Translations under genes and position numbers: made by a program
NCBI RefSeq assembly: GCF_028502605.1
Contig: NC_079233.1
Span: 7,006,001 to 7,070,000 of the forward strand
Direction: 5' to 3'
DNA from: Trichoderma breve
Taxonomy: Eukaryota; Ascomycota; Sordariomycetes; Hypocreales; Hypocreaceae
Length of the DNA: 64,000 nucleotides
The notes under the pieces: model-generated
The model's input: the letters and a program-made list of their open reading frames with translations, nothing else
The model's database searches: none
Told to the model about the DNA's origin: nothing
In this document: one piece after another, positions 1-64,000 of the stretch
Position numbering within the stretch: the first letter of the stretch is position 1
Layout: each line of letters opens with the position of its first letter

Positions 1-180
1 ACCAGTGACTCGATTCGCCGAGATTGGGTGATTGAACGTTTTCGGCAGGGTGAAGCTTGGGGTGTCTATATTCGAAAAGCAAGAGAACTTCTTCAAGCAA
101 TTGTTAAGGTACGCAAAAAGGGAGGCAATGCTGATGTTCGCAGCGTGATGGACCAAGTAACTGGGAGGTTTATCATTTGA
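1..180 (+). CDS. C-terminal end of an unidentified protein, cut by the left edge
   Basis: Frame 1 is open from the first base to a TGA at 178-180 and encodes about 59 residues. The segment is charged, with many Arg and Lys residues (for example RDWVIERFRQGEAWGVYIRK), and looks helical. I do not recognise the family. Because the frame enters from outside the window, the start, introns and remaining domains cannot be seen. It could be a host gene end or part of a mobile-element protein. Codon use is unremarkable. Confidence is limited because the open stretch is short. Confidence 0.4.
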   Translation, partial: TSDSIRRDWVIERFRQGEAWGVYIRKARELLQAIVKVRKKGGNADVRSVMDQVTGRFII

Positions 181-834
181 CCTAATGGTTAGGTATATTT
201 CATTTGGCCACGTAATACAATAATATGCCTCATTTGTCGGCCACTTTGCAAGAAATGTACTAGCTGAAAAGTACTACAGCACTGCTCACTATTAGAGGTA
301 GCCTTCGAAAAGCTCAAGGCTGCACCATTTCTCAAATAATCGAAGGGGCAGGCCTCATTCTTCCTGCGCCCTCTTCATTTCATCCATAGAAGGAGTTATG
401 TAGACTATGTCGATAAGTTGAAGGCGAATAAACTTCATATATGACAGAAACATCCTCATATAATGGCTCTAGCAGTAAATTTCTATCTGCCGGACGTATT
501 GTTTCATCAGTCCAGTTTATATGAGTGAAAACTAACAAGGTCAGTCTCCAACGGGTAATACTAAAAAGACTTCGCGCAATTTCCAAACGACAGACGCAGT
601 CGATAGTAGTAGGTTCATACCCACTCAATCATAAGATACTATGAACTCAAGGTTGAACCCCGCGCTGCTAGTTGACACCTTGTGGCGACAAGAGTATAAC
701 ATTTCACCGCGTAAACAACGAGCTGCGTTTCACCTTGACCGAAATACAGATCAAATTTTTATATGCACAAATAAATTTCACTGTCTTCCTCCACATGGCT
801 CAGAAGCTATCTCAACGGGTACAGATTGACAGCA
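181..834. other. Intergenic, no gene recognised
   Basis: This stretch lies between the edge gene end and the 3' end of the MFS transporter. Only short ORFs without family features occur on either strand. It presumably holds two 3' UTRs. Confidence 0.5.
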
Positions 835-2942
835 TTACAACGTGTACCTGAATGTCTGCCACCGCTCAAAGTCTGTCTTGTCGCTGAAGTCTGTTCTGAG
901 GACCTCATCCGTGCCACCTCCTTCTCTGGCCAGCTTCTGATCTCGTCGGTTATTTTCATGTCTGTACCAGAGGTACTGTAAAATCGGGATAATGATCATC
1001 AAAGCATAACAGCCCACTATTTACAAAGATTAGAAAAAGGTTTAGACGCCATATTTGTGGAAGATAACATACTGAGCATTCTGAAGGCCAAGTCATATAC
1101 CGGTGCCTGACTATCAAGGAAGAATTCTAAAATGCATGTAAGACACTGATCATATTCATTGTACCTCTGGAGTACTTACGAGGACCTGCAATGAGTCCCG
1201 CAGCCCATCCTGCGAAGATGATACCAGACGCAGTCGACTTCTTCGTGTTTCCCGCATAGTTGGAGGCCATTAATCCGGTGCTGAGCGTAAAAGACATTGT
1301 GTGCCTGTTTCAACGTTATTTTATGTAACTGTGTATCACGCGACGTGATACTGACGTGAAAGTAAGATAATATCCTGCAAGACGGCCAGCTCGGTTGCTT
1401 TCGGGGAGCGAATGAAGCAGATAAGCGCCGATTAAGGGTGGTATGGACGCTACGATGGAAAGTAGAAGCCGAATATTGTTTCGATGAGATGCTATATAGG
1501 AGAAACCGAGGAATGTACTAAGCTGAATTACTGCAGCCGGACACGCGGAAATAACCGTCGTTTGCAAAGCTGTAAAGCCAAAGCCTTGGACAATCTGGCT
1601 CGAAAACTACGATAATTATTAGTGTCAAATAGCTCAAATATTTGAAGGGAGATGCTTACTTGACTAGCAAATGTTGAAGGCATCGTGTTGCCACTGTACG
1701 GAGAATCGTCAGCACAGTCTCTGAAGCACGATAGCACGATACATGTAGCTTACACTGCGGTTACAAAGAAGAAGATGGTTTGAGGGTCTCTCAACGCTTC
1801 CCAGAACTGAGACCACTTCCAATGATTATCAGTGGAGACAGTCTGGTTCTCTCTCACTCTGTCCCTTGCGACCTCTCTCTCGCGAGGGGTGAGCCATCTC
1901 GCATTGGAGTAGTTGTCGGGCATAAGATATGCAAGAATAAGCGCAAATACAAAACTGAAAGATCCAAAGAAGAGGAAGAAGATCTTCCATGTGGCAATCG
2001 ACGAGTCGTGAACTAAGAACAATTAGTAACGGATGCACAGACGAGGACTGAAAGGGTAGGTAGCCTACTTGAGCCAAGGCCGTATGAGAGAATACCACCG
2101 AAGAAATTTCCAATCTATATCGTATAAGTTTCAATTATTTGGCATGATGAGAGACATTTCGGTTGATATGCATACCGGAGTGCCACCAAGCCAGAAGGCA
2201 GTCCTGAACGCTTGTTCAGGTCGAGTCCACCAGTTACTCGTGACAATGACGAAGACTGGCCCTATGACGCTTTCCACTAGTCCAAGAAAGAAACGTGCGG
2301 CCGCGATACCGGCGAAATTGAAGCATAGAGCTACAGATTTTAGCCCTTGCAAATGCCAAAATTACAGTCGGGACTTACGTGTAAGTAACACTATGCTTGA
2401 CCATGCGAGCACTGCTGCGGTAATGAGCTTCCCAGTATGTTGCGGCCATTGGTGAACAAGCTTGGCCCACGCAATCGATCCGATCATATAACCGATATAA
2501 AAGATGCTATGGGTTATTAGCCTTTCGTTAAAAAAACAAGATGTCGGGATGATTTACCTTCCCAACCAACTGTATTGCGACCCATGGAGGTGGAGTGCCT
2601 GTTTCAAGCCAAAGATTGAACTATAGTTGATGAGAGTCTTGTCCAAAAACTGTATGTATATAATTAGCAAGAATCAGTGAGAATCGTGTAGGAATTACCA
2701 ACAGAGAAAATATAACAGCCACATAGAAGAGGCAAGATGATGAAGTCTATCTTTCTCTTGACGCGAGCTGCTTCTTCTTTAGTGAAGAAAATCTCCTCGG
2801 ACTCACTGGCCAATTTTATATCCACATCTTGGCCTGAAGTAACCTTTTCAATATGATTAGGTGGCACACGGTCTTGCTCTTTGTCCATGTTTCCAGACTC
2901 GATCGAATGTACTGTGTTGGAGATCTCTCCTGTCGTAGTCAT
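835..2942 (-). CDS. MFS transporter, anion:cation symporter family (Dal5/Tna1-like)
   Basis: Spliced protein of 517 residues from 11 exons. Introns are 1017-1072, 1127-1179, 1305-1355, 1595-1659, 1694-1753, 2013-2068, 2115-2175, 2331-2378, 2507-2557 and 2650-2702. The ATG at 2940-2942 precedes a hydrophilic N-terminus, then KIDFIILPLLCGCYIFSFLDK, the typical first membrane segment of fungal allantoate/nicotinate/vitamin permeases. Further family-like stretches are GIAAARFFLGLVES, WWTRPEQAFRTAFWLGG, the TPREREVARDRV loop and STASGIIFAGWAAGLIAGP. About 12 membrane helices are expected; the protein should sit in the plasma membrane and import a small organic anion or amide. It is divergent from the hydrolase at 3362, which suggests joint use of one substrate. 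The substrate cannot be read from the sequence. The first donor is the less usual GTTGGT; it was chosen because it restores the conserved FSFLDK. Confidence 0.85.
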
Positions 2943-3125
2943 GATGAATAACGTAGGGAAGGCTCCCACTGAGTGAGTCTAGTTTGAAACGTATGCGATT
3001 TATAGGCCAATGAGATGACCGTATAAAGGATGCATATTATAACATTCTCTCATTCCATTTGGAACCCATCAACGCCATTACTGCCTTTAAGTTGAAAACG
3101 ATATGCTACCGTTGATGGCGAGTCT

Positions 3126-3146
3126 AGAGCCGACAGTATCGGCTCT
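3126..3146. repeat. Perfect inverted repeat AGAGCCGA-N5-TCGGCTCT
   Basis: Two 8-bp arms (3126-3133 and 3139-3146) flank a 5-bp spacer. A CCGA/TCGG inverted pair with a short spacer resembles the half-site geometry used by dimeric Zn2Cys6 regulators. Further TGTCGGCT half-sites lie at about 3163-3170 and 3223-3230. Confidence 0.7.
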
Positions 3147-3231
3147 TAGGCCCACGTGATCTTGTCGGCTGTTTCATTGTCGCCAAGAAGCGACAGAATC
3201 GGTATCTGAGGTCATGTGATCTTGTCGGCTG
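3131..3231. repeat. Two diverged direct repeats, 60-bp period
   Basis: Blocks 3131-3171 and 3191-3231 match at about 31 of 41 positions. They share an identical 16-bp stretch, GTGATCTTGTCGGCTG (3156-3171 and 3216-3231). The first copy carries CACGTG and the second CATGTG just before or overlapping the shared stretch. Confidence 0.7.
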
Positions 3232-3361
3232 CGAATGTCGTGTAAGTCAAGGGAGATAAACAGGCCGTGATCTCTGTGAACGCCGCATAGACTGTTCCGA
3301 GCAATATCTCATCGGTAAGAGGATCTAGAGATTACCGCATCTTTCCTACTATCAATTCAGA

Positions 3362-4846
3362 ATGGCAATCGGCAAAGCGCAGCCCGCAGAAGAGCGTGTT
3401 TCTGAACCGCAAATTACACATCTTCCCGAAGTAGAAGACTCTAAGCCTGTGATTCTCGAGCCTTATCATGTCGATCTGCTTCCCGAATATGGCTACGTCA
3501 GTCGGGAGTATCTTATAAGTGGCGTGGCTGCTGGCGAATCTTATTGCACGCGTCTCCTCCTACGATGCCCCGCAGATTCGAATCAATTCAGTGGATTAGT
3601 TGTGGAAGAGCCATCACATCTGTGGGGAGGGACAAGCATCTGGCGCCATATAAATCGATGGTTGATGAGAAAAGGTGAGATCTTGCTTCATGCTACACTT
3701 TGGGAGACATCTAACAGAGAATTTGAACAGGCCATGCATGGCTAGAAGTTGATTCGCAGTCTCCTTCGGCGATTGGGAAAATCAAGGACCTCGATCCTCA
3801 ACGATATAAAAATATGCATTTCATTCCTGGTCCCCTTGCAGACGAGTTTATGGAGAATATACCATTCCTGACAAATGTCACACGGAAGATGTTGGAGCAA
3901 TCATACGTTGACTTTAAGGAGAAGTGGTGGCCCGCGACAACTCAATCTCCGGAGATTCTCGCAGCAGCTTCCTACGCGCTCCGCTCAGGAAAGTTAGGGA
4001 TCACCGCCACCAGAGTAGTTCTGACAGGTCTCTCCCAAACAGGAGGAGTTACTCGGCGCTTCATTACACACTCATCCCATCTCAGGCTGCCTGACGGCGG
4101 TCTACCATTTGAAGCGTATATCCCCTGTCAGTCTGGCGGAGCAGCCCTTCCAGACGTCCCAGGTGCCAAGATCATTGAACTTCTTGGCGAGTCAGAATTC
4201 CAGTCAGTTCGACTGCCGTGTGGCGTTAGCGGCCAGATACTCGGTGTTTCCCATCGACGCGCTGACAGTGATTCCTTCCGGCTCTACGAGATAGCAGGCA
4301 TGGCTCATCGCGAATCACGGTATCCTTCGGACATTGATGTCAAGAGATGGTCAGTCGCAGAGCTCAATGGGGCGAAATGGAGTACCTTTGCCAATTCCTT
4401 CATTTACCACGCTGTGTTTGATGCTATGGATCGCTGGACGAGCAATGATGAATTTGGCCCTCCTTGTAGCTCCACCATGCAAACGATTGGCTTGAGTGAT
4501 GAGATTGTTCGAGATGAACATGGTAATGCGGTGGGAGGAGTAAGGACACTGCATACGGATGTGCCGTTGTCTCGAATTGTTGCAGCCACTCCTAAGGGCC
4601 GGCCAAACTGGTACTGTGGTAGGTTATCGTCTTGAGTTTTATGTGTGCTTATAGGTGACTAATTACTCTACGATAGGTTCTGAGTGGGCATTTGAGCCCG
4701 AGCTCTTACGGCGATTGTACGGCACGGTGGCCAACTATCGTCATCTTGCCGGGCTGGCTATTAGCAAGCAAATACGGGCTGGATTTCTACTCCCAGAGGA
4801 TGCCGAAGTACTCCGGCGCGAAACTGTAGAAAGCGTCAGCTTTTAA
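3362..4846 (+). CDS. Alpha/beta hydrolase domain protein (Abhydrolase_10-like)
   Basis: Spliced protein of 456 residues from three exons, with introns 3675-3730 and 4619-4676. The nucleophile elbow is probably GLSQTGG (GxSxxG). A candidate catalytic His lies in YEIAGMAHRESRYP. The family also shows the VVEEPSHLWGG type of strand and the acidic residue inside a large insert. No signal peptide is seen, so the enzyme is likely cytosolic. These proteins are poorly characterised ester or amide hydrolases. It is divergently transcribed from an MFS permease across a 419-bp repeat-bearing promoter, suggesting that it works on the imported compound. The exact substrate is unknown. An alternative acceptor near 4654 would give an immediate stop, so 4676 was chosen. 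Confidence 0.85.
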
Positions 4847-5403
4847 TATTTGTGTTCCTATCTCGATTCATATCTCCCTTTGCGCCCCTCAACCACAGCA
4901 TCTAGAGTCTACTGCATACTCCCGATGTATCTATTGGAGAACGGTGCTGCAGGCGATACTCTTCGTTGTCGTCTCGTAGTTAAAGTCCTTTCTATCCTGC
5001 CACGATAAATTGATAAGTGCGTTTTAGGGATGTTGATTTGTGGTCGATACTGTTTGAAGGGTGGTTGGACACGCTTTAGAGATCCTCATTGTACTAGGAA
5101 GTTAAAGTAGATAGAATCTTTACATAATAACGTAAGCGCAAAATAATCAGGGATAAGAAATACATCAACATTTAGGAATTGTTGAATTCTCTTTTTGGAA
5201 CCATTCACAGTCATACAAGGATGAGTTTTTATAAGAAGCATTCTTTTTATATATAACCAATGTCTATCTATGTACGAATCAAGGTAGGTATGTACATATA
5301 TATATATACCAAAAAATATGTGGCGGACGAAGCAAAAAACATATCGACATTAAAAGAAAAGGGGAAAAGACACATCATTTCCCATGAAGTCATGCTCATT
5401 CGT
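4847..5403. other. Convergent 3' intergenic region
   Basis: AT-rich spacer between two convergent gene ends, with TA-rich simple sequence around 5250-5310. No gene or RNA recognised. Confidence 0.5.
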
Positions 5404-6442
5404 TTAGAACAGAACGACACCGCAGCTGCTGGGGTTGCTGTCGCAAGTGCAGGCGCTGGGAGCGTTGACCCAACCAGTCAGACGGTTGGCAATGTCACTG
5501 GCATAGCAGTGAGTGGCAATGTTGCTCTGGAGGTCTCCAGTGGAGGAGATGGAGCCCGAGTTGTAGATACGGGCGGCCTTGTAGAAGGCAGAGACGTCGT
5601 TGGCGCCAGACTCGTTGATGCAGTTGGCAAGGCCATCACCATCGTTGGTTCCAGCAGTTCCCTCGCTGATCATCTGGTAGATGGTAGCAGAAGGGCACGG
5701 GTTCTGCACATCACCATTTTCGTTACAGGTCGCCGCACCGTTATGGTCCTGCATGAGGCCGCTAGAGTAAAGCTGGTCAGTATAAGAGTCAATGGTGTTG
5801 AGGGGGGAGACCCTCGGAGGGTTGGTAGGTGACTTACGGGTTGCGGACACCAAAGTTGGTGGTCTGAACACGAACGCAGCCGCCAGACTCCTGCATGATA
5901 ACAGCCAGGATGAAGCGGTGGTCGACTCCGGTCGCAGCGCTTGCCTGCTGAATACCATCCCAGATAGCTCCAACCTCGGGGCCGGAGTCGTTGGCCTGGC
6001 CGGCGATGTTGGCGCAGGAGGAGAACATGGTGTCCTTGTAGTTGTTGAACATGTTCTCGAAGGAGACCCAGCGGCTCTGGTCAGGCCAGCCGGCGCCGGT
6101 GCTGCCGTCTCCGAGGTAGAGGGTGTAGGAGTCAACACCATCGCCCACACCGTCAGTGATGTTGGTGTTGTCGAAACGGGCAACGGAGTTGTTGACAGTC
6201 TCGCCGGTAGCGCGCTTGGAGGTGTCCTTGTCCTTGGCAGCGACGGCAGAGGGAGCAGCGGAAGTCTTGGAAGTGCTGCCCTTGGTGGTGCGGGAAGGCA
6301 TGTAGTTACCGCCGTTGACCTTCTTGTGAGGGTAGGCGTGCTTGGGCACAGGGTGGCGAACACCATCGGTGGCAGTAGGAGGATAAGGCACAGCCATGGC
6401 AGCGCCGATGAGGAGAGAAGCAACGATAGCCTTGTTAACCAT
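5404..6442 (-). CDS. Secreted lysozyme/SLT-like muramidase-type protein
   Basis: Spliced protein of 320 residues with one intron (5762-5837). Residues 1-18 form a signal peptide (MVNKAIVASLLIGAAMAVPYPP). A basic, Ser/Thr/Ala/Lys-rich segment follows, ending near residue 77 in SKR, a possible Kex2 site. The catalytic half has AVIMQESGG, with Glu185 placed like the single catalytic Glu of the SLT/goose-type (GH23-like) lysozyme fold, then GLMQ directly after the intron, also typical of SLT domains. Several Cys residues near the C-terminus could form disulfides in the extracellular space. The family cuts bacterial peptidoglycan in bacteria; in fungi the role is inferred, perhaps against competing bacteria. 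A TATA box lies about 120 bp upstream. Overlapping long ORFs in other frames are shadows of this GC-rich gene. Confidence 0.75.
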
Positions 6443-6564
6443 TTTGGCGGTTTGGATTGGATCTTTTGGAGAATTGGTCTGTTGGAGATGTCAAAGGACC
6501 GGTGGCTGTTGAGGAATGGGTTGAGAGTGATGATGTTTGACTCGAGGAGCAGAATCACTGTCCA

Positions 6565-6571
6565 TTATATA
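6565..6571 (-). promoter_or_regulatory. TATA box of the lysozyme-like gene
   Basis: TATATAA on the minus strand, about 123 bp upstream of the ATG at 6442. This is a plausible core promoter element; inferred from sequence and spacing only. Confidence 0.4.
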
Positions 6572-7653
6572 CTCGTCTTGATGCCATGTCAACCCATGAG
6601 TACAGTCTTGGATGTTAACCACAGCTTCCCTTTTCAGCAAGTAGTCTTCTTCGAATCGACCCAAGCTCCGTCGGTACTCCATGTTGAGTTTTGCAATGTA
6701 TCGGCTTACACTCTTAGCTCTGTACAATTATAGATGTGTCAGAGTGGCATCGGCCTTGCCATTGTCAGCTTGTTTCTCCATAGAGCCCCTGTACTTGAGG
6801 CTGTCTTGCTCCCGGATATCGTTCATTGGGTGTTCTTCAGCTCTAGCCGTTGTAGCCTGCAAAGGTTGGGGGTAGTTTCTACTTAGCGTGTTGAGTGAGA
6901 GCTGTCCCAAGCTATGCCCACAAAGGATACTCTTCTCTTACTTCGTGGCCCAAAGAACCCCTGGCAATGATACTAAGCATCGAAAATTATTTGTTTCTCT
7001 CAGAGAATAGTCGTTTTAGCAGTCCAAACTTGCCTGCGGTATCACGGCTACATTGATGGTGTTAGTCTAAAACGGGCCCACCGTATTACTATCTAATAAC
7101 TAAAACGGAGTCGGGGATAGTAGCTCGAGTTTTACGGGGGATACATTGAATGCAATTACAAGTTACAAAACACGGGGGCTAATGTTGTTTCCGCATCTGT
7201 TCTATGTAATCGTATGAGTACACGGCCCGACACATTCTGCCTCGGTTGGACAACGTCGCATTGTCATCTGCATGCTACATTAAACTGCAAAGTTCATACA
7301 TGTATCCCATACACGTACTGGGAATATCTGCATCTGTTTGGCCGTTGAACCCAATGCGGCCGTTCTAAGATCGCAACAGGGCGCGTGCTGCAATCCAGCG
7401 GGTCTTGAGGTTCAGGCAACACGTGGAGACTTATTAGCGCGGCTGTTCGGGTTTTTCTGCGGCCAAACAGTGAGAAAATTATTCCCAAAGCGGCAGGTAA
7501 TGATGTTGAAACTGTAGCGTTTATAGAAGTTGGGACCTCATCTCATTTTACGCAGGGCAATTCGGCTCCGTATTGTGCAGCCAGGAGAAGCTAGTCAAAG
7601 GAGGTCGTCCAATGCAGTCAACACAAGATGATGCTTGCCCGAGAACGAGAATA

Positions 7654-7677
7654 GCTACTACGAGCTCACGTAGTAGC
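7654..7677. repeat. Inverted repeat with 9-bp arms
   Basis: GCTACTACG (7654-7662) and CGTAGTAGC (7669-7677) flank a 6-bp loop in otherwise gene-free sequence. Outer GAGAAT/ATTCTC bases could lengthen the stem. Function unknown. Confidence 0.5.
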
Positions 7678-9722
7678 CGTAGATTCTCAGCTCAGCCGTG
7701 CTTCGGAAATCGTCCTGCTGGCTGAGTGTCAAGTTTCAAGCTTACTTTATGCGGAAGGCACTGGCAATTGGTAGCCGATGCTCGTCGTTTGCTCCACGAG
7801 CGCAATTAATCTGCCTTGGCATAAGATTTCATCGCCTTAAGCTACGGAGCACTTGTCGATGAAATGGCTTTGAATGCAAAACAGCTTGATAGCCATTCCT
7901 TGCATACATAGGCGAGTAACGAAAATCCCATCAACCCACTGATCTTCCTGTGCCTCTCAACTTTATCGACGGTGAGTGCTGATCCGGCTGCATTGAGTTA
8001 AGGGAAGGGTTCATCCGTTCTTTATTTCGACTCCGGGTACTCTATTGGCCATAATTGTGTAGGTAACGTCCAGTGTCGCATTAAGCAGGTCTGGGCGAAA
8101 TCTCCGTAGCTTCGGCATTCCCATTCCGTGGCATCGTGAAGCCCCGTCCTATTTAGGGCTGTGATCGGCACTTGACGGCCGCCGCCCCATGTAAGCAGCC
8201 CATTGGGAATAGGCACCCTTGGCACAAATTGTATATTCCTTGTCTGGAGCATCACCACGAACTGCGAATATGCGGAACAGTCAGACGTTGCATGGTAGGA
8301 GAAGATGGAAAGGCTAATGGTTTACGAGCAAGGCAATCAGAAGCCATACACGCAGACAGAGCGTAGTTCTCCATCTTAAACATGCATTCTACTGTACAAA
8401 GAAAGATTCCCAATCCAGAAACATGCATCTACATATATTACCTCAACATGAAATGTGTCTCAGGAACCTGATTCTCATACATCGTCTAGCAGACAAATAA
8501 TTCCGTGTCGAGTAAGATTTAAGTCCTGCTCAACATGTTTATTGTGATTGTGAGTGAAACTGTTGTCAGCCTGTGCGCTCCAACGTTACATTATTTTCAT
8601 TCTTTCTTCTCTCTTTCCTTAGAACGTAATGATTTGCACGCGTGATTACAGAACGACCAGTAGAGTTGTCCCGTTAACATGGTTCTTCAGAACTGCATTG
8701 CACTAAGTTGTACTATAACATGACAAAGGTTACCTGTGGACGGGCAACTCCGGAGAAAGATTCACCCCTGAGTGAATGGCACCGATTTGTTCCCAAGCGC
8801 CAGGCTAGGCAGCTGGATCTGGACTGGTAGATGTAGATCTGCAACCACGTAGCCCATTTTGGAAGCTCTCTAACCTCTGGGTGATTTGTAAATTCTTCAG
8901 ACAGAAAAGTTCGGCGAGAGTCTGCAGAAGAGATTTCAACCATTTGTAAACTTTTTTTTTAGCACATGTTACTTCATTACAAGCGTATGCAACTAGTGAC
9001 TTTGTGCTATCTCAAAGTGCTCATCTCCCGTTTAGGCGACACACAAAACTCGTACGCGCGGCTTTACCCGGCAGTAGTTGCACGAGACGATACCCTATAA
9101 CAAATGAATTATATCGTCTCCCAGTATGAATGCTAAATAAAGCCATTGAATAGAATTGAGTGACTTTTCTCCAATAAGACGAAATACAAGGCTGTGTGGT
9201 GCGAAATAAGCCGTCGGAAAAAAAAGCCTGAAAAGATATGCCGGGCGATGAAGACGACACAAAGTATGACTGTATATTAATAGAAACCATGAGGTGTATT
9301 GGCTGAACCGACCAAATCATATTCATTGTGACTTGTCAAAGTTCATGTTATTAAAACTGATGGAAGTCTAATGGCCATAGAAGGCTGATTCCTTAACCAC
9401 AGATCGTGTTATAATTATGATTGTGGTTGATATTGGGCTTCACGGCTATATCGTGTCAAGAAAGCCTCCCGGTTATGATTCGGACTTCGGAACTTCTAAT
9501 GGTGATATTACGCCGCAATCCTCGGGTAAGACATGACTGCCGCTAACGTTACCAATATGGCGGATTATTAGATGTGCCGAAGTAATGTTCATAACACACC
9601 CCGACTCTACATATTTTTTTGGCATTTCACAAATCAGCCATAAAGACGAGATGGTGATGGGAATGCAGTTCGATGAGTCTATCCCGACCAAAAATGAAGC
9701 AAGTAACTTTGAAACATTTATT

Positions 9723-12644
9723 TTAAAAAAACACGACGTTCTTTTCAAGGCTCCATCCAAGCTCTTGTAACGCAGAAGAAACATTTGCTTCCATAGCTGG
9801 GGGTCCACAAACTAGCGCCAGCGTATCCTCGAGATCTGCATCAGTGGGTGTAGAAGGTGCTGAAGGGAGGTGCTGTTGGAGACACTCTAATCCAACATAC
9901 CCTCGTCCCATCTTCCAGTCTGCATTCAGTTTCTTGGAACTCAGAACATGCCACATGTGGAAATTTCCCTTCATGACATGCCAGAGCTGATCGAGCTCTT
10001 CGCGAATGAGGATGTCTTCTTCCTCTCGATTGGCATAGACGAGCCATACCTCGACGCGGTTGACCTGTTCAGACGACGCGCAAGCCGAGTACTCGTCTGC
10101 AATGGCCTTTAATGTGGTCCACATTGGAGTAATACCACTGCCACCGGCAATCATCGCAAGCTTCTTGACATTGCGGATAGAATTATTCGGCTTCCATTGC
10201 ACCCGATTATCACCGATGTATGTAAAATGGCCGATGGGACCCTTCAATTCCACCGTGAACTCACTGGTGTTTGTGTTTACTACCATATTTTCGAGTAGCA
10301 TGGTCATTTGTCCTCCTGCAAAAGGACTCTTTTGCGATAACTCGTTTGATGGAAAGTACACTTTGATGAGAAGATCGATAAAGCCACGCTGGGTACTGCC
10401 GCTATATGGAGTATATGCTCGCTGCACAATCTCTGTTTTACCAGTTGTTTTGTCGAACTTCTTTATCCGAAGATACACGTGCTGTCCCACTGGCAGACCG
10501 AGTGGTTGGTCTTCATGAGGCAGGGCGAAACGAAAGATTCGCGAGTCATGAGAGACCTCTCTCTTTTGTACTAGAAGAACATTCTTCCACACCTTGGGTT
10601 CCAAAAATGGCTTGGATGGATCATCTTGAGGCTGAGGGCTTGCTGCCATTGCAGATCTCGATGATTCTGAAGGTTGTTCCAGCTTACCAATGTGGTAATC
10701 CCTCAACATTTTCTTCGCATCCATGGAGTGAATGGCCATGAAGTCTTCTGTAGCATCCTCACCAGCTGCTAAACGAATGGACTGTTCTCCGCCAGGGTGA
10801 GCCGAGAGAAAACCAGTGCCATCATATACGTGGCCTTCAACAACAAACCAAGGCGATGGACCTTCGCCGTCGGCGTGCTCCGCGAGCTCGGCCGCAGTAA
10901 CAAGCACTGACACTTTGTCTGGGTTTATCATGACGCTCTTGGCTTCTTCGTCCGCCTGGGGTCCCTGCGCCTTACTCGAGTCTTCGGCGATGGCGCTGGA
11001 AGTTGGGCTGTTTTCTCCCAGACGAGGGAACTTTGGGTTCATCCCAGCTTCCTTCATACGCTGCATCCAACCTCCACTTGCGTTGCCAGGCACGGTAGGA
11101 TGTTCAAATCGAAGAGTCTGGCCGTTGTTCTCCCCATGGACAGCGACTCGAAACCACCACGAATTCATCATAGAAGTAGCATTCCAGTACATGTCCCGTG
11201 GCATGATGCTTAACGCTTCATCCATTGCTCGCACCATAATGAACCCAGCATCTCGAATTGCTAGCAGCGACTTGACGTCAATCTCAACTTTCCAGAAGCA
11301 CCAGGAAAAACTCATATCTGTCGTGCTCAAATCAAGCTTGCCAAAGTAAGGATGGTGTTCAATCGGATAACTTCGGTACAGATCCTCTGGATAGGTTATG
11401 TCACAGAGTTTCCACGTGTCTCCATCGTCGAGTGTCGCCTCTACTCGAGTTATACGTCGTCCACCACCCGTGTACGCGTATCCCTCTACTGTAATTGTCT
11501 GCGTCATAGAGGCATCAGATTCCACTTGCAGTGTGTCATTGTGGGCAGGTGAGCAAACTGCCGCGTTCACGTTCAGCTCATTGATGATGTATTTAGGATC
11601 GTACCACCATTTGTCTTCATTCCTTGCTTGATCTGCTGTTACTGTGGTAGGAAGAAGCTTGTTGTCAAAGAAATGCAAGTGATGCTGACTCTCACAGTCG
11701 GAAACCTCTATTCGTTGGAGCCATTTGACCATTCGTCCACCAATTTGACCTGGGACAACCAATCTAAGAGGATAGCCGTGATCCGGAGAAAGATCCTCGC
11801 CGTTGAGGCCCCAAGATATCAGCATGCTCTTGCTACGGTCCAATGCCCAGCTGAGCCTCTGAGATGTGCCGTACTTTCCTTTCGGAAGCTCATCGGCGCC
11901 CTCAAAGATGACGTGACGAGCACGTCCGGGGACAGGCTTGTCATAAGAGGGATATGCGGAGAGAAGAGGGTTTTTCGGTTTGCAGTAGGCGAGAATATCG
12001 GCCAAGTATACACCTGTAAAGAGACCAGTGGATACACCAGCGGCACCCCAATTGAATCCTAGCCCCTTCACTACCATATTTTGCTCCTTCCGGCGGTTGC
12101 CAGCACAGACGAGCGTCACGGGCAGCGTGACAACCGGGAACTTTTCTTTCAGATCCTGAATCGAGAATTCCAATTCCTCCTCAACAAGTCCATGGATTCG
12201 GAGTTTCCAGTCTTGTGCTTGCTTCAAGCTGATTCGTGGTGTATCTCCATGACTTCGAACATAGAATAGGTTCTGGGGAGTAAGGAACCCAGCTTTGAAC
12301 AATGCAGACAAGGGAGCCTCGACATTACACGGATGTTTTCCCGTCAGTCGAATCATCCGGGCATCTCGTGCAATCCAATGGTCAGGCGTTTGAGAGTCGG
12401 TGGAGAGTGGTTGGATAGGTTCGGTTTTCGGGATAGGAGGGAGTGGAATGTCGTCATTGTCTGACGTAGAAGACTGTAACGGAGCATCATGGACAATTTG
12501 AACCGACTGTAGTTTTGCTGTTAAGCGTGGACTACGTGATTGTGGTGTTGTTGGTGCCGATGATTCAGGAGATGATGGCAAGGACGAGGACCAGTCCTCT
12601 CCACTCTCAGAGCGAGAGTCTGATACCAACTGATCCGTTGCCAT
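9723..12644 (-). CDS. niaD: Nitrate reductase [NAD(P)H]
   Basis: Intronless 973-residue protein that reduces nitrate to nitrite in the cytosol. The order is the usual one. A Ser/Pro-rich N-terminal tail of about 85 residues comes first. The molybdopterin domain follows, with Cys180 in TLVCAGNRR as the Mo ligand. The Mo dimerisation domain runs to about 540. The cytochrome b5 domain is about 573-655 (HPGG at 616-619; His616 and His639 bind heme). The FAD domain has RAYTPYS at 742-748. The NAD(P)H domain has GGSGITP at 834-840 and CGPPAME near 946, and the chain ends in FF. Length fits fungal nitrate reductases such as Neurospora nit-3. It is divergent from niiA across a 1.2-kb promoter with NirA- and GATA-type sites, so nitrate induction and nitrogen repression are expected. 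Lack of introns is notable against the intron-rich neighbours. Confidence 0.97.
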   Translation of the reverse strand: MATDQLVSDSRSESGEDWSSSLPSSPESSAPTTPQSRSPRLTAKLQSVQIVHDAPLQSSTSDNDDIPLPPIPKTEPIQPLSTDSQTPDHWIARDARMIRLTGKHPCNVEAPLSALFKAGFLTPQNLFYVRSHGDTPRISLKQAQDWKLRIHGLVEEELEFSIQDLKEKFPVVTLPVTLVCAGNRRKEQNMVVKGLGFNWGAAGVSTGLFTGVYLADILAYCKPKNPLLSAYPSYDKPVPGRARHVIFEGADELPKGKYGTSQRLSWALDRSKSMLISWGLNGEDLSPDHGYPLRLVVPGQIGGRMVKWLQRIEVSDCESQHHLHFFDNKLLPTTVTADQARNEDKWWYDPKYIINELNVNAAVCSPAHNDTLQVESDASMTQTITVEGYAYTGGGRRITRVEATLDDGDTWKLCDITYPEDLYRSYPIEHHPYFGKLDLSTTDMSFSWCFWKVEIDVKSLLAIRDAGFIMVRAMDEALSIMPRDMYWNATSMMNSWWFRVAVHGENNGQTLRFEHPTVPGNASGGWMQRMKEAGMNPKFPRLGENSPTSSAIAEDSSKAQGPQADEEAKSVMINPDKVSVLVTAAELAEHADGEGPSPWFVVEGHVYDGTGFLSAHPGGEQSIRLAAGEDATEDFMAIHSMDAKKMLRDYHIGKLEQPSESSRSAMAASPQPQDDPSKPFLEPKVWKNVLLVQKREVSHDSRIFRFALPHEDQPLGLPVGQHVYLRIKKFDKTTGKTEIVQRAYTPYSGSTQRGFIDLLIKVYFPSNELSQKSPFAGGQMTMLLENMVVNTNTSEFTVELKGPIGHFTYIGDNRVQWKPNNSIRNVKKLAMIAGGSGITPMWTTLKAIADEYSACASSEQVNRVEVWLVYANREEEDILIREELDQLWHVMKGNFHMWHVLSSKKLNADWKMGRGYVGLECLQQHLPSAPSTPTDADLEDTLALVCGPPAMEANVSSALQELGWSLEKNVVFF

Positions 12645-13001
12645 ATTTTTTGTACTGCAATAACAAAGGGAATTTGTATGGCCTAATTAAAAATGAAAAT
12701 CCTCTCAGTGATAAATAGAGTTTAACGGATCTCTCTTAAAGAGATAAATGACAGTATCAGAGTGTAAGACGGCGAGAGAATCACCATATGAATCATAAAC
12801 TGGTAGCTGCAAGAGGAGGAAGCACACAGGAATTCATGATCACCTAAAAGTTGACAATGACAGCAGTATTATTTCTGGCTAAACTTTGAGAATTTACTGA
12901 CTTCATCCCATTATTCTACCGTATAGTCGATATTACAATCATGCCACCTAAAACGCGAGAGTCAATAATACCATATTGCTGACACCCTTACGATTCGCAT
13001 T

Positions 13002-13009
13002 CTCCGTGG
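13002..13009 (+). promoter_or_regulatory. NirA-type site CTCCGTGG
   Basis: Perfect match to the Aspergillus NirA consensus CTCCGHGG, inside the shared niaD-niiA promoter and closer to niaD. Confidence 0.65.
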
Positions 13010-13270
13010 ACTATTTCGGCTAAAGCTTGAACTAAGCCCACCCTAGGGGTTTCCCATAACGCAACCCAACTTACCCTGGTGAGGCTGTGGCCAATAAGAG
13101 TCCAGCGATAACGTCCCAGCAAGTTGCTTGCTTATTTCGGTAGTTTTCCCATTCGCCTCCTGTATAACGACGGCCAGCCCAGATAAACGGATGGAGCCTT
13201 TGCCAGACAACTTGGGAGTACGGACAAGCATACCCCATACTCTTGCTAAATCGCTATCTAGATTGGGTTT

Positions 13271-13278
13271 CTCCGCGG
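13271..13278 (+). promoter_or_regulatory. NirA/NIT4-type site CTCCGCGG
   Basis: Perfect NirA consensus. It overlaps TCCGCGGA (13272-13279), the symmetrical octamer described for Neurospora NIT4. It lies in the middle of the promoter. Confidence 0.7.
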
Positions 13279-13671
13279 AACTACTAGCGCGTCAGCTCAT
13301 GCAGTTAATATGCCAAAGTGTAATGGAATCTAGCCAGACGACAAATAGATAAGTGAATATCATGATCCAGCCTAAGCAAGAGATAACAACAGAGATCTCA
13401 TTAAACGCGCGCTATGTGCATCATTATCACTGCAACCCTACCTATACTATCATCAATTACGACTATTATCTCCAATCTATTGTCTATTAGTGATGATCTA
13501 CTTGCTCCGGCGGGACGTTGTATCTTAGTTTATCTGACATTGGACACCTATCTAGTAGAGATAAATGATGAACTCAAACTCTTCCGAGGAGATTGACGGA
13601 CAAAGCTTATAATGCTACTGTGTACGGAAGAAGGATTCTAATCTGTCATACACAACTTGTGTAACACAAGT

Positions 13672-13679
13672 CCTCGGAG
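13672..13679 (-). promoter_or_regulatory. NirA-type site CTCCGAGG (minus strand)
   Basis: Plus strand CCTCGGAG, a perfect NirA consensus on the minus strand, about 190 bp upstream of the niiA ATG. Confidence 0.65.
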
Positions 13680-13867
13680 TGCTCACGTTGCCTTTGTGTC
13701 CCCCACGACAAGGAAGTTTGCGTTGTCTCGAATGCCTCGTTGCTGGAGGAGAGGGAGATGTCATGCCCACGCTTTTCAATAAAACTATTCACCTTGCCAG
13801 AACAGTATGTTCGACTTCTGAATAGGTGTCATGCTTTCTCCAGAGATTCCCGACTTAAAACAATAAA

Positions 13868-16800
13868 ATGAATGGAGTAGTTCGCGCCACCCAGCCGGGG
13901 TCAGAGATCCTTCCGCAACGACCAAAGAAGCGTGCTGCTGTTGTTGGGCTTGGCATGGTTGGCATTGCCTTTATTGAAAAGCTTCTCAAATACGATATCG
14001 ACAGCGGCCGAGATGAGTGGGAGGTGACTGTTTTCGGCGAGGAACCTCACATCGCATATAATCGTGTTGGTCTCACACAATACTTTACGAACCGCTCTAC
14101 CGAGAGTCTTTACCTCAACCCGCTACAATGGTATTCATCACATGCCGAGGGAAAACTCACATATCATACATCGGACCTTGTGGTTTCGATTGACAGCCAT
14201 GCCAAATCTCTCAAAACCGCTAATGGGTTGCATTTCCAATACGACGAGTGCATCCTTGCTACCGGTTCTAATGCGGCCTTGCCACCATATATCTCACTAC
14301 AACAATTCCAGAATACCAGAGGCACTTTTGTATACAGAACGATCAAGGATCTTGATGATATCATCGGGTATGCAGTAAATGCGCCCAGTGTCATTGGGCG
14401 TCGCATTCGCAAAGCAGCCGTCATTGGCGGCGGTCTCCTTGGATTGGAAGCGGCCAAGGCTCTCCTTGATCTTGAAGAAGTAGACCAAGTTGTACTGGTA
14501 GAGCGAAACCGCTGGGTACTTAGTCGTCAGCTTGATCAAGAAGGTGGAACGCTAGTACTGGAAAAAGTCAAGTCTCTTGGTGTTGAAGTTCTGCTTCAAG
14601 CTCGAGTTCGAAATCTCTTATTGAACGATGACGAGAGACTCACTGGCCTCCTTCTTGAGGGGAAGGATGGGCTGCCGGACCAAGAATGCGAAGTTGACAT
14701 GGTCGTATTTGCTGTCGGGATTAAACCTCGCGATGATCTCGCCGCAAGTACTCCCATAACGGTAGCCAGCCGAGGCGGTGGTTTTATCGTCGACAATCAC
14801 CTCCAGACCAACTTGTCTCACATCTATGCTATTGGAGAGTGTGCCAACTTTCTTGACGAAACATTTGGTTTAATCGCTCCTGGTATCGAGATGGCTGAGG
14901 TTCTAGCCTTCAACTTGACGGAAGGACCCTACCACAGCATGAGAGAGTTGAAAGCTCCCAACATCAGCACCAAACTCAAATTAATGGGAGTCGATGTCGC
15001 TTCCTTTGGCGATTTCTTTGCGGATCAGGGAAAGATAAGCAAACCACTACCAGGAGCAACCAGTGCTCATGCAGCTCGCAAGGCTCAAGCAATGCCCCCA
15101 ACTCCAGAAGAAATAAAGAAAAAAGTCAAAGCATTGACATATCGGGACCCTTTCTCGGACGTTTACAAGAAATACATCTTCACGGCAGACGGCAAATACA
15201 TCCTCGGAGGCATGATGGTTGGCGATGTAAAAGACTATGTCAAACTCGTGGGCCTGTGTAATACAGGCAAACCCATCGAAAAGCCTCCCGCCGAATTCAT
15301 CATCGGTGCCGCAAAGGAGGGAGAAGAGGAAGGTGACGATCTGCCCCATGATGCTCAGGTCTGCAGCTGCCACAATGTTAGTAAAGGCGACATTGTGGAG
15401 TGCGTGAAGACTGGCGGTATTCGTTCTTTTGGAGAGATGAAATCCTCAACAAAGTGCGGAATGGGATGCGGAGGCTGTGTGCCCTTGGCTACTAGCATCT
15501 TCAACAAAGCGCTCAAGGACGCTGGTGTTGAAATCTCCAATCATCTCTGCAAGGATTTTCCCTACTCGCGACAGGAACTATACCAAATCATCAAATTCAG
15601 AAAGCTCAAAAAATTTACCGCAGTGATGAAGGCCGTCGGGAAAAAGACTGACGGCCTTGGCTGTGAAGTTTGCAAGCCGGCGGTTGGATCAATCCTTAGC
15701 TCCTTATACAACGAGAACATCATGAAACCTTCACTGCGCCAGACGCAGGATACAAATGACCGATACCTCGCCAATGTACAGCGCGATGGTACTTATTCGG
15801 TTGTTCCACGTCTCCCCGCTGGTGAGATTACACCAACAGGACTCAAGGTCATTGGAGAAGTCGCGGAAAAATTCGGATTATATACCAAGATCACAGGTGG
15901 CCAGCGCATCGACATGTTTGGTGCAAAGAAACAAGATCTCCCCCAGATTTGGGAGCTGCTCATCAATGCCGGCTTTGAGAGCGGTCATGCTTATGGCAAG
16001 GCACTTCGCACAGTCAAGTCATGTGTAGGCAATACCTGGTGCCGATTTGGAGTCGGCGATTCGGTCGGTCTTGCTGCTGAAGTCGAGAATCGCTACAAGG
16101 GCCTGCGGGCGCCCCATAAATTCAAAGGCGGTGTATCCGGCTGCGTTCGTGAATGCGCCGAAGCACAAGGCAAAGACTTTGGTCTCATCGCGACGCCAAA
16201 GGGATGGAACATCTTCGTAGGCGGTAACGGCGGCGCAAAACCTCGCCATGCTGAACTGCTAGTTGAGGACGTTACCCGACGAGAAGCGATTAAAATCCTT
16301 GATCGCTTTCTTATTTTTTACATTCAATCAGCGGACAAGCTCGAGAGGACAGCGCGCTGGATTGAAAAGTACCCCGGTGGCCTCAAGGGCCTGAAAGAGG
16401 TTATTGTTGACGACAAGCTTGGCATATGTGCCGACTTGGAAAAGGAGATGGAGATACTTGTTGGTTCATATCACTGTGAATGGACCAATGTTGTCAACAA
16501 TCCAGAGCGACGCAAGGCCTTCAAACAGTTTGCCAACACAGACGAAACTCAGATCGTATCCGAGAAGATCACTGAGCGGGCACAGGAACGCCCTGTAGAC
16601 TGGCCTGAGGACAGTTCACCTCTTCACTTCAGTCTGCTAGATATTGCTAAAGATGCCAAGTGGGAATGGCGATCTATCTGCAAACTTTCCAATTTGGACC
16701 GCCAGAGTGATGCGCCAACGTCAGTAGCCGTCAAATATGGCGAAGTTCAGTTGGCTGTGTGGAACATACCTGGCCGGGGTCTACGCGCATCACAAAATAT

Positions 16801-17227
16801 GTGTCCTCATAAGAAAGCATTTGTGTTAGCGGACGGCCTAGTAGGTGAGGATGAGCAGGGCCGAGAATATGTATCCTGTCCATTACACAAGAGGAATTAC
16901 TTGTTGAATCCTAATCCCGCTGAGGGAGGTGGAAGCTGCTCGGACACCAACTACTCTATTATGACCTTTGAAGCCAAGGCAGACGAGGAGAATGATGCTG
17001 TACTTCTCTATCTTCCTCCTACAGAGGCACTAGATGCAGTACTATCAACAACCAAGTGGATGCTACGGAAAGCAGGTGAAGAGCTGAGGCTCTTAGTGAA
17101 GGATTCAGATCAAGCGGTTGAGATTGTAGAGCCGCTTCCGCTCGGCAAGATGATAGATCCGCTGTCAAGCGCGGCTCTAGCAACCCCAATTAAAGTTTGT
17201 GGTGGTAGCGGCGCACTTGATTGGTAG
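13868..17227 (+). CDS. niiA: Nitrite reductase [NAD(P)H], assimilatory
   Basis: Intronless 1119-residue protein that reduces nitrite to ammonium. An N-terminal FAD/NAD(P) module has VVGLGMVGIAF near residue 25 and a second dinucleotide fold (AVIGGGLLGLEAA) near 184. A BFD-like [2Fe-2S] domain begins at Cys499/Cys501 (CSCHNV) and ends in CGMGCGGC. Two ferredoxin-like nitrite/sulfite reductase halves surround the siroheme-4Fe4S ligands Cys719, Cys725, Cys759 and Cys763. A C-terminal Rieske domain has CPH at 979-981 and CPLH at 1004-1007. All cofactor ligands expected for the fungal enzyme are present, and the length matches Aspergillus niiA and Neurospora nit-6. It is transcribed away from niaD, with the nitrate transporter next on the same strand, so uptake and both reduction steps are clustered. 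Confidence 0.97.
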   Translation: MNGVVRATQPGSEILPQRPKKRAAVVGLGMVGIAFIEKLLKYDIDSGRDEWEVTVFGEEPHIAYNRVGLTQYFTNRSTESLYLNPLQWYSSHAEGKLTYHTSDLVVSIDSHAKSLKTANGLHFQYDECILATGSNAALPPYISLQQFQNTRGTFVYRTIKDLDDIIGYAVNAPSVIGRRIRKAAVIGGGLLGLEAAKALLDLEEVDQVVLVERNRWVLSRQLDQEGGTLVLEKVKSLGVEVLLQARVRNLLLNDDERLTGLLLEGKDGLPDQECEVDMVVFAVGIKPRDDLAASTPITVASRGGGFIVDNHLQTNLSHIYAIGECANFLDETFGLIAPGIEMAEVLAFNLTEGPYHSMRELKAPNISTKLKLMGVDVASFGDFFADQGKISKPLPGATSAHAARKAQAMPPTPEEIKKKVKALTYRDPFSDVYKKYIFTADGKYILGGMMVGDVKDYVKLVGLCNTGKPIEKPPAEFIIGAAKEGEEEGDDLPHDAQVCSCHNVSKGDIVECVKTGGIRSFGEMKSSTKCGMGCGGCVPLATSIFNKALKDAGVEISNHLCKDFPYSRQELYQIIKFRKLKKFTAVMKAVGKKTDGLGCEVCKPAVGSILSSLYNENIMKPSLRQTQDTNDRYLANVQRDGTYSVVPRLPAGEITPTGLKVIGEVAEKFGLYTKITGGQRIDMFGAKKQDLPQIWELLINAGFESGHAYGKALRTVKSCVGNTWCRFGVGDSVGLAAEVENRYKGLRAPHKFKGGVSGCVRECAEAQGKDFGLIATPKGWNIFVGGNGGAKPRHAELLVEDVTRREAIKILDRFLIFYIQSADKLERTARWIEKYPGGLKGLKEVIVDDKLGICADLEKEMEILVGSYHCEWTNVVNNPERRKAFKQFANTDETQIVSEKITERAQERPVDWPEDSSPLHFSLLDIAKDAKWEWRSICKLSNLDRQSDAPTSVAVKYGEVQLAVWNIPGRGLRASQNMCPHKKAFVLADGLVGEDEQGREYVSCPLHKRNYLLNPNPAEGGGSCSDTNYSIMTFEAKADEENDAVLLYLPPTEALDAVLSTTKWMLRKAGEELRLLVKDSDQAVEIVEPLPLGKMIDPLSSAALATPIKVCGGSGALDW

Positions 17228-18417
17228 AAATGCTGACTGACCATGAACTTGCGGTATCTCGTCTGTTCAGGGTAATTTTCTGTACTTTACTATCGTATTA
17301 ATGCGGGATTCATCTCTGCTGTAATATTGGCACTTCTCGTAATCGTGAGTGAAAACGCCCATGAGAACAACATCGGCTCAATAATTGCTCCTTAATATTG
17401 TGTTTACTGTAGCTTCATTACGGTCGGGTGCAATCCAACCGATGGCTGTCAAGCTGTGTATGGGTGACTCTGAGACTAAGTAATCTTCTAGTCATACTGG
17501 CCATGAAAACTAAAATATCAGCACTACTCACCTCTTTGTTGGTTCTTGGCTCTCCTTATCTCTGTTATACGGGAAGGAACTTACTTATCAGCACAAATTT
17601 CCACTACCACTACTACGACCTAGCTCTCCTAAGCCGGCATGGATTTGTTGTTCAACCCCCTCACTAGCCTATCACCGTATGTTCTCTTATCAGTGCTACT
17701 ATAACCTACCCTTCACCCCTCCCTGTGATGATCCCGGAACATTCAGGGTAAATATTGTCGGGGAGTTAGAGACTCATACCCTCGATAACGTGTTAAGCAG
17801 GTATGAGGAGGATCGGAGATTTACAACCATATAGATATGCCGTGATGGAGGTGTCTTAGCCTTTGCCCCTGGTAAAAAGGGTACTATGTTACTACCCCTA
17901 GTGAGGGCTGTACGTGTTAGAGTAGAATTTTGCATCTCCGGTTGGATTATCTCTGTATCAATAAGCGATAAGCACTCATGTGCTATTCTAGGCTCTTATC
18001 TGCCTTTAAGTTGTATCTTAGATGAGCCTCCTACGATGTATGCAATACGATATCACAGGCCTGCGTTTGCCATTATGATGCATTATATAGGATATTTAAG
18101 TCGACGATGAAATAGAATGAGAATATTGTAAATTCTGAGTAAGAGCAAATACTTTGTGTCTCTAATTCACTCTTCTACTTGGATAATAATTCAAGCTCTT
18201 CTGAAGAACTGCAATATCTCTTCTATCAAAAGCAAGGTTAGTCTCTATATTTTTCTTGAAGAGTTTCACAGTATTAATAATGCCAATGTGGCAGCATCAA
18301 GAACGAGAAAATAGATATATCAACACAAAACTCTCGCGGACCCTCAATCCCTTCAACCTATAGACTGGACCTCAAGATTCCTTCTTATCTCTTCATAATA
18401 CAGAACGGAAAGGAGAC
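17228..18417. other. Intergenic niiA-nrtA with transporter promoter
   Basis: Contains the niiA 3' flank and the upstream region of the transporter. Several GATA cores are visible (for example around 17686, 17782, 17965 and 17997). I found no perfect CTCCGHGG site on either strand. A short ORF at 17886-18110 has no supporting features. Confidence 0.5.
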
Positions 18418-20214
18418 ATGCCACGGACTTTGGATGTGGAGGCAGATATTGCCTCCAGCACATCGCAGTCTACCATTCAAGATGACAAGAAGACATATCA
18501 AATCACCAACAACCAATCACCATCCATTACCAGTGGATCTCATCGGAGCGTATCCTTTTCGCAGCACAACGGGATCGACAACACTAGTGATTCTGTTAAC
18601 GGCCGAATAACAACAGAGAAGGGCAAACAATGGAAAAGCACATCCGGCGGTGACCATAAGTTCCGGTGGTCATCACTTTGGCGAAGAGCCGAAATCAACC
18701 CTTTAAATGGAAAAAGTCTTACATTTCCTCTTTTTCGAGTATGGGACGACTCCTATTCCCAAGCGTTCTGGCTCGCTACTCTAGGATTCTTTGTGGCCTT
18801 TCTTTCTTGGTTTGCTTTTTCTCCGCTTGTTCCTGAGGCTGTGAAGACGGATCTAAACCTCACCCAAGATCAAGTTACCAACTCCAACCTGGCTTCTCTT
18901 GGTGGCACGGCCCTTGTCCGTCTCATTGCTGGCCCAGCTTGTGATAAGTTTGGTCCTCGAAAAGTACTGGCCGCCCTACTCATTCTGGGTGCAATCCCAT
19001 CCGGCTTCGCGGCGTTGGTAACGAATATTCAAGGCCTAGAGGCGGTGCGATTTTTCATCTCTATCCTTGGCGGTACCTTTGTTCCAACCCAGGCGTATAC
19101 AACTACCTTTTTCGATAAATCCATTGTTGGTACAGCAAACGCGTTTTCCGGTGGCTGGGGTAACCTAGGTGGTGGTGTTACTGTTGCTGTGATGATCGGA
19201 CTATACCAGCGATACATTAAGGCCGGTTTAAGTTCCCACCTCTCGTGGCGTCTCTGTTTTGTTACGGTTCCCGTACCATGCCTTGTCCTTGTCGCTATCA
19301 TCATTTTAATATTCGGAAAAGACCAACCGGGTGGTAAATGGTCAGCTCGCCGAAAACTCCAGACCACTGTTATGGAGGAAGGCAGAGGGAAACAAAATGG
19401 ACTGAGACTTCAAGGAGCTGCCACTCAAGAACAGATAATTGTGGATTCTGGCGACGAACTTACCCCAAATTCCACCAACCCCAAACCACTGAATGCGACA
19501 TCTGGAGAGCAGCCTACCCAAGTTAGTGTTGAGAGTGCACATTCTGAGCCGTTGACAATGGCAGCGCTGCTCGCCATTCTCATCGATCTCCGCGTCTGGG
19601 CGTGCGCTATGTGCTATTTACTCACTTTTGGTCTCGAGACAGCAATGGACGCGGCTCTCCCTGGCTTAATTTTTAGTTTGTTTTCCAGCGAGACATTTAC
19701 CATCTCTGATGCCGCTTATGCAGCATCAACCTACGGTCTTATGAACTTGTTTGCTCGGCCGATGGGTGGAATTATATCAGACATTCTCTACGCTCGATTT
19801 GGACTGCGAGCTAAGATGTACTGGCTCCTAGGTACAGCTCTCTCACAAGGAATCGCAATGATCGGCCTAGGAGTCTACATAAACAAAAATCATGCAACTA
19901 TCGGCGGCGTCATTGGTTTTATTGTGTTCATTGCAATCACTGGCTTTGCAGCCAATGGCGCCTGTTACTCAATCTACGGCCATCTGCGGCCAAAGAACAT
20001 CGGTGCTGTTGCAGGCATTGTTGGTGCTGGCGGCAATATTGGCGGTCTGTTTTACACCTTAATATTCAAGTATCAACCAGGAGTTCGTCTGCCGCCATCT
20101 CAGATTCATCCTCATGGTTTCAATTCTCTAGGGAAAAAGTTTTGGATTGCAGGGCTATTCAACGCGGTGGCTGTCGTGCCACTTTTCCTTGTGCGGTTGG
20201 GCGATGCCGTATGA
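18418..20214 (+). CDS. nrtA: High-affinity nitrate transporter (NNP family, MFS)
   Basis: Intronless 598-residue membrane protein that imports nitrate (and probably nitrite) with protons. It has a Ser/Thr-rich cytosolic N-terminus of about 105 residues, then 12 predicted helices. Both nitrate/nitrite porter signatures are present: GGWGNLGGG in helix 5 and GAVAGIVGAGGNIGG in helix 11. The MFS motif lies in AGPACDKFGPRKV. A long, hydrophilic central loop (about residues 300-385) is typical of fungal CrnA/NrtA, where it takes part in regulation. It forms the third member of the nitrate cluster after niaD and niiA. Residues 1-105 are longer than the tail I expect for Aspergillus CrnA; an internal start is possible, but the ATG at 18418 is the first in frame. 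Confidence 0.93.
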   Translation: MPRTLDVEADIASSTSQSTIQDDKKTYQITNNQSPSITSGSHRSVSFSQHNGIDNTSDSVNGRITTEKGKQWKSTSGGDHKFRWSSLWRRAEINPLNGKSLTFPLFRVWDDSYSQAFWLATLGFFVAFLSWFAFSPLVPEAVKTDLNLTQDQVTNSNLASLGGTALVRLIAGPACDKFGPRKVLAALLILGAIPSGFAALVTNIQGLEAVRFFISILGGTFVPTQAYTTTFFDKSIVGTANAFSGGWGNLGGGVTVAVMIGLYQRYIKAGLSSHLSWRLCFVTVPVPCLVLVAIIILIFGKDQPGGKWSARRKLQTTVMEEGRGKQNGLRLQGAATQEQIIVDSGDELTPNSTNPKPLNATSGEQPTQVSVESAHSEPLTMAALLAILIDLRVWACAMCYLLTFGLETAMDAALPGLIFSLFSSETFTISDAAYAASTYGLMNLFARPMGGIISDILYARFGLRAKMYWLLGTALSQGIAMIGLGVYINKNHATIGGVIGFIVFIAITGFAANGACYSIYGHLRPKNIGAVAGIVGAGGNIGGLFYTLIFKYQPGVRLPPSQIHPHGFNSLGKKFWIAGLFNAVAVVPLFLVRLGDAV

Positions 20215-20628
20215 GGTGGTGGATTGGTGAGATGGGTATTGTGGAACAAAAGTAATGTTTTGTATGCATGTACGGAGTAGTATTTCTTAATTGGATATTG
20301 ATGGGTTCATAGTCAAATGGTTAAAAGTAGTTCAAGTTTCACATTAGGCACGTTGTCCACGAACTCTTTTCGCATCTCGCGTTTCGGCTTTGGAAGGTGC
20401 TTAGACCCATATCGCTGGCCGTAGTTTAAGTTATGGAGATAGACATTGTCGCATGTAATTGACGATGTGGTGTAAAGCAAGCCATATAGCATGCTATGTT
20501 AATAAGTTGACTAAGATTATCCGTGCATTTTCTACATATAAATGCTATGGCTCTCGATTTTAAACAAATAGAAGAGCACATGGTAATTCTGTTTTCTAGG
20601 CGCAGATTCTTTCAACACTAACTGTCCA
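20215..20628. other. Intergenic, promoter of the aminotransferase
   Basis: Holds the nrtA 3' flank and the aminotransferase promoter. No further gene seen. Confidence 0.5.
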
Positions 20629-22229
20629 ATGGCTACCGCATCTATAAGTTGCTCAATGCCCGTCTCCAAGACATCAAGAGAGGAATTATATGTTCCATTC
20701 CTTTCACCACCTCAAAATTTGAAGCAGACTGCAACGACTGCCCCCTCCTCCTCTGTTAACGACGGAGACACCCCTGCCTTGCTCCATCGATCACTAGTTA
20801 CTCGCCCTCATTTGGTTGATCATGCCGATGGCAGTTACCTCTATCTCGCTGATGGCCGCTATATTCTCGATGCTTGTGGAGGAGCAGCCGTAGCTGTCAT
20901 TGGTCATGGCAATGCCGAAGTAATCGCAGCTACTGCAGCTCAGATGCAACGAACAAGCTATATCCACACAGGCGCGTATACAACAACGGCAGCTGAAGAT
21001 TTGGCCGAATTTATTCTCGAATGCGGCACTTCTGTCAGCGGCAGCGACAGCTACTTTGATCACGGCTTGACTAGGGCCTTTTTTGTAGGCAGCGGCAGTG
21101 AAGCAAACGAATCAGCTATGAAGATCGCGCGGCAGTACTTCTTTGAAAGAGGCGAACTACAGCGACAGCATTACGTCTCGCGCCGACAGGCATACCATGG
21201 GAACACATTTGGTTCCATGTCCGTCTCATCAGTTCTAGGACGCCGAGTACCTTATGAAGACGTTCTTCTGCCGAATGTAACATTTGTCAATCCCGCATTT
21301 GAGTATCACTATCGCCACAACAATGAGACAGAAGAAGAATATGCAGAGAGATTAATCCATGAGCTGGAGGCCCATTTCTTGGAGATTGGACCTGAGAAGA
21401 TTATCTCTTTCATGTGAGTCTGCCTTTTAAAAATCTCCATCAATCTGTCATGTCTAACGATATTCACAACTTCAGAGTTGAGCCGGTAGTCGGTGCAACA
21501 TCTGGCTGTGTCACAGCCCCCAAGAGTTACTTCAGTGGTGTTCGTTCACTTTGCGACAAGTATGGTATCTTGCTACATTTTGATGAGGTCATGTGTGGTG
21601 TAGGCCGTACAGGATCATATTTTGCCTTTGAACAGGAAGATGGTGGCGTCTTGCCTGACATCGTTACCATCGGCAAAGGATTGGGTGGTGGATACGTGCC
21701 TCTTGCGGCCATGCTAGTTAATGACAGAATTGTCAACACTCTACGTCAAGGTACATCCGTGTTCAATCATGGGCACACGTTCCAGGCGCATCCGACGGCA
21801 TGTTCAGCAGCACTTGCTGTACAGAAAATTATCCGAAGGGAGGGGCTGGTATCCAGATGCGCTGACTTGGGCACCAGATTTGGACAGCGTCTGCGTACTG
21901 AGTTCGGGTGCTGCAAGTACATAGGTGATGTCCGTGGCCGCGGCCTGTTCTGGGCGCTTGAGTTTGTCCAAGATAAGGACACAAAAACTCCGTTTGAGCC
22001 ATCAGTTGGATTTGGGGCCCAGATCCATCAATTGGCATTCGATTTGGGTATGGCGGTATATCCCTGTGTGGGAACAGTGGATGGTGTTGTTGGAGATCAT
22101 ATTCTTCTTGCTCCCCCGTTCAATATCTCGGACGATGAGCTCGATATCATTATCTCGACACTTCGGCGCGCTTATCATGAGGTTGAGTTGCACTATGACA
22201 ATGCAATGAGAGGAAAAGTGGCAGTTTAA
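20629..22229 (+). CDS. Class-III PLP-dependent aminotransferase
   Basis: Spliced protein of 512 residues with one intron (21414-21475). It has the fold-type-I class-III pattern: DACGGAAVAVIGHGN near the N-terminus, FVGSGSEANESAMKIAR for PLP phosphate binding, AYHGNTFGSMS, LLHFDEVMCGVGRTG with the PLP-ring Asp298, and the Schiff-base Lys329 in TIGKGLGGGY. GHTFQAHPTACSAALAV follows. The family moves amino groups from omega-, beta- or gamma-amino donors to keto acids; the nearest relatives are usually annotated only as class-III enzymes. No targeting signal stands out. It is convergent with a Zn2Cys6 regulator and near an S58 aminopeptidase, which could supply its amino-acid substrate. The substrate is unknown. 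Confidence 0.92.
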
Positions 22230-22352
22230 CGGCCTAGCTTAAGACTAGGAGGGGTACATTAAGGCGGGAGTATATCATCAACTTATAATAGAGTTGTAAC
22301 CATAGCAGTCTCTATACATGGCCGATTGAATAACGCAGCTGAATGACCAATA

Positions 22353-24733
22353 TCACAACATTGACGCTGAATCCGCAGCGTAATCCCACGGAGCATGTTC
22401 TGGTGCAAAAGAGACGCCTATTTGATCCTCCCATAAAGGCCAGATGGCATTCCACTCGTTGCCATTACCATCATAGTATAACATTGTGTCAAGCTGCGGC
22501 TGTATCTGCTGCTGAAACTGTGTCGAGTTTCGAACGCTCATCACTTCAGAAATAGAATGGCTCCCGGCAAGAGTCGCATGCCCTTCGTTGACAGTATTAG
22601 ACCTAGGGGTCGCTGGTAAATCTCTCGGGTGATCTTGAGGCTCCATATGAGTATCAGTTTCCACCTCTGAGGGGAAGCTGGATGCACTGTGGTTTATGAT
22701 CGCCTCTAATGCTAAAAAGTCTGTGCGAGTTTTGCCAATAAATTTGGCCTGGTCACGACCGGCCCGTTCGAATAGACGCTGGATGGTCTCTATGGCCGTC
22801 CACCAACGAGCTCCTATTGCCCACTGTGTACGAAATCGGTCAAGATACGCTCTGTCGGCGTTGAAGTCTGCCGCAGCTGTCGTACTTCGACCCAGGTTCA
22901 TTCGGGGGAAGTACAAGACGTATGCATTCATAGTTGCGGCTGAGAAGGCACAAAAGCCTGAGAAGGGTGTGAAAAAGGGCGTCGCTGCAGCATCTAACCG
23001 GCGAAGGATATCGGTTATGTGTGCGGAAGATGCGAACAGCTCATATGATCTTTCTTCCCACCATCCCGAAGGTGCCTCCTGCGCCAAAAGGGGCGGATCT
23101 ACCGGCCCTGAAGGTTGGGACGTGGGCGTCGGAAGAAAAGGGATGTATTCACGTCCCAGAAACAATCGGCTAGCTTGCATCATTAGAAGGTCTGACAGAC
23201 AGAATGCAGAGAAAAGACATTACCAGAGATGATATATCAGATTGAGATACGCGAAAGAATGTGCCTGTCCAAGACTTGCATGAACTTCTAACGCTGTATC
23301 TGGAAATCGGATACTACTTTCATGCCTGCCCCGCCACTCCTGCAATTCATCGTATAGAGAAAGCCAGATGGAGCCAAGCTCCCACGGGCATACTATTTGC
23401 TGGCGAGTAGACGGTCGTCGACGGCCACCACCGGCTATCCAATGCAGGATCTTGGACCAAACATCATACCCTTGAACAATCAGGGTATACACTCTGTCCA
23501 AGTCATGATACTTGGCATGATCAATAATTTTGCCTTGCTCAACGTTTGGGTAGATACGAGATGTCGTTTGGCCGAATGCAAAGTCTCGCTGTCCAATAGG
23601 CCAGTGTACATCCACTGAATGAAGGGGAAGAGCCAGTGGCTGAGGTTTCCCACAGAAGACGAGCCTGTCCATGACAAAGCAAGCCCAAAATGTGCGGTTC
23701 AGAATTTCACTCTGCAGTTCCGTGATGTCGCGTTGCTTTGGAAGGGCACTGAGTAGCTGGGCGGATCTTATAGCCATTCCTGTAACACGTCTAAGCATTA
23801 AAGATAAAATCGGTTTCTTCCACAGTTATGCAGAAGAAAGGAGAGAGCAACAGTTGTGTAAAACTTACCACTATCTGCCCATGCCTTATATGTCTTACCA
23901 CATCCCCACTCATACATGGCTATGACCAAGAGTGTCTGCACTGTGAAGACGTCCGGATGGTCGGCGACCGATAAGCTTGACCTTGCGGATGAGATATAGT
24001 CCTCTGTGGATTCTTCATCCTCGCACCATTGGGCACAGAGACCCAAAAGAGCGAGGCACAAACCCTTTAGCTTAGCTACATGACTGTCAGACTCTTGTTG
24101 ATCCACGTTGTCAACTGTATGGTCATCTAGGTGTTTTAAATCCTGTAAGAAACTGGGAAGATGCAGAAAGTTTAGCTCTGGAAATTGTATCACAAATACG
24201 TTTGCCGCTTTGGCAACGCCGTGTACAAAATCCTTTTGTTGGCCATTCGGTCTTCCTTTATGGCCTATTTCCGTGTGGAGATTTGAAGAAGGACTTCTTG
24301 TCCTCTCTATTTGAGGGCCAGGTGTAGCGTGATGTTCGGCCGAGCTACGTTCAGGTATACCGGTAGAAGGCTTGTGACTACCGGCGGTTTCATTCCTACT
24401 AGTTAGATACTTTTATTTCTCTTTTACGGTTAGAATGGATGCGCTACATACGCGGCTGGTAATTTCTTCCGCTTGATGATGGGACGTGTAAGCGTGCAAG
24501 TATGGATAACTCTTGCCGAGCCCTCCTTAATGCAGCTTTGGCACGGCGGGGAGCCGTTATGGACACATTTGATCTTAGCCTTTCTTTGTAATGGTCAGTT
24601 TAACATTTTTGAAACACTGTATGATCTGAATTGTTGAGGCAGCGCTTAGAAGGCAAAGACATTGAATCCGAGAAGCGTATCCGAAACGGTATACTAACCT
24701 ACACCGGGCACATGCAATTGTTGTGCGAACCAT
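22353..24733 (-). CDS. Zn2Cys6 transcription factor with fungal-specific domain
   Basis: Spliced protein of 689 residues from five exons, with introns 23170-23223, 23780-23868, 24399-24451 and 24584-24698. Exon 1 has only 35 coding bases and carries the first two zinc Cys (ACARCR). Exon 2 continues with KAKIKC...GSPPCQSC and a last Cys after an 11-residue gap, longer than the usual 6-9. The middle homology region is present, with WADSGMAIRSAQLL, ILNRTFWACFVMDRL and the following helical stretch. The C-terminus is Gln/Asn-rich and acidic, as in activation regions. Nuclear regulator; likely targets are the flanking aminotransferase and the divergent S58 peptidase, but this is inferred from position. 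The fourth intron was placed using acceptor GCTAG at 23170, because the nearer CAG would create a stop. Confidence 0.88.
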
Positions 24734-25224
24734 GTCTGCTTCACGCAGCCTGGAGCTGGGGCATTCATCAGATCCGGAAAATAGTTTGCTTCTCCCGTAA
24801 TAATTTTGCAGCCGATTGTTTTGCTTGAGTCACAAGGTGAGGGGATTACACTCGAGGATTGAAGGAAGACAAGTCGGGACTTCGGCTTTCGCATTTGATT
24901 GTAAAACAAGAAACACGAGATAAGCATTTAGACTGGGGCAGCTCTTCCTACGGAGTACTTGTAAGCACAGCGTATTCTGTGCTACACGCGAAGTAGGCGT
25001 ACTTCTCACGCAGAGGAATGCTAAACCAAATAAAGGACTAGCTCACAAGTATTAGCGTCGCGTTTCGGGTTTCCATGATATCGGCCAAGATTCTTGATGA
25101 AATGAGACTTCAACACGGTCACAACTTAGCAGGATATAACCCCTTGCCTGACCTGGCATTCTTGGAGTTTAGCTAGTGAAATTCAATTTGCGTTGTGAAC
25201 TTAGTGTATAATATTTCATATCAC
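24734..25224. promoter_or_regulatory. Divergent promoter, regulator and S58 peptidase
   Basis: A 491-bp gap between two divergent start codons. No clear repeated motif seen. It probably contains both promoters. Confidence 0.45.
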
Positions 25225-26713
25225 ATGTCAACAATGATTGTCCCAACTGGAGAGTCAACGAAGCCTCGAATTCGAGATCTAGGCTATGCGCCGGGAAGGT
25301 TCCCACCAGGGCCCCAGAATTCTATCTTGGACGTTGATGGTAAAATCGCTGCCTTCTGTGAAACACCTGAAACAATTGCTTACCCTTACTTTACAGGTGT
25401 ACAAGTTGGTCAAGTTACCATTCACGAGGAGCGCGGCATTCACACAGGAGTCACGGTCATCTTGCCCCGTGGCCCTGAAGAAACAGCTCTGTCGCCATGT
25501 TATGCGGCTACCCATGGCCTGAATGCAGCTGGTGAAATGACAGGCGCCCATATGATTTACGAATGGGGCCACCTTGCTTGTGTTAGTTCACGTATTCGTC
25601 TCAGCAAGCGATGAACACCATTGCTAATTCATTCCAAGCCAATTGCAATCACAAATACTGTTAGTATTGGCAAAGTTTACGATGCATTATTCCTATGGTG
25701 CATGGAGCAATCTCGGAAGAGAGGAGAGAACGACTTAGAGGCTTTGCGCCGGTTTACGATCCCAGTTGTAGCAGAAACGTTTGATGGATATCTTAACGAC
25801 ATTTGCGCGTCAGTAATAGACAGGGATGTAGTTAACAAGGCAATAGCTGCAGCGCAACATCAGCCAAAAGTTCTTGAGGGCAATCACGGCGGGGGCACTG
25901 CTATGATTTGTTCAGGTTATAAGGGAGGCACAGGCACTAGCTCGCGTGTCGTTCCTGGCCCACAAAAGAACTATACTCTCGGTGTTGTTGTACAGGCCAA
26001 TCACGGCGGACGGCCAGATCTACGAATAGCCGATGTCCCAGTCGGAAGGCTTTTGATGGAAGAGGATCGTAAGAGGTCAGCTGGTGAAGCCGAGAAGAAG
26101 GAAGAGGCTCCAGAAGGGGGGAAAGCTATGGAAGGCAGTAAGTCATTCTCGCTACGAAGGGTATCCATGGAAAAAGACACTTACATTACATCAGGTGTCA
26201 TTGTAGTTATTGCGTAAGTCTTACCTCTTCACTGTCAACCAAGAAGATGTCGATCACTGACTAGCTGCAGAACGGATGCACCATTGCTTCCACACCAACT
26301 GAAGAGACTCGCCCAACATGCTGGAATGGGTGTAGCTCAGGTACATATGCCATTTTTAAGCTTACCTTTAACGTTTCATACTGATGCTTGTGCAGGTCAG
26401 TGGCCACTCAGCTGGACGAAACTTTTCTGGCGAAATCTTCTTGGCCTTCTCTACGGGAACATCACCGAATAAGTTGGCCGAAGCATCGAATGGAATGTCC
26501 TATCTGCCACCCGTGGAGACACAGGGAGTCGACACTGTAAGAAATGAAACCATTGACACATTACTATATGCAGTATCAGAGGCTACGGAGGAGGCTATTT
26601 TGAACGCTCTATGTCAGGCTGAAACTCTGACAGGATTTCAAGGAAGAACAATTGAAGCCCTACCGCTGGACAGAGTACAAGCTTTATTGAACAAGTATAT
26701 GGTGCCTAAATAG
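25225..26713 (+). CDS. S58 family aminopeptidase (DmpA/BapA-like)
   Basis: Spliced protein of 439 residues from four exons, with introns 25582-25638, 26214-26270 and 26341-26395. The family comprises Ntn-fold enzymes that self-cleave and remove N-terminal D- or beta-amino acids. Family-like segments are RIRDLGYAPG, the NSILDVDGK loop, ATHGLNAAGEMTG, PIAITNTVSIGKVYDA, VVAETFDGYLNDIC, LGVVVQANHGGR, VIVVIATDAPLLPHQLKRLA and GEIFLAFSTG. The usual autocleavage region just before VIVVIATDAP reads TSGVIV (Ser304-Gly305), preceded by a charged insert of about 40 residues (EEDRKRSAGEAEKKEEAPEGG and on). No signal peptide is seen. The apparent frame break near 25612 is an intron with branch GCTAAT, not a mutation. 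It is divergent from the Zn2Cys6 gene and near an aminotransferase. Confidence 0.85.
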
Positions 26714-27780
26714 TACAATTGGAGTAGAGAGCGGTAATTATATAACGACTAATGCATATTGTTGTTTTACATCCGCTTACCCGATGGTGCCAAGCCAACA
26801 CCATTGTCTAACATTTGACGATTTATAGACAGAGTGTGCACGCCAATACCGTCCTCTTGATATACCTCTCTCTGATCAAGTATCCAGGAGTTGCTTTGTA
26901 ATAACGAGCTTAGCTCGTAATGGGAGCCGGATGCCTTTGTGCCAAGACCTGCATGAAGAAAAACAAACCGTAGGATATTTCAAATTAGTTTAACCTTGCA
27001 CGTTACAATGAGCCGATATTTCGCATGAAACCCAGGTGATCATTTGATGTTTACATCAACAACACCCGACCACTTCGGCTTAGGCTAGCCCGGGAGTTCT
27101 GGAGCTCTCGTGGGCGTATTCCCGCAACCCCGCAATTTCCACTGCAACACCCCGCATCTCATCGACGCTTGTGAGCCCACCGGTTGAACAAGAGCAACAC
27201 GCAGGCATTGACAAAAGTTGGTCCCATGAGCCTGTGTATGCGTGTTTGTGTCTAGCTATTTGTGACCGGTTCAAAGGGAATGCCTAACTTCGAGACGTTT
27301 AACGATATCAAGGCACACGAACTCTGTTAGGGTTGCTTTGCCGTTACTGCTGCAACCACCCCGCTCGCAAATGAGAAAACTTTCAGCGTTGTGTTGTTGC
27401 ATTGAAGTAGTAAAGGCTCCCATCCCGACCTGAATACAGTACATGCTTTGTCGATCGCAAGAAATTAAGCACAGCCGCCTGACTCCCGATGACGAAGTAT
27501 GTCATGGTAGAGCCGGGGTAGAGATGGCAAGTCTCCAGGCCCAATGGCCAATAATATCGAAATCGATGCAGCTATAATCATGCTAGAACGCGTTTCCTGA
27601 TGTCATCTGCCGCCGTACCTGGGGCTATTAGCAGAGGTTCGGGTTGCTATAAGACCGACAAATTTCAACATTCCTTTTTGCCTTTTCGCAATTATAGCAC
27701 ACCTGGGGGGCCCTTGAGAAGTGTGCAACTCTTACAGCTGAGGCGTATCGCATTTATATGAGCGCTGCTGAGATACCGCT
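26714..27780. other. Intergenic, beta-mannosidase promoter
   Basis: Just over 1 kb without a supportable gene. The right part is the likely promoter of the beta-mannosidase. ORF fragments lack motifs. Confidence 0.5.
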
Positions 27781-30700
27781 ATGAGGCTCATTTCGTCCAT
27801 AGCGACGGTGGGAAGGACGGTGGCAGTGTTTGCGCAGCTTGCTGCAGCAGGAAAGAATGTCATTGATCTCTCCAAACAAAAATGGACACTCACAAGCCCC
27901 AATTTCAACAATATTTCAGTCCCTGGAAAAGTGCCATCGCATGCCCATGTTGACCTCTATGAGGCGAATATCATCAGCGACCCGTACGTATCAATGCTCC
28001 GCTTACAAGAGCGAACCCCTGTACTTATACTAACGCAACGTTTATAGTTTAATTGAACTCAACGATTTCAACCTTCGTTGGATCGGCAACAATAACTGGA
28101 CCTACACTAGCGAGATTGAAGGCCTGTATGATCACGGAACCACCAACGACTTGCTTCTTGTGCAGGATTTGACCGGGCGTAGGCAAACATCTGACCTCGC
28201 CAGCTATCTTGTCTTCAACGGCCTCGATACCTACGCTGCCGTCGAATTCTGCGGAGAGCATGTCGGTAATGCGGACAATCAGTTCCGACAGTGGGTTTTT
28301 GACATTTCCGAGGTCCTGGCATCATGCACGGCCGCTCAACCTCAGCTCACCGTCAAGTTTGGCGCCACTCCCAACATCTCGGCAGCCATAGCCAAAGAGC
28401 CCGGGCAGGAGACATGGCCAAATGGCATCAATGAGGTCTATGAGATTCCAAATAGGTGGTTTGTGCGAAAGGAGCAATCCGACTTTGGATGGTACGTTGC
28501 CTCATGTACAGTGATTGTTATATACATGACTGACCTTATTTCTGTAGGGACTGGGGCCCTGCGTTTGTCCCGGTAGGAATTTGGCAGCCTGCATACCTCG
28601 TCCAACTTGCCGGACCGAGTGCTGTATATGTGAAAAACTCAGCTTTTGACCTATATCGAAAAGGCCAATTGAACAATCTGCCGCCAGATCAGACCGCTGA
28701 CTGGATCTTTAACGCGAGCATTGACACTGTCGGAACTATTCCCGAGGGTGCGCAGATGAGATATACGATTATCGATTCAGATTCACATGACGAGGTGAGC
28801 TGTGGAAACTTCAGCAACGTATCGAATGGAGGCGACGTCGTCACCGGTATCACGACCCTTGATGCTTCCAAATACGAGCTATGGTGGCCCAATGGCCTCG
28901 GTCCGCAGAAGCTCTATAATATGAGTGTTGAGGTCACCTTTGAAGGGAAGACCATTGCCTCTGTCAATAAGCGAATGGGATTCAGAACAATCGTTCTCAA
29001 CATGGAACCCATTAGCGACTTGGAGCTGTCGCAAGGCATCATCAACGGTAGCAACTGTAAGAATAGGCTGTCTTCCTCCTTCAGGCTACAACACAGGCTA
29101 ACTCAGAGTATAGTCCATTTTGAGATCAACGGCAACGTATTTTATGCCAAAGGCAGCAACTTTGTGCCCCCAGATCCATTTTGGCCTCGCGTCACGGTTG
29201 AGCATATCCATGAGATCCTCTCTGATGTAGTGGATGCCAACCAGAATATGCTGCGCGTGTGGTCGAGCGGAGCTTACTCTCCCGACTTCATGTACGATCT
29301 TGCTGATGAGATGGGCATCCTGCTGTGGTGCGAGTTTGAATTCAGTGTTTCCCTATACCCTGTCGCGCCGGCCTTCCTCGAGAATGTCCGACAAGAGGCT
29401 GTTTATCAGGTGCGAAGGGCGAATCACCACCCTTCTCTGGCTCTTTGGGCTGGAGGAAATGAAATGGAGAAAGATGAGCTGCCTGCCGTCAGGTCGCAAG
29501 CCCCATCTCAGTACGAGCGGTATTTGAGCGAGTACCTCGAGTTGTTCCTCAATACATTGCTTCCTACAGTGTATGGCAACTCTCACAGCATCAGCTATAT
29601 GCCTTGTAGCACCAACAATGGCTACCTTGAACTCAATTTCAGCCTACCCATTCCATTCGTGGATCGCCTTTACAACACCACGCCCGGATACCTCTACGGC
29701 GATAGCGATTTTTACGATTACAATGCAGCGGATGCTTTCAACATCAACAAGTACGTCCTTGGTCGGTTTGCCAATGAGTTTGGCTTCCACTCCATGCCTA
29801 GCCTCGAGACATGGCGCGAGGCCATTCCCGAAGACCAACTTCACTTTAACTCAACCATGACTGTCTTGCGCAATCACCACTATCCGCCCGGCAGTCTCAC
29901 CACCAACAATACTGCTGATCCTCTGAGGGGTATGGGCGAGATGACTCTTGGTGTTACGCTTTGGTACCCGACACCGGCCAAGACTGATTCTGTCGCCAAC
30001 TTTGCTGCCTGGTGCCACGCTACCCAGATCTTTCAGGCTGACTTTTATCATACAAAGATTCAGTACTACCGCGCAGGATCGGGAATGCCTCAGAGGCAGC
30101 TTGGCTCGCTTTATTGGCAGCTTAATGATATCTGGCAGGCGCCGACATGGTCAAGCAGGGAGTATGATGGCCGGTGGAAGGTCAACTTTTATGCAACAAA
30201 AGACATCTTCCAACCAGTCATTATTGCCCCGGTATACAACGTCACTACGGGTATCTTGGAAATGTACGTCGTGTCGGACTTGTGGAGTGATGTTTCGGGA
30301 GAGGCAAGCTGGGAATGGCTCGGCTATGATGGAAGTCCAGTTGGTTCCTCTGATGCATCTGTGAAGTCGCAGCAGTTCACAGTCGGCCCCGTCAACTCTA
30401 CTGTCTTGGCGAGGTTGAATATAACGGCACTTACAAGCAGCGGCAATCTTCCGGCCGCTAACGCAGTGTTGATTGCCAACATTACAGCGACAGGAACGCC
30501 GCCAAATTCCCAGGGCACAAAAACCTACTCGCACTCAAACTATTTCACAGCCACGCCTCTCAGTAAATCTGAGTTGATCGACCCGGGATTGACAATTCGC
30601 CAAGATGGAAATGCCTTCACTGTCACGGCTGAGAAGGGTGTCAGTGCATTTACGTGGATCGCGTTAGACCCGAGCGACGCCGGTGCTATTGTCACTTTTG

Positions 30701-30828
30701 ATGATAATGGGTTTTGGCTGCGACAAGGGCAGAGTAAGACAGTTGGATATAGTGTTCGTGGAGCAAGCGCTGGCTGGGAGAGTCGCGTCACTGTACAGAG
30801 CATCTGGAACGATACGCTTTCTTCTTAG
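27781..30828 (+). CDS. mndA: Secreted beta-mannosidase, GH2
   Basis: Spliced protein of 956 residues from four exons, with introns 27984-28047, 28492-28547 and 29057-29113. Residues 1-24 look like a signal peptide. The GH2 sandwich domain is seen in the LRWIGNNNWTYTSEI region, then WDWGPAFVPVGIWQP, NGLGPQKLYN and MGFRTIVLN. The catalytic barrel contains GNVFYAKGSNFVPPDPFWPR, LWAGGNEMEKDE with acid/base Glu502, and RFANEFGFHSMPS with nucleophile Glu607. The protein removes terminal beta-1,4-mannose from manno-oligosaccharides outside the cell. Many N-glycosylation sequons support secretion. The third intron is 57 bp and has no stop in frame, so the unspliced frame reads through; splicing joins SN to HFEIN through a Phe and restores the family pattern. 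Length is close to Aspergillus MndA-type enzymes. Confidence 0.93.
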
Positions 30829-31191
30829 CAAGATATTAGCCATTGCATAGATTAAATTGCATTAGTATCCATGGATGATAATCTTTTCCTCTTCCACCAG
30901 CTGTATTTTCCGGTGCCAGTCAATATCTACCGAGGCATATTAGTAATTTTATGTGTATAATGAGACGTTATAAGATTCGGAGACTGGTATACGTATTTAT
31001 AGGCTCTACTCTTCGGTGGAGAGTTCAGTAGGGAAGCAGAACTCATTATATATACACTCCAGCCGCCATAAAAACTCTTGATAGCTCTTCAAATAAATCC
31101 GGCCCGTTTGTTCCCCAAGCAATCTGCCTATCTAACGTCTTTCCAGTAGTATTTACACTCGATGTAGTGGTCTACTAACAAAGAAAGATGC
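30829..31191. other. Convergent 3' intergenic region
   Basis: Spacer between the convergent beta-mannosidase and RidA-like gene ends. Nothing else seen. Confidence 0.5.
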
Positions 31192-31678
31192 CTATGCTTC
31201 TTGCGGGTCGTGAGCAACGGCTTCGATCTCCACGCGCATACCAGGCAGTCCCAGCTTGGTCACACCGATGGCGGTCCAGATTGGTTTATGGTCCGGAATC
31301 CACTTCTTGAAATTCTCCGTCATATGGGCGATAACTTCGTCTCCAAGGTTGGTATGGTACGACCTGATTTGAACGGCCTGAGAAAGCCCCTTGCTGCCTG
31401 CATTTTTCAGCGTCAGATCAACATTTCGAAATGCTTGATCAATCTCTTCCTTGATATCCGCCGAGATTACGACATCTTCCGAATTGGGATCCCATCCACC
31501 TAAACATTGTTAGTTTGTGTTTCTGCAATCTGTTGAAAAAAAGCATATTATTGTATCACATACCTTGACCGCTAATGTCGACACGGCTGCCAATTCGGAC
31601 AGCCTGGCTATACCCATACAGCTTAAATGCGTGGTCTCCAAATCCAGGGTAAGCAGAGAACTTTGGATTGTTAGACAT
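31192..31678 (-). CDS. RidA/YjgF/YER057c/UK114 family protein
   Basis: Spliced protein of 140 residues with one intron (31500-31563). The pattern follows the family: YSQAVRIGSRVDISGQGGWD, DIKEEIDQAFRNVDLTLKNAG, VQIRSYHTNL and PIWTAIGVTKLGLPGMRVEIEAVA, including the Arg in the LGLPGMRVEIEA strand that binds substrate carboxylates in RidA enamine/imine deaminases. These form trimers and hydrolyse reactive imines made by PLP enzymes, though many fungal paralogues have unknown substrates. No mitochondrial signal is seen, so the protein is probably cytosolic. No obvious partner lies beside it. Confidence 0.9.
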
Positions 31679-34623
31679 GTTGATTGTTTTAAAGTTGCGC
31701 TTGATGACTATATGGCTTGTGCCGGATATTAAATGGCTTGATGGCTCTCAGAGGCTTCTTTTATAAATCTCCAAGTCAGTTGCTACTGAGACAATCTGGG
31801 CTTACAGGCGACCATTGTGAGAATTAAATAGCCGTCCATATCATCCTAGATCTTTTACATCATCTCAACATACTTACTCTCTAGAGAATCATTTTGAAGT
31901 GAGGCTGATTAATTTGCAAGTTCTTTGAAATCAGTTGACATACAAAAATGCATTTGTAAGAGGCCATTCATAATAGCTCACTCAAGCACAAGGCTAGCTT
32001 CTGCGAGCCTAATGTTCCACTTTTTAATATGGAATGTTGCGCAAAAAATTGCCCTGTTCGCTCTTATATTATTAGCCAGTGTCTGTTTGGGGTAGGGAGG
32101 CCCCAGAACAGCAACTCATTCACCCTTTGGCCAGTCGCATCACCACTTGCTCTCACAGCTCCATACTGTACTCGCCTGTACAACTACTACTCTACAGAAT
32201 CTCACGTAAGTACAACTATAGAGGCGCTACGGAACATTCTCCATACACGCGGTGCTTAGCGCAGGTATACTTGCTCAGTATTACGAAGCATCCATAACAA
32301 AATGTGATGGTAGCACAGGCTATATCCGTACAACACTCGGCTATACGTTTTATACCCCACTTCCCACTGTACTGGTGGTGCTAGGAATGGCGCAAGCCTC
32401 TCAAGATCAGTTATTTAGTCGCGGACCATCAAAATATTCCTTCATTTTCGGATGACCATATGTGAAATGTTGTCTGTCAACACCTATGGAGCCGTCTTTC
32501 CTTTGCTGCTTCCCCATGCCAACACCAAAAGCCTCCTTACTCCTGGCAATGACGAGCAGACTAACATCCATAGCTTCCGGTTACATCTGCGATTAGCCTC
32601 AGCACAACACACTTAGTAGATTATAATTAGACGCTACAGGCAGTATCCGGAACGGTTTACCCCCAATTACTGTACCTGATCAGAAAAAGCCACAACGATG
32701 AAGGTTGATCTAATCGGAAGGGCTAAATGACTTGTGATGAGTTTCGATAGCACACTTGGTGAGAGATCTTAGATCTGCAGCCGCGTCTAACCAGATAGCG
32801 TTGGAAATGTTGGTATGATGATCAGGAAAAGTGAAAAGCAAAAAATCGTTGCAAATTTACCTTCAGACTGGAAAGGGAGTATCAAGCTGGTAGATCAGAT
32901 TGCTCATATAATCTGCCACTAGCGGTACTTAGTTATGTGACGTTTCTATCCACGAGTACTGTTATGTACTTCGGATATCAGTAACTCTCACGCTTTGGAG
33001 TACAGAGACGGGCAAAAAGAGATGCCAAGATAATTGGTGAGGCCGAAATACTAATAATAGCAAAGACAATACGTAATAACATGCTGTTTACGGATTATAT
33101 TTAAGTAATGACCAATGTAATAATGTCATTGCGGCCGTAAGTTTGCGGCCGTGGTCAGGGAGTAAGACGGGATACAAAGAATAATTTGTCTCTGCCAGAA
33201 TATCCCACTACAAGTAAGAGCACAAAGCGAATATGCAGGAATTCCAGGGCCTCGACGTCTTGGTAAGCCATTATTCTCCCCAACGGACAGCACCCTTTAC
33301 CTATACTTTCTCATTGCAAGGTATATTGGCAGGGAAACGTTACAGCGCCCCATCAGGAACCTTACAATGGCCTAATACGATGCCTTGATATTTTCATAGT
33401 GGATTTCATTCTTGGAGACAAATTAAGCTTATACAATAAGATGTAAACTTTAAAAATTAGCATATAGAGACATCAAACTCCCTGCTTTGTGGACGAGGCT
33501 CGTGATAAAAAATGGGTACTAGGAATCCGCGCATCACTGGGATGGTTTTCTCCTGCTGACACTTAATATTTCTTCTAGTGACATGGATCATCTTGCCCAT
33601 ACGGCCATTTTGCGCTTCAGATGACAAACTGTAATGTTTACATCCCCGTAGACCGCCTACGGGCATATAAAGTATTGTTCATGTTTGTTGCCGAACATCA
33701 TTACAATACCCCCAACTAGTTTCACCCATGCATTTCGTTGCCGAAAGCCATCTATCCGCCTCTCCAAAAGATGCTCATTATCACCTAGACTCATAAAAAG
33801 GTGAATCATAAAATTCTCGGATTTACTGATGCGATGGAAGTAAGCGAAAAGAATCTTGAGCTAGTAATCAATCATAAAGATATTCTGCCTGACCCGTTAA
33901 CAGTCGCTTTGCTTGGTTTGCATCTAAAAAATTCGCTACGCCGAGAATTATATCCAATAACGTAGCCTTTGGGGTTCCGTAATGCCGAGATGCCAGGGTA
34001 ATGGCCAGCCAAATTAACGGCTTCGATGGCTTCACGAAGGTCACTTTGCGTGACAAATGTGAAGAGGCCCGGAGTATATATCAGGTAATTGTTTAAGATC
34101 ACGGCCTGTCGGCTGAGATCACGGTCGGTCTGTTGGGAGCCCAGTCATATGGCTGTCATCTTGCTAGCACTAAATGTGGTCTTATGGCCAGCGAAAGGCA
34201 TCAAAGCCGATGATCGGGTCATCATCTCCAGCAGCTATACCGAATCCTCTCTGAATCTCTTTTTCCGGGGGGTTTATCTGGTACAAATGAAGGATTTATT
34301 TGTCTGTCACAGGTTCTATCTCCCTCGTAATACTCTTGGCGCGTGTGTTCACGGGGCAGGAGAATAAGAATTGGCCGGCCCTCTGCATTATAAAAGTCGA
34401 GGTTGTTCCCTACGAGAATGAGGTTTTTTAGCAGCTCTCAGTTGAAAGCATATCTCATCAATTGCCAATATACTACTTCGAGGATTTGTCCTTTACGCTC
34501 CGCTATACTACTACCTTTTATCTTGTAAGCACCAAGATCCCCGCGCCTGTTCTTACCATATGAAGTCACATAAGACTAACATTCCGAGGCAGCATCGACC
34601 ATATTTACTTCTCGATTGCCACA
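31679..34623. other. Gene-free 2.9-kb region
   Basis: Contains promoters at both ends. In between are only short ORFs with no motif, start context or splicing pattern that I can support. A direct duplication, TTGCGGCCGT, occurs near 33130-33150. No transposase or tRNA was recognised. Confidence 0.45.
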
Positions 34624-35031
34624 ATGCAGCTATCCACCATTCGCGGCTTGCTTCTCGTTGTGATGGCTTCGTCAGCATATGCGGCAAGGACTGGCTGCAA
34701 CGATGGTGAGGTTGCTGTAGGAACGTCGCAGACTTGTGGCATCGGATCGCCAAGAGGAGGGCCAAGCTGTAATGACGTTCAAGCCGCTATTTATGCCAAC
34801 GACTGCGGTATCATCAATAGATCAGATCATGAGGACCCTTGTGCAGGAGGTCCGGGAAACCCAGGCGTCAAATGGATTCATCCTGGCACTGTTGGATGCA
34901 CAGCAGATGGTACTCCTTCACTCATCCAAACGGAGGGTGGGTTCTTTGGGAACTGCAGACGAGTGAACTCGAACTGTAGCCCAATTCCATTCGTCTTCCA
35001 ATTTGCATCTTGGTGCTGCCCCAGACTCTGA
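34624..35031 (+). CDS. Small secreted cysteine-rich protein
   Basis: Intronless 135-residue protein. Residues 1-20 form a signal peptide (MQLSTIRGLLLVVMASSAYA), followed by a mature chain of about 115 residues with ten Cys, ending in WCCPRL. An even number suggests up to five disulfides. Gly/Pro/Asn-rich stretches (GSPRGGPSC, CAGGPGNPGVKW) point to a compact extracellular fold. I do not recognise a family and see no hydrophobin spacing, LysM, KP4 or other named domain. It could be an effector-like, surface or competition protein. Its ATG context is good and the coding stretch is complete. It sits alone between gene-poor regions. Confidence 0.7.
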   Translation: MQLSTIRGLLLVVMASSAYAARTGCNDGEVAVGTSQTCGIGSPRGGPSCNDVQAAIYANDCGIINRSDHEDPCAGGPGNPGVKWIHPGTVGCTADGTPSLIQTEGGFFGNCRRVNSNCSPIPFVFQFASWCCPRL

Positions 35032-35479
35032 GGACTTGTTTGTTTGCCTGGGCGGAGAGATGTGAATCCAGTCTCGTTGGGGATTTGGACGCGCTTGAAC
35101 ATGGCAGACATTAGTTTTAAACTACTGCTTACTTTTCTATGTTTTTCTCTTTGGACTCGGCGACATTTGCCATACAAGATGTATATCGTTCTTACAAATG
35201 AAACTGAATTCTCGTAAATTACATCGACCCATTTTCTATAAGTAGCTGCAATCATTTTCTTGTACTGACATCTTTAGTCGATAGTCGTGTAGCGCATTCA
35301 AACTCTAGGTGTAGATTTTTCAACTAGACTAGTCCTATCATATGAAGTATGTTAAGCTATGTCAGACAAAATAGCTTTTATCCAACCAGCTGTTCCTTAA
35401 TTTTGGTATCTAGATCCGAGCATCTAAGCTAAGTGAGTATTGACGAGGTACGTTATGCCACTCCTCACGACTATTGCGT
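35032..35479. other. Convergent 3' intergenic region
   Basis: Spacer between the small secreted protein and the subtilase gene ends. Nothing else seen. Confidence 0.5.
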
Positions 35480-38305
35480 TTAATCAAGCAATCGAACAAT
35501 GGGGCCCAGATAAGTGTCATAATCCTCGGACTGAGTCTCGTCGCCACCCCATCTCAACACGCTGAAGAACCACCGGTAGTCACCGGAGCCAAGTGTAACA
35601 TTTGCACCGCTATCGGTTGTTACCGTGAAATTCTTGCCTTGGATATATACACTGCTCGATGGTTGCCAAAGCCCTTTAGTTATCCAGATGCTACCGTAGC
35701 TTGGCTTGCCAAACAGAGTCGAGTTAAGCTCATTGGTAGAGGGAAGGTATGTATAATTGGCAGGGACAGTGAAGTTGACAGCGTTGACGCGTGCTGTAAG
35801 GGTGGTGTTTGCTGGAACAATATCAGCTCTCAAAAGTGTCGTCCATCCCTGGACGGATAGGCTAAAAGCATATGACGCGGACAATTGTACAGCAGAAAAG
35901 CCATCATTGTAATTGCTGTTACCACTTTTGTCTGGGAATGACAGCCAGGGAAGGCCGGGGGACGTGGTTGTGGCTGCCAGGAAAAATATGTAGTCCATGT
36001 TATACGGCGAGTAGGCCGGACCAATGTATGGAATGCTGACATTCACCCCATTCTCTGGGACTATATCAATATAGCCCGAGAAGAGGGGCAACCGGGCTAT
36101 GCTGACGGCGAGACTTGGAGGAGTCAGGCGCAGAGAGATCTCTTTTGTCTCACCAGGTCCTAGCTCGAAGGTAGGGCTTGCAAACTCTACTGTTCCAAAA
36201 CTAGGAAGTTGGTTCACCTCGGGATAGCCAACTCTCTCATACACATATCCTGCTGGGCGATGGGCGAGATTATATGTTTGAGCGGTTTCCCCACTATTTT
36301 GGACAGTGAAATTGACTAAACCGAACGAAGTGCGGTTGTTGTCTGTAACGGCCAGCTGTCCAAGAGAAATATGTGTTGCTGATGTGATGGCATCGTAAAC
36401 ATTGACTAGGCCAGCTCCCTGCTGAGCGGTGGTTGCCAATATGCTTGTGTTCCATATCCAGGGAGTCGGTCTAGCTGTAGTCTGCAAAGAAACCAAGATC
36501 TCGTCAACAGATAATTGAGGGAACTGGGCCTTGACTAGTGCATAACAGCCGGCGATATATGGTGTTGCCATAGACGTTCCAGAGATGACGCCGTAGCTGC
36601 CAATACTCTCTGGGAATGTGGAAAGGATGTGGCCACCGGGAGCCACGATCTGTGGCTTGAGCTCAAATGTACGCCTAAGCGGTCCCCAGTTGCTATATCC
36701 ATCCACCATTCCACCCATGCTCATTGGAGGGTTGATGTAAGTCGAGTTATGAAAAAGTAACTTGTACTTCTTATATCCTCCAGCCTTAACGTAGTTGCTG
36801 TAAAACACATCTGAATCAGGTTCGATCACGGTAAATGGTTTAGTACTTCCGTTATTAAATCGGTAAGGCAAGATACCCTCGTAGTCTTTATAAAAGGGAT
36901 TTGTGCTGCTGTTGTAAAAGCCGAATAAGTATGGTGGGCTTGTGCTGCCGCAGCACACGATGTCTGTCAACGGACAGTTGCCTGAAACACTTAGAGCGAT
37001 GATGGTAGTGCTGAGGTTCCCTGATGTCTGAATATCCTTAAATATTGTAGGCCAATCGAACGACCCACATGAGCTACCCGTTAGGAAGTACACGTCAAGT
37101 CCAGCGGGAGGAGCCGAAATAGGATATATTGATGAATAATGGATCTCTGCACCGAATTCATCTGCCGCTGTATAGATGAGTGGGAAGTTCGAGTTAGCAA
37201 CTGAGCCAACCGAAATAATGCTTGTTAGTTCACTGGGGAGTGTCTCATGATAGAGGTTGTCTGCGTTCTGTGACTGGGATGCATCATTTCCCATGGCGAC
37301 AACAATAGCAATGCCAGCGTCTTTGATCTGTTGCGCGGCACTTGCTACAGGGTCATATGTTGGCAATGACCCAACCATTCCCTCAGGAAGAGACAAAGAC
37401 ATGCTGATAACATCAACGCCGTCATCCATGGCTTTGAGCATTGCCGCCAAAACAAGGTCACTCGAGCCACCTGGTCGCTCTCCTCCTGTACCACTGCAAC
37501 CGAAGATGCGATAGGCATACAAAGATGCTTCAGGGGCTACGCCAGTTACGGGGAAGCCGTCAGGAAGTTCCAATGGGTCCATGCCCAAGATTCCTAATGC
37601 CTGTTGTTAGATCATTGCCTGGTTGATGCGGTTCAGATATGTTCTGGTTGACAAACCTGCTACATGCGTCGCATGATCTGACTGGGAACAATCAGAGTAC
37701 GGGTCGCTGCTTTCAGCCAAGACTCCCGCGTCTGTAATAAAAGAGTAGCCCCCGGCAACCTTGTAACCAGGACCGAAACCTCCGCCGAGAGCTGGATGCT
37801 TATAATAAATGCCAGTATCAACAAAGGCAATCTTAACACCCTTTCCCTTGAAGCCCGCAGCATGAGCTTTGTCAACACCGCCCATTCGGAGAGTGAATCC
37901 CAAGTCTTCGGTAGTTTCTTCCCGACGTGCAATCGATGAGAATTCTCCTCGCTTTGTGAGTGCTGAAAGGTCTTCTGGAGAAGCTATCGAGCTGCTTTTA
38001 ATCGGTGGTAGCTCATATTGGACGATATCTGCAATGCCAATAACGCCTGGAATTGCTGAAAAGCTCGACTTTACAGCTTCCAAATCACTTCCATCAGATA
38101 CATCGACGGATATTCCAGTAAAAACTCCGCTCGTGTTGAAGGTGCGGCGGACGGTATAGTTGATACCACGGGCACTCTCGGTAAATGCATCAAGAGTCGT
38201 TGTCTTCTCATCCAGCTCGATGATGAAGGCTCCTCCGGCTTTTTCTTGGGCCCCCGCCACCAGGACGGCCGCCAGAGGAAGTAAAAGTGATTGTAGGAGG
38301 AGCAT
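35480..38305 (-). CDS. Secreted subtilisin-like serine protease (S8) with PA-type insert
   Basis: Spliced protein of 920 residues with one intron (37594-37656). It has a signal peptide (about 1-19), an I9-type propeptide (about 25-110) and dibasic sites LTKR (119) and IARR (128) suited to Kex2 processing. The catalytic domain has Asp163 (AFVDTGI), His211 (DHATHVAG), oxyanion Asn319 (AMGNDAS) and Ser557 (ISGTSMATP). A long insert between Asn and Ser resembles a protease-associated domain. After the catalytic domain comes an Fn3/DUF1034-like region of about 300 residues. This matches fungal minor extracellular (Vpr-like, pyrolysin-group) subtilases, which digest proteins outside the cell. The His motif has Ala in place of the usual Gly. 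Many N-glycosylation sites are present. Confidence 0.92.
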
Positions 38306-40928
38306 GGCCGAAACTCACAGCCAAGGCCAAGAACTAAGAGGATACTTGCTTGGCCAGCGAATCGCGGTTGGCATGCCAGTCTCAACCTTCTGAGCTCCAA
38401 TGGTTGTCTATATATACATTTCATACCGTCAACCTTACCTTTCCACGGATGTAAATATCTCATGAGCAACTACACAGTTGTAGGCAGCATCAATATGCCT
38501 ACGGTAGTTTTTCCCTGCCTGTATCTTCAACAGGCCAAAGGCCTGTTCTAACCAATTCAAGTGTAGACACTCAGTTGGATGGACCATTTTGGCAGCTGGA
38601 AAAGCTCTCAGGACCACAGGCCAGGTCGAGAACACAAAATGAAGAAGTGCCTGGCTTGAGTTGCTGTAATAGGAATGGTAGAGCCCAACCATTCAGAAGA
38701 ACTGGAAGGTTGAGTCCAAAAACGGTAGGATACAACATCTCTCAGGCGTTTGCCAAGGCGCGATATTTGGAGCGTGACATGGGTAAGACCAGGGTTACAT
38801 CCCAGCCAGATCCCAAAGTTTGCGATAAGTACCAATTAAAATGATAAGACCCTACGGAATAATTAGATGGAGATACGGAAGTGACCACACAATCGCAGAA
38901 GATAGGTGAAAGCGGGGGATTCTAAGATGAATTTTGTTGAATCTACCCTGTAAATACGAGAGTTTGCGTCAAAAGTTCAGGACTTGTGCATCAAGAAGAG
39001 GGGCTGGAATCCATCGATATCAGAAGCAAAAGAGGGGATGTCTACTTGCGAAGATACCAAGCAATTGTTTGTCGCAGCGGTAACGCCTGCGTTATGTCAG
39101 AATCTTCATTTAAGACGTTTTCGGAGATATCTAGGCCGAATACGCGACGCCTTTCGCACTGAGGCTTCTCTTCGAAAAGCTTCATATTTTGACTTGCGCA
39201 AACTGGTTTCTTTCAGACCCTACCTAATCCTTGGCGTAGTTTGTTTTCCGGAAATCTTCGAAATAGATTAACTGAAAATCTCCGCCAATATCCATCACAC
39301 TGCTACCTTGTCTGAGCATCCCTTGCTATTTCATCTTCCGAGACAGCAGAAAAGACGCAGAATGACAAGGATTCTAAGCAGCGCATCCAAGCTACAGCCT
39401 GTCACCATAACCCACCACTCTGACGTCAGGGCATGGCATACGGAGGATATCTCGGCTCAACAACCGGTAGTCATTGGCGCGATAGACGAAGGACAACTCC
39501 AAAGGGGCAGGTGCTGGAGCTTTCGCTTTACAACGGCATGCCTTATTGCATCGTTAGCTTTGCTTGAGCACAACTAGTTCGCTAAGTGTATCCTTTCTCG
39601 GTGCATTGTGGAGTGACAGTCGTCTTATTTGGTACTAGCTTTGACGAATGCGCGTAGAGAGAGATAGTGGCACAAGAGAGTCTTTTATTTGCGTGCCTGT
39701 GGCTTGTGGATCATCTGCAGTGTGATAGATTATCAATCAGTAGCGTTAATATTGGATGAGGGGGAAAGTTTTTATCACTTCTTCCGATGTAAAGAAAGCA
39801 TGTGACTTCATCTGAAGTTGGAAAGGATGAAGCTATACTGATTGACATAAAGATTTTACTTTAATATGGTAGACTACCACGGGCTTTGATATCACTGTAG
39901 TTGATGCATGTACGCTCCAAGCTAGAGCCAAGTTGAATGATCTATAACATGAAGAATCCGAAGTAGGACTCAAGGTCAGGAGGTCAACATCGAATACCTG
40001 CTCTATAATTACTTGGCATTGTTCTGATACTTTATAGCAATAGACGGAGCGACATGGGCAGTGCTGTATTCAGAAATGAAAGACGATATAGCTATCTGGC
40101 GTTTTCTCTTGGTATAATTACTGTGGGGAGAACTTCGAAAAGGCCCGTGTAGCGATAGGGCTAAGTTTCTTGAATTTGGCGTCCTAAATATGCTAGAACA
40201 CCAACGAGAGATCTGACATTGGATGCCTTACACTCAGCGTGACTTCCTCGTTAATGCTTTGAACAAAACTTTGGCCAGCCCGACCAGGTACTTGATGCCA
40301 TAAAGAAATTCCGGGCTACAAAAAGAAATTGTGCTCAAGAGCGGTCTTATGTGTTTATATTCTTTATTTACTCTTATGTGGAATAAAGAATCCTTCGGCC
40401 TACCTTTATCTCAAGAGCAGGGATCGGCGATATATAACGTCTAGTCTTCCCGTAAGCGCTAGCCGGCCCCCAGTTCTTTGGCGCCGACCTGGAAAATTGG
40501 GTCTATTTGATGCTAAATACCCCCGTAGTACAAGATGCCCGACGGAATGTACGCTTCCAACTTCTTGGATTGGTACGAGATTTGGTTCTCCAGTCTGACC
40601 CACACATTAATACTACTGAGCGTAGCAATCTGCCGTTGGTATACTGCAGGTACAGGAATGGATCATAGACTACAAACTACTCGGCGTAGTACGTTGTATT
40701 TTGGGACCAACGGTGGCGATCTTGGGTCCCAGCCCGTAAGTATACGGTGCACAATATACGGCATATACGGGGCATATACGGACATTAAATCGACAAAACG
40801 TACAGGGTAACGGATATAACATTGGTCAAATTGGAATTAAAATTACGTACGTATGACAACAAAGAGGGGGTCGGATATTCTAGGCTTTGCCAAAAATAAA
40901 CGTAAATTATAGCCTTGCAGCTTGATGA
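38306..40928. other. Gene-free 2.6-kb region
   Basis: Left part is the subtilase promoter. The remainder has only short ORFs without features, plus a TATACGG repeat near 40741. Nothing else could be supported. Confidence 0.45.
40741..40781. repeat. Four TATACGG copies
   Basis: TATACGG at 40741-40747, 40755-40761, 40764-40770 and 40775-40781, the last two or three within a CATATACGG unit. A small local repeat, function unknown. Confidence 0.6.
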
Positions 40929-41887
40929 TCAAGGCAACGACTTACTCCTCTTCACAAACTCCAAAGCGTATTCCAGCACTTCTTCCCATCCTTTCTCATT
41001 GACAATACCATGCTAAAACATCATTTGTTAGCAAAATTGCTTCCCATAGAAATGTGAATTCTCAACTGATGTAGATGTCTTGATAAGGAAGATATAGTTT
41101 CGTAAAATGGGTATCTTGGTTGAGTCAACATGATGATAAATATCCTTACCGAGCGGCCTTCGAATTCTTTGTACTCAACAAATCCACTCCCTTTCTGGTA
41201 TGCCTTGAGCTCTTTCTTCACCGTTTGTGGTGGCACAACATGATCCTTCGAGCCTGAAACCAGGAGTAATGGCGCACGATCACTTTTGTCAAAGCTCACG
41301 TGCAACACTCCCTTTGGATGCACGATACCACCGATGGCGCCTTGCCAGAGTACGTGGGCAATGCTAGGAATGGAGTACCTGTCATACAAAGCTTTGCTCT
41401 CTTCTTCTGACACCGTATTTCCAAAACAATAGCGAAATTCCGACTCCGAGATTTTGACGGTGCTTTCATAGTCAAAGGGATTAGATAGCACTGGCAGAGT
41501 GGCCCTCACCGTGCTGAGAGGCAGTGCAAAAACGCCGGCTGGGTTAGCTGGACAGATGGCGATACCGACAGATCCAAGGCCGCGAGAGAGAAGTATCTGC
41601 GCAAATAGTCCGCCAAAGCTATGGCCGATGATGATAGGCGGTTCTGGCAGACGTGTAATAATATCCGTGTAATGGTTGCAGATTTCATCGATACTCTTGT
41701 TTGCCATTGGCTTTGGGTCATCACGGATTTGTTGTGGTGTCCGGTCGTCGACACCGGGCCAGCCTGGGGCAAGAACTGTGTACCCTTTGCTTGTGAGATG
41801 ATCGATCCAATACTCCCAGGAGAGGGGGGTCATCCAAAGACCGTGGATGAGCACAATGGTGCCATTTGAGATATTGTCACTGGTCAT
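40929..41887 (-). CDS. Alpha/beta hydrolase
   Basis: Spliced protein of 273 residues with one 137-bp intron (41013-41149). It has an N-terminal oxyanion strand GTIVLIHGLWMTPLSWEYW, nucleophile elbow IIGHSFGGLFAQ (Ser), a late Asp candidate in LVSGSKDHVVPP, and catalytic His in EGRSHG, which is only completed by splicing. No signal peptide, so probably cytosolic. Related fungal and bacterial proteins are annotated as esterases, lipases or haloperoxidase-like hydrolases; the substrate is unknown. The intron is longer than others in the window but has a strong branch site (GCTAACAAA) close to the acceptor TTTTAG. Confidence 0.88.
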
Positions 41888-43056
41888 TCTGTGAATGTAA
41901 AGACCTAGAGCTCAATACTTATAACAAAGTGAAGTGATATTCGCTGAGAATCCTACCCGTGCAAACTATAGAGGAGTGAAAATCATGGGTGAACGTAGGG
42001 ATATATATCACCTGTGAGGTTAGTGGGGGGCTTACAGTTGGCACATCATTTTGGTTTGTCTCAATTCTCGTATAATAATCTCTCTTCGAACGGCTTCGAA
42101 TGCAATGGGTAGCAAGTACTCGATTTTGAAGAATGTCGCTTAGCAATGGGGTACACTTGAGAAATTAAATCCTTTAGGCTGATCTAGTCATCCATCAGGA
42201 ATGCCTAGGAGGAATATTAGTTCTCAAATAGGCCATTACATGTTACAATGCTACAAAACTAATAGAATGCGATCGTATGCGTTGTATTATACCTCGATAA
42301 CCCTACAAGTGTATTATTGGTCAGGTGGTGTAAACGTAAGACACTATCGCATGGGGGTGGCTGGATATGGGAGCACCACTGTATAGGCCCTTAGATAGAC
42401 AATACCTGGAGCACCTGGCTATTTTCCTTTGTCATTTTAATATTCACGTCAAAATAGAAGAGCCATAAACAATACATGGTGTAGTTAATATATGACCCCC
42501 GCATAGCCGGGCACTTGCATACGGTTATACGAGCCTTGCAGCGCACCTATGCAATCCTACTCAAACCCCACACACAATAATAATGAGACTGAGCTAGCTT
42601 CTCATCGATGTTATTCTCAGCCTTGATCATGATTCCTGGGACGTGCGGTAAGACCGCTTGGGTCAAATGAGCCCCCCTCTTTCGATCAATTTTTATTTGG
42701 AATCCTATATCCAATACTGTCATCAATCTCGTATATGAGTCACGCCATTCACACATTTTAAAGATACATTTTGCGCCCTTTTCTCTTCTCGGCTGTTTTC
42801 AATAGATTGAAGGAATAGTACCTAAGGTCCATGCACAAGATTTGTCCGTACTAATCTCGTATAAATGACAATACGTGAGTAGTTGAATGCATGATTAGTA
42901 AATATTTGAAGCTTGCAGAGTTATGATGTGGGACTAATCATCTTAAATTGGATAAATAAGCAGTTGTCTTTTTAAGTAAGTCTTTCCCGAGTTCGTAGTG
43001 TCGAAAATTTCACCTCAATTCTCTAACACTGTCAGATACCATCCAACTTACCGGTC
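41888..43056. other. Divergent intergenic region
   Basis: About 1.2 kb between two divergent genes, AT-rich, presumably with both promoters. No gene seen. Confidence 0.5.
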
Positions 43057-44389
43057 ATGAGCTCGCCTGGGAAACTTCACTTCCCGGAAAGTTTGTTTAC
43101 TTCGCGCCATGATGAGGCTACAGTTGTCCTTCGTCGTCTCATAGAAGACAACCACAAACAGAACAGACTGCTTTATAAAGAAGTCTTACACAATCATGTC
43201 CAACATGTGAGGATCATGATGAACTATACGGATAAGCTTAGCAACTAACTTTAAGTGTTCAGGGCTTGCTAGCCGCGTACTGCCTCGGAAGCAGCGGCGC
43301 ACGGTTAAGAGAATTATTTTCAGAGGAGATAAAGGAACTTGAATCGCGCGAAGAGTCAAAACGTGAAAAAATCACGACAGAACTTGTACTTGATGAACTC
43401 TTAGGACATAAAGAGTAAGTTATAATACGAGGGTGAAAAGAAAAACAATTAACATGTGTTTTAGAAATGAGCTGGATTTTATTATATATTTTGAAGAGCA
43501 ACGGTCCAGTTCTGGCGTCCACGTACAGGAAGCTTTGCAGTACTGGATTCTCGATCGGGGGAAAGAATTCTTACCAGCCTTCATTGGCGGCTATGCTCAC
43601 CCACTAATTATGTTCGCTGATGCAGTGGAGCTGGGTAGCTCGATGCTGGCTTTTGATGCCCTTGCTCTCACTGCCACAGACTGGAGCCCCCTAACAACCC
43701 TAGTCACTATGAATCTTCCACCACCGGAGACTTGCTCAAATTCCTTACTTGAGATACTCGACAAAATCCGGAACGATTCGTCCTTCGAACATGTCATTCC
43801 CAGCCCTGGCATTCAGCACATTGCAGAAATCCTCCATAATGGGCCCGCAACAGCTGCAATTATAAAATACCTTAGCATCGGCAACGAATACATCTCGAGA
43901 CCGGAGTTCAATCTCCAAGTCACAGGGGAAATGGTAGAGGTTGCTATCTATCTCCTCATGTGCACACATGTTCCTGGAGCACCGGCCTTTGACTTTTATC
44001 TGAACCATAATCTGACGTTTGTCAATTGCCTACATATTCTGCTACCCGTATTTGAACACGAAGATGCAAAGAAAACTTTGTTGCGGATGTATTGGCTACT
44101 AACTATCTTTGCATTTGTAACACAGGGGCGACCAGTGGTCAACACGGAATTGATTCAGTCGCGCGAGTCAAGGCCTTCAACTGCTGAATGGGAAGAATTA
44201 AAGAATGCTGCACTCAATTCGATTGGGACTTTGAACCCCAAAAGAATTTTTGATGCCCATTTCCTCAAGGCTGTCCATATTATGCATACATTCGGTCTGG
44301 TCATGGGAGATATGGAAGCTCTGATACTAGCAGCAGCACAAAAATTGGTGGGGGAGTTCAATAATTGGACTGGATTTGGATCTTCTTAG
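43057..44389 (+). CDS. Questin-oxidase-like (DUF4243) protein
   Basis: Spliced protein of 408 residues from three exons, with introns 43207-43262 and 43415-43464. The N-terminus has YKEVLHNHVQHGLLAAYCLG, which matches the conserved HNH..H and small-residue pattern of the family. FIGGYAHPLIMFADAVELGS matches the Gly-Gly-x-x-His-Pro segment. The C-terminal third is helical (FLKAVHIMHTFGLVMGDMEAL). Named members such as GedK and AflY catalyse Baeyer-Villiger-type ring opening of anthraquinone-derived intermediates in polyketide pathways. Here no polyketide synthase is visible in the window, so a role in a pathway encoded elsewhere, or a different substrate, is possible. Confidence is high for the family and low for the reaction. 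Confidence 0.8.
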
Positions 44390-45203
44390 TATACATAACA
44401 TCAAGAAGCTGAAGCATCGGCAATTCTTTGAGCTTATTTGTATTGTATATTGTTCCATGATCTCAATGGTAAGTGCGGTCTCTGTCTCGTGCAAGATCCA
44501 TATCATGGTCTTATAATAGAGACCGAGAAACCACTCGAAAAAAAAAAAATGTATTAGCATTTTGTTGATTGAAAGTTGCAAATCATAAACAATACTTCAA
44601 TAAAAATTACACATTTATAGTAATCCAGGCGAATAACTTCCCGTCTATCTCTATGTCTGGTAGCTGCATGGAAAGAAGATATGCAAACCCCTTGTTTAGC
44701 GTCTGTTTGCAGCCTTTCCTGCAATTTGATGGTTTCCAGAGTAGGCATATGTCATAGTAAGTCTGTCATTTCAATTGAGGAACTATCCAATTTGATGAAT
44801 AGGTATCGGTTATCCGGTAGGTGCGCGGCCTTTTTTGAACGAGACATGGGTAACCCTTCTTCCGGCCCTGCTTTATCTAAACAGAAGGATGCTGACTATG
44901 CTGCCGCATCCTTCAGTATCCTACTATTGTCTATGCATCAATCCTTCGGTAAAAGAGGCAACTCAGAATCATAAAGCAAATTACGGGGTATATGCACACC
45001 ATACGCAAAACAATAATTAATTGGGAAGTAAACTTCTATATGATTGGCTAGGCGCACTCAGTCGGAAAGATCGGCACTTTCTGTATGCTGCTCTCGTATA
45101 TTCGTCTAGACACGCATTAGCTTACTACATTTACTCTAATTAGCCTGAGCAACTACATGTAAGCTAGAATAAGACCGCTAATAAGAGCGGCCGAAATCTC
45201 ATT

Positions 45204-45243
45204 TACACGGAGCGTATGGTACACGGAGCGTATGGTATACGGA
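45204..45243. repeat. Tandem 16-bp repeat, two copies plus a partial
   Basis: TACACGGAGCGTATGG at 45204-45219 and 45220-45235, followed by the partial copy TATACGGA at 45236-45243. It lies about 320 bp upstream of the decarboxylase ATG. Confidence 0.7.
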
Positions 45244-45470
45244 CCACCCTTCTGCAAGTTCGGAGGCTTCTGTAATACATGCGTGGCGAACTATTGGTGC
45301 GGTCTAGCTCGAGCATTTACAATCTAGGGAGTTGAAAAGCCGGGATAACCGCAGAAATCCATGTAGTTTGTCGCTGCCGTGTAATGCGTTAAGCTATCAG
45401 GTTTGCTCTATATAACGTGGGGGCGAGGTGCTAGCCTAGGCAGGCATCTCGCCTAGTTTTATGCCAAGGA

Positions 45471-45477
45471 TATAAAA
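45471..45477 (+). promoter_or_regulatory. TATA box of the decarboxylase gene
   Basis: TATAAAA 86 bp upstream of the ATG at 45557. The spacing fits a short 5' UTR. Confidence 0.45.
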
Positions 45478-45556
45478 GCCCAAGCACTTGGCCTATAATT
45501 TTTTATTCCTTGAGAACCAAGAAGCTTAGTATTATTACTAACACTAGGAAGGCATT

Positions 45557-47926
45557 ATGGCAGAGATTCGAATCGGAGAATACCTGTTCCGCCGCCTCAA
45601 GCAGATGGGCATTGAGACAGCCTTTGGCGTCCCAGGAGGTAATGCAGCATCAACCTATTCTCGCTCTGCCTAAAAAGCATTTCTAACAACGTGTTCCATA
45701 TAGATTATGAACTCGCACTTCTCAATTACGTAGAGCCTGCTGGCTTGAATTGGATCGGCACGCCCAATGAACTGGTTGGAGCCTATGCTGCTGATGGATA
45801 CGCCCGCCTTAGGGGCGCCGCTGCCCTAGTCACAACTTTTGGGCCTGGAGAGCTGAGCGCTCTTTGTGGGCTTGGAGGTTCTTTTTGTGAAATGGTTCCC
45901 GTTCTCCATATTGTCGGATACCCGTCGTTTGCGGCTCAAGCAAGCGGTCAAATCTTGCACCATACCCTCGGTGATAAAAGCTATGAGTGGGATTTACATT
46001 CCGATTCTGGGAGGAGCCTACTTGCTAAAATCATTGCAGTCACTATGTTCGAATGTCATCAGAGCTTTCATGCGCAACTGCTGTTTTGAAGGATCCAAGT
46101 AACGCTATTGATGAAATTGATCGAGTCTTGAATGGTAAGTTTGTATAGTCTCATCTCCGACGAGGGCCTGGGCTATAGTGTACTAAACTCATCTGCCAGC
46201 TATGATGTATCACTCTCAACCTGGCTAGTAAGTTTGAGCACCCAAAACGAAGAATACTGACTATTTCTCATCCTGACATACGTTATTAGCATTGGCATCA
46301 CTGAAGACGTTGTCAAGACATTGGTTCCCGCCTCCTCTCTAGATGCAACGATGATCCACATGGCGTTATCTTCTGGAACAGAAGATGATCGCGCTTTGAC
46401 GGCTATCATGGCTGCATTGGAGGTGTCTAAGAACCCCATAGTGATAGTCGACGGTGGTGCAGGTCGGAGTAGCTGGGCCCCTCATGCTATCGAGCTAGTT
46501 AAGTCTCTTAAATCCCTACATTTCAACACCGTCATGGGGAAGGGCATTGTTGGAGAAGACGACCCGCTATTTGCTGGCTGCTACGCCGGTGTTGGTTCGC
46601 CGCCGTCTACTAGCAAGGCTGTTGAGCAATCAGACTGCATTCTCTGGCTTGGCCACATGCCATCGGATTTTAACACGTCAGTACCTAATTAAACAAAGAG
46701 GTCATGTCACTGCTTGATACTAATGCAGTTTACAGCGGAATGTTTACGGAAGACGTCAAGTCTTCCTTGGTTATTGACTTCCAACGATTCCACATCACGG
46801 TACCATGAATTCGGTTCTATCCTAATGTCGCCAAGCTGACAATTTTTCATACAGGTCGGACAAAAGCAATTCCAAGCCAGAATGAACACTGTAAGTTACC
46901 GAGGGTGTATCAAAAGTGGGTGACTTTTAGATCTGACGACTACCAGGTTCTCCCCAGACTTTCTCGATCCATCAAATCGAGCAGTATCCTGTCTCAGAGA
47001 ACGCCACCAACGCCTGTGGAGTATTTTCCCGAAAGCCCATCGGAAGTGCCGTCATCAATAATTTCTCAAGCATGGCTTTGGCCGGTAGGTTCTTATGTTT
47101 TACATGATAGGTCGTAATGATCAAGTCGCTGACCATTGTTTCTGTTTTATGCAGCGCCTGTCCTCGTTTGTTAAGCCTGGAGACATGATCGTCGCTGAGA
47201 CTGGAACATCTCAAATTGGTGCACTTGCTACCAAGACTCCACAAGGCGTTTACTACTGGACACAGGCAGTTTGGGGCAGCATTGGCTATGCCATCGGCGC
47301 AGCTGTCGGTGCCGCGATTGCAGGCAAGGAATTGGGTCAATATCGCAGGATGATCGTTTTTACCGGTGAAGGAAGCCTGCAGCTGACAGTGCAGGCTATG
47401 TCCATCCTAAACCGCCATGGCATGGTTCCTTATGTGTAAGTTGGATTTCTGCCGAGTCGCTTTCCATTGGCATGAATGCGACATTGACTAATTTGCGTTG
47501 CAGGTTTATTCTGAACAACAATGGGTATACTTTACTCTTTAACTCAGAAGACAGTCGTAAATGCTGATCACACTTTGCTAGGTATACCGTTGAGCGTTAC
47601 TTTGAAGGATGGGATGCTGCGTACAATGATGTGCCTGAGTGGGACTATAGTGGTCTATTCAGATCTTTCGCGCCAAATCTAACTACAAATACAGTCAAAG
47701 CACGAAGCGCATCAGAACTTGACAAATTGCTTTCGGAAGAGTCATTCCAGAATACTACAATTCCACAGGTGAGGATCAACAGCCAATTTCTTCCAAGTCT
47801 ATCGCATTGTACCTTTACTTACTACGTTTTCCCTTGCAGTGCATCGACATAACCCTAGACAAGTACGACGCTCCGGCGGGACTAAGAGCTATATTTGACT
47901 TCAAGAAGAAGATGGCTGGCGCGTAA
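45557..47926 (+). CDS. Thiamine-diphosphate 2-keto-acid decarboxylase (pyruvate decarboxylase family)
   Basis: Spliced protein of 562 residues from 12 exons. Introns are 45639-45703, 45987-46039, 46135-46199, 46228-46289, 46677-46735, 46800-46854, 46891-46946, 47085-47154, 47436-47503, 47525-47581 and 47769-47839. Length equals that of fungal pyruvate decarboxylases. Catalytic landmarks are the Asp of GVPGDYELALL, the Glu of TPNELVGAYAADGYAR, the paired His of ILHHTLG, the ThDP/Mg motif GEGSLQLTV...NNNGYT, and the Glu of GYTVER. It decarboxylates pyruvate or a larger 2-keto acid (phenylpyruvate, indolepyruvate or a branched-chain keto acid). The ThDP motif starts with GEG rather than the usual GDG. 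With 11 introns, some very close, it looks like a paralogue rather than the main glycolytic gene. It lies 7 kb from a branched-chain aminotransferase, which could make its substrate. Confidence 0.9.
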
Positions 47927-48481
47927 ACTACATTTCTGGAGATAGAGCGGAAACGCAGGATTTGAACCAATGATGAGTTACCCCAGTTATAAAAACATTT
48001 TCTCAATAATATACACGGCCGAAAACACCTTGGATATCCATTTCTGTCAGGCTGGTGAGCTCCTTAAGCAATTTTCTCAAAAGCCATTAAGGTTGCAGCA
48101 TCGCAATAAGCGACGCCGGCTAGGCGGGATGGAGTGGGGCCGGTCAACTCCGGGCCTCGGTCGACATTGAAAGACCCAGAAAATCTTCGGAACGGAAGCG
48201 ACAAAAGCTGAACGCGAGCGAAACGGAGTGACCGAGTTTCGGCAGTGAATGCCGTCAGGAACCAGATTTGCTATTTGGAATAGATCAGCTAACTTTTCTA
48301 TTCGCGTGTAACTCAATTGCCAGCAATTTTGATAGTTTGCGGCTGCCTCTGTGCCGGTGGCCTATTTAAATAAGACAGCACATAACGTACTGAAGCTGAC
48401 ATTTTGCAAGACCGACTTCCATCTTTTGAACCAAGCCATAAAATTGGGGCTGCCATTATACCATCACATAGCGCAACCGGA
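47927..48481. other. Intergenic, regulator promoter
   Basis: Decarboxylase 3' flank plus promoter of the Zn2Cys6 gene. No gene seen; the TTTGAACC near 47957 is not part of a tRNA. Confidence 0.5.
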
Positions 48482-50574
48482 ATGAGTTCTTCTGAGTCTC
48501 AGCGCGCGCGCCAGCGGCGACATCATACGCGTAGCCGCAATGGTTGTCGCGAGTGCAAGCAGCGGCATATCCGGTGTGATGAAACAAAGCCATACTGGTA
48601 AGCTATTGCATCCTGCATTGACGTAGCCCTATATTGGATTAGTAGTGTCTTACCAGCTTCAACATGCAGCACCAATTGTCTAGTTCACGGACGCGATTGC
48701 CACTATGATGGTGCCGGGGTCAATATGCGCCGCGGAGGCAATTTACCAGGTGCAGACATTATGGAAGCAGACCTTTTCAACGCCTTACCAATCCCTATGC
48801 CGTTCGAATCGATGCAGCTACTACACCACGGTAAGTAACGATGGAATTTCGGCAAACGACATACGCAGTTTAGTTAATTTGCCCAGCGACTCATTTTCGT
48901 CTCTTGACCACAACTGTCGTGGCAAAAAATCCCAACTCTAGCATGTAAGGCTCTCTTGGTATCTCGTCCGCCGATTTAACTAAACAGTATCCTTTAGCGG
49001 TGGTTTGGTCATGCACAATGCGGCAACGTTTAGATCATTCCTTCTGATAGCCGGCATACATCACGTTTGGTCTGGTGGTTCGCTGCAAGCTATCGAAGAG
49101 ACGATGCTGCACCACAAACTCGAAGCAATTCGCGTCGTCAACGGCATGATTGGAGATCCCGTACTGTGTCACAGCGATGCATGTATAACCTCCATGGTTA
49201 GCTTGGCGATGGTTGAGGTTCGTTCGCTAGCCACGTAGACCTTGTGCAGTTCGCTGCTAACAGAAAGCTTAGGCCGCGCTGGGAGATACAAAGACAGCCG
49301 AAGCCCATTTGAAGGCGTTGGCTGGGCTTTTCGATGAGCGTCGTCTTGACCGAGATAAGTACAGGCTGTTTGGTTTAGTCGAGAGGATCATTCTGCTGTA
49401 AGCAAACTTATGTATCGAAACTGCGATAAAATTCCATCTAACGTGACTCTTGTTATCCCGCAGAGCTGCCAGTCTGGTCGCTGCATCAAAAGACAAAAAG
49501 GAGAATGAGCCCCATTCCTTTGTTGTCGAGCCGCGCCAGGATTCGGAGCGGCGGTATTACTACACACGACCCACGCGGCCTGTGTTCAGCGCTGTTCCGT
49601 TCCTTAGTATCCATCTATCGCCTTTCTATCACTCAACACCACCAGACATTGAAGCCTGCAATGCTGACGCTGAATGCGAAATCATTGCTACCACGTTACG
49701 GAGATTGTCTTCCCCTCCCCAGCTCGAGGATCCCGAAGGCAGTGACAAAGGACATGCATCATCACCAAATCCAAAAGAGCATGCTTGGGAAACCCTTCGA
49801 GAAGATGCAGAGGCATATGTTGGCCCTCTACTCTTCAAACCTCCTCCACTAGCCCAAAATGACAGAAGAGGCTCTGGAGACTACAGTCAGGATCCGACGC
49901 CCAGTTCAAGATCACCCTCGCAGCATGGGGCAGATGAATCTGATGATGCAGAGAGTCATTTCATCAACCTTTCCGAACAACCTTTTGTCAATCTCCCAGC
50001 TGTCATTTTTCCATCCACATCGCGGGCTTGGGCGTGCGCCGCATACCTCTATCTCCATTTGATGGTGGACCACATTCCACAACGACGCCGTAATTTCGGC
50101 AGAGCAATGAACATGGATATGCACCTACAGCGCTGGCTGATAGACACTTTACACCAAGACCTTGATCACACCCAAGACGCGATGCGAATCGGAGCACACA
50201 GCTCAGAGTTGTGGCTATGGAAGGCTATACTTGGTGCGTACGCACTGGAAAAATCTCGCAAAGAGCACTTCAGCAATGAGGGTGAGAGCGATGATGATGA
50301 GGACGAGGTATTAGCCAGGTATGCGAATAGAATGGCATTTGACAGAAGGTCAGAGGCGACTGGAGGTTCGAGTCCGTCGTCATCCACTGGTGGCCAGTTG
50401 AGCTTGCGGAGGTCATTTGTTAGGAGGATGAAGGCATGGAGCTCTGTTACTGGTGTTATTTCGTGGGAGGATGCTAGGACAGCATTACGTCGCATTGCTT
50501 GGCCCGAGAGCTTTGGTGATGATCGAGTCTTGGCTAAGTTGTGGGAAGAATGTATAGATTTAGAAGATCTATAA
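48482..50574 (+). CDS. Zn2Cys6 transcription factor (Fungal_trans_2-like)
   Basis: Spliced protein of 596 residues from six exons, with introns 48598-48669, 48831-48886, 48945-48997, 49218-49272 and 49398-49463. A basic N-terminus (RARQRRHHTRSRNGC) leads into the zinc cluster NGCRECKQRHIRCDETKPYC-TNCLVHGRDC, which is split by the first intron at its fourth Cys. The following LLHH...TTTVVAKN segment and MHNAATFRSFLLIAGIHHVW match the helical regulatory domain of the UPC2/ARCA-type Fungal_trans_2 family. A Ser/Pro/Asp-rich loop lies mid-protein. Nuclear regulator, possibly of the decarboxylase upstream or the aminotransferase-FAH group downstream; its target is not shown by the sequence. The small third exon (58 bp) is inferred from splice signals and family fit. 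Confidence 0.85.
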
Positions 50575-51184
50575 TTGCTGAAAAGTATTTCTCGAGGGAG
50601 CAAAGAGGAGAGACTGGAGCTGTGGCTAGAGTTGGCTGGAATTAGATAGCGTTATGACACATTAAATACAAACTAAGTTCATCTATTGATAGCAGATAAC
50701 TCGCTATGTTAAGAGATTTCCTTTAGAGAGATTATGCCAACAATCTATTCCAGATCCATCATTCATCCTCAACGATACAAGAAAAAATTTCTCAAAAGGC
50801 AAAAGACAGGAATAAGATGTTGCCGTTTCGTCCATGAGAATGCCAGTGATACCTACCTCACTATGTCGATCGGGCATGATCACATTACCCCCACTTCAGA
50901 ATGTTGAGGTGTGTAAAGCAATAGACAAGCCATTGGTAGTCGAAATGTTTTTTTGTCCGGAAATAGGGTAGCATTTTAACCATAGATACTTGGCAATATA
51001 GCATTATTATCTCAGAGTAAGCTCTACCAAAGGTTTTTAAGTGAGCGATAAATTTATGGACTACGACGAAGAAGAATTGAAACAACTGTGGAATACACAA
51101 CAGAGTGATATCATAATTATACTCATTGAAGCCCCTACCCCCTGATGCATCTAGGGATCCGATATACGCTGCACAACAAGATAG
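50575..51184. other. Convergent 3' intergenic region
   Basis: Spacer between the regulator and acetyltransferase gene ends. No gene seen. Confidence 0.5.
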
Positions 51185-51709
51185 CTATAGTTTCAGCTCC
51201 CATATTTCAGCTGTACCAGGCCCCTTCCAGCTCTCATGCCCATCCCCGACACGGACCAACTGAAAGCCTTCAGCCTCATACAATCGTCTTGCGCCGGTTA
51301 ACACACTTTGTGTCCAGAGCTCAATTCGTTCATATCCAGATTTCTTTGCAAACTCGATACTTTGTTTCACCAGCTTTTTACCCAATCCTATTCCTCGAGC
51401 GCGGTCTTCGACAAGAAGCAGACGAAGTTTAGCCGTCTTGGTCAATGTTGAAGTTCTATCTTCAACCAACATAATTGACCCAAGGAATTCTCCAGTATCC
51501 ATCACTTCTGCGATCCAACAACGGTCCTTGGTTTCGTCGTAATGATCAATAAAGTCGGCTGTGACACGAGCAACCAAAGCCTCGAAACGCTCATCGCAAC
51601 CATAATCTGTAGCATAGAGAAGGGCGTGCCGGTAAATAACCATGCCCATGTCACCAGGGCGGTGGGTTCGAATTCGTACTGAATCAAATTGCAGCTTATT
51701 TGGATCCAT
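51185..51709 (-). CDS. GNAT family N-acetyltransferase
   Basis: Intronless 174-residue protein starting at the ATG at 51707-51709; longer in-frame upstream codons lack a family match. It has the GNAT motif order: AEVMDTGEFLGSIMLVED, then motif A AKLRLLLVEDRARGIGLGKKLV with the Q/RxxGxG/A-type acetyl-CoA loop, then YERIELWTQSVLTGARRLYEAEGFQLV as motif B. The enzyme moves the acetyl group of acetyl-CoA to an amine; the HALLYATDYG segment resembles MarR-fused and stand-alone bacterial GNATs. Substrate unknown. Cytosolic. No operon-like partner. Confidence 0.9.
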   Translation of the reverse strand: MDPNKLQFDSVRIRTHRPGDMGMVIYRHALLYATDYGCDERFEALVARVTADFIDHYDETKDRCWIAEVMDTGEFLGSIMLVEDRTSTLTKTAKLRLLLVEDRARGIGLGKKLVKQSIEFAKKSGYERIELWTQSVLTGARRLYEAEGFQLVRVGDGHESWKGPGTAEIWELKL

Positions 51710-53015
51710 TCTGAATAAAATTCCTTTTCGAGGTAAACAATGATTAAGCGCAAATAGCCTGTAAAAAAGGGAGAGTAGGTCTTTAATAATACTCTTGCAC
51801 ACTGTACCGCAGTGTGAATCTTTCTAGAAGTATTTAAAGAGCGGCTAAAATTTCGATCCACTGTACTCCGTACTCCGGACTCCTTATAGCTTTTATTTAT
51901 CCAACCCCATTATCATTCAATTATCCTTTCTAAAATAGGAAAACGGTGGGCTTTATCAATTAACCGTTGATTTAAATTTTAGTAATCAACCATTATGGAA
52001 AACTTCACCTTACTGAAGAATAATGTTGCCCGTTAAGTCTAAGCAATAGGACATTACTATTACGCAGATTGAAAGAAATACTATTATATTAGCACTTTTA
52101 AGCCAGATCGGATTTTTTCCCTTCAGCTCTGCTTGAAGAACACCAGTTCAAGCCGCCACTTTAGCTGATGTAAATGGCCACGTCTATGACCCCAGCTACC
52201 AAACGCGGGGCTTAAGACTTTGTACGTATCTAGAAAGGTAAATTCTTTAACCATCTCTGGATAAACAGAAGCAGATTTCCGCTTTCGTAAGGATTGCATT
52301 CAAGATGCGAAACTTGTGCTATGCTACCAGCAGTAATCGCCTTTCAAACCTGAGATACTTCAAAGCTCATCTAACTCGGAGTTCGACAGTCTGACCGGAG
52401 CATTCAAACGGGTTTAGCCGATAAGTTCTTGGGGCAGAACATTTTCCTAACTTATTTATAGAACGTCCTGGAATTGGTATCCACAGAGTAGTTGGGGGCA
52501 TCCGAAAGAGTATAAATCGTTTGCATGGAAACACTTCTGCCCTATAAGAAGCCTGTTGGTCATACTAATTGTACAAATAAGAGAACCTTTTACTACTACA
52601 GCTAAGAGTGGCTGTACTTTCTCAGGCTGCCATTCTATTTTATTGTTTAAACAAATGCTGCCAATATGAAATGTGGTAGAGTGCTAAATTACTTGATTTA
52701 AAGAAGATAAGAGTACATCCGATAGCGGAACTGTAGTCTAGTCTTTGGTATTCAGTATGATTCCCCCTACATCTGTGAAGCCCGGCAATAGCCTAGTCAA
52801 CCTTTCGGAAATTGTCGGCTGGGTAAGCAAATTAAGATAGTACACATCCATTTGCCCGAAATGCACCTTTATACGAAGCACATGGCTAGCTTATTAATGA
52901 TCATGACAAATACTTCAAGTCTTCAATATATACCAATTCTTGTTGTATATAAATAATAGAGTTGTAGTCCTTGAGAAATTGTTCAATATATTTGCTACGG
53001 CGTCACAATTTGTCA
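51710..53015. other. AT-rich intergenic region
   Basis: About 1.3 kb with no ORF of note, notably AT-rich. It contains the divergent promoters of the GNAT and FAH-family genes. Confidence 0.5.
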
Positions 53016-54137
53016 ATGTCATTTACTCGTATGTAATAAACGTAAACAGATTCAATTTTAGCTAACATCTTTTCCTCTGGCAGGTCTTGTTCGATTTGTC
53101 CCCCGGGGACGCCAAGATGTTGTTCTTATTGGCGAACCTTTGGATCCTAATATTGATGTTGGTGAAGAGGTTCGCAGTGGAAATAATGTTAAAGTAAAGG
53201 TTTTCAGTGGTACTTCAGTCTTGGACTTTGGCTCTGCTACTGGAAACGTAGAATCCATCGACCGCATTCTATCTCCACTTGCTATGACTGAAGTTGGCAC
53301 TATTCGATGCATTGGACTGAATGTGAGCATAGGTTCAGATGTTCACACACTTGAACCGTTTTTAATCATTTATAGTATGCAAAACACGCAAAAGAGGCAA
53401 ATCTTGAGTTGCCATCTGTACCAGTTGTATTTCTGTACGTACCTTTTCCTTGGTTCATAGTTGCTAATGCTCACCACTCTTTCTTGCATTTATAGGAAAT
53501 CGGCAACATCTCTTGGAGATCCATGGCCAGCGTCAACAATAATACCAAAATTCTCACTCGTTGACGATACATCAGACTATGAATCCGAATTGTGCGTGGT
53601 AATTGGCAAAACAGCAAAAAACGTGCCGGAGGAAGACGCACTGTCTTATGTTTTGGGTTATACGGCGTCAAACGATATCTCGGCGCGAAAACAACAGTTT
53701 GAACAATCACAGTGGTGTTTTAGTAAGGGCTTTGATACATCATGCCCCATTGGTCCAACTATTGTTTCAACGTCTGCCATCCCGGATCCGAGTCAGCTTC
53801 ATATCCGCGGATTGAAGAATGGCAAAGTCATGCAAGATTCGCCGCTCAGGTCAGTTTACAATAGTCATATTCTTCCCTTACAAATGTTTTTTTATAATTG
53901 TCTAGGTTACTAAGTTATATGGCATTCAGTGACTTGATATTCAGTATCCCAAGGCTTGTCAGCTGGCTATCCCAGGGAACAACACTACCCGCTGGCACAC
54001 TCATTCTTACCGGAACACCCGCAGGTATTGGCATGGCAATGGAGCCGACGGAGTACCTGCATGATGGGGATGAGTTCGCTGTTAAAGTTTGGCCTCATAT
54101 TGGAAGTTTATACTCGACCATACGAATTGAGCACTGA
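53016..54137 (+). CDS. Fumarylacetoacetate hydrolase (FAH) family protein
   Basis: Spliced protein of 298 residues from five exons, with introns 53029-53083, 53323-53375, 53435-53495 and 53850-53905. Exon 1 encodes only MSFT plus one base. The catalytic C-terminal domain has the metal-binding acidic pattern DYESELCVVIGK, then GYTASNDISAR, QWCFSKGFDTSCPIGP and GTLILTGTPAGIGMAM. The family cleaves or isomerises C-C bonds in dicarboxylic or acylpyruvate compounds (fumarylacetoacetate, oxaloacetate, 2-hydroxyhepta-2,4-dienedioate). This short one-domain form is closer to acylpyruvase/oxaloacetate-type members than to true tyrosine-pathway FAH. Cytosolic or mitochondrial; no clear signal. The branched-chain aminotransferase follows on the same strand. 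Confidence 0.9.
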
Positions 54138-55078
54138 ACTATTATAAATTAATTAAATGATGCAATAGCTTTGCAAGAACCGTCTCAGTTATTACGGATT
54201 CTTTTGCTTGCAAATAGAAGTGATATGCATTACAAGATAATTTAAATGAACTCCCAATTACAATTGTAACCGTGTTGAGAGATTTCCTCTTATCTGAATA
54301 ATTTCACACTTCGGCTATGTCATATATTGCGCCATATAATCCACTACCGTCAACGCCGTATCATTTTTTCACTGCCCCTAGTTACTGCGAAGATGAGCGG
54401 GCAGCGGGAACACAAACGAGCAACCTACCCAAAAACAATAGTGCCGCAAGTTTTCCATAAGACTAATAACGTTTTCCACCTAAAATCAGATACCTCCAGT
54501 TATTTACACGCCGATATCGGGTGTTACATGTCAACCCCTCGATAGCGGATCAGATTTTCCGTATTATAAGCCACCTACATAACAAAAAGGGAAGCTAGCG
54601 ATTGGTAAGCATCTTTAAGAGGAATAGATCATCGATCGAGCCTAATCTTCTTGATACATGACATAATATTAATTACCTCATAATGCTTTACTCGGACAGA
54701 AGGATCATCGCCTAGACGCGGATTTGGGTTCAGGTGTCAGAAGGGCGCGCCCAGCGGATGTGCTACAAATGATGTTGACGCTAAAACTATTCGATATTGG
54801 TCTATCTTGGTTGTAACATGAGTAATTGGCATGTTTTCTTCTCTTCCTATGCATGCCCGTTACGGACTGCTTAGATGAGCCGTTCGTCGAAAGCCATCTG
54901 AGCGCACCTTGGTGGTGGATGGTTATGGGGCTGGTTGCGTGATTCCCTATGTAAATGGCAATACTCCCTGGATATTATCGGCTCTAATTGCTATGATGAT
55001 GGAAACAAATATTTTCCAGATATTTAAGATAGATAATACTGCCCCTCTCTCCAAGTAGGCATATCAATTTTGTTCTTC
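54138..55078. other. Intergenic, aminotransferase promoter
   Basis: FAH-family 3' flank and BCAT promoter. No gene seen. Confidence 0.5.
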
Positions 55079-56352
55079 ATGAGTCAAAGAAACCCATTAC
55101 ATCGAATGGCATCTCTAGCGAACGACGATGGGCTCGAATGGCCAAAGTTGCATAACAATGGCACCGAGGCGGCTGCAATAATAAATACGCCAATCAAACC
55201 TTTGGATAATTTACAAACAAATTGCACAGAGCACATGCTTATCTGGCAGTGGGACGAATCTACAGGTTGGCAGGCTCCCGAAATCCGACCATACGGACCA
55301 CTTCCTATAATGCCCAATGCCAGCGTTCTTCAATACGCAACAGAATGTTTTGAGGGCATTAAAATCTACCGAGGGCATGACGACCGGCTACGAGTTTTCC
55401 GATTGCAGCTCAATTGTGAGAGGATGCGCAAGTCATCTCTTCGTGTGGGATTACCTGAGTTTGATACAACTCAGTTCGAATCTCTTTTGATGCAATTTGC
55501 TGCCCTTGAGGCTGAGAAATGGCTTCCTAGCGGCAAAACCGGTCAAACGTTATATCTACGTCCAACTCATATCGGGTTGACGGCGGCCCTAGGTGTTCAA
55601 AAACCTCGACAGTCTTTGCTGTATGCCATTGCTACTTTGCTTCCAGGTTTCACCACCAAGGGGAATGGTATGAGATTGCTCACCTCCCCAGCCGAAGCTG
55701 TTCGGGCTTGGCCGGGTGGCTTTGGGAATCGAAAGCTTGGGGGAAATTATGGGCCTACACTACCGGCACACGATGCAGCTCTTCAGAGAGGTTTCGATCA
55801 AATACTTTGGCTTTTCGGCCCAGAGGGATTTGTCACTGAGGCCGGCGCAAGTAACTTTTTTGTCGTATGGAAGACGAAAAGTGGCGATGTTGAGCTCGTC
55901 ACTGCAGGCCTAGACAATGGCACAATTCTGGAGGGTGTTACCCGTTACAGCGTTTTGGATCTCGTGCGATCTAATCGTAACAAACCTTCAGCGTGGTATC
56001 ATCGGGGTCACACGCTGCCTCCTTTGACAGCCACTGAAAGAGACTTCACCATAGATGAGGTACAAGATGCTGTGAAAGAAGGTCGGCTGATCGAAGCATT
56101 CGCAGCAGGAACTGCGGTAAGTTCATGTCAAGATGTAACCCCAGATTAAGACAACGATGCAGATAGCTAATTGGATGACCATAGTATTTTATTGCATCTG
56201 CTGAGGCAATACATCATCGAGGAAAGGATATACCGATCCCGCTTCCAACAGCAGAATCCGCATCATATGCTCAACTGATCAAAGAATGGCTATCGGATAT
56301 CGTTTTCGGCGTAGAAAGCCCTCATAAATGGACGAAAGAAATTTCTCTGTAA
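55079..56352 (+). CDS. Branched-chain amino-acid aminotransferase (class IV)
   Basis: Spliced protein of 401 residues with one intron (56117-56184). It has the fold-type-IV PLP pattern: HMLIWQWDESTGWQAPEIRPYGPL, LQYATECFEGIKIYRG, LYLRPTHIG, and NRKLGGNYGPTLPAH with Schiff-base Lys219, then TEAGASNFFVVWK, LDNGTILEGVTR and EAFAAGTA followed by spliced YFIASAEAIHHRGKDIPIP. The enzyme interconverts Leu/Ile/Val and their 2-keto acids. The first ATG (55079) gives a short N-terminus with little sign of a mitochondrial signal; a second Met is at 55106. As an extra paralogue in an accessory region it may feed keto acids or amino acids to local metabolism, perhaps with the 2-keto-acid decarboxylase at 45.6-47.9 kb. 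Confidence 0.92.
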
Positions 56353-56706
56353 TGAGTTATTGTGACAACCCAGCTATGGTCGTATCGCAAAGGCAGCTGC
56401 CAGGGCTAACTAAAAAAAACCACTTGACGTACGTTAAATTGTTCATAGTGGTTCAGATAGTTGTAAATCTATAGTCTAAATGGTTGAAACGCAGCTTCTC
56501 CATATAAGATGAACGAATTAGCTTCCTTTCCGCTACGGCACTCATTAATACAGACGTTGACTAGGCGAGATATATTTCCAACACTACTACTAGATAATTT
56601 CACAGTAGTCTAACTAGGAGAGCTAAATTTCATTACATCACTTGGAATTTTCTAGCAGTAGGGTATTTAGGTAAGATACATTTGATCTTACAGTACACTA
56701 ATCAAC
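56353..56706. other. Convergent 3' intergenic region
   Basis: AT-rich spacer between the aminotransferase and the repeat-protein gene ends. Nothing else seen. Confidence 0.5.
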
Positions 56707-57571
56707 CTAAGAGCTAAATTCATCAGCCTCGCGGGCGTGATTCTTGTTTCCACCCTTCTTAGCAGCGGCCTTCTCTTTAGCAGCGATCTGGGCTTCAGTG
56801 TGGTGAGGGTCTCGCCTGGTAACCCAAGAACCAAACTCATCATCCTCAGGAACCTCATCAGCCTCGCGAGAATGGTTCTTCTTTTCACCCTTCTTCTGAG
56901 CAGCGGCGGCCTCCTTGGCCGCAATTTGGGCCTCTGTGTGATGAGGTGCACGTTTATCAGCCCAGGATCCAAACTCATCATCCTCGGGAACCTCATCAAC
57001 GTCCCGGGCATGGTTCTTCTTTCCTCCCTTCTTAGCGGCGGCAGCCTCCTTGGCGGCAATTTGAGCCTCGGTGTGATGAGGCTCTCGCTTATCAGACCAA
57101 GACCCGAATTCATCATCTTCGGGTACTACAGTCTCACGAGCATTATTCTTCTTTCCACCTTTGTTCTTGGCAGCAGCCTCCTTGGCAGCGATTTGGGCCT
57201 CAGTATGGTGAGGTGCACGCTTATCAGACCAAGACCCGAACTCATCATCTGCGGGAACCTCATCAGCCCCACGGGCATGGTTTTTCTTTCCACCTTTCTT
57301 GGCAGCCGCCTGTTCTTTGGCAGCAATTTGGGCCTCGGTATGGTGGCGAGCTTCAACTCCTGGGATAACGGAGCGTACCAGCTTGGTGGCTAGAGCTGCA
57401 GCAGAACCCTAACAAACTCCGTTAACTTGATTCAATTATCCTCGCAATCGACAGACTCACAACATATCGGCGCTCGAGGTCTACAGATCCAGCTGTTGGG
57501 AGGCCGGCAGCGAAAGGGGCCAAGCCAAGAAGGCCCAAAACCAAAGCATTGGTAGCTGAAGTGGGACGCAT
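56707..57571 (-). CDS. Kex2-processed repeat precursor, candidate fungal RiPP (dikaritin-type) precursor
   Basis: Spliced protein of 270 residues with one intron (57409-57460). It has a signal peptide (MRPTSATNALVLGLLGLAPFAAG), a short pro-region with ERR at about residue 35, then five tandem repeats of 43, 44, 45, 46 and 34 residues that fill the rest. Each repeat opens with HHTEAQIAAKE, continues with an Ala/Lys/Gly stretch, and repeats 1-4 end in an acidic-aromatic block (P-E/A-DDEFGSW) two residues before KR (three times) or RR (once). Repeat 5 lacks DDEFGSW and ends EADEFSS. Signal peptide plus dibasic-spaced repeats with an aromatic, acid-flanked segment is the design of UstA/PhomA-type precursors, and two UstYa genes lie beside it. 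Cross-linking of the F/W residues is inferred. The alternative is a linear Kex2-released secreted peptide family. A long ORF on the opposite strand is a shadow. Confidence 0.8.
56710..57345 (-). repeat. Five tandem coding repeats (129, 132, 135, 138 and 102 bp)
   Basis: On the minus strand the units are 57345-57217, 57216-57085, 57084-56950, 56949-56812 and 56811-56710. Unit length grows by one codon from each of the first four to the next, through insertions in the Ala/Lys stretch. The HHTEAQIAAKE start and the DDEFGSW block are the most constant parts; the last unit is truncated before the block. Confidence 0.9.
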
Positions 57572-58423
57572 GGTGATGAAGATTTGAAGAATATGTAAAG
57601 AAAAACTGAAGGAAAGTTATAAACGTTGATGCTTAACAAAAAGGGTAAAAGAAAGAAAGCAAAACTAGACTGGCCGGCAGTCAAAGAATAGTAGAAAAGG
57701 AAAGAAGAAGGATGAGATGAAGAATGAAGTGATGAGTGGGAACCGAAAATCAGAAAAGAAGGTAAACCCAAGAGTACTTTATAGGCCCTCGAGTACACTG
57801 ACTCTATGCGGACAGCCGTAATAACTGGTTCACTCAGCCATACAAGATCGTCTGCTCAGGTATCATCAGAAACTTGATTGAAACGGGATATTCCATCAAT
57901 CGCTTTGCCAAAATCTAGAAGCGAGTACCGATTGAAACTCACTATCGAGATTGTACCGAGGCTTTTGGAGTTCTCTAGACTGTTCTCCGGAGTGGTTTTA
58001 CCACAATACTCCAGTTTCAGGTTGGGTCGCGTCAAGCGCTGGTATCATATGAGGCTATGAAACGGTCGCTATTTCAGATAGCTGTAAAATATGAGCGATA
58101 TACATCTAGCTGTTTGAAAGTTCGTTGATCTTTTTTTTTCTTAGTCGTCGCTTGCTAACCGCCCCGTTTAAAGGTACGTCGTTTAACATTGTCCCTTTTC
58201 AACTTTTGTAACCGTTCGAGTTTCGTTTTGCCAAGGCCAGCCCGCTATCCACTTCCCCCCTGCGCGGCTGAGGAGCCCCAATGACTAGATCGTTCCAGTG
58301 CAGCTCCCGTTGGGATCCCTTTTTTGTTCATGAAAATCCCAAGATTCAACATAATAAACAAAAAAAATTATTCCCTAAAGTTTTTCATCCAATTCCATTA
58401 TACTCATTTTCCTTTACGCTACT
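57572..58423. promoter_or_regulatory. Shared promoter of the precursor and first UstYa gene
   Basis: An 852-bp gap between divergent start codons. It holds a TATA box for the precursor (57777-57783, minus) and a perfect 8-bp palindrome CTCCGGAG at 57985-57992, a plausible Zn2Cys6-type site. Divergent arrangement favours co-expression of substrate and enzyme. Confidence 0.6.
57777..57783 (-). promoter_or_regulatory. TATA box of the precursor gene
   Basis: TATAAAG on the minus strand, about 210 bp upstream of the ATG at 57571. Confidence 0.4.
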
Positions 58424-59431
58424 ATGGCTTTCGAATATCAACACCTTGAAGCATCTTTGGCTAGCGAGAAGCTTAGCCGTTTATCGTCCGACTCTACTTC
58501 AACTCTGCAGGCAATTGATGATCTGGACTATTTATCGGACAATACAGAATTGGGTTACAAAATCTCAATCCGCGAATCAGCTTCAGGATGGATTAAATCG
58601 AAATGGCCCTGGGTTGCACATGCAGCTTTGCTTATTATCTCGTGCGGGATGCTCGCCAGCACTCTAATATTGCGATCATCCACCCTGCTTCTTGTTCGAC
58701 AGATTTCTGCTTGGTGTAAGTGATGTATATTGAATCAAATGGACACAAAATAACTAAGTAATACGCAGCGCCCGCCGACATCTCTGTGCAATACGATCAT
58801 GTTCGATACAACCTTACAACAAAGGGCAATCCCTTCGTAGGTGCTGGCCCCGAAGTCGATAGAGTTTGGAGGGAGATTTCGTACGATAGTGAGTATACAA
58901 TCAAGTAAGCAAGTATTAACAGACTCTAATAACTGTGTGAAAGTGGGCGACCAGTGGATATCAAAGTCCGACTTATGGAAGTTGGACATGCCAGAGACTT
59001 CGCTCAAGACCAACCATCCTACCACTGGGGAGGAAGGGTACAGAGTTGGCATGGAAGTCTTTCACCATTTGCACTGCCTCAATCTTCTGCGACGAGTCAC
59101 CTATAAGCAATACTACGAACCTCTTGGTGGAGAGTTTGCCCATGGCCCGGAAGCCCTCCAAGCACACACAGGTATGTTTGCACTTTTTGTCGACGGCATG
59201 ATGAACACATTGAACATGCCTTGCTCACTCGTTGTAGATCACTGTATCGAAGTACTCCGCCAAAATATTCAATGTAACGCGGATATCGGACTCTTCACCT
59301 TCTATATGATTCCAGACGATCCACTTGCCTGGCCCGAATTGAACTCGAAGCATGTTTGTCGAAATTTTGACAATGTGCGCAAGTGGGCGCTAGACCACTC
59401 AGTTGGAAATATGGAGGTGCTGGAGGACTAG
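58424..59431 (+). CDS. UstYa-family (DUF3328) oxidase-type protein
   Basis: Spliced protein of 277 residues from four exons, with introns 58716-58768, 58889-58943 and 59172-59237. It has an acidic cytosolic N-terminus, one membrane helix at about 64-84 (WVAHAALLIISCGMLASTL) and a lumenal domain. The two hallmark motifs are present: HHLHC (178-182, followed by LNLLRR) and HTDHC (212-216, followed by IEVLRQ and later NIQCNAD). The second HxxHC appears only after removing the third intron, which is 66 bp with no stop and so is hidden in the open frame. UstYa proteins are tied to oxidative macrocyclisation of ribosomal peptides in ustiloxin, asperipin and phomopsin pathways. The gene is divergent from the repeat precursor, which is its likely substrate. 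A 19-base A run follows the stop by 11 bases. Confidence 0.9.
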
Positions 59432-60469
59432 ACGAACTCTGTAAAAAAAAAAAAAAAAAAACATGTAGCCTTGAATTTACAACAACAACAACGACAACAA
59501 CGACAACAACGATACTCTCATCCTAATCTCCAGGTGTGTGCATTCGGTCTTAGATGCCTTCATGTGATTAATCCTTAAATACGGATTTTATGTGTTGTAT
59601 GTTCATAGCCTACAATTGGATACAATGTGTCTATAGGTAGTTGTGGCTCATTCTTCCTAACATTAATTAAGCACCGCTCATCTGAACTCGGAGGTTCGCT
59701 TGCGTTCTGATCGCCTAACAACTTAATACTCAACTAAAACAGCTACCTAGCTTAAACCCGATCTTTCACTACATGAAAATCACGCCTATCTATCAGAATT
59801 TGATTCAATAGCTCCTAGGCAAGTAATATTTAATACGTTGCAAACTACAGGGTAATATACATCACCCTTCTCAGTCTATACACCGCAAGCGACTACACCG
59901 CAAGCGACGCCTTAAATCCGGCCCGCAGCGCTACCCTTCGGGTGCTATCCTGAAGTTTGCTTAGTGCCGGACTATCAGGTCTGGAGTAAATACACTAGAA
60001 CTGTCGGGTTTAGTTGGTATGAACAGTGGGTTTGCGGTCGCGTAGCTAGCTTTGGCGAAAAAAGACGACCCCGTTTCAACTGCTTTAATTCCAGTATTTC
60101 GCCGATCTCCAGGCCACTCAAACGCTTGTTGCATAGTTTAGCGAATGTCTCTGTTCCGCATAGAGGGTTTTCTTTTAGGGGGTTTGTTTCATGCAATAAG
60201 TTCTTGTGAGAGATTCTGTTCGCCTCAAACGGTAAAAGTTTTGGCTGTGTACTAGTTTAGGAGGGGCGATGTGGTTTGCACTAGTTTCAGCAATTCGGCG
60301 GCTATTTCACTTCTCTATTTCCTAAACACCTTCCTCGCTGCATCACTGCGTTTCTTAAATCATTTGCTAGTAGGGGAGGCGTTAGCTTTTTTTTTCTTCA
60401 TTTCATTCTTGTACAATCATTGTCTTTCTAAATTCTATGCATGTTCACCATCTGGATTTTGGTGACACT
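59432..60469. other. Intergenic between the two UstYa genes
   Basis: Contains an A19 run (59443-59461), an ACAACAACG-type microsatellite (59479-59511), a 15-bp tandem duplication TACACCGCAAGCGAC (59879-59893 and 59894-59908) and the promoter of the second UstYa gene. An 81-codon open frame at 59964 begins with GTG and has no features. Confidence 0.6.
59479..59511. repeat. ACAACAACG-type microsatellite
   Basis: Short run of CAA/CGA units just downstream of the first UstYa gene and its A19 tract. Confidence 0.6.
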
Positions 60470-61527
60470 ATGGCATTCGCTGGGAAATACTGCAAACTCG
60501 AAGGAGACGACCATTTTCACGAGAGTGGAGAAGATCTAGAAGAAAACAAACCCAGTTCAAGCAGGTCTTCATCAATCACCAACTTCTTCAACAGGACGAA
60601 TGCCCTTCCTTTCAGAGATAACGCAGATTTAGCGACACCCTACCTAACACAACACACAACGACAAAGGCCGGGGCGTCCACCAACTTCTGGACGTGGCTA
60701 CGATGGGGAATTGTCGTTGGGCTTCAGACAACTTTGATCATACTAATTTCCATAAAGTCGAGTAATAACACAAGAAATCTTCAAGACTTAGCCGCAGGCG
60801 GCGAATTTGTTGAAACAGGCAGTGACATAAATGGCATTTACAAAACTCGTGAGTACCACATTGTCAGCGTCGGGCTTCTCCATTCTAACCATTAGGTAGT
60901 ATCGCACACGTACACATATCTCAAGCCCGAAGAAGATAAATACGTGCCGAACATGACATCAAATGATAATCGCATGGAAATTCGGAAAAATTGGGATATG
61001 CTGATGCCACGTACGAACCCGATAATTCGCTGTCGACGTTATAATAAGATGTGCTAATAATATTTATAGTTGGGAGCGGAAGTGTCCTTATTCCCGACTA
61101 CCGGGATCACCCTTTGCTTGGAGATCCTATTACAGATGACCCGAATCGTTCCGGACCGTTATTTGAAGCGTCATGGACGCACGCATTACACTGTGTTAGT
61201 CTATGTTGCTCCCGCTCGTTTCTATCTGTCAATATTCCTTTTCTAATCGTATTAAATCCCTTGTAGCTATATTACAGCGTGGATAGTTACCACCAGTTGA
61301 TAGTGAATGGACCCAGCGAAGACGATAACCCGAGACATGCCGCCCATTGTTTCGAGTATCTTCGAAATAGTATTCTATGCAATCTTGACATGACCTTGGA
61401 AGGATCCATGTCAACGCCAGATGATAAAGAAAGAGGACAACCTCATGTTTGCCGAAACCGAGAAGAGGCTATCTCTTGGATCGAAGCTAGGAGAATGGAT
61501 GATGCACAGGACATCGTTGGCCCCTAG
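60470..61527 (+). CDS. Second UstYa-family (DUF3328) protein
   Basis: Spliced protein of 291 residues from four exons, with introns 60849-60899, 61011-61069 and 61195-61266. The ATG at 60470 (MAFAGKYCKLEGDD) was chosen because its ACTATGGC context equals that of the first UstYa gene; an ATG at 60437 would add 11 residues. It has an acidic N-terminus, a membrane helix at about 78-98 (WLRWGIVVGLQTTLIILISI) and a lumenal domain with HALHC (201-205, followed by LYYSVDSYHQLI) and HAAHC (229-233, followed by FEYLRNSILC). The spacing and FEYLRNSILCNLDMTLEG match UstYa relatives in cyclic-peptide clusters. Two different UstYa paralogues acting in sequence is usual for dikaritins. Same strand as the first copy, 1 kb apart. 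Confidence 0.88.
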
Positions 61528-62000
61528 CAATATGTCTTTTTATAGTACCTGTAATATTATATAGACCACCATTGAGATGAGTATCACAAACATGTGCTTA
61601 TGGGATCTATTTTTGTGTCAAGAAAAAGTTATGACTATGAACATTAAAAGGCTCATCTGGATAATCTCATGGCAGCTAATGACTATGCCCTGAAAGTGCG
61701 TATGCTCAGCTGAAATGAAGTTGCATCTTCTCAAAGCTGAGATTGTGCATTGGAGTAGTATTTTATCTTCAAGGCAAAAAAAAGGGGGGTGGGGGGTTGT
61801 TGAGTAGTAATATACGTCACAATGGCTCAATCACAATGGCAAATTAGTTGCAAGGATGTGCAATGCACAATTACTAAAGGAGACACCAGAGTATAACAAA
61901 TCATTCTATTTTTATTTTATTTTTAGACTTCTGGTGTTAGTGCCCAGTACATATCAAATTATATGTCCCCTTGTATAGCTAGAGTCTATTGAGAGCTAAT
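61528..62000. other. Convergent 3' intergenic region
   Basis: Spacer between the second UstYa gene and the glucanase gene ends, with short A- and G-rich runs near 61776-61798. No gene seen. Confidence 0.5.
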
Positions 62001-64000
62001 TTACACACTGGCTGATCCATAGCTATAGAGGCTCAGTCTGTTGGAACCACCGCAAATTTCAGCAGCGTTGCCGGCACAATTCATGTTGCACCCAGCGTTT
62101 CCGTCTGGAGCGATAGTATTGCCATTGGCGAGGCTGTTACCGCAGTCTGGAATTTGTTAGAGCTAGAGCAAAAGAATCACAAACTGGAAGGAGACTTACA
62201 GCACTCATCGGCAAACTCGAGGCCTGCAAGAACAAAGCCCAAGCTCTTGCATATACTTTGACATGCCTCAACAGTCATTGACGTTGGCCCGTTGGGAACC
62301 CCCTCGGCAGTCAGTGCTCGAGCGTTGACACTATCTGTATAGCATCCTCTGGAGGTCCATCCGGTGCTCGCGGGGGGCGGAGCTCCAGTTGCGGTCGCCA
62401 GTTGGTACACGTTAAGGCGATTTGGGCCTCCACATGTTTCCTGCGGCGCACCGCTACAGGTCATGGTGCACTGAGCATTTCCGTCAGAAGCAGGGCCGCC
62501 TCCGTTTTCGAACTTGGTATCGCACCCTAGATATCGTTAGTCCTATAAGAGTATCATCGTCCTTGATACAATACTTACAGCATTCTCCCGAGTATTCAAG
62601 ACCCGCAATAGTATATCCAGCAGCTTTGCAAGCCGTCTCGCACGCCTCGACCGACATGGCAGATGCACCTCCTGCGACTTGAACCTGGTTGGCTAGAGTT
62701 CGACCATTCACGTTGTCAGAGTAGCATCCTAGGGAACTCCATCCAGTTTGCTTGGGCGGTGAGCTAGTGGTGATGGTCGACATTGTTGTCGGACCCTTTG
62801 TTGTGGAGCTAGGAGGAGGGGGGTTCGTGCCTCCACTGCCAGAAGCAAGCCGGAAGAGAGCAATGACATCAGCGAAGGCGTTGGCATTGGCAGAAGAAGC
62901 CGCCAGCACATTTCCATTCTCCGTGATCGAGTTGACGACGCCAACTGTTCCCAAGTTGTAGATGTTAATGTTGGTCAGCGTGCCTTCGAGGTCGACGATG
63001 TTATTTTGGCAATTTTGCGGCTCCACACCATTGTTGCAGCCTTTTACTTGTTAGCTTACTTCTATAGATTGAAAGAGACAACGAATTACCTTTTCCATCG
63101 TTGTTTTCGAAGAAAGAATACAAGCCGGCAGCATAGATGAGAACATTCTTGGAGCCAAGGATTCTCAGGCCCCAAGCCTCAGCACATCGGCCAGATTGGC
63201 CGGCGCAGGAAGTTGCAAAGTTGGGGTCATTTATAGCAGAATTGACGGTGAAGGGAGTTGGGGCGAGGGGATTTGGTTGGTAGTACCTGGTCGGAATTTA
63301 TTAGCCATGAGCAAATGAGGGCGATTGATATACCTACGGTGTCTCTGTCTGAATAACTCCTGCATAGATGTTTTGGGTGTTGGCAAACTGATACTGATAC
63401 AGAACGTGGTGCTCAACAGCTGTTCCGACACTGGAAGAGCGCGTCAGTAGATTGCTCAAAGCAAAATAGAAGAGAAAACTTTGGGACTCGGATAGAAGAT
63501 ATCACATACAACCAGAAAGTTCCTGCAGTGCTTTCCACATACAAGCCTCTGCCGCTGAAGATGGTGATTTGCGAGTTGTTTGCGTCTTCAATGTCGTGGT
63601 CTGCAGTCCAGAGCCAGTTCTGTTCACGTTAGCTAGTGACCAAGCTTCCACGCTGGGTTGACTTACATTCTCCATGTACAGGTTGCTTGCGCTGGACGTG
63701 ATATGCATGGACATGTAGGCACCGATACAAGCTGTGTTGACAGCCGTGCTACCCGCAGTCACCGGACATTGTGCAAGCTGGAGGTTTGATCCCTTGAAGC
63801 CACCAATTCTGGTATGTACGTCCCACATACCACTGGGGGTTCCAGAAGTAGCCAAGTTCCACTCGATGAGAACAGCTCCAGCTTGTGTGCCTTGGGTGGC
63901 TACAATCATGTCTGACCATTCCACCTGCCCAGTCTGGCCAGGCGTACCCACTTGAACAACAGGCTTGGGGTTGTTCTGGTCATTGAAGAAGCTTCCAGAA
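62001..64000 (-). CDS. GH55 beta-1,3-glucanase with two WSC domains, 5' end outside window
   Basis: Seven visible exons encode 555 residues up to the stop. Introns are 62147-62199, 62527-62578, 63041-63089, 63287-63337, 63431-63509 and 63620-63666. The frame is open to the right edge (SGSFFNDQNNPKPVV). The catalytic part matches the C-terminal half of the GH55 double beta-helix (QVEWSDMIVATQGTQAGAVL, WTADHDIEDANNSQITIFSG, GTAVEHHVLYQYQFANTQNI). A Ser/Thr/Pro linker follows, then two WSC domains (GWSSLGCYSDNVNGRTL and GWTSRGCYTDSVNARAL) with the usual Cys pattern and C-terminal NRLNVYQ/NRLSLYS. WSC domains bind glucans. The enzyme probably attacks beta-1,3-glucan of its own or other fungal walls. 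Signal peptide and N-terminal domain are not visible. Confidence 0.92.

Follow-up and report, generated by a model that had tools for sequence, protein, structure and literature searches.

A precursor gene lies divergent from two UstYa-family genes

The window, the whole 64,000-nucleotide stretch of Trichoderma breve DNA that was analysed, contains a precursor gene (KEP) oriented away from a gene for a UstYa-family oxidase (U1), which is followed by a second such gene (U2). KEP lies on the reverse strand (56707..57571) and encodes 270 aa in an open spliced frame with consensus splice sites. Its two exons (57571-57461 and 57408-56707) flank a 52-nt intron (57460-57409, GTGAGT...TTAG), and splicing yields RRYVGS, which is the same in relatives P0001 and P0002. 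The N-terminus is hydrophobic, its top 13-residue window (LVLGLLGLAPFAA) reaching a mean KD hydropathy of 2.23, and forms a putative signal peptide of the kind that defines a KEP. The divergent region between the gene models of KEP and U1 (57572..58423) is presumed to be a shared promoter.

Both oxidase genes lie on the forward strand and have four exons each. U1 (58424..59431; exons 58424-58715, 58769-58888, 58944-59171 and 59238-59431) encodes 277 aa, and U2 (60470..61527; exons 60470-60848, 60900-61010, 61070-61194 and 61267-61527) encodes 291 aa. Both pass the Pfam cut-off for PF11807 (UstYa), with E-values of 1e-48 for U1 and 1.1e-14 for U2. UstYa enzymes are binuclear-copper oxidases, a class defined recently. 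U1 carries two HxxHC motifs, HHLHC and HTDHC, at residues 178 and 212, and U2 carries HALHC and HAAHC at residues 201 and 229; each protein additionally has a hydrophobic stretch of membrane-helix size (19-residue means of 2.03 and 1.8, respectively). A sequence search with U1 gave no credible match to a relative of solved structure. Protein searches, in which only representatives are shown, listed 98 relatives of U1 and 77 of U2. Among the 48 U1 relatives of at least 250 aa, 13 show a single HxxHC by pattern; in 12 of these the break falls at the HT/DHC exon junction, as expected of mis-spliced models, and in the remaining one, P0057, Pro replaces the first His. As a separate observation, a UstYa-like gene of T. 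reesei (105220), not tied to U1 or U2, has a log2 change of -4.48 in the reported data (PMC10459490).

The precursor array combines two modules

The KEP body consists of five units, each of which holds one copy of HHTEAQIAAKE (57313..57345, 57178..57210, 57046..57078, 56911..56943 and 56773..56805, copies 1 to 5, all on the reverse strand). The second module, DDEFGSW, occurs in four of the five units (57229..57249, 57097..57117, 56962..56982 and 56824..56844, reverse strand). Among 1000 shuffles of the KEP body, only two contained any exact 7-mer twice. Specifically, copy 1 of HHTEAQIAAKE directly follows a single Arg (AR), whereas copies 2 to 5 are preceded by KR-AP, KR-EP, KR-AP and RR-DP, respectively.

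The architecture put forward in the original prediction, a secreted five-repeat precursor divergent from one UstYa gene and followed by another, with HxxHC motifs and membrane helices, is borne out by these gene models. Two details need correction. The Kex2-type dibasic sites are found ahead of repeats 2-5, but not ahead of repeat 1; and although there are five units, the element common to all of them is HHTEAQIAAKE rather than DDEFGSW.

The unit recurs in several fungal classes

KEP has 45 protein relatives at E <= 1e-3, which rules out a unit unique to the T. breve genome. At least 10 of the 45 lie on the same contig as a listed U1 or U2 relative, a lower bound because only cluster representatives are shown. 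Linkage was called from locus tags and matching contig sizes; for Xylogone, T. gracile and T. chlorosporum, whose JGI-style 'DRAFT' numbers may not be positional, it relies on matching contig sizes. In Lachnellula hyalina, a KEP with only the HH module and a U2 relative are on separate contigs (LHYA1_G007466 and LHYA1_G004311). Sordariomycetes, Leotiomycetes, Eurotiomycetes, Dothideomycetes and lichen fungi share HHTEAQIAAK almost to the letter. As judged from these sequences, the KEP-U1-U2 linkage recurs in several fungal classes, in line with the conserved synteny expected of a UstYa-linked, Kex2-processed repeat precursor; precursor relatives spread widely without UstYa neighbours, the pattern that would have spoken against such a cluster, were not seen in the testable minority of the 45.

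Trimming signatures point to the histidine module

Of the 232 copies of HHTEAQIAAK in 46 KEPs, 212 match it letter for letter. In all 231 testable copies (the one left out has no upstream basic residue) the P1 residue is Arg, but only 121 of the 231 have KR or RR, so that family-wide the cleavage sites are dibasic in just part of the copies. In particular, HHTEAQIAAK is preceded by Arg, either directly or through an in-register (X-Ala/Pro)n lead, in 175 of 175 leads, whereas only one of 84 leads fits this register when the first FGxW past each basic residue is taken. In-register X-Ala and X-Pro pairs after a Kex2 cut are the Ste13 signature of pheromones.

Taken together, these features suggest, with a probability of roughly 55%, a conserved KEP-U1-U2 peptide unit in which Kex2 and Ste13-like trimming frees HHTEAQIAAK peptides, and U1 and U2 oxidise the chain or its fragments. 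Specifically, Kex2 would cleave the precursor after Arg in the secretory pathway, a Ste13-like dipeptidyl aminopeptidase would strip any X-Pro or X-Ala pairs, and a peptide starting with HHTEAQIAAK would be released up to five times per chain, while the acidic DDEFGSW segment would come free at the same time, giving a second peptide restricted to some lineages. U1 and U2, as membrane-anchored, lumenal binuclear-copper oxidases resembling CctR, may act on the HHTEAQIAAK peptides, on the second module or on both. The main product is likely a histidine-rich peptide rather than an aromatic ring peptide. Of the candidate substrates, the HH module is the one conserved most widely, so that cyclisation through Phe/Trp appears no more likely than a modification of His or of aliphatic side chains. 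Likewise, HHTEAQIAAK varies so little over five classes that a conserved role in signalling or metal binding is suggested, and not a diversifying toxin.

A more specific version of this proposal, which we advance tentatively, is a His-based UstYa chemistry, in which a Tyr-free substrate with a free N-terminal His-His, produced by pheromone-style trimming, would receive a His cross-link or a hydroxyl group. If so, few modified peptides of Pezizomycotina would be conserved as widely as this product, and the HH peptide would be a hormone-like signal or a copper-binding peptide, not a toxin. Plant BURP cyclases provide a precedent for copper enzymes that form His cross-links, as described in the source consulted (PMC10206099). 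The predicted mature N-terminus, HHTEAQIAAK, is named exactly and can be searched for by mass spectrometry.

Alternative roles of the aromatic module

The original prediction held that a linear Phe/Trp-containing segment is released and oxidatively cyclised. In its classical dikaritin form, DDEFGSW would be the core, cut at KR and cross-linked by U1 and U2, and HHTEAQIAAKE, which could serve as an enzyme-recognition or spacing element, would be the recognition sequence or spacer. A codon comparison within the one T. breve array gives 15 synonymous and 0 non-synonymous differences among the DDEFGSW copies; the module is under purifying selection inside this array, and may therefore be a second product or even the real substrate. 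Additionally, FG[PSC]W is present in 37 of 46 KEPs, often duplicated as DEFGPW...DEFGSW. However, FGxW is missing from the other nine, which have no Trp, Tyr or Cys beyond the first repeat, and yet intact U2 relatives are still present in Botrytis and Lachnellula, in which the KEPs found are FGxW-less. HH copies outnumber those of FG[SC]W in 35 of 37 FGxW-bearing KEPs, a count that falls to 26 of 37 when DEFGPW and DEFGSW are tallied separately, and the in-register trimming lead is all but confined to the HH module. Moreover, Tyr is absent from both modules, DDEFGSW supplying Phe and Trp. To our knowledge, the ribosomal peptide substrates of characterised UstYa enzymes are Tyr-based. We consider this reading rather unlikely, and DDEFGSW is probably not a universal product; the predicted release and cyclisation of a Phe/Trp segment is weakened as an account of the family, with a second peptide from this module retained as its plausible part.

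It is improbable, although some evidence favours it, that the two oxidases divide the labour, with U2 acting on the ancestral HH module and U1 on the FGxW module. Six KEPs were found in Botrytis, all HH-only, and U2 relatives are named from this genus, whereas no U1 relative named from Botrytis is among the 98 listed, an absence that is weak evidence because the protein search was word-limited and shows representatives only. Against such a division, Lachnellula cervina has a U1 relative, while the sole Lachnellula KEP found, that of L. hyalina, is HH-only. Trees were built from 32 of the 99 rows for U1 and 34 of the 78 for U2, including the window's own, picked for names or long contigs; the rows shorter than 200 aa are Neonectria and Bathelium for U1, and Varicellaria and one metagenome row for U2. 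A split in the U2 tree with support of 100/99, which takes in 18 of the 34 rows, places the seven named genera with FGxW-bearing KEPs, including the Leotiomycete Xylogone, on one side and the two genera with HH-only KEPs on the other, but with the exception of Xylogone it tracks taxonomy as well.

That KEP yields only linear, unmodified pheromone- or hormone-like peptides, the UstYa genes being passengers or part of another pathway, is very improbable: Ste13-type trimming is described as typical of linear alpha-type pheromones (PMC6339444) and the HH peptide is near-invariant, but the same two UstYa subfamilies stay linked to KEP across classes, and the survey discussed below places DUF3328 near most KEPs of the matching type and near almost no pheromone KEPs (PMC7329392).

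Comparison with known systems

The novelty claimed for this cluster type is doubtful. In the survey of Umemura (2020), KEP type G-3 (#6) is described by a di-histidine motif in 64 KEPs from 20 genera of Ascomycota, 57 of which have a DUF3328 gene no more than 15 genes away (PMC7329392). Nine of the 14 named genera of our KEP matches are in its G-3 list and none in the list for G-8, the one further HH type it names; going by description and genera rather than by a comparison of letters, the T. breve KEP family is very probably type G-3. In the description consulted, this type comes without mention of gene order, a trimming signature, a second module or the loss of a module (PMC7329392). The motif letters of KEP were not found in the main texts of the fungal papers searched, apart from one unrelated match, and HHTEAQIAAK is not among the conserved cores in sections 9 and 10 of the main text of Le Marquer 2019; searches of the literature for the gene tags of the unit found no mention. 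RiPP cluster 55 of T. reesei was rejected as the same unit: in the description consulted, a sulfatase gene is the neighbour of its precursor, and the one mention of UstYa is in the background (PMC7099791).

Like CctR, a DUF3328 protein, U1 and U2 have a putative membrane helix, a putative lumenal domain and the HxxHC(x)nHxxHC motif, which in this cyclochlorotine hydroxylase binds two copper ions (PMC12435403). The substrate of CctR is, however, a non-ribosomal peptide, which it hydroxylates.

With the dikaritins (ustiloxin, phomopsin and asperipin-2a) the unit shares a signal peptide, Kex2-cut repeats and neighbouring UstYa genes. It differs from them in having two conserved modules per unit of the array, neither with Tyr, and an HH peptide that is near-invariant over classes. 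The sole tyrosinase-family locus found in the T. breve genome is on another contig (C4). The gene set of asperipin-2a, as far as we know, needs no tyrosinase. In ustiloxin and phomopsin clusters, a tyrosinase is described as required (PMC7329392).

Ascomycete alpha-type pheromone precursors share with KEP the X-Ala/X-Pro pairs that stand in register after a Kex2 cut; KEP differs from them in its peptide and in adjoining UstYa genes, nearly all pheromone KEPs of the survey having no DUF3328 nearby (PMC7329392). Two UstYa oxidases here adjoin a near-invariant, Tyr-free peptide bearing the trimming signature of mating pheromones, and the KEP-U1-U2 unit bridges two classes of KEP kept separate in the published survey (PMC7329392).

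A conserved precursor and UstYa gene unit

Within the genome that carries the window (38.5 Mb, nine contigs), the gene of the Kex2-type repeat precursor (KEP) lies on the minus strand at window positions 57571-56707, and its spliced frame, interrupted by one 52-nt intron, encodes 270 residues. A hydrophobic leader precedes five HHTEAQIAAKE (HH) modules and four DDEFGSW modules, with spacers rich in Lys and Ala. U1 (58424-59431), which is divergent from the KEP gene, and U2 (60470-61527) both belong to the UstYa family by Pfam, and each sequence contains two HxxHC motifs and one hydrophobic stretch. U1 shares 98% identity with a protein recorded under Trichoderma simmonsii, and U2 shares 94-95% with a T. 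lentiforme protein; both species being members of the T. harzianum complex, this places the source within that complex or near it. The gene unit of the original prediction, a five-repeat precursor with two UstYa genes, is real, and it is conserved. Among Trichoderma protein records, the nearest clusters hold 22 (U1) and 19 (U2) member sequences, whereas only four precursors, of one member each, are among the matches listed, suggesting that the KEP gene may be absent from many Trichoderma annotations.

The HH module carries a trimming signature

The KEP set comprises 46 precursors, namely 45 relatives and the window's own, with 232 HH copies, 212 of which read exactly HHTEAQIAAK. Where a basic residue lies upstream (231 copies), the presumed cut-site residue is always Arg, with KR or RR in only 121 of them. 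HH follows this Arg directly in 56 copies, while 175 have a lead of X-Ala/X-Pro pairs; all 175 leads are in register, with lengths of 2, 4, 6, 8 or 10 residues, including 19/19 of the longer ones. When pooled lead residues were shuffled 2000 times, the best shuffle reached 99/175, a null that is generous, the copies being related by descent; the even-length series is the stronger point. In-register pairs between the Kex2 cut and the mature peptide start constitute a Ste13 signature, which predicts a peptide with a free N-terminal His-His.

The second module is absent from some relatives yet selected in the window's Trichoderma

The identical register test before the first FGxW fits only 1/84, although many of these leads hold X-Ala/X-Pro pairs and then an odd residue. 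Moreover, FG[PSC]W is absent from 9/46 KEPs (six from Botrytis/Botryotinia, those of Ciborinia and L. hyalina, and one other). The main product probably differs from DDEFGSW, originally proposed as the released and cyclised core. On the other hand, the DDEFGSW copies in the window array show 15 synonymous and no non-synonymous differences (42 codon comparisons), and the HHTEAQIAAKE copies 59 and none (110 codon comparisons), unlike the nine-codon spacer, for which ungapped comparison gives 31 to 29 differences (90 codon comparisons). This pattern argues that both modules are under selection in the window's Trichoderma, and DDEFGSW may yield a second peptide. Of the 37 KEPs with the second module, 35 contain more HH than FG[SC]W copies, a number that falls to 26 when DEFGPW and DEFGSW halves are counted apart. 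Our preferred reading is that each unit gives two peptides, of which the HH one is older and obligatory.

U2 relatives may constrain the oxidised residue

After the first HH, the nine HH-only KEPs all lack Trp, Tyr and Cys, and six also lack Phe. U2 relatives with both HxxHC motifs occur in Botrytis and Lachnellula; if these act on HH-only KEPs, oxidation must fall on His, on a non-aromatic residue or, for three KEPs, on a lone Phe. A split in the U2 tree (support 100/99, 18/34 rows) separates seven named FGxW-KEP genera from two HH-only genera. It follows taxonomy apart from the Leotiomycete Xylogone, whose place on the FGxW side is what one would expect were precursor and enzyme to move as a pair.

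Both motifs are found by pattern in 35/48 U1 relatives (≥ 250 aa) and 49/53 U2 relatives. Twelve of the 13 remaining U1 relatives break within the second motif where two exons meet, the pattern that mis-splicing in the gene models would give. The powdery mildew U2 relatives P0209 (Podosphaera) and P0211 (Blumeria) have no HxxHC motif and may be inactive or repurposed copies.

Genomic context

UstYa exon matches number 46 in this genome, and 37-38 UstYa-like genes are tabulated in the part of the T. harzianum study consulted (PMC10416523), so a UstYa gene per se is common. A search of the genome found no second full KEP copy, one Kex2-type P_proprotein locus, two DPPIV_N loci and only one tyrosinase-family locus, on another contig (C4). 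At G000:C1:144833-144940 (about 1501-1608 in locus L012) lies a degenerate single-unit look-alike (E 2.7e-4), whose translation contains EDGGFGSYVDRHDTHHTEPQ. Stops lie ahead of it and a signal peptide was not seen; it may be the remnant of a second precursor or a chance match.

A class IV aminotransferase gene (window 55037-56352), with an FAA hydrolase beyond, faces the KEP 3' end with its own; neither shows signs of membership in the unit. Elsewhere, at 9726-17224, a nitrate reductase-type domain set (minus) adjoins a nitrite reductase-type gene (plus), an arrangement resembling a nitrate assimilation pair; an MFS transporter (18364-20211) comes next. A further UstYa match lies ~27 kb past the window end (G000:C2:7097059-7097491), beyond a sulfotransferase gene and an epimerase-type gene. 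The unit is ~76 kb from the end of contig C2, whose last 619 bases (7138000-7138618) show no telomere repeats on reading.

Comparison with known systems

In the excerpts consulted, KEP type G-3 (#6) of Umemura 2020 comprises 64 KEPs with a di-histidine motif from 59 strains and 20 genera; DUF3328 genes lie within 15 genes of 57 of these KEPs, and the other 7 have none in that range (PMC7329392). Its genus list includes nine of our 14 named KEP genera, and the list for G-8, the sole other HH type named there, includes none of them. The unit is thus probably G-3, a circumstantial match by genera, di-histidine motif and DUF3328 neighbours rather than by repeat letters; the UstYa-linked repeat unit holds, its status as a new type probably does not. 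It is probably uncharacterised: the open-licence PMC literature surveyed (motif, KEP/DUF3328 and UstYa topics) contained no recognised characterising study of the HHTEAQIAAK peptide. A survey of lichen RiPPs reports, in the part consulted, dikaritin-like UstY genes in Lecanoromycetes and two clans without an identified repeated core, and names no HHTEAQIAAK-like peptide (PMC12048977).

We infer every step of the simplest order, in which the precursor would enter the secretory pathway, be cut after Arg, have dipeptides trimmed from its leads and be oxidised by U1/U2. As described for CctR in the excerpts consulted, DUF3328/UstYa proteins are dimers anchored in the membrane, and in their lumenal domain HxxHC(x)nHxxHC binds two copper ions; these enzymes use O2 to attack C-H bonds (PMC12435403). 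The sequences of U1 and U2 contain these motifs and a hydrophobic anchor. The HH leads, in turn, match the Ste13 signature reported for alpha-type pheromones (PMC6339444, in part). Taken together, the unit joins pheromone-style trimming and UstYa enzymes with a Tyr-free His-His peptide.
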